A DNA stretch of 64,000 nt from Bacteroidota bacterium (GTDB lineage Bacteria > Bacteroidota > Bacteroidia > Chitinophagales > Chitinophagaceae): the NCBI GenBank assembly GCA_947460595.1, contig CANHGS010000010.1, forward strand, positions 1-64,000. Direction: 5' to 3'. Numbering within the stretch: position 1 is the first letter of the stretch; each line of letters opens with the position of its first letter. This document shows positions 1-64,000 of the stretch, in pieces. Made by a program: the position numbers and the translations under genes. The notes beneath the pieces are model-generated. The model was given only the letters and a program-made list of their open reading frames with translations. It did not search any database and was not told where the DNA came from.

Positions 1-211
1 AACTGAAGCGGATATGAAAGGTTCATTAAGGTCAACAATAGGTGCATAAAATGGAATTAACAGGTAAAGGTTTACACAGGAAAAAAGGTCTATTCTTTAA
101 ATTAGCGTTTTAGCATAAAGGTTGATAATTATAAAAAATAGCAGCATTGTTAAAACTTTACTTGCAAACATCTGTTAGTTATCATTCAACTATCCCTACA
201 AAATTCAAAAT

Positions 212-862
212 ATGTTCAAAATTAGCATGTTAACCCTGGCCTTAACCGGTATATTTTTGGTTTCTTGTGCTCAAAACCCTTCTAAATTGACCAAAATGAA
301 TCAAACGCCCATTCCACCAAACGTCAAAACAGATACAGCAACTTTTGGAGAAGGCTGTTTTTGGTGCACCGAAGCATTTTTTCAAAGACTCAATGGGGTT
401 TACAAAGTAATCTCTGGTTATGGTGGTGGATTTGTAGAAAACCCAACTTATGAACAAGTTTGCGATAAGAATACGGGTCACGTAGAACTTTGTCAAATAA
501 TTTATGATCCAGCTGTCATTAGTTATGACGAGTTATTAGAAGTTTTTTGGAAAACCCATGACCCAACAACCATTGATCGTCAGGGAAATGACGCTGGCCC
601 TCAATACAGATCTGTTATATTTTACCATACGGCTGCCGAAAAAGAAAAGGCAGCATCTTACAAAAAAGCCTTGGATAAATCCGGTGCTTGGTCAAGTCCT
701 ATTGTAACTGAAATTGAAGCCTTTAAAAACTTCTACCCCGCCGAAAACTATCATCAGAATTACTACAATGACAATCAAAATCAGGGTTATTGCCGATTTG
801 TGATTCAACCCAAATTAGAAAAATTTGAAAAAGTCTTCAAAGACAAGCTGAAAAAACATTAG
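212..862 (+). CDS. msrA: Peptide-methionine (S)-S-oxide reductase MsrA, lipoprotein-like N-terminus
   Basis: GEGCFWCTEAFF motif and C-terminal YYNDNQNQGYCRFVI; signal peptide with lipobox LVSC. Confidence 0.93.
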   Translation: MFKISMLTLALTGIFLVSCAQNPSKLTKMNQTPIPPNVKTDTATFGEGCFWCTEAFFQRLNGVYKVISGYGGGFVENPTYEQVCDKNTGHVELCQIIYDPAVISYDELLEVFWKTHDPTTIDRQGNDAGPQYRSVIFYHTAAEKEKAASYKKALDKSGAWSSPIVTEIEAFKNFYPAENYHQNYYNDNQNQGYCRFVIQPKLEKFEKVFKDKLKKH

Positions 863-894
863 AAACAGGTAGGGGCAATCCGTATTTTTATGCA

Positions 895-2574
895 ATGAAC
901 CTGAAGACAATAATTTTTGTACTCCTTTGCTTGAGTACGCTATTCATTAATGCCCAAGTTGACAAAAAGCCAAAGCAATTTAGCCATGCAGATACTTTGC
1001 GTGGATCAATTACAGCAGAGCGTGCCTGGTGGAACTTATTACACTATGACTTACAGGTAACCCCAGACATAAATACCAAAACCATTTCAGGTCAGGTTAC
1101 TATGCAATTTCAAGTATTACAAAAGGGTAAAAGAATGCAAATTGACTTGCAGGAACCTTTGGTGTTAGATAGCGTTATCTGCAATAATAAACAGCTTTCA
1201 TTCATAAGAGATGGAAATGCCTATTTCCTGGTTTTTAAAAAGGATTTGAAAAAAGGAAGTCAGCAGCAAATTGTTATGTATTATCATGGCAAACCAAGGG
1301 AAGCCAGAAATCCACCATGGGATGGAGGTGTTACCTGGACCAAAGATGCTGTTGGAAATGTTTTTGTTAGTACCAGTTGTCAAGGACTAGGAGCTTCTGT
1401 TTGGTGGCCTTGTAAAGACCATCAATATGATGAACCTGAACAGGGCGTCACCGTTTCTGTTACCACACCAGATACTTTAATGGATGTTTCTAATGGAAGA
1501 CTTGAAGGAGTTTATGCTAATGTACAAGCACATACAAAAACTTGGAAATGGATGGTTAAAAACCCTATCAACAATTATAGCCTCTCCATGAATATTGGTA
1601 AATACGAGCATTTCTCTGATACATTGCAAGGAGAATCTGGCGTGTTAGATTTAAATTTCTATCCTTTAAGTTGTCATGTAACTGAAGCTAAGATTCAATT
1701 TCAGCAAGTAAAACCCATGATTCGTTGCTTTGAATATTGGTTGGGTAAATACCCCTTCTATGAAGATGGGTACAAATTATTAGAAGTACCTTATTTGGGT
1801 ATGGAACACCAAAGTGCCGTAACCTATGGCAATAAATTTAAGAATGGTTATTTAGGCAGAGACCTATCAGGTACGGGTTGGGGGCTCAAGTGGGATTTTA
1901 TCATTATTCATGAAAGCGGACACGAGTGGTTTGGTAATAATATTACTAGCAAAGACATTGCCGACATGTGGGTACACGAAGGATTCACAAACTATACAGA
2001 AACCTTATTTACGCAATGGATCAGTGGCAAACAAGCTGCTTACGAATACAATTATGGTATCAGAAAAAACATCAGCAATAGAGAACCCATCATTGGTATT
2101 TACAATGTTCAAAACCAAGGTGGCAATGACATGTATTACAAGGGTGCTAACATGATTCAAACTATTAGAAATAGTATGAATAATGATGAACAATTCAGAT
2201 GGATGCTAAGAGCGCTCAATAAAGAATTTTATCATCAAACGGTAACCACATTAGATATTCAATCTGTGATGGAAAAATTTGCGGGGTATCCTCTAAAACC
2301 AATTTTTGATCAATACTTACGCAAAACAGAGATCCCTATTTTGGAATTACAATATAGCCAAGACAATAAACAAGTCAAATATAGATGGGCTAATTGCATA
2401 CCTGAATTCAATCTCCCCATTTTTGTAAAAACCAATGAAGCAGATTTGAAAATGGAACCCATAGTTGGCACCTGGAAAACCTTACAAATTTTAGACGCAC
2501 ACAAAGCTTTTCTAAATCCAGCTGCTATTGAATTCAAATACTATATTAAAGTAAGAGAACTCCCTACCAACTAA
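895..2574 (+). CDS. M1 family metallopeptidase (secreted)
   Basis: Signal peptide; HESGHEWFGNN (HExxH) followed by WVHEGFTNYTE; GMEHQSAV. Confidence 0.92.
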   Translation: MNLKTIIFVLLCLSTLFINAQVDKKPKQFSHADTLRGSITAERAWWNLLHYDLQVTPDINTKTISGQVTMQFQVLQKGKRMQIDLQEPLVLDSVICNNKQLSFIRDGNAYFLVFKKDLKKGSQQQIVMYYHGKPREARNPPWDGGVTWTKDAVGNVFVSTSCQGLGASVWWPCKDHQYDEPEQGVTVSVTTPDTLMDVSNGRLEGVYANVQAHTKTWKWMVKNPINNYSLSMNIGKYEHFSDTLQGESGVLDLNFYPLSCHVTEAKIQFQQVKPMIRCFEYWLGKYPFYEDGYKLLEVPYLGMEHQSAVTYGNKFKNGYLGRDLSGTGWGLKWDFIIIHESGHEWFGNNITSKDIADMWVHEGFTNYTETLFTQWISGKQAAYEYNYGIRKNISNREPIIGIYNVQNQGGNDMYYKGANMIQTIRNSMNNDEQFRWMLRALNKEFYHQTVTTLDIQSVMEKFAGYPLKPIFDQYLRKTEIPILELQYSQDNKQVKYRWANCIPEFNLPIFVKTNEADLKMEPIVGTWKTLQILDAHKAFLNPAAIEFKYYIKVRELPTN

Positions 2575-2576
2575 TC

Positions 2577-4076
2577 ATGGGAAGTATTAGAAGACAAACC
2601 ATCCAGTCTAGTATTCTGGTTTATATCGGTTTTTTAATCGGTGCTGTTAATCTATATTATTATACCAGAATAGGGAATGGCGCTTTTACCCCCGAACAAT
2701 TTGGTCTAACCAGGATCTTTTTTGATTTTTCTCAAAACATGTATGCCTTTGGTAGTTTGGGTATCATTCCGGTGATTTACAAATTCTATCCTTATTACAA
2801 AGACAATTTAGAAGCTCATGAAATTGATTTAATGACTTGGGCATTGGCCGTTTCACTAATAGGTTTTCTATTAGTATTAATGGCCGGTTATTGGTTCCAA
2901 CCATTTTTTGTACAACATTTTTCAAAAGGCTCAAAGCTCATTGTTGATTACTATTATTGGATGTTTCCCTTTGCCATGGGAATGCTTTTATTTTCTGTAA
3001 TGGAAGGATTTTGTTGGGCTGTACAGAAAACGGTTATGTCTAATTTTTTAAAAGAGACTGGATTGAGAATCCTCACATTAATTATTGTCTTATTGTATTA
3101 TTTTAGATATATCAGCTTTTCAGAATTCATTCATCTATTTGCATTTTTATATTTGGCTATATTTGGCATTGTTGCATGGGTACTTTATCAAACAAAAAAA
3201 TTACATTTTCCACTTAAAATTAGCAGGGTTACCAAAAAATTTAAATGGAAAATGTTTTCCATGCAGGCATTGATTTTTGGAGGCACATGCGTTGCCTCTT
3301 TAGCTGCAACAGTTGACAGTTTTATTATTGCAAAGTTTCAAGGCTTGGCCGTTGTTGCTGTATTTGGCGTTGCCCAATATGCGGCTAATTTAATTCAAGT
3401 ACCACAAAGAAGTATTCAATCGGTATCTGCAGGGGTTTTATCAAGAGCATGGAAAGACAAGAATCTACCCGAAATTAAACGCATCTATCAACGCTCCTGT
3501 ATTAATTTATTACTCATCTCCCTTTTCCTATTTGGCAATATTTGGTTGAACATTCATCCTGCTTTGGTAGAATTAAATATTCAAAAAACATATGAATCAG
3601 GACTTGCAGTTGTATTTATTTTAGGCATAGTTAGAATTATTGATGCCGGAACAGGATTGAATAATATTGTCATTGGCACTTCTACTTACTGGCGTTTTGA
3701 TTTTTTAAGTGGTGTATTTTTATTGGCATGTAGATTACCATTAACCTATTATCTAATTAAAAACTATGGTATCATTGGTTCCGCTTTTGCAGAACTTGGC
3801 GCATTTGCCTTCTATAACCTAATTCGGTTTGAATTTTTAAGACGAAAATTTGGCATGCAACCCTTTAATCAAAACAACTTTAAAGCCTTGTTATTAGGAA
3901 TTATTGCTTTTGGTCTGGTATCCGTTTTACTAGGGCAATTATCTGGATGGTCTGGCATTATTCTTAGATCTGCCCTATTTTCTAGCCTAATGATTTTGGG
4001 TATTATCCAAGGGAAATTAACCCCAGACGCTGCACAATTGATTGTTCAATTCAAAACCAAATGGGGTATTAAATAA
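2577..4076 (+). CDS. Oligosaccharide flippase / polysaccharide biosynthesis (MOP/Wzx-like) membrane protein
   Basis: About 12-14 hydrophobic segments, N-terminal pattern typical of Wzx/MVF family in Bacteroidetes. Confidence 0.75.
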   Translation: MGSIRRQTIQSSILVYIGFLIGAVNLYYYTRIGNGAFTPEQFGLTRIFFDFSQNMYAFGSLGIIPVIYKFYPYYKDNLEAHEIDLMTWALAVSLIGFLLVLMAGYWFQPFFVQHFSKGSKLIVDYYYWMFPFAMGMLLFSVMEGFCWAVQKTVMSNFLKETGLRILTLIIVLLYYFRYISFSEFIHLFAFLYLAIFGIVAWVLYQTKKLHFPLKISRVTKKFKWKMFSMQALIFGGTCVASLAATVDSFIIAKFQGLAVVAVFGVAQYAANLIQVPQRSIQSVSAGVLSRAWKDKNLPEIKRIYQRSCINLLLISLFLFGNIWLNIHPALVELNIQKTYESGLAVVFILGIVRIIDAGTGLNNIVIGTSTYWRFDFLSGVFLLACRLPLTYYLIKNYGIIGSAFAELGAFAFYNLIRFEFLRRKFGMQPFNQNNFKALLLGIIAFGLVSVLLGQLSGWSGIILRSALFSSLMILGIIQGKLTPDAAQLIVQFKTKWGIK

Positions 4077-4079
4077 GCA

Positions 4080-4790
4080 TTATTGCTTCATTCTACCACC
4101 ACCTCTAAATTTGGGGCTCCAATAGGTTTCTTTTAGATCACTGATCATAACACCCCCGCTAGTTGCAGCGTGCACAAACTTGTTGTTTTGCAGGTAAACC
4201 CCAACATGGGTAATAGATTTCCTGCTTCTACCGGATGTGTGAAAAAAGACCAAATCACCTTCTTGTAAATCATCCATTCCAATAATATCAGCGGCCTGAT
4301 ATTGCTCTTGCGCAGTTCTTGGCAGAGAAATAGTATAAACAGCTTTATAGAGAATCTGTGTAAAAGCGGAACAGTCCAAACAATTCTCAGTGGTTCCTCC
4401 CATACAGTACCGGGTGCCCCACCATTTATCCATTTGCTCTAATAAAGGAATATTATCCAACTGAGTAATAGGAACTCCAACCAGCACGGAAAACTTTAAC
4501 TGTAAATAACTGGCATTCTCAGTATTGAATATACCAGCACTAACCGGATTATTGGGTTGGCTGTTATTGCTTTTTTTGGTATTTGCTGTACTGGTTTTGT
4601 GCTTGGAACTCATGGTAGAGCCTGGCGTAACTTCTATTCCCTCAATGAAATGCGGATCTTTATTAGATTTCAGCTGTTTATTTGAAACAGACATGCTGGT
4701 ATGGTCTTTGGCAGTTAATTGTCTAAATGATCGGCAACTACTAAAGCCAAGTAGCATTCCTATATATAGTAAAATTTGAAATTGTTTCAT
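4080..4790 (-). CDS. NlpC/P60 (C40) family peptidoglycan hydrolase, lipoprotein
   Basis: Lipobox GFSSC; catalytic NCLDCSAFTQILY, GDLVFFHTSGRSRKSITHVGVYL. Confidence 0.9.
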   Translation of the reverse strand: MKQFQILLYIGMLLGFSSCRSFRQLTAKDHTSMSVSNKQLKSNKDPHFIEGIEVTPGSTMSSKHKTSTANTKKSNNSQPNNPVSAGIFNTENASYLQLKFSVLVGVPITQLDNIPLLEQMDKWWGTRYCMGGTTENCLDCSAFTQILYKAVYTISLPRTAQEQYQAADIIGMDDLQEGDLVFFHTSGRSRKSITHVGVYLQNNKFVHAATSGGVMISDLKETYWSPKFRGGGRMKQ

Positions 4791-4907
4791 AAACTAGGTC
4801 TGCAATTTAGGTTTGAAACGCCTAACCGTCAAATTAGAAGCATTGTGGAAAATTTATCCTGTCCATCAGGCTGCTTTGTTACGATATTTGAACGAATCCA
4901 GTTACTC

Positions 4908-7900
4908 ATGTGTCAGTTTTCTCATTTACACGTTCATACCCAATATTCCTTGTTGGATGGTGCCGCCAACATAGGCAGTTTGTATAAAAAAGCCGCTAAA
5001 GATAATATGCCAGCCTTGGCTATTACCGATCACGGAAATATGTTTGGTGCATTTGAATTTGTTGCGCAGGCCTGGAAAAACACTAAGGTGATTGGCAAGG
5101 ATGAAAATGGAAAAGACATTCTAACTCCAACGGTTAAACCTATTGTGGGTTGTGAGTTCTATGTTGTAGCTGATCGGTTCTTAAAAACTTTTACCAAAGA
5201 AGTTAAAGACAAACGATACCATCAGGTCTTATTAGCCAAAAATGCTACTGGCTATCAGAACCTTGTAAAGCTCACTTCAATGGGTTTTATAGAGGGCATG
5301 TATAGCAAATATCCTAGGGTAGACAAAGCATTAATTGAAAAATACCATGAAGGAATCATTGCCACTACTTGTTGTATTGGTGCTTATGTGCCACAGACCA
5401 TTTTAAACGGTACAGAACAGGAAGCTGAGAATGAATTCAAATGGTGGTTAGACTTATTTGGAGAAGACTATTATATAGAAATTCAAAGACATCAAATTAA
5501 AGAACAGGAATTGATCAATAATACCCTGCTCAAATTTGCCAAGAAATACAATGTCCCAGTCATTGCTACCAATGATAGCCATTATACGGAAAGGGACGAT
5601 TATAATGCCCACGATATTTTGCTCTGTATCAATACCGGTGAAAAACAAGCCACACCTGGTTTTGACGATTTTGCCAATGATGATGTGCAGATCAAGAATA
5701 GAAGGTTCAAATTCCCCAACGACCAATTCTATTTCAAGACCACGGAAGAGATGAAACGTCTCTTTCATGATATTCCTGAGTCCATTGATAATACCAACGC
5801 CATTGTTGACAAGATTGAGGTCTTGAATTTAAAAAAGGATATTCTCTTACCAGCATTTCCTATACCTCCCTCCTTTCAGGTACACCAGGATAGTAATTTG
5901 AATCAATGGGAATTTCTGAAACACTTGACCATGGAAGGCGCCAAAATGCGCTATACCGATATTACGCCTGAGATTCAAGAAAGATTGGACTTTGAATTGT
6001 TTACCATTAGAACCATGGGATTTGCGGGTTACTTTTTAATTGTAAGTGACTTTATTAAAGCTGGTCGTGAAATGGGTGTATTTGTGGGACCTGGAAGGGG
6101 TTCAGCCGCGGGCTCTGTGGTGGCTTATTGTATTGGCATTACCAATATTGACCCCATTAAATACAACCTACTATTTGAGCGTTTCTTGAATCCTGACCGT
6201 AAGAGCATGCCAGATATAGATACAGACTTTGATGATGAAGGAAGGCAGCGAGTTATTGACTATGTAGTAAACAAATATGGTAAGAATCAGGTGGCCCAGA
6301 TTATTACTTATGGTACCATGGCCGCCAAAATGAGTATCAAAGACGTAGCTCGGGTGCTTGACCTTCCCTTAAGTGAAAGTAATATGTTGGCCAAATTGGT
6401 ACCAGACAAACCTGGCACAGAATTACGCCGAGTATTACACGCACCATTCACCATTAAAGAAGGGGAAAAAATTGGCGAAAAATCTTTTGAAGAAAAAGAG
6501 GGCTACCAACAAGAAGACCTAGATAATATTAAAAAACTCCGAGAACTCTATAACGGTAACGACATTCGGTCACAGGTTTTAAAAGAAGCTGAAAGACTAG
6601 AGGGGTCAGTAAGAAATACGGGCATCCATGCGGCGGGAATTATCATCGCTCCGCGCGATTTAACAGACCTCATTCCGGTAGCCATTTCTAAAGACTCCCC
6701 ACTTTGGGTAACACAGATTGAAGGAAGTACCATTGAAGAAGCCGGTGTCATTAAGATGGACTTCTTGGGTTTAAAAACCCTATCCATTTTAAAAACTGCG
6801 TTGGAATTGATTTTTCAAAATCACCAAGTGACTATTGATTTAGATACCATTCCCTTGGACGATGAAAAGACTTTTCAATTGTATCAAAAAGGAGAAACCA
6901 ATGCCACATTTCAATTTGAAAGTATTGGCATGCAAAAATACCTGCGCGAATTAAAGCCGGATAAGTTTGCAGACTTGATTGCCATGAACGCCCTCTACAG
7001 GCCTGGTCCTATTGCTTATATCCCCAACTTTATTGATAGAAAGCACGGAAAAGAAGCCATTAGCTATGACTTAGCAGACATGGAGGAATATTTGGCGGAT
7101 ACTTATGGTATTACTGTGTATCAAGAACAGGTTATGTTATTATCCCAAAAAATTGGAGGCTTTAGTAAGGGAGACGCAGATGTCTTGCGCAAGGCGATGG
7201 GTAAAAAAGACAGAAAGACCCTTGATAAAATGAAGGGTAAATTTGTGGAAGGTGCCACTACCAAAGGTCATGCCGCAGAAACCTTAGAAAAAATTTGGAC
7301 TGACTGGGAAGCTTTTGCCCAATATGCTTTCAATAAATCGCATAGTACTTGTTATGCTTTTGTGGCGTATCAAACGGCCTATTTAAAAGCGCATTATCCA
7401 GGAGAATATATGTCTGCTGTTCTTAACCACGCTGGAGGTATTGAAAAGATCACCTTTTTTATGGAAGAATGTAAGCGAATGGGGATTAAAGTATTAGGAC
7501 CCGATATCAATGAATCACTCAAAGGATTTGCGGTAAACAAGAAGGGAGAAATCCGATTTGGCATGGGTGGCATTAAAGGTGTGGGAGAAGCTGCTGTTGA
7601 AAACATTATTGCAGAGCGAGAAAAAAATGGTCACTATTCAGACATCTTTGATTTTATTGCAAGGGTGCTACAAAAAAGCGTTAATAAAAAGTCATTAGAA
7701 TGCTTGGCTTATTCTGGTGCATTTGATTGTTTTGCAGCTTATCATCGAGCACAATATTTTAATGTTCCTGATGGTGAAAAACAAACTGGTCTAGAAAAAA
7801 TAGTTAGCTATGGTCAGGCCAAACAGGCACATGCCATTGGAACCACCAATACTTTATTTGGCAATCTCTCTGCAGCCATGGATGTTCCTCAACCCAAAAT

Positions 7901-8597
7901 TGCCGTTTGTGAACCTTGGACTTTAACAGAATTGTTAGACCATGAAAAAGAGGTTACAGGCATGTACATGAGTGGGCACCCTTTGGATCATTTTAAATTT
8001 GAACTCAAGTATTATGGCATATCCAAAATCAGTGACTTTAATGAGATTAAAGAAACCCTGCACTTACAACCCAATCCCGGAAAAGTATTGCGTGTTGCGG
8101 GGTTAATCATTGATGTGCAACATAGGGTTACCAAAACAGGTAAGAATTTTGGATCCTTTGCTTTTGAAGACTTAAGTGGAAAAACGGAATTCCTGCTCTG
8201 GAGTGAAGACTATATACGTTTTCAGAACTACTTAGAAAAAGGAACCAATATTATGTGTACTGGATTTTTCCGACCCAGGTATGGTAGACCCGATGAATTT
8301 GATTTTAAAATCAATAGTATGTCCTTGTTAGAAACGGTGAAACAAACCCTCACAAGAAGTATAGAAATTAGCATGCATCCAGCATCGGTTACTGCAGCAT
8401 TGGTTGACTTTGTAGACAGCAATATTAAACAGCATCCTGGTAAGACTTCCCTTAGATTCAATATGTTCGAACCCAAAGAGAACCTAAAAGTGAGTTTGTA
8501 TAGTTTAGACAAAAGTTTTTTGATGAATGAGGATATGGCTGGATTCCTGATGAACAACCCCGATTTTGAAGTAAATGTGGGTGTTGTCAGTGCATAA
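4908..8597 (+). CDS. dnaE: DNA polymerase III subunit alpha
   Basis: PHP motif FSHLHVHTQYSLLDGA; GPGRGSAAGSVVAYC; PDIDTDFDD; start placed at the internal ATG (4908) rather than the ORF start 4776. Confidence 0.96.
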   Translation: MCQFSHLHVHTQYSLLDGAANIGSLYKKAAKDNMPALAITDHGNMFGAFEFVAQAWKNTKVIGKDENGKDILTPTVKPIVGCEFYVVADRFLKTFTKEVKDKRYHQVLLAKNATGYQNLVKLTSMGFIEGMYSKYPRVDKALIEKYHEGIIATTCCIGAYVPQTILNGTEQEAENEFKWWLDLFGEDYYIEIQRHQIKEQELINNTLLKFAKKYNVPVIATNDSHYTERDDYNAHDILLCINTGEKQATPGFDDFANDDVQIKNRRFKFPNDQFYFKTTEEMKRLFHDIPESIDNTNAIVDKIEVLNLKKDILLPAFPIPPSFQVHQDSNLNQWEFLKHLTMEGAKMRYTDITPEIQERLDFELFTIRTMGFAGYFLIVSDFIKAGREMGVFVGPGRGSAAGSVVAYCIGITNIDPIKYNLLFERFLNPDRKSMPDIDTDFDDEGRQRVIDYVVNKYGKNQVAQIITYGTMAAKMSIKDVARVLDLPLSESNMLAKLVPDKPGTELRRVLHAPFTIKEGEKIGEKSFEEKEGYQQEDLDNIKKLRELYNGNDIRSQVLKEAERLEGSVRNTGIHAAGIIIAPRDLTDLIPVAISKDSPLWVTQIEGSTIEEAGVIKMDFLGLKTLSILKTALELIFQNHQVTIDLDTIPLDDEKTFQLYQKGETNATFQFESIGMQKYLRELKPDKFADLIAMNALYRPGPIAYIPNFIDRKHGKEAISYDLADMEEYLADTYGITVYQEQVMLLSQKIGGFSKGDADVLRKAMGKKDRKTLDKMKGKFVEGATTKGHAAETLEKIWTDWEAFAQYAFNKSHSTCYAFVAYQTAYLKAHYPGEYMSAVLNHAGGIEKITFFMEECKRMGIKVLGPDINESLKGFAVNKKGEIRFGMGGIKGVGEAAVENIIAEREKNGHYSDIFDFIARVLQKSVNKKSLECLAYSGAFDCFAAYHRAQYFNVPDGEKQTGLEKIVSYGQAKQAHAIGTTNTLFGNLSAAMDVPQPKIAVCEPWTLTELLDHEKEVTGMYMSGHPLDHFKFELKYYGISKISDFNEIKETLHLQPNPGKVLRVAGLIIDVQHRVTKTGKNFGSFAFEDLSGKTEFLLWSEDYIRFQNYLEKGTNIMCTGFFRPRYGRPDEFDFKINSMSLLETVKQTLTRSIEISMHPASVTAALVDFVDSNIKQHPGKTSLRFNMFEPKENLKVSLYSLDKSFLMNEDMAGFLMNNPDFEVNVGVVSA

Positions 8598-8682
8598 ACT
8601 GACCCCGTGTCAGGTTTTCGGTTGTAAATCCATTAATCACATTGGTGGAAAAGTCAAATCAGCAGAAACAGTGCTTTGGATT

Positions 8683-8690
8683 TATATTTG
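8683..8690 (+). promoter_or_regulatory. Candidate Bacteroidetes -7 element (TATATTTG) upstream of trxA
   Basis: Matches TAnnTTTG, 37 nt upstream of ATG; no clear -33 TTG. Confidence 0.4.
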
Positions 8691-8727
8691 ATATTCATCT
8701 TCTATCATCAACATTAAAACAATAAAA

Positions 8728-9045
8728 ATGGCTTTAGAATTAACAGACGCAAACTTCCAGAGCACCGTGCTCGACAGCGATAAATTAACCGTAGTGGATT
8801 TTTGGGCCGAATGGTGTGGCCCTTGCCGTGCAATTGGACCCGTTATTGAAGAATTGTCCAAAGAATATGATGGAAAGATTAATGTGGGCAAAGTAAACGT
8901 AGACCACAATCCTAACCTAAGTGTCAACTATGGTATTACTTCAATTCCTGCTATCCTGTTTATCAAAGGTGGTCAAATTGTAGACAAACAAATTGGAGCA
9001 GTTCCAAAAAGTGTCTTGGACAAGAAGATTCAAGCGCATTTGTAA
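8728..9045 (+). CDS. trxA: Thioredoxin
   Basis: WAEWCGPCR active site. Confidence 0.97.
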   Translation: MALELTDANFQSTVLDSDKLTVVDFWAEWCGPCRAIGPVIEELSKEYDGKINVGKVNVDHNPNLSVNYGITSIPAILFIKGGQIVDKQIGAVPKSVLDKKIQAHL

Positions 9046-9062
9046 ACTTGAAAAAACTATAC

Positions 9063-9090
9063 AAAAGAGGCCCCAAATGGGGTCTCTTTT
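9063..9090 (+). terminator. Rho-independent terminator after trxA
   Basis: AAAAGAGGCCCC-AAAT-GGGGTCTCTTTT. Confidence 0.85.
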
Positions 9091-9157
9091 GTTATTGGAT
9101 GATCGTGATTAATATTTTATTATCTTACCGCCTTATTCAATTAGCCAACTACTGTTT

Positions 9158-10393
9158 ATGGAAAGATTTCACGGAATATTGGGCATTATCTTGATTCTGG
9201 CGATTGCCTTTTTATTTTCAAATAATAAGAAACGCATTAACTATAGATTGGTCATTAGTGGTATGATGCTTCAAGTAGCCATTGCTGTATTGGTATTGAA
9301 AGTACCTCCTGTTACCTGGTTCTTCCAGAAATTGGGGCATGGCATGGAAAAGATTGAACAGTTTGCTAGACAAGGGGTTTCCTTTGTGTATGGTGGAATT
9401 ATGGTCTCTGGGCCCGCTCCAACTAATGTGCAGAATTTTGCCCAAGGTGGTTTTGTTTTTGCTTTTAGTGTAACTGCTACCATTATCTTGGTTTGTGTAT
9501 TAGTAGCTATTCTCTATCATTTTGGTGTAATGCAAATCATTGTTTCTGTAATTGCAAAAGCAATGAATTTTATTATGCGCGTAAGTGGCGCTGAAGCCTT
9601 GAGCAATGTGGCTAGTGCCTTTGTTGGGCAGGTAGAAGCACAGGTGATGATTCGTCCTTATTTGAGCAGCATGACCAAGAGTGAAATATTGGCCAGTATG
9701 AGTGGTAGTTTGGCATGTATTGCTGGTGGTATCTTAATTGTGTATGCGAATATGGGTGCCAAAGCAGAATACCTATTAACCGCTTCATTAATGGCGGCTC
9801 CTGGAGCTTTAGTGATTTCTAAAATTGTATTTCCTGAAACCGAAGAATCCCAAACAATGGGTAAGGTAAAACTAGAAGTAAAAAGCCCTTATAGCAATAT
9901 CATTGATGCTATTTCTCATGGTGCCAGCGACGGTATGAAAATATCGGTGAATGTGATTGCCATGTTGATTGGTTTTATTGCGCTAATTGCTTTTATTAAT
10001 TGGGGTTTTGGTAAAGTAGTTCCAGGATTAACCCTTGATTTGATCTTTAGTAAAATCTTCTATCCCATGACTTGGGCCATGGGTGTACCCGCAGTAGACG
10101 TAGCCAATGCGGCCACATTATTGGGTCAAAAAATTACCATTAATGAATTTGTAGCGTTTAATAATCTAACCACTAATGCGGTTCCCATAGTTTCTGAAAA
10201 AGGACTATTAATTGTAAGTATTGCCATTTGCGGTTTTGCTAATTTTAGTAGTGTAGGCATGCAAATTGGTGGCATTGGAGAATTAGCTCCTACCCGAAGG
10301 GCGGATTTAGCCAAACTAGGTTTAAAAGCCCTGCTCTGTGGCACATTGGCTTCTTATCTCTCAGCCAGTATTGCTGGCATTTTAATGTCTTAA
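9158..10393 (+). CDS. Concentrative nucleoside transporter (NupC/CNT family)
   Basis: FVGQVEAQVMIRPYL, GSLACIAGGILIVYA, CGFANFSSVGMQIGGIGELAPTRR motifs. Confidence 0.9.
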   Translation: MERFHGILGIILILAIAFLFSNNKKRINYRLVISGMMLQVAIAVLVLKVPPVTWFFQKLGHGMEKIEQFARQGVSFVYGGIMVSGPAPTNVQNFAQGGFVFAFSVTATIILVCVLVAILYHFGVMQIIVSVIAKAMNFIMRVSGAEALSNVASAFVGQVEAQVMIRPYLSSMTKSEILASMSGSLACIAGGILIVYANMGAKAEYLLTASLMAAPGALVISKIVFPETEESQTMGKVKLEVKSPYSNIIDAISHGASDGMKISVNVIAMLIGFIALIAFINWGFGKVVPGLTLDLIFSKIFYPMTWAMGVPAVDVANAATLLGQKITINEFVAFNNLTTNAVPIVSEKGLLIVSIAICGFANFSSVGMQIGGIGELAPTRRADLAKLGLKALLCGTLASYLSASIAGILMS

Positions 10394-10413
10394 TAAAGCT
10401 ATTATATTATAGC

Positions 10414-10442
10414 AAAACCCGGTGAGTCCCACCGGGTTTTTT
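10414..10442 (+). terminator. Rho-independent terminator after nucleoside transporter
   Basis: AAAACCCGGTG-AGTCC-CACCGGGTTTTTT. Confidence 0.9.
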
Positions 10443-10497
10443 GTTTCGAATTAGGATAACAATTGACAAATATCATTTGGCGGCAATGAATTTGGTT

Positions 10498-10505
10498 TAA
10501 TTTTG
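10498..10505 (+). promoter_or_regulatory. Candidate -7 element TAATTTTG with upstream TTG, mqnE promoter
   Basis: TAnnTTTG match; TTG at 10477-10479 about 21 nt upstream; 16 nt before ATG. Confidence 0.55.
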
Positions 10506-10521
10506 CTAAAATTTCCGTTAC

Positions 10522-11694
10522 ATGAAAGAAACAGGGATCTCAAGACTGGTAGCATTGGAAAAAAATGCTGGATTGAAAAGAATTGGAGAAAAAATCTTGA
10601 ACAAAGAGCGTATCTCTTTTGAAGATGGGGTATTATTATTTGAACAGGGTTCACTCTCTTTTTTAGGCGCCTTGGCTAATTGGGTAAGAGAAGATAAGCA
10701 CGGAGACAAAACCTATTTTAATAGAAACTTTCATATTGAACCAACCAATGTTTGTGTGTTCAGCTGCAAATTTTGTGCTTATTCAAAACTTTATGCTAAT
10801 CGTGAAGAGGGATGGGAATTGAGCATTGATCAAATGATGCATATTGTCAAAAGCTATGACGGAAAACCCGTTACAGAAGTTCATATTGTAGGCGGTGTTC
10901 ACCCCAAAATGGACATGGATTTCTTTACCAATCTCTTGCGTAGTATTAAAGCACATAGACCAGAATTGCATATCAAAGCATTTACCCCAGTTGAATTGGA
11001 TTATATGTTCCGCAAAGCCAAACTAAGCATTACAGAGGGTATGCGTCTGGCACATGAAGCTGGCTTGGATAGTTTACCTGGCGGTGGGGCTGAAATTTTT
11101 CATCCAGACATTCGCACACAAATTTGCGAGGATAAAGTTGATGCAGACGGATGGTTAGCTATTCACCAAGCAGCTCATGAATTGGGTATGCATAGTAATG
11201 CAACCCTTTTGTATGGCCATGTTGAACAATATTGGCATAGGGTTGACCATATGGAAAGACTGCGCCAATTACAAGACAAGACTGGTGGCTTTAATACTTT
11301 TATTCCATTAAAATTCCGCAATAAAGACAATGACATGAGTCATGTTGCTGAATCCTCTATCATCGAAGACCTAAAAATGTATGCTGTATCTAGATTATAT
11401 CTAGACAATTTTCCGCATATAAAAGCATATTGGCCCATGCTTGGCAGGCAAAGTGCTCAATTAACTTTAAATTTTGGCGTGAATGATATTGACGGAACCA
11501 TTGATGATACCACTAAGATTTATTCCATGGCCGGATCAGAAGAGCAAAGCCCATCTATGAGCACAGCTGATCTTGTTACTTTAATCAAGCAGGTAAATAG
11601 ACAACCCGTTGAAAGAGGCACTTTGTATAATGAAATCCGTGACTATAGCCATATTGCTATCACCGAGATTGAATCAAATCCATTATTGAATTAA
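10522..11694 (+). CDS. mqnE: Aminofutalosine synthase (radical SAM, futalosine menaquinone pathway)
   Basis: [14 protein letters not shown] (CxxxCxxC) and [28 protein letters not shown]. Confidence 0.9.
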
Positions 11695-13115
11695 CATTCG
11701 GGCAAACTCAGTGGAATATTGATGGCCAAACCGCCATCTGCTGTTTCCTTGTATTTACTATTCATGTCTAAAGCTGTGTCCCACATGGTTTTGATAACTT
11801 TGTCAAGACTTACTTTGGCAAAATCAGGAGAACTTTGCAAAGCCAATTGTGAAGCTGTAATGGCTTTGATGGCTCCCATGGTATTTCGCTCAATGCATGG
11901 AACCTGCACCAATCCCCCAATGGGATCGCAAGTCAGACCAAGGTGATGTTCCATGGCAATTTCTGCCGCCATTAAAGCCTGTCTTTGAGTACCTCCCATG
12001 GATTCAGTTAATGCTGCGGCGGCCATGGCAGAGGACACCCCAATTTCTGCCTGACAACCACCCATGGCCGCAGAAATGGTAGCACCCTTTTTGAAGATAC
12101 TTCCTACCTCAGATGCAGTTAATAAAAACCTAATAATTTTCTCTTCATCATTCCCATTGCAAAAAGCAATAAAATACAATAAGACCGCAGGGATTACCCC
12201 AGCTGCACCATTAGTGGGTGCAGTTACTACCCTTCCAAAAGATGCATTCTCTTCATTTACAGCTAAGGCAAAACAACTAACCCAATCTAGGATATAACTA
12301 AACTCATGCCCACCTTGCTTGATACAATTTAACCATTCAGAAAAATCTTGATAGGTTTTATCCTTTGTCAATTTTTTATTCAAAGCAGCCGCCCTTCTTC
12401 TGACCATTAAACCACCAGGCAATTCTCCCTCAGCATGGCAACCCCTTAAAATGCATTCCTGCATGGTTTTCCAAATCTGCAAAACAGCAGCCCTAGTTTG
12501 TTCTTCTGGTCTCCAAGCCGATTCATTTTCTAATACCACATCACTGATGGTTAAACCCTGCATACACCAGTGTAACAAATCGTCGGCTGTATTTATTGGA
12601 AAGGGCAGGTCAATGTTTTGCTTCTTACTGGTATCTGAATTTTCTTGAACAATAAATCCACCCCCAATAGAAAAATAGGTATCACACCAACTATGCCCAT
12701 TTTTTAATGCTACCAAAAAAGATAACGCATTGGGATGAAAAGGCAGAGAATCTTGGTGTAGAAATTGAAGATCATGCCCCATTTCAAAATGAATAGGACT
12801 AGTGCCATTCAGATTAAGTTCCTGACTTTCTTCAATTGCTTTGATTTTAGGAACAATTGAGTTTACATCCATGGTTACAGGATCTTCACCACATAAACCC
12901 AATAACACGGCAATATCCGTTCCGTGACCTTTTCCAGTTTTGGCCAAGGATCCATAAAGCAATACCGTAATATGCTGAACCTGATCAATACTTGCCTCTA
13001 ATTGAATACGGTTGATACATGCTAAAGCTGCTCTCCAAGGGCCAAGTGTATGGGAACTGGAAGGCCCCACTCCTATTTTGAACATGTCAAATACCGATAT
13101 TGATTCGTGTGGCAT
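11691..13115 (-). CDS. sdaA: L-serine ammonia-lyase
   Basis: [72 protein letters not shown]. Confidence 0.95.
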
Positions 13116-13204
13116 AGGGTCGTTTGTAATTCAAATGTAATTCAAGCTAGGGCTATCTGCACAAGAAATTACATTTTTAATGGTTTCTACATTTATATTG
13201 GGAT

Positions 13205-14464
13205 ATGAAAAAAGGCCTATTTTTTTGTCTGTTTTTACTTTCTTGTTTGACCAGTTGGTCACAGTCTTCCAAGGGCAATGGATCCAATAAGAGGGATACC
13301 GTTTTTTTGGAAAAATTGATGCAAACCAAGCCGGAATTGTTCAAGCATATCCTTGCCTATCCAGACAGTTTTCAAGTTCAGATTGTTTATACTCAAATTA
13401 ACCGTGATGCTAAGAATAAACCTAGCTTCAAAGAATTTACTTACCAATTGGGAAAGCAATATTTTTATCCTGCCAGTACGGTTAAAATGCCCATTGCCTT
13501 TTTGGCATTAGAAAAGCTAAAAGACCTTGATATCAGGGGATTGGACAGAAATACAACCATGATTACGGATAGTGCTTATGCTGCGCAAACAATGGTCTAT
13601 AACCAACCCAATGCTAAAGATGGAAGGGCAACTATTGAAAACTATATCAAACAGATTTTTTTGGTTAGTGACAATGACGCATTTAATAGATTGTATGAAT
13701 TTGTAGGTCAGGAAACTATCCAAGAAAAATTAACCGCAAAAGGGTATCCAGAAATGGTCATACGGCATCGCCTAGATGTTTCTATGACGGCTGACCAAAA
13801 TAGAGCGGGTAATCCCATAGTTTTTTATGATACAGCATCTCAAAAAATCTATCAACAACCTGCCAGCTATAGTAAAGCCCTTTTTCCAAAAAAATCCATT
13901 CCAATGGGAAAGGGCTATTATAAAAATGGACAATTAATCAATTCCCCTTTTGACTTTTCTGAAAAAAATTCAGTGCCCTTAATTGACCAACATCATATTA
14001 TTCAATCAGTGTTATTTCCTGAGTATGTAGAGAAAAAACGCCGTTTTCACTGGCAAGTTGGCGTGGATAGCTTTGTTTTAAGATGGATGAGCTCCTATCC
14101 AAGAGAAAGCAGTTTCCCTAATTATGACAGTTCAAATTATTGGGATGCTTATTGCAAATTTCTTTTGTATGGGTCTGAAAAAGGCCAACTTCCATCAGGA
14201 ATTCGGATATTCAATAAAGTAGGTGATGCCTATGGATTCCTTACAGATATTGCTTACGTAGTAGATTTTGACAACAAGGTAGAATTCCTATTAAGTGCTA
14301 CCATTTCATGCAACTCAGACGGTATTTACAATGATGACAAATACGATTATGAGCAAGTTGGCTATCCCTTTCTTAAAAACCTAGGGCAACTAATTTTGGA
14401 CTATGAAAAAACAAGGGATCGTAAGTTTGCACCAGACCTAGGTAGGTTTCAGTTTATTAGATAA
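13205..14464 (+). CDS. Secreted serine hydrolase, class A beta-lactamase fold
   Basis: Signal peptide; PASTVKMPIAFLALEKL (SxxK) and VSDNDAFNRLYE (SDN). Confidence 0.8.
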   Translation: MKKGLFFCLFLLSCLTSWSQSSKGNGSNKRDTVFLEKLMQTKPELFKHILAYPDSFQVQIVYTQINRDAKNKPSFKEFTYQLGKQYFYPASTVKMPIAFLALEKLKDLDIRGLDRNTTMITDSAYAAQTMVYNQPNAKDGRATIENYIKQIFLVSDNDAFNRLYEFVGQETIQEKLTAKGYPEMVIRHRLDVSMTADQNRAGNPIVFYDTASQKIYQQPASYSKALFPKKSIPMGKGYYKNGQLINSPFDFSEKNSVPLIDQHHIIQSVLFPEYVEKKRRFHWQVGVDSFVLRWMSSYPRESSFPNYDSSNYWDAYCKFLLYGSEKGQLPSGIRIFNKVGDAYGFLTDIAYVVDFDNKVEFLLSATISCNSDGIYNDDKYDYEQVGYPFLKNLGQLILDYEKTRDRKFAPDLGRFQFIR

Positions 14465-14587
14465 ACCGATAATTAATTTTCCCACATTTCCCCAAACTTG
14501 GTTTGGGTGATTCCAAAACTTACAAGTGTTTGGATAGTTTTTACGAACTTGCCATTCCAAAATTAATCAGCGCAAAAACAATCAAAG

Positions 14588-15781
14588 ATGACGGAATTAT
14601 CTTCTCTCCTGAACAGATTCAGTGAACCAGAAACCTTAAAGATGGCCAAATTGGGCCGTGAACTCAGAGCCAAAGGAATTGACGTAATTGACTTAAGTCT
14701 GGGTGAACCCGATTTTGATACTCCCCAACATATTAAAGATGCTGCCATTAAAGCCATCAATGATAACTGGAGTCATTATACCCCCGTTTCTGGATTCTTG
14801 GACTTGAGAGAAGCCGTATGTACCAAACTGAAGCGCGATAATAACCTGGATTATGCTCCAGAAAATATTGTTACTTCTACGGGAGCCAAACAAAGTTTAG
14901 CTAACGCCATTTTGGCCTTGGTAGACGAAGGTGATGAGGTAATCATTCCTACTCCATATTGGGTTACCTATTCAGAATTGGTAAAAATTGCTAGAGGCAA
15001 AGTGGTAGAAATCCGCACTTCTGTTGAAAACGGATTTAAACCAACCGTAGCAGAGCTAGAAGTAGCCATTACACCCAAATCAAAAGTGTTTATGTTCTCC
15101 TCTCCTTGCAACCCTTCAGGTGCCGTTTATAGCAAGGCTGAATTGGAAGCATTGGTAGAAGTATTCCGCAAGCACCCTCAAATCACCATCTTATCAGATG
15201 AGATTTATGAGTATATCAATTTTGAAGGTGCACACGAAAGCATTGCGCAGTTTGCAGATATCAAAGACAGAGTAGTTGTGATCAATGGCCTTAGTAAAGG
15301 TTTTGCCATGACGGGATGGCGTTTGGGTTATATAGCCGCCAACACCACCATTGCAAAAGCTTGTGAAAAATTACAAGGTCAATTTACCAGTGGTACTTGT
15401 TCTATTGCACAAAAAGCAGGCGTGGCAGCCCTCACGGGCGATTTAAGACCTTCTTTGGAAATGACTGAAGAGTTTACAAAAAGAAGAACCAAGACTTTGG
15501 AATTGGTTAAAGACATGCCAGGATTTAAATGTTTTGAACCACAGGGTGCATTCTATGTATTCCCCGATGTGAGCTATTATTATGGCAAATCTAATGGTAC
15601 AGAAACCATTAGCAATGCAGCTGATTTTAGCATGTATTTGTTGAATACAGCCCACGTATCATCTGTAATGGGAGACGCCTTTGGTGAACCCAATTGTGTA
15701 CGTTTTTCTTTTGCCAACAGCATGCCCAATATTGAAAAAGCATGGGCTAGAATCAAAGAAGCTTTGGCAAAATTGAGCTAA
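14588..15781 (+). CDS. Pyridoxal-phosphate aminotransferase class I (aspartate aminotransferase-like)
   Basis: SLGEPDFDTPQHI; SSPCNPSGAVYS; SDEIYEYI; GLSKGFAMTGWRLGY (PLP lysine). Confidence 0.93.
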   Translation: MTELSSLLNRFSEPETLKMAKLGRELRAKGIDVIDLSLGEPDFDTPQHIKDAAIKAINDNWSHYTPVSGFLDLREAVCTKLKRDNNLDYAPENIVTSTGAKQSLANAILALVDEGDEVIIPTPYWVTYSELVKIARGKVVEIRTSVENGFKPTVAELEVAITPKSKVFMFSSPCNPSGAVYSKAELEALVEVFRKHPQITILSDEIYEYINFEGAHESIAQFADIKDRVVVINGLSKGFAMTGWRLGYIAANTTIAKACEKLQGQFTSGTCSIAQKAGVAALTGDLRPSLEMTEEFTKRRTKTLELVKDMPGFKCFEPQGAFYVFPDVSYYYGKSNGTETISNAADFSMYLLNTAHVSSVMGDAFGEPNCVRFSFANSMPNIEKAWARIKEALAKLS

Positions 15782-15805
15782 TAGCTTTAGCTGATACATC
15801 ATCAG

Positions 15806-15842
15806 AAAAAAAGGTTGCAATCTTTTATTGTAACCTTTTTTA
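15806..15842 (+). terminator. Terminator after aminotransferase
   Basis: AAAAAAGGTTGCAAT-CTTTT-ATTGTAACCTTTTTT. Confidence 0.85.
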
Positions 15843-15879
15843 TTTTTAATACTTGGCAAAAGAACTCTTTGAATATGAA

Positions 15880-16464
15880 TTAGCGTTGACCTATGAATTG
15901 ATAATGTAAATCAAGCACTTGCGTAGTTAATAAATGAAGGTTGTCATTTTGAATCACAAAATCACAAAGCTTCATTTTAATAGACTCCTCAATTTGCTTG
16001 TCCATTCTTTCTAAAACGGCTTCTCTGCTTATGCCGTCTCTTTGCATCACTCTTTGAATGCGCATGGCAGTTGGAGCTGTTACACCAATAATCAAATCTA
16101 GTCCTGCTCCAGCCCCTGCTTCAAAAATCAAGGCTGCTTCTTTAATAGCATAAGGTGCAGATTGTAATTTCATCCAGTCATCGGCTGCTTTCAATGTAAT
16201 GGGATGTACCATGGCATTGAGAAGGGCTAATTGAAAGGAATCTTTAAATACAATCGAAGCCAAATAAGCCCTATTGAGTTTGCCATCTTGAAAACTTGTT
16301 GCACCAAATTGTGTAATCAATTGCTCACGTAATTGCAAATCGTTTTCCATGACCTCCTTGGCCACAGTATCTGCATCAAAAACAGGAATACCCAACACTT
16401 TAAAAATGTTGGCTACCGTGCTTTTGCCACTTCCAATTCCTCCTGTTATTCCAATTTTGAGCAT
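15880..16464 (-). CDS. coaE: Dephospho-CoA kinase
   Basis: MLKIGITGGIGSGKSTVANIFK P-loop, VFDADTVAKEVM; ATG start at 16464 chosen over the alternative TTG at 16482. Confidence 0.93.
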   Translation of the reverse strand: MLKIGITGGIGSGKSTVANIFKVLGIPVFDADTVAKEVMENDLQLREQLITQFGATSFQDGKLNRAYLASIVFKDSFQLALLNAMVHPITLKAADDWMKLQSAPYAIKEAALIFEAGAGAGLDLIIGVTAPTAMRIQRVMQRDGISREAVLERMDKQIEESIKMKLCDFVIQNDNLHLLTTQVLDLHYQFIGQR

Positions 16465-16500
16465 AAAAAATCCGAAATTCAATTTCTCGAATTTCGGATT
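16465..16500 (-). terminator. Terminator after yajC, abutting the coaE ATG
   Basis: On - strand AATCCGAAATTC-GAGAAATT-GAATTTCGGATTTTTTATG: 12-bp perfect stem plus U tract. Confidence 0.8.
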
Positions 16501-16518
16501 AAAGCAGTCCCAAAAAAA

Positions 16519-16860
16519 TTATTTCTTTTCTGCTACTGGCTTATTCAAAGCAGTAGTCCATTCCATACTAATGGTAGACTTCTCAATTTTCAAGTAAGAT
16601 CCTGGACTTACTTCCAATTGAAGTGTATTGTCTTCATTGATTTTGTTGATAGTTCCATGAATACCTGCAATGGTTACCACTTTATCACCTTTTTGCATAT
16701 TGTCAACAAAGGATTTTTGCTCTTTTGCTTTTTTTGCCTGAGGGCGAATCATAAACAACCAGAATACCAAGATGATGGCACCCATCATCACCAATTGAAC
16801 CATACCTCCGCCACCTTGTTGTGGGTTACCTGCCAGGAAAATTGCATTCAAATAGAACAT
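16519..16860 (-). CDS. yajC: Preprotein translocase subunit YajC
   Basis: Single TM; FWLFMIRPQAKKAKEQKSFVDNMQKGDKVVTIAGIHGTI. Confidence 0.93.
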   Translation of the reverse strand: MFYLNAIFLAGNPQQGGGGMVQLVMMGAIILVFWLFMIRPQAKKAKEQKSFVDNMQKGDKVVTIAGIHGTINKINEDNTLQLEVSPGSYLKIEKSTISMEWTTALNKPVAEKK

Positions 16861-16899
16861 CGTGTAAATTTTAATTTTATAATGACTCTTACAAAGAAA

Positions 16900-17361
16900 C
16901 TATTTTTTTTCTACTGGCAAAGCTTTGTGGCCTTCTATTTTACCCATAAAAACCAGTGTTTGATTCATCCCATTGGGCGTATTTGTAGTAACAAAGATAC
17001 TTTTATGTACTTCTCCAGTTTGTGACTTGTTAGAATCAAATTCACCTGTAACCACAGCTTCCGCTCCAGGTGCAATGGCACCTTTTGTAAAATCGGCTAC
17101 CGTACAACCGCAACCAGCTTTTACATTGGTTAAAAATAAAGGCTTATTGCCTATATTTTTCATTCTAAAACTGATGGTTTTGGTCTCCCCCATTTGCATG
17201 ACGCCAAAATTGACCACTGAATCCAACCATTGAACCTTGGTAAAATTGGCAGAATCAGCAGCTGTGAATGCACCAATAGTTACTTTATTACCAGGCTGCT
17301 CATGACAAGCCATGAAATGAAAGGCAAAAAGCAATACAGACACTTGGCTAATCCGTTTCAT
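16900..17361 (-). CDS. DUF1573 domain lipoprotein-like protein
   Basis: FHFMAC signal; MGETKTISFRMKNIGNKPLFLTNVKAGCGCTVADF characteristic of DUF1573; start moved to ATG at 17361. Confidence 0.88.
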   Translation of the reverse strand: MKRISQVSVLLFAFHFMACHEQPGNKVTIGAFTAADSANFTKVQWLDSVVNFGVMQMGETKTISFRMKNIGNKPLFLTNVKAGCGCTVADFTKGAIAPGAEAVVTGEFDSNKSQTGEVHKSIFVTTNTPNGMNQTLVFMGKIEGHKALPVEKK

Positions 17362-17362
17362 A

Positions 17363-18295
17363 TTAAGCGTGCTTGTTTTTGAATTGAACCTTATGAATAT
17401 CACCATTGGCTAATAATTCCTTGTGAATATTATCCAAGATCCCATTGACAAACTGGCCACTTTGAGGGGTAGAATATTCTTTGGCAAGGTCTATGTATTC
17501 GTTGATGGTTACCTTGGTTGGAATGGTTTCAAAATAGAGTAATTCGCAAACACCCAAACGCATCAAAATCATATCTAGCAAAGCTATCCGCTCAGAGTCC
17601 CAGTTTTTCAGCTTGGGTTTAATGAGCTCCATGGTATATTCCTCTTTATCTATAGCCGTTGTTAAAAGCGTTTGTGCAAAATCCCATTTTTCTTGTCCTA
17701 CTAATTCATCTAAATCAAAACTAGAGGGCTTTTGAAGATAATTCAACACCAACTGATCCATCATTTCTGCGTCATCATCCCAATTGGAATACAATTCTTC
17801 TAAATGGCTAATAAAGTCTTCATTGGGCAACATCAATTGGGTGAAAATCATTTTTATGATTTCCTTTTCTTTACCCTTATCCCGGCTTTGAGCAGTAATA
17901 TATTCTTGGTATTTTTCTGTTTGAGTCAGTTCTTGGTAAATCTTCTTTACCAGTTCTTTATCAATTTTAGAAGCAAGCATACCCTCTTCTACTGCTTTTT
18001 GAAAACTGGCTGACTCTAATATTTGCCAAAGCAGGTCATTCCCAGCAATTTTGGTGTTTACATTTAAATCAGCTTCTGATGGAAGATTTTTAGAAGCCCT
18101 CAACTTTGAACTAGTTTCCGCAAATCGGGCTACTTCTGTCAAAAAATATACCAAATAAACAAACAATTCACTGGTTTGGTCTAAGTGCTTGCGTAGCTGT
18201 GATACGGGTGATTTAAACAGATTAGGGCTACTGGCAGACACTGTCATGTATAGTAACTGCATTACTTTTACGCGGATATTTCTTCTACTGATCAT
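17363..18295 (-). CDS. nusB: Transcription antitermination factor NusB
   Basis: MISRRNIRVKVMQLLYM; C-terminal EYIDLAKEYSTPQSGQFVNGILDNI; start moved to 18295. Confidence 0.9.
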   Translation of the reverse strand: MISRRNIRVKVMQLLYMTVSASSPNLFKSPVSQLRKHLDQTSELFVYLVYFLTEVARFAETSSKLRASKNLPSEADLNVNTKIAGNDLLWQILESASFQKAVEEGMLASKIDKELVKKIYQELTQTEKYQEYITAQSRDKGKEKEIIKMIFTQLMLPNEDFISHLEELYSNWDDDAEMMDQLVLNYLQKPSSFDLDELVGQEKWDFAQTLLTTAIDKEEYTMELIKPKLKNWDSERIALLDMILMRLGVCELLYFETIPTKVTINEYIDLAKEYSTPQSGQFVNGILDNIHKELLANGDIHKVQFKNKHA

Positions 18296-18413
18296 TAGAT
18301 AAGAACTTGATTGGGACCGCAAAGTTACCAAATAAATTGGCGTAGGCAAAGCCATTTTACTAATCAAGGCAAAATTCAGGGTGCAATATTGACATTATTT
18401 CTGCTTAACCCTG

Positions 18414-18421
18414 TATGTTTG
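18414..18421 (+). promoter_or_regulatory. Candidate -7 element TATGTTTG of groESL
   Basis: TAnnTTTG match with TTGAC at 18389 (spacing 25, slightly long). Confidence 0.4.
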
Positions 18422-18564
18422 CCACCATTTATGACAGACTTGAACCTAAAACGGGGTTTAATCAGGTTTTTTATGAAAAATTGACTTACTCTGCTCCTAT
18501 GGCATGGAAATGGCTGAATGGGAGGTAGTTATTCTTTAACCAACTATTTAAAAACAATAACGTT

Positions 18565-18846
18565 ATGGCTAAAAAATTGCATGTTACCCCATTACATGAC
18601 AGGGTAATCGTTAAGCCTGCTGCTGCAGAAGAAAAAACTGCCGGTGGCATCATCATCCCTGATACCGCAAAGGAAAAACCACAACGCGGAACTATTGTTG
18701 CTGCTGGAACCGGTAAGCTAGACGAACCGATGACTGTGAAAGTAGGTGACAATGTACTGTATGGCAAGTATGCCGGTACTGAAATCAGCATTGAAGGTCA
18801 AGATTTGCTGATCATGAGAGAAAGTGACATTCTGGCGATTGTTTAA
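18565..18846 (+). CDS. groES: Co-chaperonin GroES
   Basis: [33 protein letters not shown]. Confidence 0.98.
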
Positions 18847-18887
18847 TCAACTGCCCATTATTATAAACATTCTAAAATCAAAATAGC

Positions 18888-20522
18888 ATGGCTAAACAGA
18901 TTTTCTTCGATATCGAAGCAAGAAACAAAATGAAAAAAGGCGTTGACACTTTAGCCAACGCTGTTAAAGTTACCCTTGGACCCAAAGGTCGCAATGTGGT
19001 CATTGAAAAGAAATTTGGCGCTCCACAGGTAACCAAAGATGGTGTTACTGTAGCTAAAGAAATTGAACTAGAAGATCCAATTGAGAACATGGGTGCTCAA
19101 ATGGTAAAAGAAGTAGCTTCTAAAACTGCAGATATTGCTGGTGATGGAACTACTACTGCTACAGTATTGGCTCAAGCTATTATCAGCGAAGGTTTGAAAA
19201 ACGTTGCTGCTGGTGCAAATCCAATGGATTTAAAGCGTGGTATTGACAAAGCTGTTACCAAAGTAATTGAAAGCTTAAGAGCTCAATCTCAAACTGTTGG
19301 TAACGATAGTAAAAAAATTGAACAAGTTGCTACTATCTCTGCAAATAGCGATAGCGAAATTGGCAAGCTAATTGCCATGGCAATGTCTAAAGTTGGTAAG
19401 GAAGGTGTGATCACCGTTGAAGAAGCAAAAGGTACTGACACTACTGTAGATGTGGTAGAAGGCATGCAATTTGATCGTGGCTATATCTCCCCCTACTTTG
19501 TTACTAATAGCGAGAAAATGGAAGCTGAATTACAGAATCCATATATCTTGATCTACGACAAGAAGATCAGCGCTATGAAAGACATTCTTCATATTTTGGA
19601 GAAAGTTGCACAAAGCGGTCGTCCATTGGTGATCATTGCTGAAGACCTAGAAGGTGAAGCATTGGCTACCTTGGTTGTAAATAAATTGCGTGGCACTTTA
19701 AAAGTAGCTGCCGTTAAAGCTCCTGGCTTTGGTGACCGTAGAAAAGAAATGCTAACCGATATTGCTATCCTAACTGCTGGTACTGTTATCAGTGAAGAAC
19801 AGGGTTTCAAATTAGAGAACGCTGACCTTTCTTATTTGGGTCAAGCTGCTTCTATTACCATTGACAAAGACAATACCACTGTAGTAGGCGGTAAAGGCAA
19901 GAAAGCTGATATTGTTGCTCGTGTTAACCAAATCAAAGCGCAAGTAGAAAACACTACTTCTGACTACGATCGTGAAAAATTACAAGAGCGTTTGGCTAAA
20001 TTAAGTGGTGGAGTTGCAGTTTTGTACGTAGGTGCTGCTACCGAAGTTGAAATGAAAGAAAAGAAAGACCGCGTAGACGATGCGCTTCATGCAACCCGCG
20101 CTGCGGTTGAAGAAGGTATTGTACCTGGTGGTGGTGTAGCATATATCCGTGCTGTTGAATCTTTGGAAAAACTAAAAGGTGCCAACCCAGATGAAACTAC
20201 AGGTATTCAAATCATCAAACGCGCTATTGAAGAGCCTTTGCGTCAGATTGTAATCAACAGTGGAATTGAAGGTTCTATTGTGGTTCAGAAAATCAAAGAA
20301 GGTAAAGCTGATTTTGGATTCAATGCCCGCACTGAAGTGTATGAAAATATGTTCAAAGCTGGTGTAATTGATCCAACTAAAGTGAGCCGCGTTGCATTGG
20401 AAAATGCCGCTTCAATTGCTGCTATGTTGTTGACTACCGAGTGTGTTATTGCTGACAGGCCAAAGCCTGAAGCTCCAGCTGGACACGGTGGTGCACCTGA
20501 CATGGGTGGAATGGGCTACTAA
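18888..20522 (+). CDS. groEL: Chaperonin GroEL
   Basis: [14 protein letters not shown]; full-length 544 aa; C-terminal [11 protein letters not shown]. Confidence 0.99.
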
Positions 20523-20546
20523 TCTAAAACGGAAAGTCTAAATATC

Positions 20547-20578
20547 ATCCCCTCGAACTTTTCGAGGGGATTTTTTTT
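20547..20578 (+). terminator. Terminator after groEL
   Basis: ATCCCCTCGAA-CTT-TTCGAGGGGATTTTTTTT. Confidence 0.92.
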
Positions 20579-20672
20579 GCCAAACATACAGTGCTTCTTC
20601 ATCCACTTTGAACAAACCTTTTTAGGATGTTAAATCTTATAAAAGAAAGACGGCTTTTGCTAGTTTTGCAGG

Positions 20673-21017
20673 ATGATTACGGACGAAGAAGAGAAATTCT
20701 ACCAATATTGGTCAGAAACCAGAAAATCTTATAAAACAAGTTTACGTCCTTATTTAAAAGGGCTATCTATAGGATTTGCCATTGGGGTAGGCATACTTTT
20801 GACCATCTATCAAGGATGGTATACAAGGGCAAATATGCAAGCCAATACTACCTTAAATCCTTTTTTATTTTTACTGGCAATATCTATTGTTGCTTTTTTT
20901 ATGGCGTTTATTTACCGCAACTATCAATGGGAGCAACAAGAACAACGATTCCAAATTATCAGTGCCAAAAAAATAAGAGAAGAAAAAAACTTGTCCAATG
21001 CAGCCTTAGGGCATTAA
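20673..21017 (+). CDS. Small hypothetical membrane protein (2 TM)
   Basis: ORF with two hydrophobic segments; preceded by TAGTTTTG. Confidence 0.6.
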   Translation: MITDEEEKFYQYWSETRKSYKTSLRPYLKGLSIGFAIGVGILLTIYQGWYTRANMQANTTLNPFLFLLAISIVAFFMAFIYRNYQWEQQEQRFQIISAKKIREEKNLSNAALGH

Positions 21018-21056
21018 TTTGCGTCTTTATAGCAATTCAAAACATAAAATAGACTA

Positions 21057-21527
21057 ATGAAAAAACTGATTCTAGCTAGTAGCCTGTTCATTTTTGCGGC
21101 TTTGTCCTGTGGAAAAACCGAAACCTCTGGATGTCAACCTGCCACAGTTGCGGCTGAAAAAGCTACCATGGTAGCATATTGTACGGCAAATGCTATTAAT
21201 TATACGGAACATAGTTCTGGTATTTTATATGAAATTTCTCCACAAGGAACAGGTATAGCTCCAACGCTTACTAATAAAGTCTATGTAACTTATTCTGGAA
21301 AATTGTTAAATGGAACTGAATTTGACAAAGGCACCAATCCATCTTTGACAGGCTGGACCCTGAATCAACTGATTGACGGCTGGAAAATTGCCCTTCCTTT
21401 GCTTAAAAAAGGGGGAAAAATCAAAATGGTCATTCCTTCTTCTTTAGCGTATGGTTGTTCAGGTAGTGGTAGTATCCCTTCCAATTCCCCCCTGTATTTT
21501 GAAATCAGTTTGGTTGACGTTCAATAA
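21057..21527 (+). CDS. FKBP-type peptidyl-prolyl cis-trans isomerase, lipoprotein
   Basis: Lipobox AALSC; KVYVTYSGKLLNGTEFDKG; VIPSSLAYGCSGSGSIPSNSPLYFEISLVDV. Confidence 0.9.
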   Translation: MKKLILASSLFIFAALSCGKTETSGCQPATVAAEKATMVAYCTANAINYTEHSSGILYEISPQGTGIAPTLTNKVYVTYSGKLLNGTEFDKGTNPSLTGWTLNQLIDGWKIALPLLKKGGKIKMVIPSSLAYGCSGSGSIPSNSPLYFEISLVDVQ

Positions 21528-21562
21528 GTTATACCAAAATTAGCGGTTAAAAAAGCATTAAT

Positions 21563-21608
21563 AAAAAGCCCCAAAAAATGGTAATTTTTCTATTTCTGGG
21601 GCTTTTTT
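21563..21608 (+). terminator. Terminator-like long-loop hairpin
   Basis: AAAAAGCCCC ... GGGGCTTTTTT. Confidence 0.65.
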
Positions 21609-21673
21609 ATGCCCAGTTATCGCTTTCTACCAGCAAACTATTCAGGGGTATACTTAATTCATTTCCATTCCCC

Positions 21674-21681
21674 TATCTTTG
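21674..21681 (+). promoter_or_regulatory. Candidate -7 element TATCTTTG of secDF
   Basis: TAnnTTTG match 33 nt upstream of secDF ATG. Confidence 0.5.
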
Positions 21682-21714
21682 CCGCTCTAAAAAATTTTGT
21701 AAACCGTTACTAAT

Positions 21715-24700
21715 ATGCAACTGAAAGGTTTAGTGCGCTTCTTTGCGATTGCTCTTATTTTGATCTGCTTGTATCAATTGTCCTTTACTTGGTTTGTTCG
21801 CAACCATGAAGGAGAAATGGAAACCAAAGCCGATACGTGGATGAAAAGATTCCCAACCCCTGAGCAACAATATCCGGGTAACAAGGAACTTCAATCAGCT
21901 TACGCCGATAGTTTAAAAGAAGTAAAAAAACAACGCCTACAGCGTTTGTTAGACAGTACCAAAGACAATAAACTGGCTTTTGGGTTAACCACTTACAGAA
22001 GTGCCAAAGAAAAGGAACTTTTGTTGGGTCTTGACCTACAAGGTGGAATGAGTGTGACTATGGAAGTAGGTCTTGGAGACTTGATTAAGTCTTTGGCCAA
22101 CTATACCAAGGATCCTCTTTTCTTGAAAGCTTTGGAAAATGCCAATGCCAGAAAAGCCAATAGTGGTGCCGATTTGATTTCTTTGTTTTCTGAAGAATTC
22201 AAAAAAGTAAATCCTACAGCTAAGTTGGCCCCCTATTTTGCTACCAGAAGTAATGGTAAAGTAAAATTTGACGCTTCAGACGATGCCGTTTTAACCTATT
22301 TGCGTGAGCAAGCCAAAGCAGCATTTGACAATACCTATCGCATTTTGCGCACACGTATTGACCAATTTGGCGTATCCTCTCCCAATATCAATCCTGACCC
22401 CTCTAAGAGTATTATCAATATTGAATTGGCGGGTATTAATGATAAAGAACGTGTTCGTAAATACCTTCAAGCAACTGCCAACCTGCAATTCTTTGAAATG
22501 TATACTTTAGAAAGTAAGGATGTACAAAGTGGTATTGTTGCAGCTGATAAATCAGTTCAAGAATATTTGAACGGCGTAAAACCTACCGATACTGTAAAAG
22601 CCAAAAAAGATACTGCAACAACTGTAGCCACTGCAAAAGCAGATACTACAAAAGCTGCTTCTATTTCTGCTGTTGCTAAGGATACCAACAAATCAGCTAT
22701 TGCTAAAACGGATACCACTAAGGCTAAATTAAATGAGTCTCCATTGGTACGTTTAATCCAATTCACACAACCTTACCAAGGTCGCGGTGGTAAAACATTG
22801 TTCCCTTCTAATATTGGATATATTTCAACTAAAGATACTGGTGCTTTAAATGATTACCTGAGAATGGATATTGTGAAAAACAAATTCCCTTCTAATCTAG
22901 TATTCATGTATGGTAAAGTAGATGGCTCTGATCCAAAGACCCAAGATGTCTTGATGTTGTATGCTATCAAGACCTTAGACAATGGCCAAGCTGAACTAGA
23001 AGGTGATCATATCACCAATGCTGGTCAGGATTATGATGAGAGAGGCCGTATTGCTATTAAAATGAATATGGACAAGATTGGTGCCAATATCTGGGCCAAG
23101 ATGACTACTAGAAACGTAGACAAACCCATTGCCATTGTTCTGGATAATTTTGTCTACTCTGCTCCAAATGTAAATGACCCAATCACTACTGGTAATTCTC
23201 AAATCAGTGGTAGCTATACAATTAAAGAAGCACAAGACCTTTCTGAATTATTAACCAGTGGTAAACTAACTGCTCCTGCGCGTATTGTGGCAGAACAACA
23301 AGTTGGTCCAACATTGGGTGCAGAATCCATTAAAGGTGGTGCCATGTCTTTCTTGATTTCTTTCATTGTCATTTTTGCTTTAATGCTCCTCTACTTTAAT
23401 ACAGGTGGATGGGTAGCAAATATTGCCTTGATCTTAAACTTATTGTTCACCATTGGTATTCTAAGTGCCTTAGGCTTTACGCTTACCGCACCTGGTATTG
23501 CCGGTTTGGTGTTAACCATTGGTTTGGCCGTGGATACCAACGTTATCATCTTTGAGCGTATCAAAGAAGAATTAACCAAAGGTAAGAGCTATCAAAACGC
23601 TGTGAATGATGGTTACCAACGTTCTTTGGCTCCTGTTTTAGATGCGCACGTAACCACATTATTAACTGCTTTAATCTTGGCTTATTTTGGTTTAGGTCCT
23701 GTATTAGGCTTTGCTACCACCCAGATTATTGGTATTCTATTGAGTTTGTTCTGCGGTATCCTAGTTTCTCGTTTGATCACAGACTGGTACATGGGTAAGA
23801 ATCGCCACTTTGAATATTTCACTGGCATTTCTAAGCGCATTTTCAAACACGCTTCATTCAAATTCATTGAATACAGAAAATTTGCTTACGGTATATCTGT
23901 AGTGGTATTTGTATTGGGTGTAGCCTCTTTCTTCCACGGATTTAAAGAAGGTGTTGAATTTGAAGGTGGTAGAAGCTATACCATTAAATTTGATAAACCT
24001 GTCAAGGAAGAAGAAATTCGTTCTTCTTTGAAAACAACATTTGGTGAGGACGTAATCACTAAGACTGTTGGTTCTAATAAGCAAATCAATATTACTACCG
24101 CATACAAAATCAAAGAAAGTGGTAACAACGTAGATTCATTGGTAGAAAATATGTTGTATACCGGATTGAAACCATTTATTCCTTCAACCGTTACTTTCTC
24201 TGAATTTGAAAACAAGTATAAACAAAGCTCTCAGACGGTTCTACCTACCATTTCAGACGACCTAAAAGCGGGTGCGGCTAAAGCGGTAATCTTTGGTATG
24301 ATCATTATTTGTTTGTACATCTTTATCCGATTCCGTGACTGGCGTTATTCTTTGGGAACCATTTTCTCCCTATTGCATGACGTATTTGTAACACTGATTG
24401 TATTTAGTTTCTTAAGAGATTTTGTTCCCTTCCCATTAGAGATTGACCAGCACTTTATTGCTGCGGTATTAACCGTAATTGGTTTCTCTATGAACGATAC
24501 CGTAATTGTTTACGATAGGATTCGTGAAGACAGCAAATTGATGAAAGGTGAGTCCAATGCAACCATCATTAACAGAGCTATTAACGAGACATTGAGCCGT
24601 ACTATCATGACTTCATTAACCGTATTCTTAACTATCTTGATTCTCTTCATCTTTGGTGGGGAAGTAACTCGTGGTTTTGCATTTGCCATGTTGATTGGAG

Positions 24701-24798
24701 TTATTACAGGTACTTACTCTTCTATCTTTGTAGCAGCACCTGTATTGGTTGACTTTGCAAAGAATAAACCATTAGGCAATTCTGATTCTAAGAAATAA
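21715..24798 (+). CDS. secDF: Protein translocase SecDF fusion
   Basis: LGLDLQGGMSVTMEV; two RND-type halves; VDTNVIIFERIKEEL and MNDTVIVYDRIRED. Confidence 0.96.
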   Translation: MQLKGLVRFFAIALILICLYQLSFTWFVRNHEGEMETKADTWMKRFPTPEQQYPGNKELQSAYADSLKEVKKQRLQRLLDSTKDNKLAFGLTTYRSAKEKELLLGLDLQGGMSVTMEVGLGDLIKSLANYTKDPLFLKALENANARKANSGADLISLFSEEFKKVNPTAKLAPYFATRSNGKVKFDASDDAVLTYLREQAKAAFDNTYRILRTRIDQFGVSSPNINPDPSKSIINIELAGINDKERVRKYLQATANLQFFEMYTLESKDVQSGIVAADKSVQEYLNGVKPTDTVKAKKDTATTVATAKADTTKAASISAVAKDTNKSAIAKTDTTKAKLNESPLVRLIQFTQPYQGRGGKTLFPSNIGYISTKDTGALNDYLRMDIVKNKFPSNLVFMYGKVDGSDPKTQDVLMLYAIKTLDNGQAELEGDHITNAGQDYDERGRIAIKMNMDKIGANIWAKMTTRNVDKPIAIVLDNFVYSAPNVNDPITTGNSQISGSYTIKEAQDLSELLTSGKLTAPARIVAEQQVGPTLGAESIKGGAMSFLISFIVIFALMLLYFNTGGWVANIALILNLLFTIGILSALGFTLTAPGIAGLVLTIGLAVDTNVIIFERIKEELTKGKSYQNAVNDGYQRSLAPVLDAHVTTLLTALILAYFGLGPVLGFATTQIIGILLSLFCGILVSRLITDWYMGKNRHFEYFTGISKRIFKHASFKFIEYRKFAYGISVVVFVLGVASFFHGFKEGVEFEGGRSYTIKFDKPVKEEEIRSSLKTTFGEDVITKTVGSNKQINITTAYKIKESGNNVDSLVENMLYTGLKPFIPSTVTFSEFENKYKQSSQTVLPTISDDLKAGAAKAVIFGMIIICLYIFIRFRDWRYSLGTIFSLLHDVFVTLIVFSFLRDFVPFPLEIDQHFIAAVLTVIGFSMNDTVIVYDRIREDSKLMKGESNATIINRAINETLSRTIMTSLTVFLTILILFIFGGEVTRGFAFAMLIGVITGTYSSIFVAAPVLVDFAKNKPLGNSDSKK

Positions 24799-24817
24799 TT
24801 ACACTATATAATTAAGT

Positions 24818-24848
24818 AAAAGCCCCGTCAATTGACGGGGCTTTTTTT
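24818..24848 (+). terminator. Terminator after secDF (potentially bidirectional)
   Basis: AAAAGCCCCGTCAATTGACGGGGCTTTTTTT. Confidence 0.9.
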
Positions 24849-24851
24849 GTA

Positions 24852-26045
24852 CTAATCTAGATTTGTTAACCAAATCAATGGATTTCTAATGGGTAGGTTT
24901 CTAATGACTTCTTGGTTATCTGGAAAATGTTCTAGTTTATTCCAAGTCTCCAACCAGGCTGCTTCCTTAAATTCATGATATCCGAAAATTAAGAACGGCT
25001 GCGCAACAGGCCATTGCTCCCAAAACATCACATCTTTTGAAAAGGGCCACCTAGATTTATTATTTACATTAGGCGCCATAAATTGGATGGCGTTGAACAT
25101 AGAAGTTCCGTTAACCAATTGGTATTTGAAAATATAAGGGTTTTCTTTTTTTAGTAGATGCGCCACCATAGTCATAGCATCTAAATTGAATAAAGAATAA
25201 CCATAGGGTTTGGTTCTTTTTAATTCTAAAGGAAATGATCCGTCAATTGCCAATTGATTGGGTAATAATATTTGCTGAAACCTTTTGGAACAGTCTCTAA
25301 TAAGTGAATCATTCTTAGTCAATTTAGCAAAAGACAACACTTGCATCACCCAACAAGTAGCATGATTGTTTTTGGAATCTCTTTCGTCTTTTCCATAGGA
25401 ATGGTTGGTTACCCAAAATAGATAATCACTAAACCATTGTTTGATTTTAGATAAATCTTGTAGAGGAATTAACCCTGCTTTTTCTAAGACCCTTACAGAT
25501 TGAGCTACTTCCATCATTTGAATCATATCAATAATACCCACACCCCTGCCTGTTACTTTTCCCTTAATAGCCTGTGCATATAATAGAGAAGGATTCATGC
25601 TGGTTGCTGTATCTATAAACCATGCTTTCAAATGCTTAATACTTGCTTTTGCATATTTATTATCTCCAGAAATCAAATAGGCCGATACCAAATTCCCCAT
25701 CAATTGGCTAAACTGGATCATTGCCAATCTGTGCTGAACAAAATTATTTGGATTGGTTTGACCATCTTTTTGAATATAAGGGCCTTGCGGGTTGCTGGAA
25801 TCTGGCCACCAATAATCCCCTTCAGAAAAAAAATCATGTTTATTACCGGCAGATCTTTCTGCAAAATAACTTGTTACGGTAATGGGTCTTTGCTGTAATG
25901 AATGACTAGCATTTTGAAGAATCTCTTTGGCTAATACTGGCTGTATTTCTTTTCCTGTAGCATTCAGTATTACAGGATTTTTTTGTGCTTGTAAAGAAAC
26001 AGAACAAGAAAACAGCAGAACGCTAAAATTCATTTTATGACTCAT
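24852..26045 (-). CDS. Alginate lyase family protein (secreted)
   Basis: FFSEGDYWWPDSSNPQGPYIQKDGQTNPNNF; NNHATCWVMQVLSFAKL; signal peptide. Confidence 0.8.
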   Translation of the reverse strand: MSHKMNFSVLLFSCSVSLQAQKNPVILNATGKEIQPVLAKEILQNASHSLQQRPITVTSYFAERSAGNKHDFFSEGDYWWPDSSNPQGPYIQKDGQTNPNNFVQHRLAMIQFSQLMGNLVSAYLISGDNKYAKASIKHLKAWFIDTATSMNPSLLYAQAIKGKVTGRGVGIIDMIQMMEVAQSVRVLEKAGLIPLQDLSKIKQWFSDYLFWVTNHSYGKDERDSKNNHATCWVMQVLSFAKLTKNDSLIRDCSKRFQQILLPNQLAIDGSFPLELKRTKPYGYSLFNLDAMTMVAHLLKKENPYIFKYQLVNGTSMFNAIQFMAPNVNNKSRWPFSKDVMFWEQWPVAQPFLIFGYHEFKEAAWLETWNKLEHFPDNQEVIRNLPIRNPLIWLTNLD

Positions 26046-26947
26046 GATAGATTGTTTAAAGCCTCCTTGATCTCTTTTATAAATAGAGCCACTTTTTGCT
26101 TAGGATCTCCTTTCCCTAGGGTTTCAATGGGAATAAACCCCCTATAATTAGAAGCTAAAATCATTTTCAAAACTTTTGCCACATCTGTCTTTACCGCTTT
26201 TCCATCTAGGTACATATCTTCCTTTAATTGCCAGTTCACTGCCAATGGAATAGTTTCTTGAATTTGCGGAAATGGGTCTCCTTGTTGGTAACTACCAATA
26301 TCCAAAACCAATCCAAACCAATCCCTATTGACCATTTTAAATAAGTCTTTTACCTGCTGAGAATTTTTAATAAAATCGTTGTGGTTTTGAAGCGCTACAA
26401 TCACCCCATGTGTTTGACCAAAGTCTACACATTCTTGAATGTCCTTAGCCATCCAGGTTGCAATGGCTTCCCAAGAATATCCTTTTGGTATATCAACACC
26501 TGAAAAAATTCGTATTACTGGTGCCCCTAATTTGGAAGCTACAACTATCCAATCTTTGACTAATTGAATGTCTTTTTTTCTTTTCTCTGGGTCTAATTGG
26601 GCAAAATCATTCTTGATGCCAGTACCGCTAATGGATAGTCCAGACAAATGTGCCTTTCTTTTAATCCTGAATAAAAACTCATCCGAAGGTACATTTGGAT
26701 ATCCCGGAAAATAATAGCCAGTTAAGTCAATGCCTTCAAATCCAGTTTGGGCACAAAAATCAATTAGCGCTTCAATAGAGATGGCTTGAGACTTAAGCAT
26801 ATCATTGAAGGAATAGGCATTTAAACTCAATTTCAAGTGCTTTACTTGGCCTGTTCCTGAGGTAATAGTCTGTTCCTTAAAGGAGGGAAACAAAGGCACC
26901 ATCAAGCAGGTTTTCAAAAAATCTCTTCGGATATTTTTTTGCTTCAT
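26042..26947 (-). CDS. Sugar phosphate isomerase/epimerase-like TIM-barrel protein
   Basis: N-terminal RRDFLKTCL; GFEGIDLTGYYFPG; LVLDIGSYQQGDPF; FIPIETLGKGDPKQKV. Confidence 0.82.
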   Translation of the reverse strand: MKQKNIRRDFLKTCLMVPLFPSFKEQTITSGTGQVKHLKLSLNAYSFNDMLKSQAISIEALIDFCAQTGFEGIDLTGYYFPGYPNVPSDEFLFRIKRKAHLSGLSISGTGIKNDFAQLDPEKRKKDIQLVKDWIVVASKLGAPVIRIFSGVDIPKGYSWEAIATWMAKDIQECVDFGQTHGVIVALQNHNDFIKNSQQVKDLFKMVNRDWFGLVLDIGSYQQGDPFPQIQETIPLAVNWQLKEDMYLDGKAVKTDVAKVLKMILASNYRGFIPIETLGKGDPKQKVALFIKEIKEALNNLS

Positions 26948-27036
26948 CCTTAAACTTACTTAATGCAAGTTTTATTCTTTCAGAATGGAACAAAAAACTG
27001 CGAAATCGATTTCTTGAAATCATAGTTTATAGAAAT

Positions 27037-27070
27037 AAAAAAGGGCAACTGATATACCATTGCCCTTTTC
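27037..27070 (-). terminator. Terminator after the HesB/IscA gene
   Basis: GGGCAatggtatatcagtTGCCCttttttatttc on - strand. Confidence 0.7.
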
Positions 27071-27088
27071 TAGATGAGGTTAGTTTTT

Positions 27089-27433
27089 TTATACCGCAAA
27101 GGAGGTACCACAACCACAGGTACTGCTGGCATTAGGATTGCTAAAAGTAAATCCTCTACTATTCAAACCACCTTGCCAGTCAACCTCCATACCATAAAGA
27201 TATATTTGATGGCTTTTGTTCATCACGCAGGAAATGCCTTCTATTTCAAAGTTTTCATCCTCTTCAGTTGGTTGGTCAAAACCTAATACATAGGTCATCC
27301 CACTACATCCCCCCCCCTTCACACCTATCCTTAAACGTTGGGAATGGTCAAAATCAGGCTCATTCATTAGGCGTTTTAATTCACTGATGGCCCCACTTGT
27401 CAATTTCACTGCTGTAATAGTTGCTGTTTCCAT
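27089..27433 (-). CDS. HesB/IscA/ErpA family iron-sulfur cluster assembly accessory protein
   Basis: KGGGCSGMTYVLGF and STCGCGTSF conserved cysteines. Confidence 0.93.
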   Translation of the reverse strand: METATITAVKLTSGAISELKRLMNEPDFDHSQRLRIGVKGGGCSGMTYVLGFDQPTEEDENFEIEGISCVMNKSHQIYLYGMEVDWQGGLNSRGFTFSNPNASSTCGCGTSFAV

Positions 27434-27520
27434 TTGTTAAAATTAATATTCAAATTTACAACCTATTAGCTGGATAGCTACAAAACCAGTTTTCGATAAC
27501 TGGAATTTCATGCTTAGCCG

Positions 27521-28057
27521 GTGGTTTCACCTATTTTTGTCCAAAATAATTCCATGTTGGACACTACTAGTTTTTTGACCATGGTCATTGCCGTATTAAT
27601 TGCAGGATTGGCTGGATTTTTGATTTATTTGCAGCGGAAAAATCAAACTGCCGAAAAAGCAGTATCTACCCAAAATACGGGCTTACAATTACAGGCTTAT
27701 GAGCGTTTGATTGTATTGGCCAATAGAATTGCCCTACCCAATTTGATTAGCCGTTTAAATGTGCCTGGAGCCACCGCAAGGGATATGCAAGAATTGTTAA
27801 CTAAGAATATTCGGGAAGAGTTTGAATATAATATTAGTCAACAAATTTATGTAAGCCCTGCTGCATGGAATGCGCTCAAAAACCTACATGATCAAAATTT
27901 GTTGATAGTAAATCAAGTGGCACAACAAATGGAACATACCGCCAGTAGCACAGATTTGAATAGGAATATTCTCAATTTTCTAATGAATGATAATCGTGGA
28001 AAATTACAGGAATTGGTGGCAGAGGTATTGAGTTATGAAGCAAAAAAATGTCTCTAG
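27521..28057 (+). CDS. Hypothetical membrane-anchored protein
   Basis: N-terminal TM segment then soluble domain; directly upstream of the mutase gene (19 nt). Confidence 0.65.
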   Translation: MVSPIFVQNNSMLDTTSFLTMVIAVLIAGLAGFLIYLQRKNQTAEKAVSTQNTGLQLQAYERLIVLANRIALPNLISRLNVPGATARDMQELLTKNIREEFEYNISQQIYVSPAAWNALKNLHDQNLLIVNQVAQQMEHTASSTDLNRNILNFLMNDNRGKLQELVAEVLSYEAKKCL

Positions 28058-28075
28058 TCATTTAAAGATTGACCT

Positions 28076-29632
28076 ATGAATGAAAAACTAGTTTGTACCG
28101 ATAGTGGCATAGAAATTAAGAAAGTCTACTATCCCCTACCCACCACAGATGTAATTGAAATGCCTGGTCAATTCCCTTATACCAGGGGTGTACAGTCAGA
28201 TATGTATCGCGGCAAGCTTTGGACTATGCGCCAGTATGCCGGATTCTCAACCGCAGAAGAAAGCAATAAAAGATACCATTATTTGTTATCCCAAGGTGTA
28301 ATGGGGCTAAGTGTAGCATTTGACCTTCCCACCCAAATTGGTTATGATTCTGACCATGCATTATCAGAAGGTGAAGTTGGAAAAGTGGGTGTGGCTATTG
28401 ATAGTTTGGAAGACATGGAAATACTTTTTCAAGGGATTGAACTAGAAAAAGTGTCTACTTCTATGACCATTAATGCAACTGGTTTTATCTTATTGGCATT
28501 CTATGTGGCTTTGGCAAAAAAGCAAGGTGCAGATTTAACAAAGATCACGGGTACCATTCAAAACGATATCCTCAAAGAATACGCCGCTAGAGGAACTTAT
28601 ATTTACCCTCCCAAACCATCCATGCGTATCATTACCGATATTTTTGAATGGTGTTCTCAAGCATTACCCAAATGGAATACCATTAGCATTAGTGGTTATC
28701 ATATACGAGAAGCTGGAAGTACCGCAGTGCAGGAAGTGGCATTTACACTAGCAAATGGCAAAGCCTATGTAGCAGCAGCCTTAGCAAAAGGTTTAGACAT
28801 TAATGTATTTGGCAAAAGACTTTCTTTCTTCTTCAATGCCCATAACCATTTGTTTGAAGAAGTGGCCAAATTTAGAGCTGCTAGAAAAATGTGGGCGCAG
28901 CTCATGAAAAGCATGGGAGCAACGGATGAAAAAGCCATGATGCTGCGTTTTCACACCCAAACTGGTGGAGCAACGCTAACCGCCCAACAACCATTAAACA
29001 ATATTGCTCGAGTAACCATTCAAAGTTTGGCTTCAGTATTAGGTGGCACCCAAAGTTTGCATACCAATGGCTATGACGAGGCATTGAGTTTACCCACCGA
29101 GGAAGCGGCAAGAATTGCATTACGAACCCAACAAATTCTGGCATTTGAAAGTGGCGCACCAGATACCGTAGACCCATTGGCAGGTAGTTATTTTGTTGAA
29201 AGCCTAACGGCCAATATGATTCAAGAAGCCAGTGCTTTAATGGAGAAAATTGAGGCCATGGGGGGCGCGGTAGAAGCCATTGAACAAGGTTTTATGCAAG
29301 ACGAAATTGCTAGAAGTGCCTATACCTACCAACGCAATATAGAAAGTGGCCAAAAAATTATTGTTGGTGTAAACAAGTTTCAGATAGCAGAAACCAATAA
29401 AGTTCCGCCGTTTAAGATTGACGATAGTATTCAACAGATTCAAACAGAGAAATTGCTAAAGCTACGCGCAAAAAGAGACCAGCTAAAAGTGACAACTGTT
29501 TTGGAAAAAATTGCCCTTACTGCTACTACTAATGAAAATCTGATGCCCATAGTCATTGAAGCAGTTGAGAACCTATGCACTTTGGGTGAAATTGCCGATA
29601 GTTTGAGAAAGGTCTTTGGAGAACACCGGTAA
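28076..29632 (+). CDS. Methylmalonyl-CoA mutase large-subunit / acyl-CoA mutase catalytic domain (no B12 domain)
   Basis: [86 protein letters not shown]. Confidence 0.92.
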
Positions 29633-29728
29633 TTAGGAACTAATTGCTTGATTTTGACTGTTTTTGATAGGGTTGAATTGGATTTCTAACTAACTTGAAG
29701 CCATTCTTTCAAGCATCAAAACAAATAC

Positions 29729-31024
29729 ATGAGAAAGCAGTTTTTTCTGGGTCTATTGGCCCTACCCTTTTTTGCTGGAGCACAAATCACACCCGCCAAA
29801 ATTGAACAGTCTGCCAAAGAAGTCAATGATTCTGTGATTGCCTGGCGCAGACATTTGCACCAATTTCCCGAACTGTCTAATAGGGAAACCAATACCATGA
29901 AATACATTGTAGAAAAGCTACAAGGTCTTGGGTTAGAAATAAAATCTGGTGTAGCCAAAACAGGTGTTGTAGCTATTTTAAAAGGTGGTAAGCCAGGTCC
30001 CGTAGTTGCACTTAGGGCAGATATTGATGCATTACCCGTCATTGAAAGAGCCAATCTTCCCTATAAATCCATTCAAACCACTGAATATGGTGGTCAGAAA
30101 GTTGGCATCATGCACGCATGCGGTCATGATACGCATACGGCCATTCTTTTAGGTACCGCCAATGCCATGAGTAAGATTAGGAAAGACATTCCAGGAACGG
30201 TGGTATTTGTGTTTCAACCAGCAGAAGAAGGCGCACCAGAAAATGAAGAAGGCGGTGCACCACTCATGATAAAAGAAGGGGTAATGACCAATCCCAAAGT
30301 GGATGCCATTTTTGGAATCCATATCAACTCACAAACAGAAATTGGAACCATTAAATACAAATCTGGTTCTGTGATGGCCAGCTCTGATTGGTTTACTATT
30401 AAAGTAAAAGGCAAACAATCTCATGGTTCACAACCTTGGAGCGGTATTGATCCAATAGTTGTTGCAACACAAATCATTACTGGATTACAAACCATTGTAA
30501 GCCGCCAGTCTGAATTGACCAAGGCCCCCGTAGTAATAACCGTTGGAAGAATTAATTCTGGTGTACGCGCCAATATTATTCCTGAAGAATTGTTCATGGA
30601 AGGAACTATCAGAACCTTGGATGGCAATATGCAAAAAGACGTACATGAGAGAATTAGAAATACTGCCCAAAAAATTGCCGAAGCTTCTGGTGCAACTGCA
30701 GAAGTAATGATAGATACCAAGACCCTGGTTACTTATAATGATCCCGCACTGGTAAAAATGATGTTGCCTTCTCTGGAAGCAGCCACCGGTAAAGGAAATT
30801 TAATAGAACAAGACTGGACAACAGGCGCAGAAGACTTTTCTTTCTATGGCCAAAAAGCACCTGCTTTTTTCTTTTTCCTTGGAGGTATGCCCAAAGGAAT
30901 GGATCCTAAAAAAGCTGTTCCGCACCACACACCAGACTTTTATATAGATGATAGTAGGTTGGATGTTGGTGTAAAAGCCTATCTAAACCTAGTGATGGAT
31001 TATGCCCAGTTAAAAGCCAAATAA
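29729..31024 (+). CDS. M20D family amidohydrolase (secreted)
   Basis: MHACGHDTHTAILLGTA; GVRANIIPEE; signal peptide. Confidence 0.92.
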   Translation: MRKQFFLGLLALPFFAGAQITPAKIEQSAKEVNDSVIAWRRHLHQFPELSNRETNTMKYIVEKLQGLGLEIKSGVAKTGVVAILKGGKPGPVVALRADIDALPVIERANLPYKSIQTTEYGGQKVGIMHACGHDTHTAILLGTANAMSKIRKDIPGTVVFVFQPAEEGAPENEEGGAPLMIKEGVMTNPKVDAIFGIHINSQTEIGTIKYKSGSVMASSDWFTIKVKGKQSHGSQPWSGIDPIVVATQIITGLQTIVSRQSELTKAPVVITVGRINSGVRANIIPEELFMEGTIRTLDGNMQKDVHERIRNTAQKIAEASGATAEVMIDTKTLVTYNDPALVKMMLPSLEAATGKGNLIEQDWTTGAEDFSFYGQKAPAFFFFLGGMPKGMDPKKAVPHHTPDFYIDDSRLDVGVKAYLNLVMDYAQLKAK

Positions 31025-31041
31025 GTTTTAAAATACGCTTT

Positions 31042-32949
31042 ATGAAACAAGTAGTGTTCATTCTATCAGCCTTTTTTGCCTTGCAATTGAACGCACAAAC
31101 ACCTTTGAGTCCTGAAACCTTATGGAGTCTAGGAAAAGTGAGTGGTATTGGTATATCTAAAGACAAACAACAAGTGCTTTTCTCAGTAAATTTTCCTGAT
31201 GTAGAAGCCAATAAAGGCAATGTACAAACCTTTAGAATTGGTATTAATGGAGGTAACGCAGAATTGGTCACCAATCCTGATATTTTCTTACCCAATACCA
31301 AAATATCACCAGATGGCAAATGGCTCTTAAGTTCCGATGCAGTAAAAATTAAACCTGTTTATGGAATAGACTTCTACCCTAGTCTCACTAAGTCAAATGT
31401 GCAGATTTATGAATCCTTAAATTATAGACACTGGGACACATGGGAAGACGGAAAATTTGACCATGTTTTTTTAAATAATCTGGTAGATGGAAAACCTGGA
31501 CAGGGATTAGATGTAATGAAAGGCGAACCCTTTGATTGCCCTACCAAACCTTTTGGGGGAGACGATGATTATGTTTGGAATCCCAATGGAAAACAGTTGG
31601 TCTATGTGACCAAGAAGTCTTATGGTACTGCTTATGCTATTAGCACCAATACAGATTTGTATGAGTATGATATAGCATCTGGAACTACAAAGAATTTAAC
31701 AGCGTCAAACAAGGGCTATGATATTGCACCTTCCTATAATGACAAAGCTGAACTGGCCTGGTTACAAATGAAAAGAGATGGGTTTGAAGCGGACAAACAA
31801 GACCTGATTGTATGGGATGGAGTTGCCAAACAAAATTTAACAGCACCCAGAGATGATATTCACGTAGAATCTTTTAAATGGAGTGAAGATGGTAAGAGCC
31901 TTTTCTTTATTGCTCCACAAAAAGGGATGGTGCATTTGTTTCAAGTAAGCTATCCTGGTAAATCCAAGATGCTTCCTGTAATCAAACAATTGACCAAGGG
32001 CGAATTTGAAGTAAATGCCATAGTGGGTCAATCAGGTAATCAATTGGTAATTTCAAAAGTTGATTTTAACCATGCATCTGAATTGTATACCCTTGACCTT
32101 ACCAATGGACAACTCAAACAATTAACGCATGTAAATGACGCTCAGTACAAGCAAATTGCCCAAGTGTCTGCCAAGTATCGCATGGTAACCACAACAGATA
32201 ATCAACAAATGCCTACCTGGGTCATCTATCCTCCTAATTTTGACCCTTCTAAAAAATATCCCACCCTACTTTTCTGTTTGGGTGGTCCACAGGGAACCAT
32301 GCCCCATTATTCCTTTAGATGGAATTTTCAATTAATGGCTTCTCAAGGTTATATTATTGTTGCTCCAGATAGAAGGGGTGTATTTGGCAATGGCACTAAA
32401 TGGACAGAAGGCGTAAGTAAGGACTGGGGGGGACAAGTGATCAATGATTATCTCAGTGCCATTGATGCTGTTTCTAAAGAGACGTATGTAGACAAACAAC
32501 GCCTGGGATGCGTAGGCGCCAGTTTTGGTGGATTTTCAATTTTTGCATTAGAAGCTTTACACGGCAATAGGTTCAAAACCTTTATCTCGCACGATGGTAT
32601 ATTTGACTTTAGAAGCATGTATGGCACCACCGATGAATTATTTTTTGAAAACTTTGAAAAAGGCGGCAACTACTGGGATAAAAATAACGCAGTAGCACAG
32701 CGCAGCTACAAACAATCACCCAGTGAAATGGTGGCTAAATGGAATACGCCCATTATGATTGTTCAAGGTGGAAAAGATTATCGCGTATCCATTGAGCAAA
32801 GCCAACAAGCATTTCAAGCCGCACAACTTAAAGGCATCAAGTCTAAATTTTTGTATTTCCCAGATGAAAACCACTGGGTTCTAAAAGCACAAAATGCTTT
32901 GGTTTGGCACCATGAATTTTATAAATGGTTGGATGAAACTTTGAAATAG
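31042..32949 (+). CDS. S9 family peptidase (prolyl oligopeptidase-type)
   Basis: GCVGASFGGFSIF (GxSxGG), C-terminal GGKDYRVSIEQSQQAF and PDENHWVLKAQN. Confidence 0.92.
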   Translation: MKQVVFILSAFFALQLNAQTPLSPETLWSLGKVSGIGISKDKQQVLFSVNFPDVEANKGNVQTFRIGINGGNAELVTNPDIFLPNTKISPDGKWLLSSDAVKIKPVYGIDFYPSLTKSNVQIYESLNYRHWDTWEDGKFDHVFLNNLVDGKPGQGLDVMKGEPFDCPTKPFGGDDDYVWNPNGKQLVYVTKKSYGTAYAISTNTDLYEYDIASGTTKNLTASNKGYDIAPSYNDKAELAWLQMKRDGFEADKQDLIVWDGVAKQNLTAPRDDIHVESFKWSEDGKSLFFIAPQKGMVHLFQVSYPGKSKMLPVIKQLTKGEFEVNAIVGQSGNQLVISKVDFNHASELYTLDLTNGQLKQLTHVNDAQYKQIAQVSAKYRMVTTTDNQQMPTWVIYPPNFDPSKKYPTLLFCLGGPQGTMPHYSFRWNFQLMASQGYIIVAPDRRGVFGNGTKWTEGVSKDWGGQVINDYLSAIDAVSKETYVDKQRLGCVGASFGGFSIFALEALHGNRFKTFISHDGIFDFRSMYGTTDELFFENFEKGGNYWDKNNAVAQRSYKQSPSEMVAKWNTPIMIVQGGKDYRVSIEQSQQAFQAAQLKGIKSKFLYFPDENHWVLKAQNALVWHHEFYKWLDETLK

Positions 32950-32964
32950 TAGCTTATAAAACCT

Positions 32965-32997
32965 CAAGCGTATCGTGGCAACACGGTACGCTTTTTT
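32965..32997 (+). terminator. Terminator after S9 peptidase
   Basis: AAGCGTATCGTG-GCAA-CACGGTACGCTTTTTT. Confidence 0.8.
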
Positions 32998-33667
32998 ATT
33001 TGTTGTAATTTCTAGCACCAAAAAGCAAACTCCCAATTCTCACCATATTACTTCCATTTTCAATGGCTAGTTGATAGTCTCCACTCATACCCATGGATAA
33101 AACTGCAAAATCAATATTGTCTGTTTTGCGTTTTCCATGAGTTTGGAATAAACCATTTAGATAGGTAAATTCTGGCTGAACAACCAATGGGTCATCACTA
33201 AAAGAAGCCATTCCCATTAATCCTATAATTTTTATATTGGACAAGCTACTAGCCCCTTCCAGTGCGGCATTTAATTCTTCCGCATCCATTCCAAACTTGG
33301 TTTCTTCTTTGGCAATATGCACTTGTAATAAAACGGAGATAACCCTATTATTTTTAGTAGCCTGTTTATTAATTTCTACCAATAATTTAAAACTATCAAC
33401 GCCATGAATCAAGTAAATAAATGGGGCTATGTATTTTACTTTATTGGATTGCAAATGACCTATAAAATGCCATTGAATATCTTTTGCTAAAACGGCTTCT
33501 TTTTCTACTAATTCTTGTACATAATTCTCGCCAAAATCCCTTTGGCCCAAGGCATATAATTCCTGAATATCTTCCTTGGGTTTGGTTTTGCTAACTGCAA
33601 TTAGACTAACCTTACAGGCATCTAGATGGGTCCTAATCTCTTGGTATTTATCAATTGCTACAGGCAT
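32996..33667 (-). CDS. YggS family pyridoxal phosphate homeostasis protein
   Basis: LIAVSKTKPKEDI; FGENYVQELVEK; WHFIGHLQSNKVK; MGMSGDYQLAIENGSNMVRIGSLLFGAR. Confidence 0.94.
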   Translation of the reverse strand: MPVAIDKYQEIRTHLDACKVSLIAVSKTKPKEDIQELYALGQRDFGENYVQELVEKEAVLAKDIQWHFIGHLQSNKVKYIAPFIYLIHGVDSFKLLVEINKQATKNNRVISVLLQVHIAKEETKFGMDAEELNAALEGASSLSNIKIIGLMGMASFSDDPLVVQPEFTYLNGLFQTHGKRKTDNIDFAVLSMGMSGDYQLAIENGSNMVRIGSLLFGARNYNK

Positions 33668-33680
33668 ATTACCTAATGGA

Positions 33681-34853
33681 TTATTTTAAAATAGAGCGGC
33701 TAATCACAATTCTTTGCACTTCACTTGTACCCTCATAAATTTGGGTAATTTTAGCATCGCGCATCAAGCGCTCAACATGATACTCTTTTACAAAACCATA
33801 TCCACCATGAATTTGAACAGCTTCCGTAGTAGTCCACATGGCTGTTTCAGAAGCATACACTTTAGCCATAGAAGAACTTAAGGTATAATCCATTCCATTA
33901 TCCTTTTCCCAAGCAGCTTTTAAGCAAAGTAAACGGGCCGCTTCAATTCTAGTGGCCATATCAGCCAGTTTAAATTGAATGGCTTGGTGGTGCATAATTT
34001 CTTTACCGAATGCCTTACGTTGTTTGCTGTATGCTAACGCCAATTCATAAGCGCCACTGGCAATACCCAATGCCTGAGAAGCTATTCCTATTCTACCACC
34101 TGCCAATGTTTTCATGGCAAATTTGAAACCAAAACCGTCTTCTCCTATCCTATTCTCTTTAGGCACTTTCACATCAGTAAACATAATGGTATGTGTATCA
34201 CTTCCGCGAATACCCAATTTATTTTCTTTGGCAGCAACAGTAACACCTGGCCAGTTTTTTTCTACAATAAACGCATTGATACCACCACTACCTTTGGTTA
34301 CATCTGTTTGTGCAATTACCAAATAAACGGATGCTGAAGAGCCATTGGTTATCCAGTTTTTGGTGCCATTAATCAAGTAATGATCTCCCATGTCTTCTGC
34401 AGTAGTTTGCTGAGAGGTTGCATCGCTTCCAGCTTCGGGTTCACTCAATAAAAAGGCGCCAATATATAATTCACCATCTTTTTTACCTTGAGCAATTGGT
34501 GTTAAGTATTGATTCTTTTGGGCATCATTGCCAAATTTTTCTAATCCCCAACAAACCAAACTATTGTTCACACTCATACAAACGGAAGTACTAGCATCTA
34601 CCTTACTAATTTCTTCCATGGCCAGCACATAACTAATGGTATCCATGCCGCTTCCACCATAATCAGGATTGGTCATCATTCCCATAAATCCCAAATCAGC
34701 TAATTGCATTACCTGTTCTTTGGGAAATTTTTGCAGCTCGTCCCTTTCAATAACACCTGGCTTGCACTGATTCTGTGCAAAATCACGTGCGGCTTTCTGT
34801 ATCATTAAATGCTCTTCCGTCAATTCAAAATGCATGTCATTGGATTTTGGCAA
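33681..34853 (-). CDS. Acyl-CoA dehydrogenase
   Basis: FLLSEPEAGSDA; IHGGYGFVKEYHVERLMRDAKITQIYEGTSEVQRIVIS. Confidence 0.95.
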   Translation of the reverse strand: MPKSNDMHFELTEEHLMIQKAARDFAQNQCKPGVIERDELQKFPKEQVMQLADLGFMGMMTNPDYGGSGMDTISYVLAMEEISKVDASTSVCMSVNNSLVCWGLEKFGNDAQKNQYLTPIAQGKKDGELYIGAFLLSEPEAGSDATSQQTTAEDMGDHYLINGTKNWITNGSSASVYLVIAQTDVTKGSGGINAFIVEKNWPGVTVAAKENKLGIRGSDTHTIMFTDVKVPKENRIGEDGFGFKFAMKTLAGGRIGIASQALGIASGAYELALAYSKQRKAFGKEIMHHQAIQFKLADMATRIEAARLLCLKAAWEKDNGMDYTLSSSMAKVYASETAMWTTTEAVQIHGGYGFVKEYHVERLMRDAKITQIYEGTSEVQRIVISRSILK

Positions 34854-34908
34854 AAATAGGAAAGGTTTGAATACCTAACAAATGTTAGTTAAGTCCTTTT
34901 TTTAATTT

Positions 34909-36042
34909 TTACTTTACCAATTGAATCGTTTTGGCATTTTTTTGGGCTTTAAGCGCTAATTCGGTTGCCAAAAGACAATGTGCTTGAGGCATAGCCGTTT
35001 CGGTTCTGTTGAGTACATCGTCTACCAGTAATTGACCAAATGGCAAGGGTTCTTTATTACAATCTATGTATTTGGTTTCTTTTTGATTCACCAAATACAA
35101 ATGATTACCACCATTATGGCCACTTGCAATATCTACATTCTTTCTAATCTCTATAAAACCTTCCGTTCCTAAAATAGTGAGTCTTCCATCGCCCCAGCTA
35201 GCTAAACCATCAGGAGTAAACCAATCTACCCTAATATATCCCATACCTCCATTACCCCTTAGCATCACGTCTCCAAAGTCTTGAAATTGGGGATACTGAG
35301 GATAATGGGTATTGGCAACCTGAGAAGCTACTACTTCAGCTTCAGTAGTTCCGGTAAAAAACAAGTATTGATCAAACTGATGAGAACCAATATCGGTGAT
35401 AATTCCACCATATCGGGCTTTATCAAAAAACCATTCAGGTCTAGATTTAATGCTCATTCTATGCGGTCCCAAACCAATGGTCTGAATCACATTGCCAATT
35501 GCCCCAGCTTTAACCAATTCCCCAGCTTTTACAGTAGCCCTGTTTTCAAAGCGCTCACTATACATGATCGAATAAATTCTGTTTGTAGCTTTTTGTACTT
35601 TTCTAACCTGTGCCAATTGGTCCAATGTGATAATGCCAGGTTTGTCTACCAAATAGTCTTTCCCATGTTGCATCACCCGAACACCCAATGGGGCACGCTC
35701 ATCAGGAATCCCAGAACTCAAGATTAATTGAATACTATTATCTTCTAAAACTTCCTGTTCAGACCTCGCCAATTTTGCTTCAGGAAATTGTTTCATAAAA
35801 GCGGCAACCAATTCAGGTTCTTTGGCATAGATCCAAACCAATTCACCCCCACCCCTTTTCACTGCTTCTGTCATGCCATAGATATGGTTATGATTGATAT
35901 TAATGACACCAAACCTAATTCTGGTAGCTGCTTTTAAAGTAGAACTATTGGCCTTGGCTTGAATGCCCGTTAGCAAAGCAATACCAGATGCAGCGGCACT
36001 GGTTTTTAAAAAATCTCTTCTATTTGAGACCCCTTGTTTCAT
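34909..36042 (-). CDS. Gfo/Idh/MocA family oxidoreductase with Tat-like signal
   Basis: NRRDFLKTSAAASGIALL; KDYLVDKPGIITLDQL; TDIGSHQFDQYLFF. Confidence 0.9.
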   Translation of the reverse strand: MKQGVSNRRDFLKTSAAASGIALLTGIQAKANSSTLKAATRIRFGVININHNHIYGMTEAVKRGGGELVWIYAKEPELVAAFMKQFPEAKLARSEQEVLEDNSIQLILSSGIPDERAPLGVRVMQHGKDYLVDKPGIITLDQLAQVRKVQKATNRIYSIMYSERFENRATVKAGELVKAGAIGNVIQTIGLGPHRMSIKSRPEWFFDKARYGGIITDIGSHQFDQYLFFTGTTEAEVVASQVANTHYPQYPQFQDFGDVMLRGNGGMGYIRVDWFTPDGLASWGDGRLTILGTEGFIEIRKNVDIASGHNGGNHLYLVNQKETKYIDCNKEPLPFGQLLVDDVLNRTETAMPQAHCLLATELALKAQKNAKTIQLVK

Positions 36043-36216
36043 ATTTAATCAATTTATTTATACCAATGTAAAACAAAAAGAATTGTCTTTTCATTCCTTG
36101 ATTAAAAGATTCCTATATCGATTTCGTATTTATGTCTAGTTATGAAAATATGTTAAACTTTTACAAAGACCAAAGGTTATACTTTTAACTTTCGTCAGAT
36201 AGGAAAACCCATAAAT

Positions 36217-36975
36217 ATGAAAATCATTAAATTAAGTATTTTATCCCTAGCAGTCTTATTAATCAGCTTTGCCTGCAAGAAATCAGCAACGGGTACAACT
36301 ACAAGCACAGGAACTACCATTGTTCCTGATGTTTATAAAAAGATCTATGGTGCTACCAGTATCAGCTCCGATGGCACTTATCTTACCATTAAAACCACTG
36401 GCACACCTGACCACAAGTCTATCTATTACGCCACCAGCAATGCTTTATATGAAAATTTCTCAGGTACCACTTTTGGTGGTAGAACATTTATGAAAAATCC
36501 CAATAGCATTGCGTCACAAACTTTGACATTTAAAATTCCTTTAAACCCTGCTGTTTCAAGTACGCATGCTAATACACCATTGGGGCCTATTGGCATTTCA
36601 ATAAATGGAGTACCTTTTTTCAACCAATATGCTGGTCCAAATATCCCATTAACCAATGAAGCCAATAGCTTTGACCAGTATTATGGACATCCTCAACAAA
36701 GTGGTCAATACCATTATCATGTAGAACCAATTTATTTGACAACTGTAAAAGTTACCAAGTCTTCTCTTTTAGGATTCTTACTAGATGGTTTTCCAGTATA
36801 TGGTCCTATGGAAAATGGCGCTTCAGTAACCAATGCCATGTTAGATGCATATCATGGACATACAACTGTAACAACTGATTATCCAAATGGCATTTATCAT
36901 TACCATATTACAGATGCAGATCCCTATATCAATGGATCTGGATTTTATGGTACGGCTGGAACTGTAACTCAATAA
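36217..36975 (+). CDS. YHYH domain-containing lipoprotein
   Basis: Lipobox SFACKK; GQYHYHVEPIYL, GFLLDGFPVYGPMENG, NGIYHYHITDADPYI. Confidence 0.85.
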   Translation: MKIIKLSILSLAVLLISFACKKSATGTTTSTGTTIVPDVYKKIYGATSISSDGTYLTIKTTGTPDHKSIYYATSNALYENFSGTTFGGRTFMKNPNSIASQTLTFKIPLNPAVSSTHANTPLGPIGISINGVPFFNQYAGPNIPLTNEANSFDQYYGHPQQSGQYHYHVEPIYLTTVKVTKSSLLGFLLDGFPVYGPMENGASVTNAMLDAYHGHTTVTTDYPNGIYHYHITDADPYINGSGFYGTAGTVTQ

Positions 36976-36976
36976 A

Positions 36977-37567
36977 ATGAAACTAAAGTCTGTATTTTTC
37001 TATTGTTGTATCACAATGGTAATGGCTTGCAATGATCAAAAGACCCAAGCCCATGCAATTGAGGCACATCAAATTCCTAATAAGTACTTAGCACTAGAAG
37101 ATAATTCAACTATTTGGCGGCAAGACAGTTTATTCTATCAAGGCAAACCCTTTTCCGGAAAGGCATATAGTTTATTTGGCAATGGCGATACGGCTGTTTA
37201 CAAGGAATTTTGGAATGGACTACAAGAAGGCATTACCAAAAGATGGCACCCAAACAAACAATTAGCAGAAGATCGTTTCTATATTGTTGGAAAAAAAGAA
37301 GGCAGACATAGGGCTTGGTGGCCAGATGGTAAACTTCAATTTGAGTTTCAAGTTCATGAAGATGCTTATGAAGGAGAATTGAAAGAATGGAATAACAAGG
37401 GATTACTAATCAAACAATTCCACTATCAAAAAGGTCAAGAAGTTGGTAACCAACGGCTTTGGTGGGACGATAGTACTGTTAGGGCCAACTATGAAATCAG
37501 AGATGGAAAAAAATATGGATTAATAGGTATTAAACTTTGTAAGAACCCTTATGATTCAGTCAAATAA
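36977..37567 (+). CDS. MORN/YwqK-like repeat lipoprotein
   Basis: Lipobox MVMACN; repeated xGxxxG(R/L)xxxWxxxGKLxxExxF-type units. Confidence 0.75.
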   Translation: MKLKSVFFYCCITMVMACNDQKTQAHAIEAHQIPNKYLALEDNSTIWRQDSLFYQGKPFSGKAYSLFGNGDTAVYKEFWNGLQEGITKRWHPNKQLAEDRFYIVGKKEGRHRAWWPDGKLQFEFQVHEDAYEGELKEWNNKGLLIKQFHYQKGQEVGNQRLWWDDSTVRANYEIRDGKKYGLIGIKLCKNPYDSVK

Positions 37568-38204
37568 AAACATACCATACCTTCTAATATTGCTATTGGT
37601 AATTGGTTGCCAACCTGCTAAAGAACCACTTGGCTTACCCTTTATCTCTAAGCCAGACTTTACCCCAGAGTGGATTGCAAAAACAGATCCCAGATATGAT
37701 AGTATTCATCAAATTCCAAGTTTTAGATTTCAAGACCAAGACGGCCAGTTTATCACTGAGCAAACGGTTTCAGGAAAAATATATGTTGCCAATTTTATCT
37801 TCACTAGCTGTGGTAGTATCTGCCCAAGGATGACAGAGAATATGGCCATTGTTCAAAAAAAATACCTTCAAGACAAAGAGGTTTTAATCTTGTCACATTC
37901 TGTTATGCCTGATAGAGACAGTGTTCCTGTTTTAAAAAATTATGCCAATTTAAAAGGGATTGTTTCAGGCAAATGGTTCTTACTAACTGGCAATATTGAC
38001 AGTATTTATAAAATGGCTAAAAAAGAATACTATGCAGGTGAAAGGATTGGTTATTATGGCAATCAAAAAGACTTTCTACACACAGAAAACTGCATGCTCC
38101 TAGACAAGCATAGAAGAATTAGAGGCATTTATAATGGCACTTTACCCTTAGAGATGGAAAGGATAATAGAAGATATAGAAATTTTAAAAAAAGAAACCGA
38201 CTAG
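37551..38204 (+). CDS. SCO1/SenC family lipoprotein
   Basis: Lipobox VIGC; FTSCGSICPRMTENM (CxxxC); LHTENCMLLDKHRRIRGIYNG. Confidence 0.88.
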   Translation: MIQSNKNIPYLLILLLVIGCQPAKEPLGLPFISKPDFTPEWIAKTDPRYDSIHQIPSFRFQDQDGQFITEQTVSGKIYVANFIFTSCGSICPRMTENMAIVQKKYLQDKEVLILSHSVMPDRDSVPVLKNYANLKGIVSGKWFLLTGNIDSIYKMAKKEYYAGERIGYYGNQKDFLHTENCMLLDKHRRIRGIYNGTLPLEMERIIEDIEILKKETD

Positions 38205-39049
38205 AGGTATTTCTTCTGAAGGTTAAATAATACCAGAGAATCCATGGCATTCAACTTTTTGGTGGTGTCTTGTAAAAAATGTCTTTTAAATGATTGAATG
38301 GCAGCCCTGTTGTCTTTTACATCATAACCAATAATCCTTAGTGCAATAATGGGATTAAATCCTGTTGGCACCGTATCTAAATTACTATCGTACCACAACC
38401 CAAAACCTTTATCCGACAAAGTTTTCCAAGGGAATCTAAAATTGGGATCATTTTTTCTAGTGGGTGCTATATCTCCGTGGCCAATAAAATTAGCCGTAGG
38501 AATGCCATAATTCATTTTCAATTTACCAAGTAAGCTAATCAGACTATTGATTTGTAAACTATCAAAAGGTTCAAACCCATTATTGTCTAATTCAATGCCA
38601 ATTGATGCAGAATTAATATCAACCATATTACCCCATTTGGCAATGCCCCCATGCCAAGCGCGCATATAATCATTCAACATATGGTGGATGGTTCCATCCT
38701 TACAAATCACATAGTGTGCACTCACTGAAGACTTAGTCATGGTGAATGTTTTCAAGGTTTGTTCACAGGCATTTTGTGCGGTATGATGGATAATCACAAA
38801 ATTTGGCTTTCGCAAATTAAAATTAGTAGTTCCTACCCAGTAAGTTGCCTGTTTAATTGAATCCGTATTCCATTGATTTTCTGGTAAAGTACTAATAGTC
38901 TTTGCAAGCGCCCTGGATTGCTTTTTATAGGCTTTATTGGTGGTAGCGTAGGGATTGCGAGAACAAGACCATATACCAAAAATCAAGAAGAGGAATACTC
39001 CAAATATAAAGACAGGTTTCATAGAGAAAAATAAAAATGCCGGTACCAA
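38201..39049 (-). CDS. N-acetylmuramoyl-L-alanine amidase (AmpD/amidase_2-like)
   Basis: FVIIHHTAQNACEQTLKTF; SVSAHYVICKDGTI; FIGHGDIAPTRKNDPNFRFPW. Confidence 0.9.
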   Translation of the reverse strand: MVPAFLFFSMKPVFIFGVFLFLIFGIWSCSRNPYATTNKAYKKQSRALAKTISTLPENQWNTDSIKQATYWVGTTNFNLRKPNFVIIHHTAQNACEQTLKTFTMTKSSVSAHYVICKDGTIHHMLNDYMRAWHGGIAKWGNMVDINSASIGIELDNNGFEPFDSLQINSLISLLGKLKMNYGIPTANFIGHGDIAPTRKNDPNFRFPWKTLSDKGFGLWYDSNLDTVPTGFNPIIALRIIGYDVKDNRAAIQSFKRHFLQDTTKKLNAMDSLVLFNLQKKYL

Positions 39050-39073
39050 TAGGCATCGGCATTAGTGTTAGAT

Positions 39074-41059
39074 TTAATTAGCTTTCCAAGTATTGTTAGC
39101 AGAATTCATATCAGGGAAATTGTGATCAGGATCAATCACTACTTTCTGAATGGTTTCTGTGGTATTCAATTTCACCTTCCAACTAGTATTGTTCTGCCAA
39201 ATTTCTACAGGTAGTTTTTTCCTTTCAGTTTTACCTGAGGCTGTAGTATACTCTATAATCACCGGCATTGCTAATTGGTCAAGGTTATCAATGGTCACCA
39301 ATGCACCATTTTTAGCGTCATTGTTGATATAATCAACTTTACTTACAGCTTGGTCTAATTTATAGTTCTCCAAGAACATTCCTTTCCAGAACCAAGACAG
39401 GTCTTCTCCTGCCCCATTCTCCATACTTCTAAAGAAGTCCCAAGGTGTAGGATGTTTTAATTTCCAATCGTGGATATACTTTTTAAAAGCATAATCAAAT
39501 CGGTCTTCACCTAAGATTTGTGTACGCAATAAGGTTAAAGCATAACCAGGTTTCATATATAGTTCAATACCAATATTTCTCTCCTGCAAAACATCCGGCG
39601 TATTCATCATAGTTTCTGAAGTAGGTCCAAACAAGAAACGAGCATACTGGTGCCAATCCGTTTTTCCTGCTTTATATTCACCCTTATTAAAATCATCTCC
39701 TGCAAGTGAATTGATAAATGTATTAAAACCTTCATCCATCCAACCATATTTACGCTCATTACTACCCACAATCATAGGGAACCAAGTATGTCCAAACTCG
39801 TGGTCAGTAACACCAAATAAACCTTCTGTTTTTGCGGTAGACCCACAGAAAACAATCCCCGGATATTCCATGCCCCCAATATTACTGGCAACATTTGAAG
39901 CTACAGGATAAGGGAATTCAAACCATCTTTTGCTATAGTTTTCAATACTTCCTTTGGTATATTCAGTAGCTCTACCCCATGCTTTTAAGCCATCCGATTC
40001 TTCAGGATAAACACTGGTAGCCATACATTTCTTACCACTGGGTAGGTTAATCTTGGCTGCATCCCAAATAAAACTTTTTGAGCTAGCCCAAGCAAAATCC
40101 CTTGCACTGCTCAAAGCATACTTCCAGGTGCAAGTAGCCTTAGTTGGTCTTGATGCTGGATCCAACACTTCTGCAGCACTGCGAATGATAATAGTACTAT
40201 CACTGGTTTTGGCTTGATTAAATCTTTTTAATTGAGTAGCGGTTAAAACTTCTTGTGGATTTAACAATTCACCAGAGGCTACCACAATATGTGAAGCAGG
40301 CACTGTTAAACTCACTTCAAAATCGCCATACTCTAAGTAAAATTCACTGGCGCCTAAATAAGGAAGGGTATTCCAACCTTGCACGTCATCAAACACACAG
40401 AGTCTGGGATACCACTGCGCAACCGCATAGATATTACCATTTTTTGTTTTTAGAATTCCTGTTCTATCCGATCCATATTCAGGAATTACATAATTGTAAT
40501 CAATTTTAATGGAAACAGCACCAGACTTAGCAGCCAATGCTTTATTCAATCGCAATTGCATTCTAGTGTCATTGATTAGATAGGGTACTTTCTCTGATTT
40601 GCCTGCAACAATCAACGCAACATTGGTCACTTGATAACCTCCGCTAAAGGTACTTTTTGCATCACCATATCGGCTTCTGCCCGTTGCCGGCATTTTAGCT
40701 TGTCCCCTAGATTCCAAATTATATAGGTTCTGGTCCATTTGCAACCAGATATAGGGCAATTCAATGGGACTATTATTTTTATAGCTAATGGTTACGGAAC
40801 CCGATACTTTATTGCTAGCATCATCCAAGGTTGCTGCAATTTTATAGTCTGCCTTATTTTGCCAATAGGCATGTCCAGGTTCTCCCGTTGCCGTTCTGTA
40901 TTCATTCCCTGCCGATGGATAAAACAAAGGGCCAAACAAATCATGTTGGTCATATTTTGACCTTGTTTCAGTTGCAGCCGTAGGACTAGCCGTTTGAGCG
41001 GTTCCTTGTAAAAGACCGGTTAATAAAATTCCGGTAAACAATAAGCGATTTTTAAGCAT
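39074..41059 (-). CDS. M1 family metallopeptidase (secreted)
   Basis: [31 protein letters not shown]. Confidence 0.92.
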
Positions 41060-41145
41060 AGTTCAATTACATTTATGGTGGAAGAACAGGACTAAAGTAA
41101 TGAAAATCATAGTCCCTGAAAAGATAAATTGATAAAAGGAATCAG

Positions 41146-41760
41146 ATGTCATTATTATTGAACAGAAACAGTTTTGGAAACCCGGCCAATTCGGGCAAAC
41201 TCATGAGCAGAGAAGCCGCAATATCTTTGTTCCAGGAATGGGTATTAAATCCCAAATTGCAGGTACATATGTTACAGGTTGCACACTTGATGCATTGCTG
41301 GGCAAAAGAGAAAGAAGGTCTGGATGAACAGGGTATTTGGAAATGGGAACAAGCAGGTTTGTTGCACGATGCCGATTGGGATCAATGGCCAGATCAACAC
41401 TGTAAAAAAATCATTGAGCACTTAGAATCTTTAGAAATTGACCCAGAAGTCATTCACGCCATTGCATCACATGGACCTGCTCATTTTGGGGTTGAGCCGG
41501 AAAATAGTATGGACAAAATGCTGTTTGCTTTTGACGAATTATCAGGATTAATTCATGCGTATTCTATTCTCAGACCAGGTGGTTATGAAGGAATGGATGT
41601 AAAAGGCGTTAAAAAAAGACTCAAAGAAAAATCTTTTGCAGCAAATGTATCTAGAGAAGAAATCCAAGACGCAGCTAATAGAGCAGGTATTTTATTAGAA
41701 GATTTGATTGCTTTCATTATTCCAAGGCAAGCTGCCGTTACAAGTACTGATTCAATATAA
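41146..41760 (+). CDS. HD domain-containing protein
   Basis: HMLQVAHLMHCWA ... AGLLHDADWDQWP ... VIHAIASHG; an internal start at 41203 is possible. Confidence 0.8.
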   Translation: MSLLLNRNSFGNPANSGKLMSREAAISLFQEWVLNPKLQVHMLQVAHLMHCWAKEKEGLDEQGIWKWEQAGLLHDADWDQWPDQHCKKIIEHLESLEIDPEVIHAIASHGPAHFGVEPENSMDKMLFAFDELSGLIHAYSILRPGGYEGMDVKGVKKRLKEKSFAANVSREEIQDAANRAGILLEDLIAFIIPRQAAVTSTDSI

Positions 41761-41803
41761 TTATAACCAACTAATTCTAACATTATAACAAGCATACATC
41801 AAC

Positions 41804-43144
41804 ATGAAAAAAATAATTTTTGGCATATTATTACTTGCTTCTGTTCAGATAAAAGCACAAGAGATATTAAATCTACGCTCACAAGCAAGTCTCATTGATG
41901 AAATTAATGCAGAGCGTTTTAACGTATTGTTGCCCAAATTAATGGAAAGAGAGGGTATTGACATGTGGGTATTGATTAGCAGAGAATACAATGAAGACCC
42001 CATATTAAAAACCATGCTTCCCGCAGAATGGTTATCAGCTAGAAGACGTACTATGATTGTTTTTTATCATGATAGTACTAAAAAAATCAATGACCAATTG
42101 GCTATTGCCCGATACAATGTGGGAGAACAAATCAAAGCCGCTTGGGACATGAAACAATTTCCGGATCAATGGGATGCTTTAATTGACTTGATTGTAAAAA
42201 GAAATCCTAAGAAGATTGGGTTGAATTATTCCAATGATTTTGCCCATGCAGACGGATTAACCTTTACAGAACAAAAAATCTTTCTAGACAAGCTACCAGC
42301 TAATTTCAAATCAAAAGTTGTTAGTGCGGAAAAATTGGGGGTTGCTTGGTTAGAATCAAGAACAGAACGCGAGATGCAACTCTATCCCCAATTGATTCAA
42401 ATTACTCACCAAATTATTGCAGAAGGATTTTCTGAAAAAACCATTCAACCAGGTGTTACCACTACAGATGATTTGGTATGGTGGTTCCGTCAACGAATTA
42501 GAAACCTAGGTTTAGACACTTGGTTCCATCCTTCTGTAGCCATTCAAAGAAATGATCCAGAAAACTTTGAGCACTTACGCGCATTTTCTAATAGACCAAA
42601 AGCAGAACTGATTCAACCAGGCGATTTGTTACACGTTGATATTGGTATCAGCTACCTTCGTTTAAATACTGACGTTCAAGAACACGCGTATGTATTACAG
42701 CCCGGAGAGACCTCCGCTCCTATGGCTTTGCAAAAAGCTTTTATAAAAGCCAACAGATTACAAGATATTTTGACCAGCCAATATGTAATTGGGAGATCTG
42801 GAAATCAAATTCTCAAAGCATCCCTTGATCAAGCCAAAAAAGAAGGCATTGAAGCAAGTATTTATACCCATCCCATTGGCTATCACGGACACGCAGCTGG
42901 ACCAACTATTGGTCTTTGGGATCAACAAAATGGCGTGGCTGGAAGTGGCGATTTTCCATTGCATTATAACACCGCTTACAGCATTGAATTGAACGCAGCT
43001 ACAGAAATACCTGATTGGAAAAAAACTATCCGGATCATGCTTGAAGAAGATGGTTTTTTTAATGAGAAAGGGTTCCGTTTTATTGGTGGAAGACAAAAAG
43101 AGTTGTTGCTTATCCCTCGTCAAAATAGCACTATTGGCAACTAA
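41804..43144 (+). CDS. M24 family (Xaa-Pro aminopeptidase-like) secreted protein
   Basis: LLHVDIGISYLRLNTDVQEHAYV; THPIGYHGHAAGPTIG; SIELNAATEIPDW. Confidence 0.85.
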   Translation: MKKIIFGILLLASVQIKAQEILNLRSQASLIDEINAERFNVLLPKLMEREGIDMWVLISREYNEDPILKTMLPAEWLSARRRTMIVFYHDSTKKINDQLAIARYNVGEQIKAAWDMKQFPDQWDALIDLIVKRNPKKIGLNYSNDFAHADGLTFTEQKIFLDKLPANFKSKVVSAEKLGVAWLESRTEREMQLYPQLIQITHQIIAEGFSEKTIQPGVTTTDDLVWWFRQRIRNLGLDTWFHPSVAIQRNDPENFEHLRAFSNRPKAELIQPGDLLHVDIGISYLRLNTDVQEHAYVLQPGETSAPMALQKAFIKANRLQDILTSQYVIGRSGNQILKASLDQAKKEGIEASIYTHPIGYHGHAAGPTIGLWDQQNGVAGSGDFPLHYNTAYSIELNAATEIPDWKKTIRIMLEEDGFFNEKGFRFIGGRQKELLLIPRQNSTIGN

Positions 43145-43150
43145 TTAATA

Positions 43151-43750
43151 ATGGAATCACTCAATCAAGCATATTGGAATCAGCAATATGAGCAGGGTAA
43201 TACTGGATGGAATATTGGAACTGTTTCTACGCCATTAAAATCCTATTTTGATCAATTAACACATAAAAATCTTAGCATTTTAATTCCTGGAGGCGGGAAT
43301 GGACATGAAGCGGAATACTTATTATCATTAGGTTTTACCAATATTAGTATTTTAGATATTGCACCAAAAGCTATAGCAGCATTAGAAGTTAGATTTGAAG
43401 GGCAAATTGGTAAAACATTACATTTAATTCTGGGAGATTTTTTTGACCACCTAGGTCAATATGACTTGATTATTGAACAAACTTTTTTCTGTGCATTGGA
43501 TCCTAGTTTGAGACAAGCTTATGTAGAAAAAATGGCTGCACTATTATCAAACAATGGAAGACTATCTGGGCTTTTATTTGATGCGCAATTTCCAGTGGGT
43601 CCACCATTTGGCGGAAATAAGCAAGAATATCAAGACCTTTTTTCTACCCATTTTAATTTCAAAAAATTAGCTCCCTGTTATAACAGCATTCCCCAAAGAA
43701 TGGGGAATGAATGTTTTATCATTGCAACAAAAAAGCAAGCAGATTTTTAA
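43151..43750 (+). CDS. TPMT-family SAM-dependent methyltransferase
   Basis: YWNQQYEQGNTGWNIGTVSTPLKSYF; LIPGGGNGHEAEYL; DLIIEQTFFCALDP. Confidence 0.88.
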   Translation: MESLNQAYWNQQYEQGNTGWNIGTVSTPLKSYFDQLTHKNLSILIPGGGNGHEAEYLLSLGFTNISILDIAPKAIAALEVRFEGQIGKTLHLILGDFFDHLGQYDLIIEQTFFCALDPSLRQAYVEKMAALLSNNGRLSGLLFDAQFPVGPPFGGNKQEYQDLFSTHFNFKKLAPCYNSIPQRMGNECFIIATKKQADF

Positions 43751-43764
43751 ACTGCTTGCTTTTT
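43729..43764 (+). terminator. Terminator overlapping the methyltransferase stop codon
   Basis: AAAAAGCAAGCAG-ATTTTTAAA-CTGCTTGCTTTTT, stop codon TAA in loop. Confidence 0.85.
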
Positions 43765-43831
43765 CACTTTTCATTTCTTCACTCTTCGCTATTCACTTTT
43801 CACTTTTCACTCTTCACTCTTCACTTTTCAC
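43761..43831 (+). repeat. Degenerate 7-bp tandem repeat (TYTTCAC)n, about 10 units
   Basis: ttttcac ttttcat ttcttcac tcttcgc tattcac ttttcac ttttcac tcttcac tcttcac ttttcac. Confidence 0.95.
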
Positions 43832-44898
43832 TATAATGGCTCCTGTTGACTCAAACAATGAAAGCTACCTAATCCCCAAATAATATCGGTTGAGTCAATT
43901 CCTACCGTTTCTCTATTAGGAAAACATTGAGCAATGATTTGTAAGGCTTTGTCATCCTTTGCAGATCGGAACGTAGGAACAATTACGTGTTTGTTGCTAA
44001 TATAAAAATTGGCATAGGATGCTGGAAGACGTTGATCTTCATAGATAACTGCGTCAGGCATTGGAAGTTCAACAATATTTAATTGTTTTCCGTTTAGGAG
44101 CCGCATGGCTTTTAACTGATTTAAATTGGTTTGCAAGAGCTCATAATTTTCATCTTGTTTATCTGATTCCACAACAGTGATGACCGTGTCTTCATTTACA
44201 AACCTAACCGTATCGTCAATATGACCATCCGTATCGTCACCAACTATACCATCATCCACCCAGAGTATTTGATCAACACCATAATAATTAGAAAGATAGT
44301 TTTCTATCTCTGACTGATTTAAATGAGGGTTTCTATTTTCATTCAGCAAACAAGCTTTTGAAGTCATTAGAGCTCCCTTACCATTAAATTCTACAGAACC
44401 ACCTTCCATAACAATGCCAGGATGAAAAACAGGCATACTAAAATGCTTGCCAATCAATGTTGGGATTACATCATCTAAATCAAAGGGCGGATACTTATTT
44501 CCCCAAGCATTGTAATTCCAATCTACAATTACTTTTCTATCTGCGGCAGAATCATTAATCAGAAATGCGGGGCCATGGTCCCTACACCAAGCGTCATTAG
44601 TTGGATGCAAATAAAAAGACACTTTGTTTAAATCCACACCTGCACTATTCAAATGCCCTATAGCAAATGCTTTCATTGCTTCATCTACAACATTAATACG
44701 CACTTCTTCACCTAGAGATAAATACTTGATAAACAAAGCATAATTGGGATAAATGCTATCAATCTTACCTGGCCAGCTAGCTTCTTTGTGTGGCCAACTC
44801 AACCAAGTTGCTACATGTGGCGCAAACTCTGCTGGGAATTTGTATCCTAAGGAAGCAGGAAGTATGCCGTTAGTATCTTTCAATGACATGTGTTTCAT
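43831..44898 (-). CDS. aguA: Agmatine deiminase
   Basis: ATWLSWPHKEASWPG; NDAWCRDHGPAFL; DDTDGHIDDTVRFV; LPASYANFYISNKHVIVPTF. Confidence 0.94.
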   Translation of the reverse strand: MKHMSLKDTNGILPASLGYKFPAEFAPHVATWLSWPHKEASWPGKIDSIYPNYALFIKYLSLGEEVRINVVDEAMKAFAIGHLNSAGVDLNKVSFYLHPTNDAWCRDHGPAFLINDSAADRKVIVDWNYNAWGNKYPPFDLDDVIPTLIGKHFSMPVFHPGIVMEGGSVEFNGKGALMTSKACLLNENRNPHLNQSEIENYLSNYYGVDQILWVDDGIVGDDTDGHIDDTVRFVNEDTVITVVESDKQDENYELLQTNLNQLKAMRLLNGKQLNIVELPMPDAVIYEDQRLPASYANFYISNKHVIVPTFRSAKDDKALQIIAQCFPNRETVGIDSTDIIWGLGSFHCLSQQEPL

Positions 44899-45774
44899 TT
44901 AAACTTCGTCTATAAAACGTTTGGTAATAGGTTGATAAGAATCAATTCTCCTATCACGTAAAAACGGCCAATGAGTTCTATACCTATCTGTTTCTTTAGT
45001 ATCAATAGTAACTACTGCAACTTCCTCTTGATCGTGAGATGCTTTGTAAATTAAAGCCCCAAAGGGATTACTCACAAAAGAGCCTCCCCAGAATTGCATG
45101 GCCCCATCTTGTTCTAATCCCACCCTATTCACACTTACCACGTGAACCCCATTGGCCACTGCATGGCTTCTTTGAATAGTCTGCCAAGCATTGTATTGTT
45201 CTGTATTTGTTGCCTCATCTTGAGAAGTGGCCCACCCAATGGCTGTAGGATAGAACAAAACTTCTGCTCCCATTAATGCAGTAATTCTAGAAGCTTCTGG
45301 ATACCATTGGTCCCAGCAAATCAAGACCCCTAATTTGGCATACTTTGTTTGAAAAACTTTATAACCCAAATCGCCTGGCGTAAAATAGAATTTCTCATAA
45401 TAAGCAGGATCATCCGGTATATGCATTTTGCGATATTTACCCAAATAAGCACCATCAGCATCCAAGACGGCAGTAGTATTATGATACAAACCTTCTGTTC
45501 TTTTTTCAAACAAGGAAGCTATAATAACCACTTTTAATTCAGCTGCTAATTGACTTAAGGTTTCTGTAGATAGTCCTGGAACAGCTTCTGCCAACAAGAA
45601 ATTTTCATACGCTTCAACGTCACAGAAATACAAAGAAGTAAACAACTCTTGTAAACAAATAATTTGTGCTCCTTTTGCAGCAGCATCTCTGATTTTAAGG
45701 ATGGTTTTGGCCATATTAGCTTCCTTTGAAGCCAAGCAAGTCATTTGAACCAATCCAATGGCAACTTTTGACAT
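44899..45774 (-). CDS. aguB: N-carbamoylputrescine amidase
   Basis: CLQELFTSLYFC; YRKMHIPDDPAYYEKFYFTPGD; GVLICWDQWYPEASR; adjacent to aguA. Confidence 0.94.
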   Translation of the reverse strand: MSKVAIGLVQMTCLASKEANMAKTILKIRDAAAKGAQIICLQELFTSLYFCDVEAYENFLLAEAVPGLSTETLSQLAAELKVVIIASLFEKRTEGLYHNTTAVLDADGAYLGKYRKMHIPDDPAYYEKFYFTPGDLGYKVFQTKYAKLGVLICWDQWYPEASRITALMGAEVLFYPTAIGWATSQDEATNTEQYNAWQTIQRSHAVANGVHVVSVNRVGLEQDGAMQFWGGSFVSNPFGALIYKASHDQEEVAVVTIDTKETDRYRTHWPFLRDRRIDSYQPITKRFIDEV

Positions 45775-45795
45775 ATGATTCTATTATTAAAATAA

Positions 45796-46530
45796 TTAGG
45801 TGGCTAACTGTATAATATTATCCAGGCTTTTAATGCCAATCATTTTTTCAGAAATATAGCCCTCAGCATATTCTACCCCAATCCGTTTGCCTAACATCAT
45901 GGCCCTAGCTTTTACGGACTCAATAAACTGGGGGGATGAAATATAGGTTTGAGGTTCCTGTAGGTCTGGATTGTAAAACTGGGTAGTATAGGCCAATACT
46001 GATTCAATTTTTTTATCCATGTATTTTGAGATATCAATTACAAAACTGGGTTGGATAAATCTATCTTGTATATAATGGAATACATAAGCCGGGCGCCATG
46101 CTTCTTGAACTAGACCCTCTATATGGGTTTCAATTTTACGTAAGCCTGAAAGAAAGGCGGCGTCTGAAATTAACTTAGCGCTTCTGCCATGATCAGGATG
46201 CCTGTCTTCAGGTGCATTAGCTAAAATAATATCTGGTTGGTATTTACGAATAGCAGCAATCAATAATCTTTGATGTGCTTCGTCATTTTGAAAAAAGCCA
46301 TCGGCCATGCCTAAATTCTCCCTAACCTGAATACCCAAAATGTCTGCTGCATTCCTTGCTTCTACCTTTCTTGTTTCAGGAGTACCCCTGGTACCTAATT
46401 CACCCCTGGTCAGGTCTAAGATACCTACCTTCTTACCCTCTTCAATGGCAGCTAGCAAGGTTCCGGCACAACCCAATTCCACATCATCCGGATGCACCCC
46501 AATAGCCAGTATTTGCAATTTCATGTTCAA
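45796..46530 (-). CDS. bshB1: Bacillithiol biosynthesis deacetylase BshB1
   Basis: AIGVHPDDVELGCAGTL; DLTRGELGTRGTPETR; ANAPEDRHPDHGR. Confidence 0.9.
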   Translation of the reverse strand: MNMKLQILAIGVHPDDVELGCAGTLLAAIEEGKKVGILDLTRGELGTRGTPETRKVEARNAADILGIQVRENLGMADGFFQNDEAHQRLLIAAIRKYQPDIILANAPEDRHPDHGRSAKLISDAAFLSGLRKIETHIEGLVQEAWRPAYVFHYIQDRFIQPSFVIDISKYMDKKIESVLAYTTQFYNPDLQEPQTYISSPQFIESVKARAMMLGKRIGVEYAEGYISEKMIGIKSLDNIIQLAT

Positions 46531-46565
46531 GATTTAGAATGTAAAGTTACTGGGGAGAACCCATT

Positions 46566-46601
46566 AAAAATCCCGTACCAATTACTCGGGACGGGATTTT
46601 T
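46566..46601 (-). terminator. Terminator after rpmE2
   Basis: AAAAATCCCGT ... ACGGGATTTTT inverted repeat between rpmE2 and bshB1. Confidence 0.75.
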
Positions 46602-46617
46602 GTTATTTTCAAGAAGA

Positions 46618-46869
46618 TTAGTCTTTCTTGGCGTAACGCTTTTTGAACTTATCAATACGTCCTGCAGTGTCAACCAACATAGATTTACCAGTATAGAAAG
46701 GATGTGAAGTATTAGAAATCTCCAATTTGATTACTGGATATTCTTTACCGTCTTCCCACTGAATGGTTTCTTTAGAGTTAGCAGTAGACTTGCTCAAAAA
46801 TGAATCACCGTTACTCATGTCTTTGAACACTACAAAGCGGTAATTTTCTGGATGGATACCTTGTTTCAT
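46618..46869 (-). CDS. rpmE2: 50S ribosomal protein L31 type B
   Basis: [47 protein letters not shown]; no zinc CxxC. Confidence 0.96.
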
Positions 46870-46921
46870 TTTATTTGATTTAGGTAGTACGGATTTTGCC
46901 GTACTGTTATTTTTAGGAATG

Positions 46922-46929
46922 CAAAACTA
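46922..46929 (-). promoter_or_regulatory. Candidate -7 element TAGTTTTG of rpmE2
   Basis: TAnnTTTG on - strand, about 52 nt upstream of ATG, with TTG about 23 nt further upstream. Confidence 0.45.
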
Positions 46930-46997
46930 ACCAGTTCTGGATGGAATTCCAAATGAAAAAGCGGATTATCAGGACAAATTGGACCAAAAATGCCAAT

Positions 46998-47489
46998 TTA
47001 GCTCTTCATATTGATGTATTGTAGCGGAATTCCAAGATTAGAATTCCTACAAAGGCCAATAACATCTTGTAAATCGTCAATCTTTTTAGCCGTTACTCTA
47101 ATGATGTCATCCATAATGGCTGCTTGCACTTTTAAACCACTATCCTTAATCAGTTTCACTATTTTCTTGGCATCATCCTGTTTGAGACCATTTCTTACAG
47201 GAACATCCTTTTTGATGGTTTTTCCACTAGGATAAGCGTCTTTTTCAAAATCAAAAGCAGCTGCTTCAATTCCTTGTTTCATAGACCTGCTGATTATCAC
47301 ATCTATCACTTGTTTCATTTTCATATCAGACTCCACTTCTAGCTTAAGAATGAAGTCTTTTTTATTCAATTCTATTTCTACCGGTGAATTCTTAAAATCA
47401 AAACGCGTACTTATTTCTTTTTTAACCGTGTTAATGGCGTTGTCCAGCGTTTGCAAGTCTACCTTGCTAGAAATGTCAAATGAAGGCAT
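46998..47489 (-). CDS. YajQ family nucleotide-binding protein
   Basis: MPSFDISSKVDLQTLDNAINTVKKEISTRFDFKNS; DDIIRVTAKKIDDLQDVI. Confidence 0.95.
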   Translation of the reverse strand: MPSFDISSKVDLQTLDNAINTVKKEISTRFDFKNSPVEIELNKKDFILKLEVESDMKMKQVIDVIISRSMKQGIEAAAFDFEKDAYPSGKTIKKDVPVRNGLKQDDAKKIVKLIKDSGLKVQAAIMDDIIRVTAKKIDDLQDVIGLCRNSNLGIPLQYINMKS

Positions 47490-47544
47490 TGTATTTTTTT
47501 TGTAAAGATAATTAGGAAAATGGGTATTTATAAAAAGTCCAAGA

Positions 47545-48696
47545 TTACTTACTTATCAATTTTTTGGCATTAAAAGTTAGTAATAAACCAACTATAAAAA
47601 GGACTACGGATATTATTTGTGCTTGTGTTGGCTGAAATGGTAGGGATTCATATTTGGTATTCACTCTAATACTTTCAATTAAAAACCGCTCCATTCCATT
47701 AAACATTAAATAGATTCCAAATAATTGACCTGGGATTTTGATTTTCTTACGAATTGACCATAATACAACAAAAATCAAAGAGCAAAGAATCACTTCATAT
47801 AACGCAGTTGGATAAACGGCTGGTACTAATTGGTTGCAATAAGGTCCAGTGCAACCCGGTATGGGCATTCCATCCCCCACTACATTATGAGGATATTGGT
47901 AGGCCCAAAGCCAGTCGGGCATCCAACTAAAGGGCTTGGGATTCAAATTGGCAATACCCCAATCTCCATCTCCGCTTACTTGACAACCAATTCTACCTAT
48001 TGCATAACCCAACATCAATATAGGCGCAAATGCATCTACCAAATGAATAATGGGCAATTTAATTCTACGTGCATAGATCATGATGGCTGCACCTGCACAA
48101 ATTAATCCCCCATAAAAAGTAAGACCACTAAAAGAAAGCAATGCCCCTATAGGATCTTTTGCAAAATCATTCCAATTTTCTAGGTTATGAAAAATCTTGG
48201 CACCTAAAAAACCAAAACCGGCTGCATAAATCAACAGGTCTCCCACCCTATCATGAGGCCAAATTCTGATAACTCTTTCTTCAGGCTCATCCAATTGTTG
48301 TTTGTGCTTCTCATACCATTTTAGCCCAGCAAAAAACAACCCAACTAAGACACCCAACCAAAGATTCCCGCTGGAAGAAAGTATAAAAGCTTGTGGATCA
48401 TTCAAAGCATCCGGAATAGTAAAAGCGCCAATAATCTTATATCCAAACACAAAACCCAACAAAAAATTTAAAACCAAATCAACCATCGACGCTGGTGCTC
48501 CAATAACAAGCTTCTCCTCTGTATAGCTAAACAATCCTTGCTGCTGTTTTCTTCTTAATTCCAAGGTTAAAGCCCATGCACTAATAATAAAACAGAGTGC
48601 TACAAAAAATCCAAAAGAATTGATCAATTTTAAACCTGACAATTCTATTCCAAAAAGATCCTTGAATGCGTAGTAAAGATTGGGATACATGAACAA
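47545..48696 (-). CDS. lgt: Prolipoprotein diacylglyceryl transferase
   Basis: GLTFYGGLICAGAAI; GYAIGRIGCQVSGDGDWG; PTALYEVILC; ESIRVNTKYESL. Confidence 0.9.
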   Translation of the reverse strand: MFMYPNLYYAFKDLFGIELSGLKLINSFGFFVALCFIISAWALTLELRRKQQQGLFSYTEEKLVIGAPASMVDLVLNFLLGFVFGYKIIGAFTIPDALNDPQAFILSSSGNLWLGVLVGLFFAGLKWYEKHKQQLDEPEERVIRIWPHDRVGDLLIYAAGFGFLGAKIFHNLENWNDFAKDPIGALLSFSGLTFYGGLICAGAAIMIYARRIKLPIIHLVDAFAPILMLGYAIGRIGCQVSGDGDWGIANLNPKPFSWMPDWLWAYQYPHNVVGDGMPIPGCTGPYCNQLVPAVYPTALYEVILCSLIFVVLWSIRKKIKIPGQLFGIYLMFNGMERFLIESIRVNTKYESLPFQPTQAQIISVVLFIVGLLLTFNAKKLISK

Positions 48697-48850
48697 CTAT
48701 TTGATTGCTGATAAAGAATGGTCTGTAAAAGCACAATGTTAATCAGAAAAATTGATACTAAAACGGGCCTATTTACTGGAAAAAATAAGGCCCCACTTGC
48801 GTGAGGCCCATACTTACTAACCCATCTAAAAACAAATTTACAAAAAAATC

Positions 48851-49267
48851 TTAATTACAATGCTCGTTAAATACAGAAATCAGGTGCTGAGCAATAACTT
48901 GGGCTGGTCTACCCTCAATTTGATGACGCTCTACCATACTTACTAATTGTCCGTCTTTAAACAGCGCAATTGCAGGAGACGATGGAGGATAAGGCAACAT
49001 ATGCTTACGAACCTGGTTAATAGCTTCTACGTCAAATCCGGCAAAACTGGTAGTCAAACGGTCTGGGCGTATAGTAGAATTTTCTACTGCCATTACCACA
49101 CCTGGCCTACAAGTGCCTGCTGCACAACCACATACACTATTAATCACTACTAAGGTAGTTCCTTCTTGTCCCAATACGCTATCAACCTCTGCAGCGGTAA
49201 GCATCTCTTCAAAACCACTTTCTGTTAACTCTGCTTTCATTGGTAATACTATCTCGGCTGGATACAT
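48851..49267 (-). CDS. BrxA/BrxB (YphP/YqiW) family bacilliredoxin
   Basis: NSVCGCAAGTCRPGVVMAVEN (CGC motif); MYPAEIVLPMKAELTESGFEEM. Confidence 0.92.
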   Translation of the reverse strand: MYPAEIVLPMKAELTESGFEEMLTAAEVDSVLGQEGTTLVVINSVCGCAAGTCRPGVVMAVENSTIRPDRLTTSFAGFDVEAINQVRKHMLPYPPSSPAIALFKDGQLVSMVERHQIEGRPAQVIAQHLISVFNEHCN

Positions 49268-49485
49268 AAACTTGATTTTTAATTGTGGATCACAAAATTA
49301 GGTAAAAGTGGAAACATCAAATCTTAAAATTATTTTGTCATTTTGGCGCTATTTATTTTTCAAATACGCCATTATGTCATTTACGGAAAAATTAAATGGT
49401 CAGATTTGCAGTAAAAAAGGGATAAAACTGACTTGGTATACCCTTTGAAACTGTTTTATAAGTCTAAATCCTAAAAATTAATACT

Positions 49486-49914
49486 ATGACATTTGCAAAA
49501 CAACAACCCGGACAAGTAAACAGTATGTTACATGAATTATTTAATGCTCTTCCAAGTTCATGGGAAAGGGATGTTCCTGTAAGTCTTGGGGCGCCTCCAG
49601 TAAACATTCATGAATCTGGTGAAGGATTCGACCTTGAATTGATTGCCCCGGGAAGAAACAAAGAAGATTTTAAAGTAAAATTGGAAAAAGACCTCTTAAC
49701 TATTGCTTACAATCCAAAGGAAGCTACAGTAGAGAAAAACTTCCATACCATTCGTAGAGAGTTTCAATTAAAAGGATTTAAAAGAAGTTTCAGTTTAGAT
49801 GACCAGATTCAACTTGATGGTATTCATGCCAAATATGAAAATGGAATCCTGAAATTATTTTTACCAAGAATTGAAAAAGCGGTGTATTCCCCAAAAGAAA
49901 TTAGCATTTTATAA
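49486..49914 (+). CDS. Hsp20/alpha-crystallin small heat shock protein
   Basis: PVNIHESGEGFDLELIAPGRNKEDFKVKLEKDLLTI; IHAKYENGILKLFLPRIEKA. Confidence 0.93.
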   Translation: MTFAKQQPGQVNSMLHELFNALPSSWERDVPVSLGAPPVNIHESGEGFDLELIAPGRNKEDFKVKLEKDLLTIAYNPKEATVEKNFHTIRREFQLKGFKRSFSLDDQIQLDGIHAKYENGILKLFLPRIEKAVYSPKEISIL

Positions 49915-49954
49915 ATTGACAAACTGTGATGATTCACAGCAGTTGGTTTTGGTT

Positions 49955-49987
49955 TACCCTCCTGTCTCTACAGGGGGGTATTTTTTT
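49955..49987 (+). terminator. Terminator after hsp20
   Basis: TACCCTCCTGT-CTCT-ACAGGGGGGTATTTTTTT. Confidence 0.88.
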
Positions 49988-50043
49988 CTTAGAAAATGTA
50001 ATAATCAAAAAAAATAAACTACCTATGACTTATAAAAATTACG

Positions 50044-50907
50044 ATGATGTTGCAAAAGAAGCTTTTAATCCTTTTTCTATTATTAGCAAATATTAGTTTC
50101 TCTCAAAAAGCCGAACCATCACTTCTTTGGAGAATCAGCGGCAAGGGCTTAAAAGAGCCGTCATATATTTTTGGAACTTTTCATATGATGTGCAAGGATC
50201 AATTTCAGATATCTCAACCCATGGAACTGGCCCTATCTTCTTGTAAGAAATACTATGGCGAGTTAGATATGGATGATCCAAATATGTCGGCAACCATGAT
50301 GGAATTTGCCAAAATAAAAGATAGCAAAACCATTGATAGCTATATGGAACCCAAAGAATTTGCCGCTTTTGACAAAAAATATCAATCTGCAACAGGCATG
50401 TCTTTAATGATGTTCAAACAGTATAAACCCTTTTTTGGAATGAGTTTTCTTATATTAAAAACAGTTCCATGCACAGCCACTGTTCAACCAGAAACTGAAT
50501 TAATGCATTTGGCGCAACAAAAACAATTAGAGATTCTTGGCCTAGAGACCATTGAACAACAAATGAACCTTCTAAATCAAGAACCTATAGATTCCCAATT
50601 AATATCTATGCGCAAAATGGTTAACAATTTTGATAGTAGCAAGCAAGTGATGCGTGAAATGATTCAAGTTTATTTGAAAAAAGACGTAGAAGCCTTATAC
50701 CAATATATGAAGGAAAAAGGGGTCAATGATAATTTTGAATCAACCATGCTAATTAATAGGAATAAAGAATGGATTCCTAAAATGAAGAAATCCATGAATG
50801 AAAATCCAAGCTTTTTTGCAGTTGGAGCTGGACATCTTGGTGGTAAATCTGGGGTCTTGGCATTATTACGTAAAAATGGCTACCTCGTAGAACCTATTCA
50901 ATATTAA
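50044..50907 (+). CDS. TraB/GumN family protein (secreted)
   Basis: SLLWRISGKGLKEPSYIFGTFHMMCKDQF; GLETIEQQMNLLNQEP; FFAVGAGHLGGKSGVLALLRKNGY. Confidence 0.92.
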   Translation: MMLQKKLLILFLLLANISFSQKAEPSLLWRISGKGLKEPSYIFGTFHMMCKDQFQISQPMELALSSCKKYYGELDMDDPNMSATMMEFAKIKDSKTIDSYMEPKEFAAFDKKYQSATGMSLMMFKQYKPFFGMSFLILKTVPCTATVQPETELMHLAQQKQLEILGLETIEQQMNLLNQEPIDSQLISMRKMVNNFDSSKQVMREMIQVYLKKDVEALYQYMKEKGVNDNFESTMLINRNKEWIPKMKKSMNENPSFFAVGAGHLGGKSGVLALLRKNGYLVEPIQY

Positions 50908-51423
50908 ATGGGTCAGATGAACTCCCAAGACCATTTTGTATCCTTATTAAAAACACACCAGAACATAGTTCACAAAGTGTGTAATCTATATATGGATAGA
51001 CATAGTGAACGGGAAGATCTTTTTCAGGAAATCACACTACAGGCCTGGAAAGCATTTCCAAGTTTTAGAGGAGATGCCAAGTTTTCTACCTGGCTTTATC
51101 GTGTTGCCTTAAATACAGCAATTACATTTTATAGAAAAGAAAAAAGAAGTCCTCAGATTTATATGTATGATATACTTCCTGAATCGGCATCAGAAGACGG
51201 CCTTGATCCTATTGAAATACAATTGAAAGCCATGTATGCTGCTATAGGTGAACTCAGTAAGATTGATAAAGCCATCGTCATGCTTTATTTAGAGGATTAT
51301 GCATACCAAGATATAGGCGAGATGATGGGAATTACTGCAAATAATGTAGCGGTAAAAATGAATCGGATAAAGACCAAATTAAAAGATGAAGCAAAAAAAC
51401 AATTGGAGCAATCCTACATATAA
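50908..51423 (+). CDS. Sigma-70 family (ECF) RNA polymerase sigma factor
   Basis: REDLFQEITLQAWKAFPSFRGDAKFSTWLYRVALNTAITFYRKEKR; YQDIGEMMGITANNVAVKMNRIKTKL. Confidence 0.93.
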   Translation: MGQMNSQDHFVSLLKTHQNIVHKVCNLYMDRHSEREDLFQEITLQAWKAFPSFRGDAKFSTWLYRVALNTAITFYRKEKRSPQIYMYDILPESASEDGLDPIEIQLKAMYAAIGELSKIDKAIVMLYLEDYAYQDIGEMMGITANNVAVKMNRIKTKLKDEAKKQLEQSYI

Positions 51424-51428
51424 TTATT

Positions 51429-52064
51429 ATGGATTTAGATCAATTTAAACAACAACTCAATGAAAAGCTCTCCACTGACCATAATGGCAGATCGGGAGAA
51501 GAGATTGCACAAATGCTCGGCAAGAAAACTTTTTCAATCATTGAAAAACTAAAAAGAAGTATTCAATATGAAATCCTTTTTGGATTGATTGGCATGATAC
51601 TTTTTGCCATTCTAGCTTTTTCAACCAAATACCAATCTATAAGAACCTATTTTGGCGTTGCTGCAGTTTTCATATTTTTATTTCTGTTCTTATTGAATTA
51701 CTTACTCAAAAAAACTATCAAACTAAATCAAGTTCAGCGCCCAGTCATTAGCAATCTGACCAATTATGTTTTATTAATTGAAGAATACATGAAACGGTAT
51801 TTTCAGTTTACTATGGCCATGATACCTATTTGTTTATTTTTTGCTGGCTATCTAGGATATCATGAGAAAAAGCCAATTCCCGAATTGGACAAAATCATTG
51901 ATGTTGGACAATTAGGCTTTAAACTTGTTTTGACAATTTCTATTATTTATTTAATCTCATTCAGTATTGGTATCTACTATTTTACCAAATGGTATTTGCA
52001 CAAAATTTATGGCAAATATGTATTGGAACTGAAGAATTGCATTAAAGACTTACAGGAAAACTAA
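51429..52064 (+). CDS. Hypothetical multi-TM protein (candidate anti-sigma/regulatory partner)
   Basis: 5 nt downstream of the sigma gene; about 55 aa soluble N-terminus then four hydrophobic segments. Confidence 0.65.
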   Translation: MDLDQFKQQLNEKLSTDHNGRSGEEIAQMLGKKTFSIIEKLKRSIQYEILFGLIGMILFAILAFSTKYQSIRTYFGVAAVFIFLFLFLLNYLLKKTIKLNQVQRPVISNLTNYVLLIEEYMKRYFQFTMAMIPICLFFAGYLGYHEKKPIPELDKIIDVGQLGFKLVLTISIIYLISFSIGIYYFTKWYLHKIYGKYVLELKNCIKDLQEN

Positions 52065-52246
52065 TCCTTACTCACAAATATTTTTTCTTCTAGTATCAAT
52101 TAAATATTGGATTTTCCATCCATTTGTTTGGCGTACCAATTGAAATGAATTTACGCCACAATGACTAAAAATGCCAATACAATTAAAATGGACGGTTTTC
52201 TCATTAGGTTGATTTTTGCATTAAATATAAATTTCCTAGTACAAAA

Positions 52247-52274
52247 AAATCCGCCCAATTATTTGAGCGGATTT
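52247..52274 (-). terminator. Terminator after arginine decarboxylase
   Basis: AAATCCGC...GCGGATTT inverted repeat with T-rich tail on - strand. Confidence 0.7.
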
Positions 52275-52291
52275 ATATCTTAATTAGAACA

Positions 52292-53722
52292 TTATCTTAG
52301 GTAACCCAGAATTTTGAGCATACTTGCCGAAGTTTGTTCCTTGGCATAAACCCAATCTATCAATTTTCCATTTTTATCATGTTCCACAATCACGTGTTTG
52401 GGAGATGGCACCATGCAGTGCTTGATTCCTCCATATCCACTTATTTGATCTTGGTATGCACCAGTATGAAAGAACCCTACGTATAAAGGCTCTTTATTAG
52501 ACTCTGCTTCTTTTTTACCATCGGCGGCCAACTTGGGAAGGAATACCTCATTGATATGCTCTTCCGAATCATAATAATCATGACTATCACAAGTGATACC
52601 CCCAAGCACTACCCGATGATATTCGTTATCCCATTTATTAATAGGCAACATCAAAAATTTCTCTCCAATTCCCCATGTGTCTGGCAATGTAGTAATAAAT
52701 GAAGAATCAATCATGTACCAGCACTCACGGTCATTCTGAATCTTTTGGCCAAGCACACTGTAAATATGTGCCATGCTCTCTCCTACTGTAAAGGATCCAA
52801 ATTCTGTGTAGATATTGGGCATGGGAACTTTAGCCTTGTTACAAGCTTTCTTAATATTACCTACAATTTCATTGATCATGAATTGGTAATCATATTCAAA
52901 TCCCAATGAATGCTTAATAGGAAAACCTCCGCCAATATTAATACTATCTAATTCGGGACAAATTTTCTTTAACTGGCAATATAAGTTGATGATTTTATTC
53001 AATTCACTCCAATAATAAATATCATCTTTTACGCCTTTATTCAAAAAGATATGCAGCATCTTTAGTTGGAACTTGTCTTCAAATCCTTCAATCTCATCTA
53101 CATAAAATTCCAAAATATCCTTTGCGCGTATACCCAATCTTGAAGTATAAAAAGGAAAATTGGGTTCTTCTTCAGCTGCTACTCGAATACCTAATCTAAA
53201 TGGCTGTTTTACAGATTTGCGATAAGCTTGTAACTCCTCTTTATTGTCTAAAATAGGAATCACATTCTTAAATCCATTATTGATCATCTTAGCAATCCTA
53301 GAAGTATACGTTTTTTGCTTATATCCATTACAGACTATATATACGTCTTTATTAATCTTCCTTCTCTCGTAGAGTCTATTGATAATATCCAAGTCATAAG
53401 CATGCGAGGTCTCTAAATGAATGCCATGCTTCAAAGCCTCTTCCACTATAAAAGAGAAATGGGAACTCTTAGTGCAGTAACAATAAAAATATTGTCCCTC
53501 ATACTTGTGCTTCTTGAAGGCATTGGCAAACAACGATTTTGCCTTATTAATCTGCATCCCAATTTTGGGAAGATAGGTAAGCTTCAAAGGCGTTCCATGC
53601 TTGTTGATTAGCGAGATCAAGTCTAATCCATTAAATTCTAGATAACCGTCATCATTTTGATCAAATCCTTCCTGGGGAAAATGGAAGGTTTGTTTCACAA
53701 GCGAGGTGTAAGTGTTGTTCAT
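52292..53722 (-). CDS. Arginine decarboxylase-like, fold-III PLP decarboxylase
   Basis: GQYFYCYCTKSSHFSFIVEEAL; HLETSHAYDLDII; SINIGGGFPIKHSLGFEYDYQ; VGFFHTGAYQDQISGYGGIKHCMVPSPKHV. Confidence 0.82.
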   Translation of the reverse strand: MNNTYTSLVKQTFHFPQEGFDQNDDGYLEFNGLDLISLINKHGTPLKLTYLPKIGMQINKAKSLFANAFKKHKYEGQYFYCYCTKSSHFSFIVEEALKHGIHLETSHAYDLDIINRLYERRKINKDVYIVCNGYKQKTYTSRIAKMINNGFKNVIPILDNKEELQAYRKSVKQPFRLGIRVAAEEEPNFPFYTSRLGIRAKDILEFYVDEIEGFEDKFQLKMLHIFLNKGVKDDIYYWSELNKIINLYCQLKKICPELDSINIGGGFPIKHSLGFEYDYQFMINEIVGNIKKACNKAKVPMPNIYTEFGSFTVGESMAHIYSVLGQKIQNDRECWYMIDSSFITTLPDTWGIGEKFLMLPINKWDNEYHRVVLGGITCDSHDYYDSEEHINEVFLPKLAADGKKEAESNKEPLYVGFFHTGAYQDQISGYGGIKHCMVPSPKHVIVEHDKNGKLIDWVYAKEQTSASMLKILGYLR

Positions 53723-53804
53723 TAGCTAGGTTAGAGTTATACTGTTGGCAGAACAATTTTTGCTGAGCAAAACTAACAGTTTTAACGCATGGTTGCTCAA
53801 AAAA

Positions 53805-53833
53805 AAGCCGGAAGGATTGGATCCTTCCGGCTT
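53805..53833 (-). terminator. Terminator after rplT
   Basis: AAGCCGGAAGGAT-TGG-ATCCTTCCGGCTT, followed by TTTTTT on - strand. Confidence 0.9.
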
Positions 53834-53853
53834 AATCTATTTTTCAAGTGGAA

Positions 53854-54198
53854 TTATTTTACTTGAGCAACCAAAGCTTTAAAGCTTTCTGGCTGATTCA
53901 TGGCTAAATCAGCCAAAACCTTACGGTTCAAATCAATTCCCTTTACACTTAATTTATTAATAAACTGGCTATAAGTCATACCTTCTTCTCTTACGGCAGC
54001 ATTAATACGCGCAATCCACAACTGGCGGTATTCACGCTTCTTTAATTTACGACCTACATAACTATAAGTCAAACCTTTTTCAACAATATTTTTGGCTACG
54101 GTATAAACGTTTTTACGTTTACCATAAAAACCTTTTGCTTGGTCAAGGATTTTTTTCCTTCTAGCCCTAGATGCTACTGCATTTTTTGAACGTGGCAT
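53854..54198 (-). CDS. rplT: 50S ribosomal protein L20
   Basis: [37 protein letters not shown]; 114 aa. Confidence 0.98.
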
Positions 54199-54277
54199 AG
54201 TATTTTGTTTTGAAGCTTGCCTTTAAATGATTACAAGCTGTGTTTTAAAATGATGGTTACTGGAAATCTGTAAAAGA

Positions 54278-54478
54278 CTATCCTTTCAAACGCAATAAAC
54301 GTAGAACAAAGTCTTTGTTTGGAGCACTTACCAAACCTTTCTTGTTCAATGCTCTTTTACGTTTTTTAGATTTCTTAGTCAAGATATGACGTTTGAAAGC
54401 TTTTTGGAAAGTGATCTCTCCGGTACCTGTCACCTTAAAGCGTTTTTTAGCGCTGCTGTTGGTTTTTACCTTTGGCAT
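54278..54478 (-). CDS. rpmI: 50S ribosomal protein L35
   Basis: [22 protein letters not shown]; start trimmed to 54478 from ORF start 54523. Confidence 0.97.
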
Positions 54479-54590
54479 GTTAAATAATCTTATTGAGATT
54501 ACACCCTGCTGGCGTTCCAACACGGGTTGGAAACTTGTTGAGCCCTACGGGAAATGTCCGATTTTTTCGGATGGCAAAGGTAAGAAAAAA

Positions 54591-54706
54591 AGTGAAGAGT
54601 GAAGAGTGAAGAGTGAAAAATGTAGGAAATAAATGAAAAGTGAAGAGTGAAAATTAAAGGAAAAAAGTTAAGAGTGAAGAGTGAAGAATGAAGAATGAAG
54701 TGTGAG
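54591..54706 (-). repeat. Degenerate 7-bp tandem repeat (TYTTCAC on - strand; GTGAARA on +) between infC and rpmI
   Basis: agtgaagagtgaagagtgaagagtgaaaa ... atgaaaagtgaagagtgaaaa ... gttaagagtgaagagtgaagaatgaagaatgaagt. Confidence 0.95.
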
Positions 54707-54743
54707 ACTAAAGCTAACTAATTGATTATTAAGTCTTAAAAGC

Positions 54744-54772
54744 AAGAAAGCGGCCTTTAAGGACGCTTTCTT
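54744..54772 (-). terminator. Hairpin between infC and rpmI (terminator/attenuator candidate)
   Basis: AAGAAAGCG-g-CCTT-T-AAGG-a-CGCTTTCTT, one mismatched pair; weak T-rich tail. Confidence 0.7.
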
Positions 54773-54792
54773 GATCAAAGTAATTATCTAGA

Positions 54793-55368
54793 TTATGCCT
54801 TCTTTTTGCCTGTTTTAGGCGTAAAAATGGCAAACATTCTTTTTCCTTCTAATTTAGGCATGCTTTCTAAAGTTCCTGCTTCAGCCAGTCTTTCTGCAAA
54901 TTTCAACAACAATAACTGTCCTCGGTCTTGGAACATGATGGCACGTCCTTTAAACTGAACATAGGCTTTTACCTTATTCCCATCTTTCAAGAAGTTTTCG
55001 GCATGTTTGGCCTTGAAATTGAAATCATGGTCATCTGTACCAGGCGTAAAGCGAATTTCCTTCACCTCACTTTGCTTGGAGTTGGCCTTCATTTCTTTTT
55101 CCTTCTTCTTCTTTTCGTAGAGGAATTTCTTGTAATCAATCACCTTACAAACCGGCGGATCAGCCGTTGGGGATATTTCTACCAGGTCTAACTCTTGCTC
55201 CTGGGCAATCTTCAAAGCCTCTGAAGTTGGATAAACGCCAACTGTTACATTGTCGCCTACCAAACGAACTTGCAAAACGCGAATTCTTTCATTGATACGA
55301 TGTTCAGGCTCCGGCTGCCTGTTAAACCTGGGGTTAAATCTTCCTCCGCCTCTTGGTGGTAATGCCAT
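54793..55368 (-). CDS. infC: Translation initiation factor IF-3
   Basis: INERIRVLQVRLVGDNV...GVYPTSEALKIAQEQELDLVEISPTADPPVCKVIDYKKFLYE. Confidence 0.97.
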   Translation of the reverse strand: MALPPRGGGRFNPRFNRQPEPEHRINERIRVLQVRLVGDNVTVGVYPTSEALKIAQEQELDLVEISPTADPPVCKVIDYKKFLYEKKKKEKEMKANSKQSEVKEIRFTPGTDDHDFNFKAKHAENFLKDGNKVKAYVQFKGRAIMFQDRGQLLLLKFAERLAEAGTLESMPKLEGKRMFAIFTPKTGKKKA

Positions 55369-55422
55369 TAAAACTTGTTTTGTGAATAATTGATTTGGTG
55401 TTAAAGATATAAATAAAGTAGA

Positions 55423-57360
55423 CTATTCTGCTGATTTCCGATTTTCTATTTCATCCTTGATCATCTCAACAAAGGCATCAACGGATTGTACACCCGTATC
55501 TCCCTTTCCCTGACGTCTAACGGACAATTGATTTTCTGCCACTTCCTTCTCTCCTATTACCAGCATGTAAGGTACGCGCATCAATTCTGTATCGCGGATT
55601 TTTTTTCCAATTTTCTCGTTCCTATCGTCTAATTCTACCCTTACTCCCGCTTTTCTAAGTCTAGTCTCCACAGATTTGGCATAATCCATGAACTTATCAC
55701 TAATAGGCAAGACCTTAACTTGCAGTGGTGACAACCAAACAGGAAATTTACCTGCATAGTGTTCTAACAAGAATCCAATAAATCGTTCATGGGTTCCCAA
55801 AGGAGCGCGGTGAATGATCAACGGAATTTCTGCTTCGTTCTCTTTATTGGTAAAGGAAAGATTAAAGCTTCTAGGTTGAGCAAAATCTACCTGATTGGTA
55901 GCCAAAGTAAATTCTCTTCCAATGGCACTCCAGATTTGCACGTCAATTTTTGGGCCGTAGAATGCACCTTCTCCTTTTACTTCTACAAAAGGAACGCCTG
56001 TTTCAATCAACACATTTCTTACCAATTCCTCAGTTTCCAACCAGAGTTCTGGTTCGTTGACATATTTCTGACCTAATTTTTCAGGATCGTGCAAACTAAG
56101 ACGCATCACGTATTTCTCAATGCCAAATATTTTAAAATACTTGATGTACATATCGTTTACGGCCTTGAACTCTTGCATGAACTGCTCTTTGGAACAATAA
56201 ATATGCGCGTCATTCATGTGTAAGCAACGCACACGCATAAGTCCGAATAATTCTCCACTTTGCTCATAGCGATAGCAAGTACCATATTCCGCAATGCGAT
56301 AAGGCATATCGCGATAGCTTTTGGGCTCAGCATCAAATATTTTGTGGTGGTGTGGACAGTTCATAGCCTTGAGATAGTATTTTTCTCCATCCATATCCAT
56401 GGGCGGGAACATACTATCCGCATAATAAGGCAAGTGGCCACTTGTGATATATAAATTCTCTTTGGCTATATGTGGGGTTACCACACGCTTGTAGCCACCA
56501 TCCGATTCTGTTTCTTTGGCTAATTTTTCCAACTCTTCAATGATCACTGTTCCGTTTGGCATCCAGAGAATTAAGCCTTGACCAATATCGTCGTTCATGG
56601 TATAAATACCCAATTCCTTACCCAATTTGCGGTGATCACGCTTCTTGGCTTCTTCCATCATGAGTAGATAGGCATCCAATTCCGCTTTATTGGGAAAAGT
56701 AACGCCATACACCCTGGTCAACATCTTATTTTTCTCATCCCCCTTCCAATAAGCCCCAGATATACTGGTTAGCTTAATTGCTTTGATGGCGCCTGTTCCT
56801 GGAATATGTGGTCCTCTACAGAGGTCTGTAAATTGCCCCTGCGTATAAAAACTAATCTCACCGTCTTGCAAGCCCTGTAACAAATCCAATTTATACTCAT
56901 CACCCTTATCAGCAAAATACTGAATAGCGTCTTGCTTGGTTATGGCTTTGCGGATATAAGGATTGTTCTGCTTGGCTAATTCATTCATCTTGTTCTCAAT
57001 CTGGCGAAGGTCTTCTTCCGTCATTTGACGGTCACCCAAATCCATATCATAATAAAAGCCACGGTCTAATGCAGGTCCTACCCAAAATTTCACCCCTGGA
57101 AACAATGATTCAACTGCTTCTGCCATCAAGTGGGCAGATGAGTGCCAAAATGTATTTTTACCATCTGCATCATCCCAAGTGAGTAATTGCAAACTAGCAT
57201 CTGCCGTGATTTCACGAGAAGCATCCCAAACCTGTCCATTAACTTTTGCGGCCAAAACCTTTCTGGCCAAGCCTTCACTGATTGATTTGGCCACATCCAT
57301 TGCAGAAATACCTGACTGGTATTCCCTTACGGCGCCATCTGGAAAAGAAATCTGTATCAT
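55423..57360 (-). CDS. thrS: Threonine--tRNA ligase
   Basis: HSSAHLMAEAVESLFPGVKFWVGPALDRGFYYD; AMNCPHHHKIF; IHRAPLGTHERFIGFLLEHYAGKFPVWLSP. Confidence 0.98.
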   Translation of the reverse strand: MIQISFPDGAVREYQSGISAMDVAKSISEGLARKVLAAKVNGQVWDASREITADASLQLLTWDDADGKNTFWHSSAHLMAEAVESLFPGVKFWVGPALDRGFYYDMDLGDRQMTEEDLRQIENKMNELAKQNNPYIRKAITKQDAIQYFADKGDEYKLDLLQGLQDGEISFYTQGQFTDLCRGPHIPGTGAIKAIKLTSISGAYWKGDEKNKMLTRVYGVTFPNKAELDAYLLMMEEAKKRDHRKLGKELGIYTMNDDIGQGLILWMPNGTVIIEELEKLAKETESDGGYKRVVTPHIAKENLYITSGHLPYYADSMFPPMDMDGEKYYLKAMNCPHHHKIFDAEPKSYRDMPYRIAEYGTCYRYEQSGELFGLMRVRCLHMNDAHIYCSKEQFMQEFKAVNDMYIKYFKIFGIEKYVMRLSLHDPEKLGQKYVNEPELWLETEELVRNVLIETGVPFVEVKGEGAFYGPKIDVQIWSAIGREFTLATNQVDFAQPRSFNLSFTNKENEAEIPLIIHRAPLGTHERFIGFLLEHYAGKFPVWLSPLQVKVLPISDKFMDYAKSVETRLRKAGVRVELDDRNEKIGKKIRDTELMRVPYMLVIGEKEVAENQLSVRRQGKGDTGVQSVDAFVEMIKDEIENRKSAE

Positions 57361-57471
57361 GTATTTAAAATAGAGCTTTATTAATAGGGAGACGAAGTTA
57401 CAAAATTGCAGTCAGACTAACACAGCTCAATACCATTATCTCTACCAAAGCTTTAACGCTTCTTTAGTAAG

Positions 57472-57498
57472 TTGCCTTATCTTGTAGCCGTAGTTTTG
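57472..57498 (+). promoter_or_regulatory. Candidate promoter TTG-N16-TAGTTTTG directly before ATG 57504
   Basis: TTG at 57472, TAGTTTTG at 57491-57498. Confidence 0.55.
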
Positions 57499-57503
57499 TT
57501 CCA

Positions 57504-58775
57504 ATGAGATTGAATTTTACCTTTCTTTTCTTTTTATTGCTCTCTTTTAGCGCCCAGTCCCAAAAATTGACAGGGATCTGGAGGGGGTATTTTAGTGCCT
57601 CAAATGGTTTATACCGAGGTGGCGTAAAGGAAGAAATGTACAAATACGAGGTTCAGATTAGGTTAAACCAGGACAATTCCGTAGACGGGGTCACTTATTC
57701 CTATCAAACTACCGTCTTTTACGGCAAAGCTAATTCCCAGGGAATTTATTCCCCACAAGCCAAATCCCTTACCCTGAAAGAAACAGGGTTAATGGAATTG
57801 AAAATTGGAGACAAGAGCCAACCCTGTTTAATGACTTGTTACTTAGATTATTCCAAAATTGGAAAATTGGAAGTGCTACAAGGAGAATTCATTTCTGTAA
57901 ATATTAAGGACAAAGGAGATTGTGGCGCGGGTAAAGTTTATTTAGAAAAAGTGCCTGTTTCAGATTTTCAAGCAGAAGATTTCTTAAAACAAAAGAAAGC
58001 GGTTGACACTACTAAGAAAAAAAGTTTAACAGAGGAATCGCCAAAACCCGTTCAGCCGGAATCAAAGTTGTCTGAATCTAAGTCAGCAACTAAATCTGCC
58101 AACGCAGCCAGTCCAAGTGAAAAGCCACTTCCTAAAACCAGAACTCCAACTACAACAGCAAAGCCTAATACTACAACTAATGCAAACAAAGTTCCAGTTA
58201 CCAAAGCCCCTGTAACCATTCCTCCGGCTACAAAACAAGCTGCACCAGTTGCCAAAACCAAACCAGGTGCAGAAAACAATTTGGTAACTAAAAATGCAGT
58301 AGCACCAACTGTATCTATTGATAAAAAGTCCAATATTACTGCGGCGCCAATTACTCCTAAAGACAGTTTTCCTCCAAAAGCAAAAGAACCTATAGTCAAT
58401 AAAACTCCGGTTCCTAAAGTATTACTAGAGCGGGAGAACAACCTGGTCAAAACCATTCAAACAGATGAAGAATTAATTCAGATTGACATGTATGACAATG
58501 GCACTATTGACCATGATAGTATTTCTGTTTTCCACAACAATAAAGAAGTCATAAAAAACGGAGGATTGAGCTACACCCCTATTAGTCTTAAGATCAAATG
58601 TTCAAAAGAAGACTTCAGACACGAACTAATTATGGTGGCTGAAAACCTTGGTGAGATTCCACCCAATACCGCTTTGATGGTAATTACCGCTGGCAAAAAA
58701 CGCTATGAAGTTTTTCTAACTTCTACCGAATTAAAAAATGCCAAAGTAGTCATTGAATACACACCCAAAAATTAG
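57504..58775 (+). CDS. Secreted protein with Pro/Thr/Lys/Ala-rich linker and C-terminal beta-rich domain
   Basis: Signal peptide; low-complexity region about 58000-58430; IDMYDNGTIDHDSISVFHNNKEVIKNGGLS C-terminal domain. Confidence 0.75.
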   Translation: MRLNFTFLFFLLLSFSAQSQKLTGIWRGYFSASNGLYRGGVKEEMYKYEVQIRLNQDNSVDGVTYSYQTTVFYGKANSQGIYSPQAKSLTLKETGLMELKIGDKSQPCLMTCYLDYSKIGKLEVLQGEFISVNIKDKGDCGAGKVYLEKVPVSDFQAEDFLKQKKAVDTTKKKSLTEESPKPVQPESKLSESKSATKSANAASPSEKPLPKTRTPTTTAKPNTTTNANKVPVTKAPVTIPPATKQAAPVAKTKPGAENNLVTKNAVAPTVSIDKKSNITAAPITPKDSFPPKAKEPIVNKTPVPKVLLERENNLVKTIQTDEELIQIDMYDNGTIDHDSISVFHNNKEVIKNGGLSYTPISLKIKCSKEDFRHELIMVAENLGEIPPNTALMVITAGKKRYEVFLTSTELKNAKVVIEYTPKN

Positions 58776-61156
58776 AATTTCACATTCCAAGTAACAGAAG
58801 GAATAATAGGAAAAAGTGAAACCTGTTTGGCAGCAACTTTTAAGTCGCCTGTTGCAGCACTTCCTTCTTGGTCATAGTAAATAAAGTAAGGATTCTGCCT
58901 ACTATACAAATTGTAGATACTAAAAACCCAATTACTATTGAATTTACTATTTTCTTTTCTTTTAGGTGTATAAGTAGCTGCAATATCAATTCTATGATAG
59001 GCAGCCATTCTATAAGCGTTAATCCTACTATATTCTTGGGTTAATACGCCACTCACCAAATAGAATCTTTCAGGTACAGAAATAGCAGCACCAGTTCCAT
59101 ATACAAATACAGAGGATAATTTCCACTTATTATTTAGTTCATAACTAGCTACCACTGAAAGGTCATGACGCCTATCATTTCTACTGGGATATTTTAAACC
59201 ATCATTAAGCTGCTTAAATTGTCGCCAAGTCCAACTAAGGGTATATCCCACCCATCCAGTTAGTCTACCTTTTACTTTGTTGATGAAAAATTCTGCCCCA
59301 TAACTCCAACCTTTTCCAAATACAAATTCTTCTTCTGGGTCTTTTAAAGATGGGGTATATCCTTCTCTATATTCAATTTGATTTTCCATGGTTTTGTAAT
59401 AGGCTTCCACAGATGTTTCAAACATGCCATCTTTTAGGTTTTGAAAATAACCTATAGCATATTGCCAACTTAATTGAGGCTGCACCCTTAGTGTACTAGG
59501 TACCCAAAGATCAGTTGGCAATGTAGTTCCAGCATTGGTAACTAAGTGAATATATTGTAAGTTATTGGTGAGAGAAGCTTTCAAAGATGCATTATCATTG
59601 AGCGTATATCTAAAGGTAGCCCTGGGTTCAAATCCACCATAATTTTGTACGCTTTGTCCCTTACCATAAACCACACTATCCACCTTATTTCCATTGGCGT
59701 CCCTAATATAATGGGTATATCTTCCCACCTGTTGAAATTGGCTATAACGCAGTCCAATATTTAGTTTTAGTTTACTGTTAATCTCCCAATCATCTTGAAT
59801 ATACAATCCATATTCATTGGCAAATTTCTTGGTGGCATTCTGTGGAGTAAATACCACTGAATCCTGATTGCCACTCAGCACATTGGGTAAAAAAGTATGA
59901 AAGGTGTATTGCGCCCCAAATTTGATTTTGTGTTCTGGCGATAGGTAATAATCAAAATCCGTTTTGGCATTCAAATCCCTAATACCAGAAGACAAATTGA
60001 TATTAAAATCATTTTGTTTGCCATTCAATGCAAATTGATAATCATTGTAGACCAAAGTAGTATTGGAAAATAATTTCTTGTTGAAAACATGATTCCACCT
60101 TAAAGTTGCTGTAGAATTACCCCAAGGGATTTCCGTTTTAAACGATCGCTTAGCGTTATTAAAATTGAATTTATCTCTTCCAAAATAACCGCTTAAATAA
60201 AGATGATCCTTTTCAGAAATTTCATAATTCACTTTGGCATTCAAGTCATAGAAATAATAACCTGATCCATAATAATCGCTACTCTTTTTTATCAAAGGTT
60301 TTGCTAGGGCATCGGCATAGGTACGCCTAGCAGAAATCATATAGGAGGCTTTATTTTTCTTGATGGGGCCTTGTATAGCAAATCGCGAAGCAATTAATCC
60401 TATGCCAAGATCTACCTGAGTTTTGTTGGTATTACCTTCTTTCATGGCTACATCTACAACAGAAGATAACCTTCCACCATATTGCGCAGGCATACCTCCC
60501 TTTATCAAACTAACATTCTTAACGGCATCACTATTGAAGATTGAAAAGAATCCAAATAAATGTCCGGTATTATATACTACCGCATCATCTAGCAGAATCA
60601 GGTTTTGATCAGCTCCCCCACCCCTAACATAGAACCCTGCATTACCCTCACCAGCATTTCTAACCCCTGGCATTAATTGTAATGTTTTCATGATGTCAAC
60701 TTCTCCCATAAAAGCGGGAATAGCTTTAGCCGTATTGATATTTAATTCAAACTTGCCCATTTGGGCCGTTTTTACTTGATTATCCCTTCTTCTAGAAACT
60801 ACAGTAACATTATTGATGGCATTAGTATTAGGCACCAATAGAATATTGAATGATTTGTTTTCTGTCAGATTAATAGTCCAAACCTTGGGTTGATAGCCCA
60901 CAAAAGACGCCGCCAATTGATAGCTTCCATTTTTCAAAGTGATGCTATAGAACCCATATTGATTACTATTAACACCCTTTCCTTCTGATCTAATAGATAC
61001 ATTGGCTCCAATCAGTGACTCCCCAGAAACACTGTCCCTGATATATCCATTTAGGGTGAATTTATCTTGGGCTAACCCCAGTAAACTAAAACAAGTACCA
61101 ATTAGTATTAAAAAAAGAGTCCGAAGCATATGGAATAAACAAATGAATGAAGGCAA
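58772..61156 (-). CDS. TonB-dependent receptor with N-terminal carboxypeptidase-regulatory-like domain
   Basis: LNGYIRDSVSGESLIGANVSIRSEGKGVNSNQYGFYSITL; PGVRNAGEGNAGFYVRGGGADQNLILLDDAVVYN; beta-barrel sequence. Confidence 0.93.
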   Translation of the reverse strand: MPSFICLFHMLRTLFLILIGTCFSLLGLAQDKFTLNGYIRDSVSGESLIGANVSIRSEGKGVNSNQYGFYSITLKNGSYQLAASFVGYQPKVWTINLTENKSFNILLVPNTNAINNVTVVSRRRDNQVKTAQMGKFELNINTAKAIPAFMGEVDIMKTLQLMPGVRNAGEGNAGFYVRGGGADQNLILLDDAVVYNTGHLFGFFSIFNSDAVKNVSLIKGGMPAQYGGRLSSVVDVAMKEGNTNKTQVDLGIGLIASRFAIQGPIKKNKASYMISARRTYADALAKPLIKKSSDYYGSGYYFYDLNAKVNYEISEKDHLYLSGYFGRDKFNFNNAKRSFKTEIPWGNSTATLRWNHVFNKKLFSNTTLVYNDYQFALNGKQNDFNINLSSGIRDLNAKTDFDYYLSPEHKIKFGAQYTFHTFLPNVLSGNQDSVVFTPQNATKKFANEYGLYIQDDWEINSKLKLNIGLRYSQFQQVGRYTHYIRDANGNKVDSVVYGKGQSVQNYGGFEPRATFRYTLNDNASLKASLTNNLQYIHLVTNAGTTLPTDLWVPSTLRVQPQLSWQYAIGYFQNLKDGMFETSVEAYYKTMENQIEYREGYTPSLKDPEEEFVFGKGWSYGAEFFINKVKGRLTGWVGYTLSWTWRQFKQLNDGLKYPSRNDRRHDLSVVASYELNNKWKLSSVFVYGTGAAISVPERFYLVSGVLTQEYSRINAYRMAAYHRIDIAATYTPKRKENSKFNSNWVFSIYNLYSRQNPYFIYYDQEGSAATGDLKVAAKQVSLFPIIPSVTWNVKF

Positions 61157-61174
61157 TGTTGCAAGAAACAGGAA

Positions 61175-61756
61175 TTATTTAACTGTAAAGGGTAGGGTAT
61201 CCTTGATTTCACCACAGGGAGCTTTACTCATTGACTGATAGGGATTATTCAAACTAGTTTGATCACTAATCCAAAAAGCCCCTTGGTCTTCAAAAGCTTT
61301 ATCGCAATAAAATCGGTATAAAATTGTCTGATTGTATTGAACTGTTCTAATTAAATCAAACAATTGGTCACTAATCATTTGAAAAGACCTTCTTTTAGAT
61401 AAAATATTGTTCTCTCCTAACAAACCTTGGGCTTCAGAAGAAATACCATCGGAATAACTAAACGTCGTTTGCACCAAATCAATATCCGCCTTTAATTCAC
61501 TGATTTTTAGACTATCACTAGCCAATATAAGCGCTCTTGCCGCTTGCGCAATGCCACTGTCTTTCTCTGCCACCAATTGGTTTTTCAATTGCAAGTACGC
61601 CATTAATAAACTATCAAAAGACTGGTTAAAAAGACTAGAATTGGCCGATGGTTGCAGCATTTTGTCCCCATTATTGCCTGTCATCCCATTTTTTTGAGAG
61701 GGTTGATTACAAGCCAAGCTAAATAGCAAAAACAGGCAAAATAGGTTGATTTTCAT
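61175..61756 (-). CDS. Hypothetical lipoprotein
   Basis: Lipobox FSLACN; 18 nt upstream of the TonB-dependent receptor on the same strand. Confidence 0.6.
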   Translation of the reverse strand: MKINLFCLFLLFSLACNQPSQKNGMTGNNGDKMLQPSANSSLFNQSFDSLLMAYLQLKNQLVAEKDSGIAQAARALILASDSLKISELKADIDLVQTTFSYSDGISSEAQGLLGENNILSKRRSFQMISDQLFDLIRTVQYNQTILYRFYCDKAFEDQGAFWISDQTSLNNPYQSMSKAPCGEIKDTLPFTVK

Positions 61757-61839
61757 GTATTTTGATTGGGTTTTTCAAAAAAACTATAAGAAATTACCCA
61801 GTAAAATTAATCCAAATTGTATTGGCAGCAGATTGGGAT

Positions 61840-61847
61840 TACCTTTG
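61840..61847 (+). promoter_or_regulatory. Candidate -7 element TACCTTTG of the ABC-F gene
   Basis: TAnnTTTG match 23 nt upstream of ATG 61871. Confidence 0.5.
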
Positions 61848-61870
61848 CGCCCTTAAATAATTGTTACAAG

Positions 61871-63814
61871 ATGTTGATAGGTCTGCAAAATGTTACGTTT
61901 GAATTTGGTGCAAGGGTTATAGTGGAAGACGCCACCTGGCATATTCAACCCGGTGATAGAATTGGTTTGATTGGTTATAATGGAACTGGAAAATCAACCC
62001 TTCTAAAAGTATTGGTAGGAGAATATACCCCGTCTAAAGGAACCGTAGAAAAAGGCAAGGATACATCCATTGGATACCTACACCAAGACCTGTTGAGTTT
62101 TGACACCAATGACAATATCACAGAAGTGGCTTTAAGTGCTTTTGAAAGAGTGCGTCAGTTGGAAAAAGAAATTGAAACCCTTGGTCTGGAATTAGAGAAA
62201 GATTCTGAGAACGAATCATTACTGATAAAATATACCGATGCGCTTCATGAATTGGATGTTTTGGATGGATATAATATTCACCACAAAGCAGAAGAAGTGT
62301 TGCACGGCCTTGGGTTTAGTAACGATGACTTGGCAAGACCCTACAAAGAATTTAGTGGGGGTTGGAGAATGCGCGTTTTGCTAGCCAAAATGATCTTACA
62401 ACAACCAGACGTCTTGTTAATGGATGAACCTACCAACCACTTAGACTTACCGTCTATTGAATGGTTAGAAAAATACTTATTACATTATAAGGGAAGTGTG
62501 GTCATTGTTAGCCACGATAAATTCTTCCTAAATAGGATGGTCAATAAGATTGTTGAGGTCTACCAACAACAATTACATATCTATACTGGAGACTATGAAT
62601 TCTATGAGCAGGAGAAAATGATCCGCATAGACATGCAACAAAAGGCATTCGAGAATCAACAGGATTATATTCGTCAACAGGAAAGATTTATTGAAAGATT
62701 TAAGGCAAAAGCTAGTAAAGCTGCTCAAGCTCAGAGCGTACAAAAAAGACTGGATAAAATTGAAAAAATTGAGGACGTACAATTGGAACGACCAGATTTG
62801 AGAATCAATTTTCAATTAGACAAAGTTCCCGGCAAAACACTTGTAACCCTGAAAGAGGTTAGTAAAAATTTTGGCAGAATCAATATCGTTGACCATACTA
62901 GTGCGGAAATTGACCGTGGAGATAAGATTGCCTTAATTGGAGCCAATGGTAAGGGTAAATCAACCGTATTGCGCATGGTAGCTGGAACGGAATCATTTAC
63001 AGGTGAGCGAGTTTGGGGGCATAATGTAGAAGAAAGCTTTTATGCACAGCACCAATTAGAAGCATTGACAATGACCAATACTATTCTGGAAGAAATGCAA
63101 TCCTGTGGTAGCAAAAAGTCAGATGTGGAACTCAGAAGTTTAATGGGTGCCTTCTTATTTGGCGGTGACGATATTGACAAAAAAATCAGGGTCTTGAGTG
63201 GAGGAGAGAAAGCGCGCGTAGCACTTGCAAAGACCATTGTTAGCAAAGCCAATTTTCTGATTCTAGATGAACCTACCAACCACTTAGACATGCACTCAGT
63301 GGAACTTTTAGCAGATGCTCTAAATAAATATGAGGGAAGTATTGTATTGGTAAGTCACGACCGTTATTTTATCTCTAAAACCGCCAACAAAATCTGGGAG
63401 ATTATAGACAATCAGATAAAAGAGTTTAAAGGCACTTATCAGGAATGGGTAGAATGGAATGAACGCATGGCAAAGAAAGAACAAGAAAATGCCCGTAATG
63501 AAGCCAAGATAGAAAAAACTGAACCTAAACCGGAGCCCAAGAAACAACAACCTACAGGTCCCATTAATAAAGACTTCCAAAAAGAGATACAGAAACAGCA
63601 AAAATTATTGCAACAAATTGAATCCAACTTAAATAAAATCAAGACCGAGAAATTACGTATTGAAGCCGCTATGGGGGATCCTGCCAACTATGCAGACAGA
63701 AATAAATTTGTACAATTAGAAGCCGATTACAAAAAAGTGCAAACTGAATATAATAATCATAATGCGGAATATGAAAAAGCATTTGAAAAATTAGTAGAAC
63801 TGGAATCTGCTTAA
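61871..63814 (+). CDS. ABC-F family ATPase (Uup-like C-terminal coiled coil)
   Basis: GYNGTGKSTLLKVL, FSGGWRMRVLLAKMIL, LLMDEPTNHLDLPSIEWLE; second half GANGKGKST, LSGGEKARVALAKT; start moved from 61817, which precedes the candidate promoter. Confidence 0.93.
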   Translation: MLIGLQNVTFEFGARVIVEDATWHIQPGDRIGLIGYNGTGKSTLLKVLVGEYTPSKGTVEKGKDTSIGYLHQDLLSFDTNDNITEVALSAFERVRQLEKEIETLGLELEKDSENESLLIKYTDALHELDVLDGYNIHHKAEEVLHGLGFSNDDLARPYKEFSGGWRMRVLLAKMILQQPDVLLMDEPTNHLDLPSIEWLEKYLLHYKGSVVIVSHDKFFLNRMVNKIVEVYQQQLHIYTGDYEFYEQEKMIRIDMQQKAFENQQDYIRQQERFIERFKAKASKAAQAQSVQKRLDKIEKIEDVQLERPDLRINFQLDKVPGKTLVTLKEVSKNFGRINIVDHTSAEIDRGDKIALIGANGKGKSTVLRMVAGTESFTGERVWGHNVEESFYAQHQLEALTMTNTILEEMQSCGSKKSDVELRSLMGAFLFGGDDIDKKIRVLSGGEKARVALAKTIVSKANFLILDEPTNHLDMHSVELLADALNKYEGSIVLVSHDRYFISKTANKIWEIIDNQIKEFKGTYQEWVEWNERMAKKEQENARNEAKIEKTEPKPEPKKQQPTGPINKDFQKEIQKQQKLLQQIESNLNKIKTEKLRIEAAMGDPANYADRNKFVQLEADYKKVQTEYNNHNAEYEKAFEKLVELESA

Positions 63815-63910
63815 TGATTTTTTTATTAATATACGTTTGAGATAATGATAGGTATTTCACTAAAATGAGACTATAACATTTTTTGTATCTTGCAATAACA
63901 AGCAATTAAC

Positions 63911-64000
63911 ATGGAGAAAAACAAAGCACTGGTAGGAATTGTCATGGGAAGTGACAGTGATTTAAAGATTATGCAAGACGCTGCCAAAATTCTGGAGCAT
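63911..64000 (+). CDS. purE: 5-(carboxyamino)imidazole ribonucleotide mutase, truncated by window end
   Basis: MEKNKALVGIVMGSDSDLKIMQDAAKILEH. Confidence 0.88.
   Translation, partial: MEKNKALVGIVMGSDSDLKIMQDAAKILEH

Follow-up and report, generated by a model that had tools for sequence, protein, structure and literature searches.

The infC-rpmI array and the rpmI leader

The infC, rpmI, and rplT genes lie on the minus strand of the 64,000-nucleotide stretch of DNA analyzed here (the window), and the spacer between infC and rpmI holds a terminator-type hairpin, a heptamer array, a probable promoter, and a structured leader (Table 1). Elsewhere in the window, a second heptamer array borders an agmatine deiminase-like gene.

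Table 1. Positions in the window of genes, arrays, and associated features
Feature	Position	Strand	Basis or remark
infC (IF-3)	54793..55368	-	NCBIfam equivalog TIGR00168, E 3.4e-58
Intrinsic-terminator-type hairpin 3' of infC, then T-rich stretch	54743..54773	-	MFE -16.9 kcal/mol, z -4.07
Heptamer array (TYTTCAC)n, three interrupted blocks	54591..54706	-	116 bp; plus strand is (AGTGAAG)n
G-free stretch	54576..54707	-	132 nt, 30% C; longest G-free run of the window (next, 60 nt)
TACCTTTG, -7 element of probable rpmI-rplT promoter	54575..54582	-	Fits Bacteroidota consensus TAnnTTTG
Structured rpmI leader	54479..54570 (approximate)	-	Conservation and covariation
rpmI (bL35)	54278..54478	-	NCBIfam equivalog TIGR00001, E 1.9e-23
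rplT (bL20)	53854..54198	-	NCBIfam equivalog TIGR01032, E 5e-45
Agmatine deiminase-like gene	43831..44898	-	NF010070, E 6e-85, below curated cut-off
Second heptamer array (TYTTCAC)n	43761..43832	+	Minus strand reads (AGTGAAA/G)n from the agmatine-deiminase stop codon
Terminator-type hairpin of the convergent methyltransferase-like and agmatine-deiminase genes	about 43730..43763	both sides usable	-16.7 kcal/mol, z -4.86

TRF places the infC-rpmI array at 54591 to 54705, with a period of 7, 16.7 copies, and 69% matches, and the second array at 43761 to 43832, with 10.1 copies and 83% matches. With at most one mismatch, the sequence TTCACTYTTCACT is found at 15 places in the window, always within these two arrays, against 0.24 occurrences expected from shuffles. 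These results bear out a preliminary description that recognized (TYTTCAC)n in blocks on the minus strand and noted that the two arrays have motif and period in common. The same description placed a hairpin ahead of the array at both loci and gave a distance of about 38 nt for infC-rpmI, where the gap is 37 nt on the minus strand; at 43761, hairpin and array abut with no gap. The hairpin preceding the infC-rpmI array is an ordinary terminator, also found in near relatives. Neither strand of the array folds (MFE of 0 over the array), and the array has no inverted partner within its spacer.

Other heptamers occupy the infC-rpmI spacers of related Chitinophagaceae: GGTATAG (L047), AATTAGG (L044), AACAAGA with TTTCTTA (L040 and L041), and TTTTGAA (L036 and L037). 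The earlier supposition that similar heptamers are common in Bacteroidetes thus holds for related members of this family. Heptamers were present in 10 of 44 infC-rpmI spacers and in 20 of 246 spacers used for comparison, a contrast in which the infC-rpmI spacers are longer and some are mislabelled, and a special enrichment at this position was dropped for that reason. In four infC-rpmI spacers (L040, L041, L042, and L043), an array follows one gene and its reverse complement precedes the next, an arrangement that recurs in other spacers (L170, L178, L182, and L197) and from which a very long hairpin could form.

The Bacteroidota -7 consensus lies at positions -12 to -5 (PMC9723704), and the rpmI transcription start is predicted near 54570. 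The TTG expected at -33 is found 18 to 21 nt upstream of the -7 element in 38 of 56 relatives, typically at 19 to 20 nt, and in none of the 5 relatives with a TTCAC array (P = 0.002, a generous test, the species being related). It is likewise missing at the infC-rpmI locus itself, where the array overlies the -33 position of the probable promoter. Because the array is upstream of this likely promoter, its copy number cannot change the promoter-initiated rpmI leader, contrary to what had been proposed; a change in copy number would instead alter the promoter-upstream region and read-through RNA.

The rpmI leader, a conserved element of Chitinophagaceae, was recognized at 55 of 57 loci and has the layout CCC-GUAA-GGC-UCAACAAGU-variable stem-CGCC-AGCA-GGG-UGUAAUCU. 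Its stem shows compensatory changes in six pairs, with 60 double-change cells compared with 20 in shuffles, and the covariation collapses in slid controls. Like the L20 leader (Rfam RF00558) and other ribosomal leaders, it is a structured RNA ahead of rpmI-rplT, but identity with the L20 leader was rejected, since no ribosomal leader in Rfam 15 matched at the gathering threshold or at E ≤ 5. A covariance model of the rpmI leader found matches in 2 of 118 genomes of a phylum sample, both Chitinophagaceae. No L20 or L35 leader from Bacteroidota is among the 20 in PMC7247131. This leader is a candidate bL20 or bL35 autoregulatory element and apparently an RNA undescribed so far.

Distribution and polarity of the arrays

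Polar heptamer arrays at gene boundaries form a genus-level family, to which the infC-rpmI array contributes one copy. The strict trimer TTCACTYTTCACTYTTCAC has 185 matches in the 3.66-Mb genome, compared with 6 for a reversed control. Among 150 genomes drawn from the family, matches are dense in this genome and in one congener only, and those in one other genus are moderately numerous and exclusively TTTTCAC; the array word is present in 5 of 61 genomes of the same genus, so densely populated genomes are few. Arrays range from 3 to about 28 units, and 42 of the 44 period-7/14 arrays in the sampled stretches of the source genome are intergenic. One spacer of this genome has a different heptamer, (ATTCAAC)n, following its AGTGAAG array (L111:7103-7151).

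Polarity was assessed in 27 stretches around the listed matches plus the window (446 kb, with genes called by a simple hexamer scorer); this sample, chosen around dense matches on contigs 1 to 14 and covering part of the genome, holds 39 arrays of at least 3 units. When an array is read as TTCAC from left to right, the gene to its right converges on it in 35 of 38 cases (binomial P = 7e-8), so that the coding strand reads stop codon, then (AGTGAAG)n. Of these 35 arrays, 29 overlap the stop codon or begin no more than 10 nt from it, and starts this close to or overlapping a gene edge number 24 of 33, as against 5.1 expected from random placement within spacers. Purines make up 78.5% of the first 30 nt after the stop in genes with arrays and 49% in genes without them, which rules out a general purine richness of 3' ends. 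The preliminary description had anticipated a dispersed class of arrays that is tied to gene ends and strongly biased in orientation, and such a class exists in the sampled stretches; it had, however, drawn the polarity from the upstream gene and its hairpin, and the bias is the inverse, with the gene reading into the array. At 43761, the relevant neighbor is therefore the opposing agmatine-deiminase gene, whose TAG stop codon (43831-43833) is flush with the array, in keeping with the rule.

The infC-rpmI array is one of the three exceptions among the 38 and sits just upstream of a promoter. Its functional neighbor is the rpmI promoter rather than the infC stop codon, and since its purine strand leads away from that promoter, it too obeys the rule of a purine strand directed away from the gene. 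Across the arrays, (AGTGAAG)n leads away from the gene, mostly from the stop codon and less often from the promoter. A similar pattern appears in a genome of another genus (G009), where the word is AAAGGTG or AAAAGTG and the purine strand leads from stop codons or, reversed, lies upstream of starts: relative to the nearest gene, 23 of 29 arrays are directed away (P = 0.002) and 6 toward, several of the latter being in spacers that have arrays at both ends. A 14-bp repeat, ACCCGACCGGTGGC, is found in G009 as well, at several sites that are mostly spacers (L165:16046 and 17692, L169:1840, L170:18524, and L175:15582).

For spacers of at least 40 nt, a convergent neighbor is more frequent for genes with arrays (14 of 25) than for others (58 of 189; odds ratio of 2.9, P = 0.02). 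Wherever a terminator was detected in an array spacer, the array lies between it and the stop codon, and these terminators start 105 to 243 nt past the stop, compared with mostly 13 to 27 nt elsewhere. The hairpin is thus the terminator, and hairpin plus array as a single element is ruled out. Terminator-like sites occur at the same frequency whether or not an array is present, which excludes replacement of terminators by arrays.

Most arrays are retained in the congener G089, which has both arrays of the window. That genome was searched for the C-terminal segments of 30 genes with arrays and of 30 controls: at least 3 GTGAA units lay within 200 nt of the stop for 28 of 30 array genes, as opposed to 1 of 29 controls (Fisher exact test, P = 2e-13), and copy number differs at nearly all of the orthologous arrays. 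In G184, a further genome of this genus, the sequence at most array genes is related yet rearranged, examples being AGTGAAGAGATAAAAG and GTGAGAA. Composite sequences are common to many loci in three genomes, indicating spread by copying beyond slippage alone; arrays may have grown by slippage combined with copying of a seed sequence. On the purine strand, cytosine constitutes 0.7% over 47 arrays. Variant units containing C are present but rare, their raw counts being inflated by variants that have spread, and selection against C within the units is less strong than it seemed at first.

Recurrent hairpins accompany some arrays. At gene 3' ends in both the source genome (L116, L128, and L131) and G089 (L118, L120, and L122), the hairpin ACCTAGGCTGCGCCTAGGT and its variants adjoin a stretch of the GTAAACGAGTT type together with a short array of AGTGAAG units, and the element resembles a REP-like interspersed repeat. 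A regular-expression search for the longer hairpin-plus-array repeat, with a pattern that was too strict, returned zero copies, and only the core was counted. A different repeated hairpin, GTTAACCCCGGCTTTCAAGCCGGGG with its variants, comes after the arrays of several unrelated genes in G184 (L266, L267, L289, and L293).

Possible causes of the polarity

Our best mechanistic guess, to which we give a probability of roughly 0.35, is that the arrays are kept or tolerated in their polar orientation as one-way barriers to transcription. On its way out of the gene, a polymerase would make purine-rich RNA and pass, and one entering the gene, either antisense from the 3' side or by read-through from upstream, would make a long, unstructured, C-containing, and almost G-free RNA of the kind on which Rho loads. 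At infC-rpmI, the array would keep transcription that leaks through the infC terminator away from the separate rpmI-rplT promoter. Rho sites comprise at least 70 to 80 nt of unstructured RNA with more C than G (PMC6407284), a description that fits the incoming strand at infC-rpmI, with its 132 nt, 0 G, and no predicted structure, and a Rho gene is encoded in the genome. When 78-nt segments of both strands of the window are ranked by C minus G, the two arrays take ranks 1 and 3, and the infC-rpmI array alone provides segments free of G. The orientation bias, the placement at gene edges, the retention in G089, the surplus of convergent neighbors, and the scarcity of C on the purine strand are all consistent with such a barrier, as is the like orientation in another genus (AAAGGTG) and, from the literature, in Xanthomonas.

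Other observations fit a barrier poorly. YC dimers are not enriched in the infC-rpmI array, numbering 24 compared with 30 in shuffles; some relatives' words, such as TGAATTT in L037, include G on the incoming strand and do not have more C than G there; and the contrary arrays of G009 point toward their nearest gene. The equal frequency of terminator-like sites with and without arrays also counts against it, and slippage and copying could leave arrays free of C without selection. Moreover, the arrays of Nostoc have the same polarity, yet cyanobacteria lack Rho (PMC13289151), and Rho therefore cannot explain the whole class.

About as likely overall as a barrier is a satellite without function, expanded through slippage and spread as copies of a seed, with purifying selection confining arrays to spacers and their orientation being simply the one that is tolerated. 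CU-rich untranslated RNA after the stop codon would bring premature termination or other trouble, and the purine orientation, with stops (TGA) in all three frames, would be harmless. According to work cited in PMC4679880, which proposed slippage, heptamers outnumber the other categories of longer simple repeats in many bacteria rich in repeats. The variety of words among relatives (GGTATAG, AACAAGA, AATTAGG, TTTTCAC, and AAAGGTG), the unequal copy numbers at orthologous arrays, and the composite sequences that reveal copying all agree with this explanation, and Rehm et al. recognized no functional class among genes with such arrays (PMC4692102). However, starts flush with stop codons are far commoner than random placement would give, retention at 28 of 30 loci is high for freely drifting sequence, and the mirror orientation of arrays upstream of promoters is not what intolerance of CU-rich RNA in the sense direction would lead one to expect.

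Unlikely, by comparison, is a sense-strand 3' untranslated element whose purine repeat RNA binds a hypothetical RNA-binding protein or shields the 3' end of the mRNA. Most arrays lie between stop codon and terminator or within tandem spacers and are therefore probably transcribed as GA-rich RNA, but arrays upstream of promoters would lie outside the mRNA of their own gene. More improbable still is an origin as a remnant or part of a mobile palindromic element (REP or MITE-like): the ACCTAGGCTGCGCCTAGGT-core hairpin stands beside short arrays at several gene ends of the source genome and G089, but most arrays have neither such a hairpin nor a terminal inverted partner, and both are missing at infC-rpmI. 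A G-quadruplex element, as proposed for GGGAATC in Xanthomonas and Nostoc, matches in location and polarity (PMC4692102) but is contradicted by the sequence and can scarcely be entertained, since the main word AGTGAAG has isolated Gs and no G-tracts, such that G-quadruplexes cannot be the common cause.

Relation to known heptamer repeats

The incoming strand at infC-rpmI resembles rut sites in being C-rich, G-free, unstructured, and longer than 70 to 80 nt (PMC6407284). Rut sites are, however, a functional class and not a sequence family, and the array, judged by its sequence, would be a rut-like candidate without YC enrichment. Short tandemly repeated repetitive (STRR) heptamers, dispersed in filamentous cyanobacteria and variable in copy number, differ from AGTGAAG arrays in both word and host. 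The TAACTGA direct repeats of Beggiatoaceae and some Cyanobacteria and Bacteroidetes (MacGregor 2015, PMC4679880) are, like the arrays described here, 7-nt intergenic units with a patchy distribution that includes ribosomal-protein operons, and they form long arrays in some Bacteroidetes. They lie mostly a few nucleotides upstream of start codons in one orientation and have been read as translational control sites. Membership of this group was rejected, the unit here being AGTGAAG and most arrays following stop codons.

The closest counterparts are the G-rich heptamers GGGAATC of Xanthomonas and GGGGA(C/T)T of Nostoc (Rehm et al. 2015, PMC4692102), although the preliminary description knew of no named family with this arrangement. 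Downstream repeats in those genomes are on the coding strand, at most 50 bp from the stop codon or overlapping it, and upstream repeats, likewise no more than 50 bp from the open reading frame, are on the non-coding strand; the same loci carry repeats of different lengths in related species, and their function was left to be elucidated, with G-quadruplexes favored (PMC4692102). The AGTGAAG arrays share the 7-nt unit, the genome-wide intergenic distribution, the stop-codon polarity, and the retention of loci with varying lengths. They differ in phylum and word, in lacking G-tracts, in being interrupted, and in having words that vary between related species, and whereas the repeats of Rehm et al. 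prefer four units, no such preference was noted here. The non-coding-strand orientation of upstream repeats fits infC-rpmI and the two other exceptions to the stop-codon rule. Owing to the intervening leader, the infC-rpmI array, flush with the promoter, is 111 nt from the rpmI ATG; the array at L139 is 15 nt away.

It is conceivable, if rather doubtful, that unrelated bacteria have repeatedly evolved heptamer arrays as one-way valves at gene edges, shielding genes from antisense and read-through transcription, with the word interchangeable and the direction, purine- or G-rich strand away from the gene, decisive. The AGTGAAG arrays, which reproduce the geometry of the Rehm et al. repeats in Bacteroidota without having G-tracts, remove the G-quadruplex as a general cause and shift the question to the direction of transcription or to a common way of spreading, and the infC-rpmI copy places an array over the -33 position of a ribosomal-operon promoter. 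The boundary-polar geometry is already known from Xanthomonas and Nostoc, and the present family is a variant with a different, G-tract-free word: agreeing in location, stop-codon polarity, and conservation but not in quadruplex potential, these arrays belong with the kind described by Rehm et al. and outside its quadruplex class.
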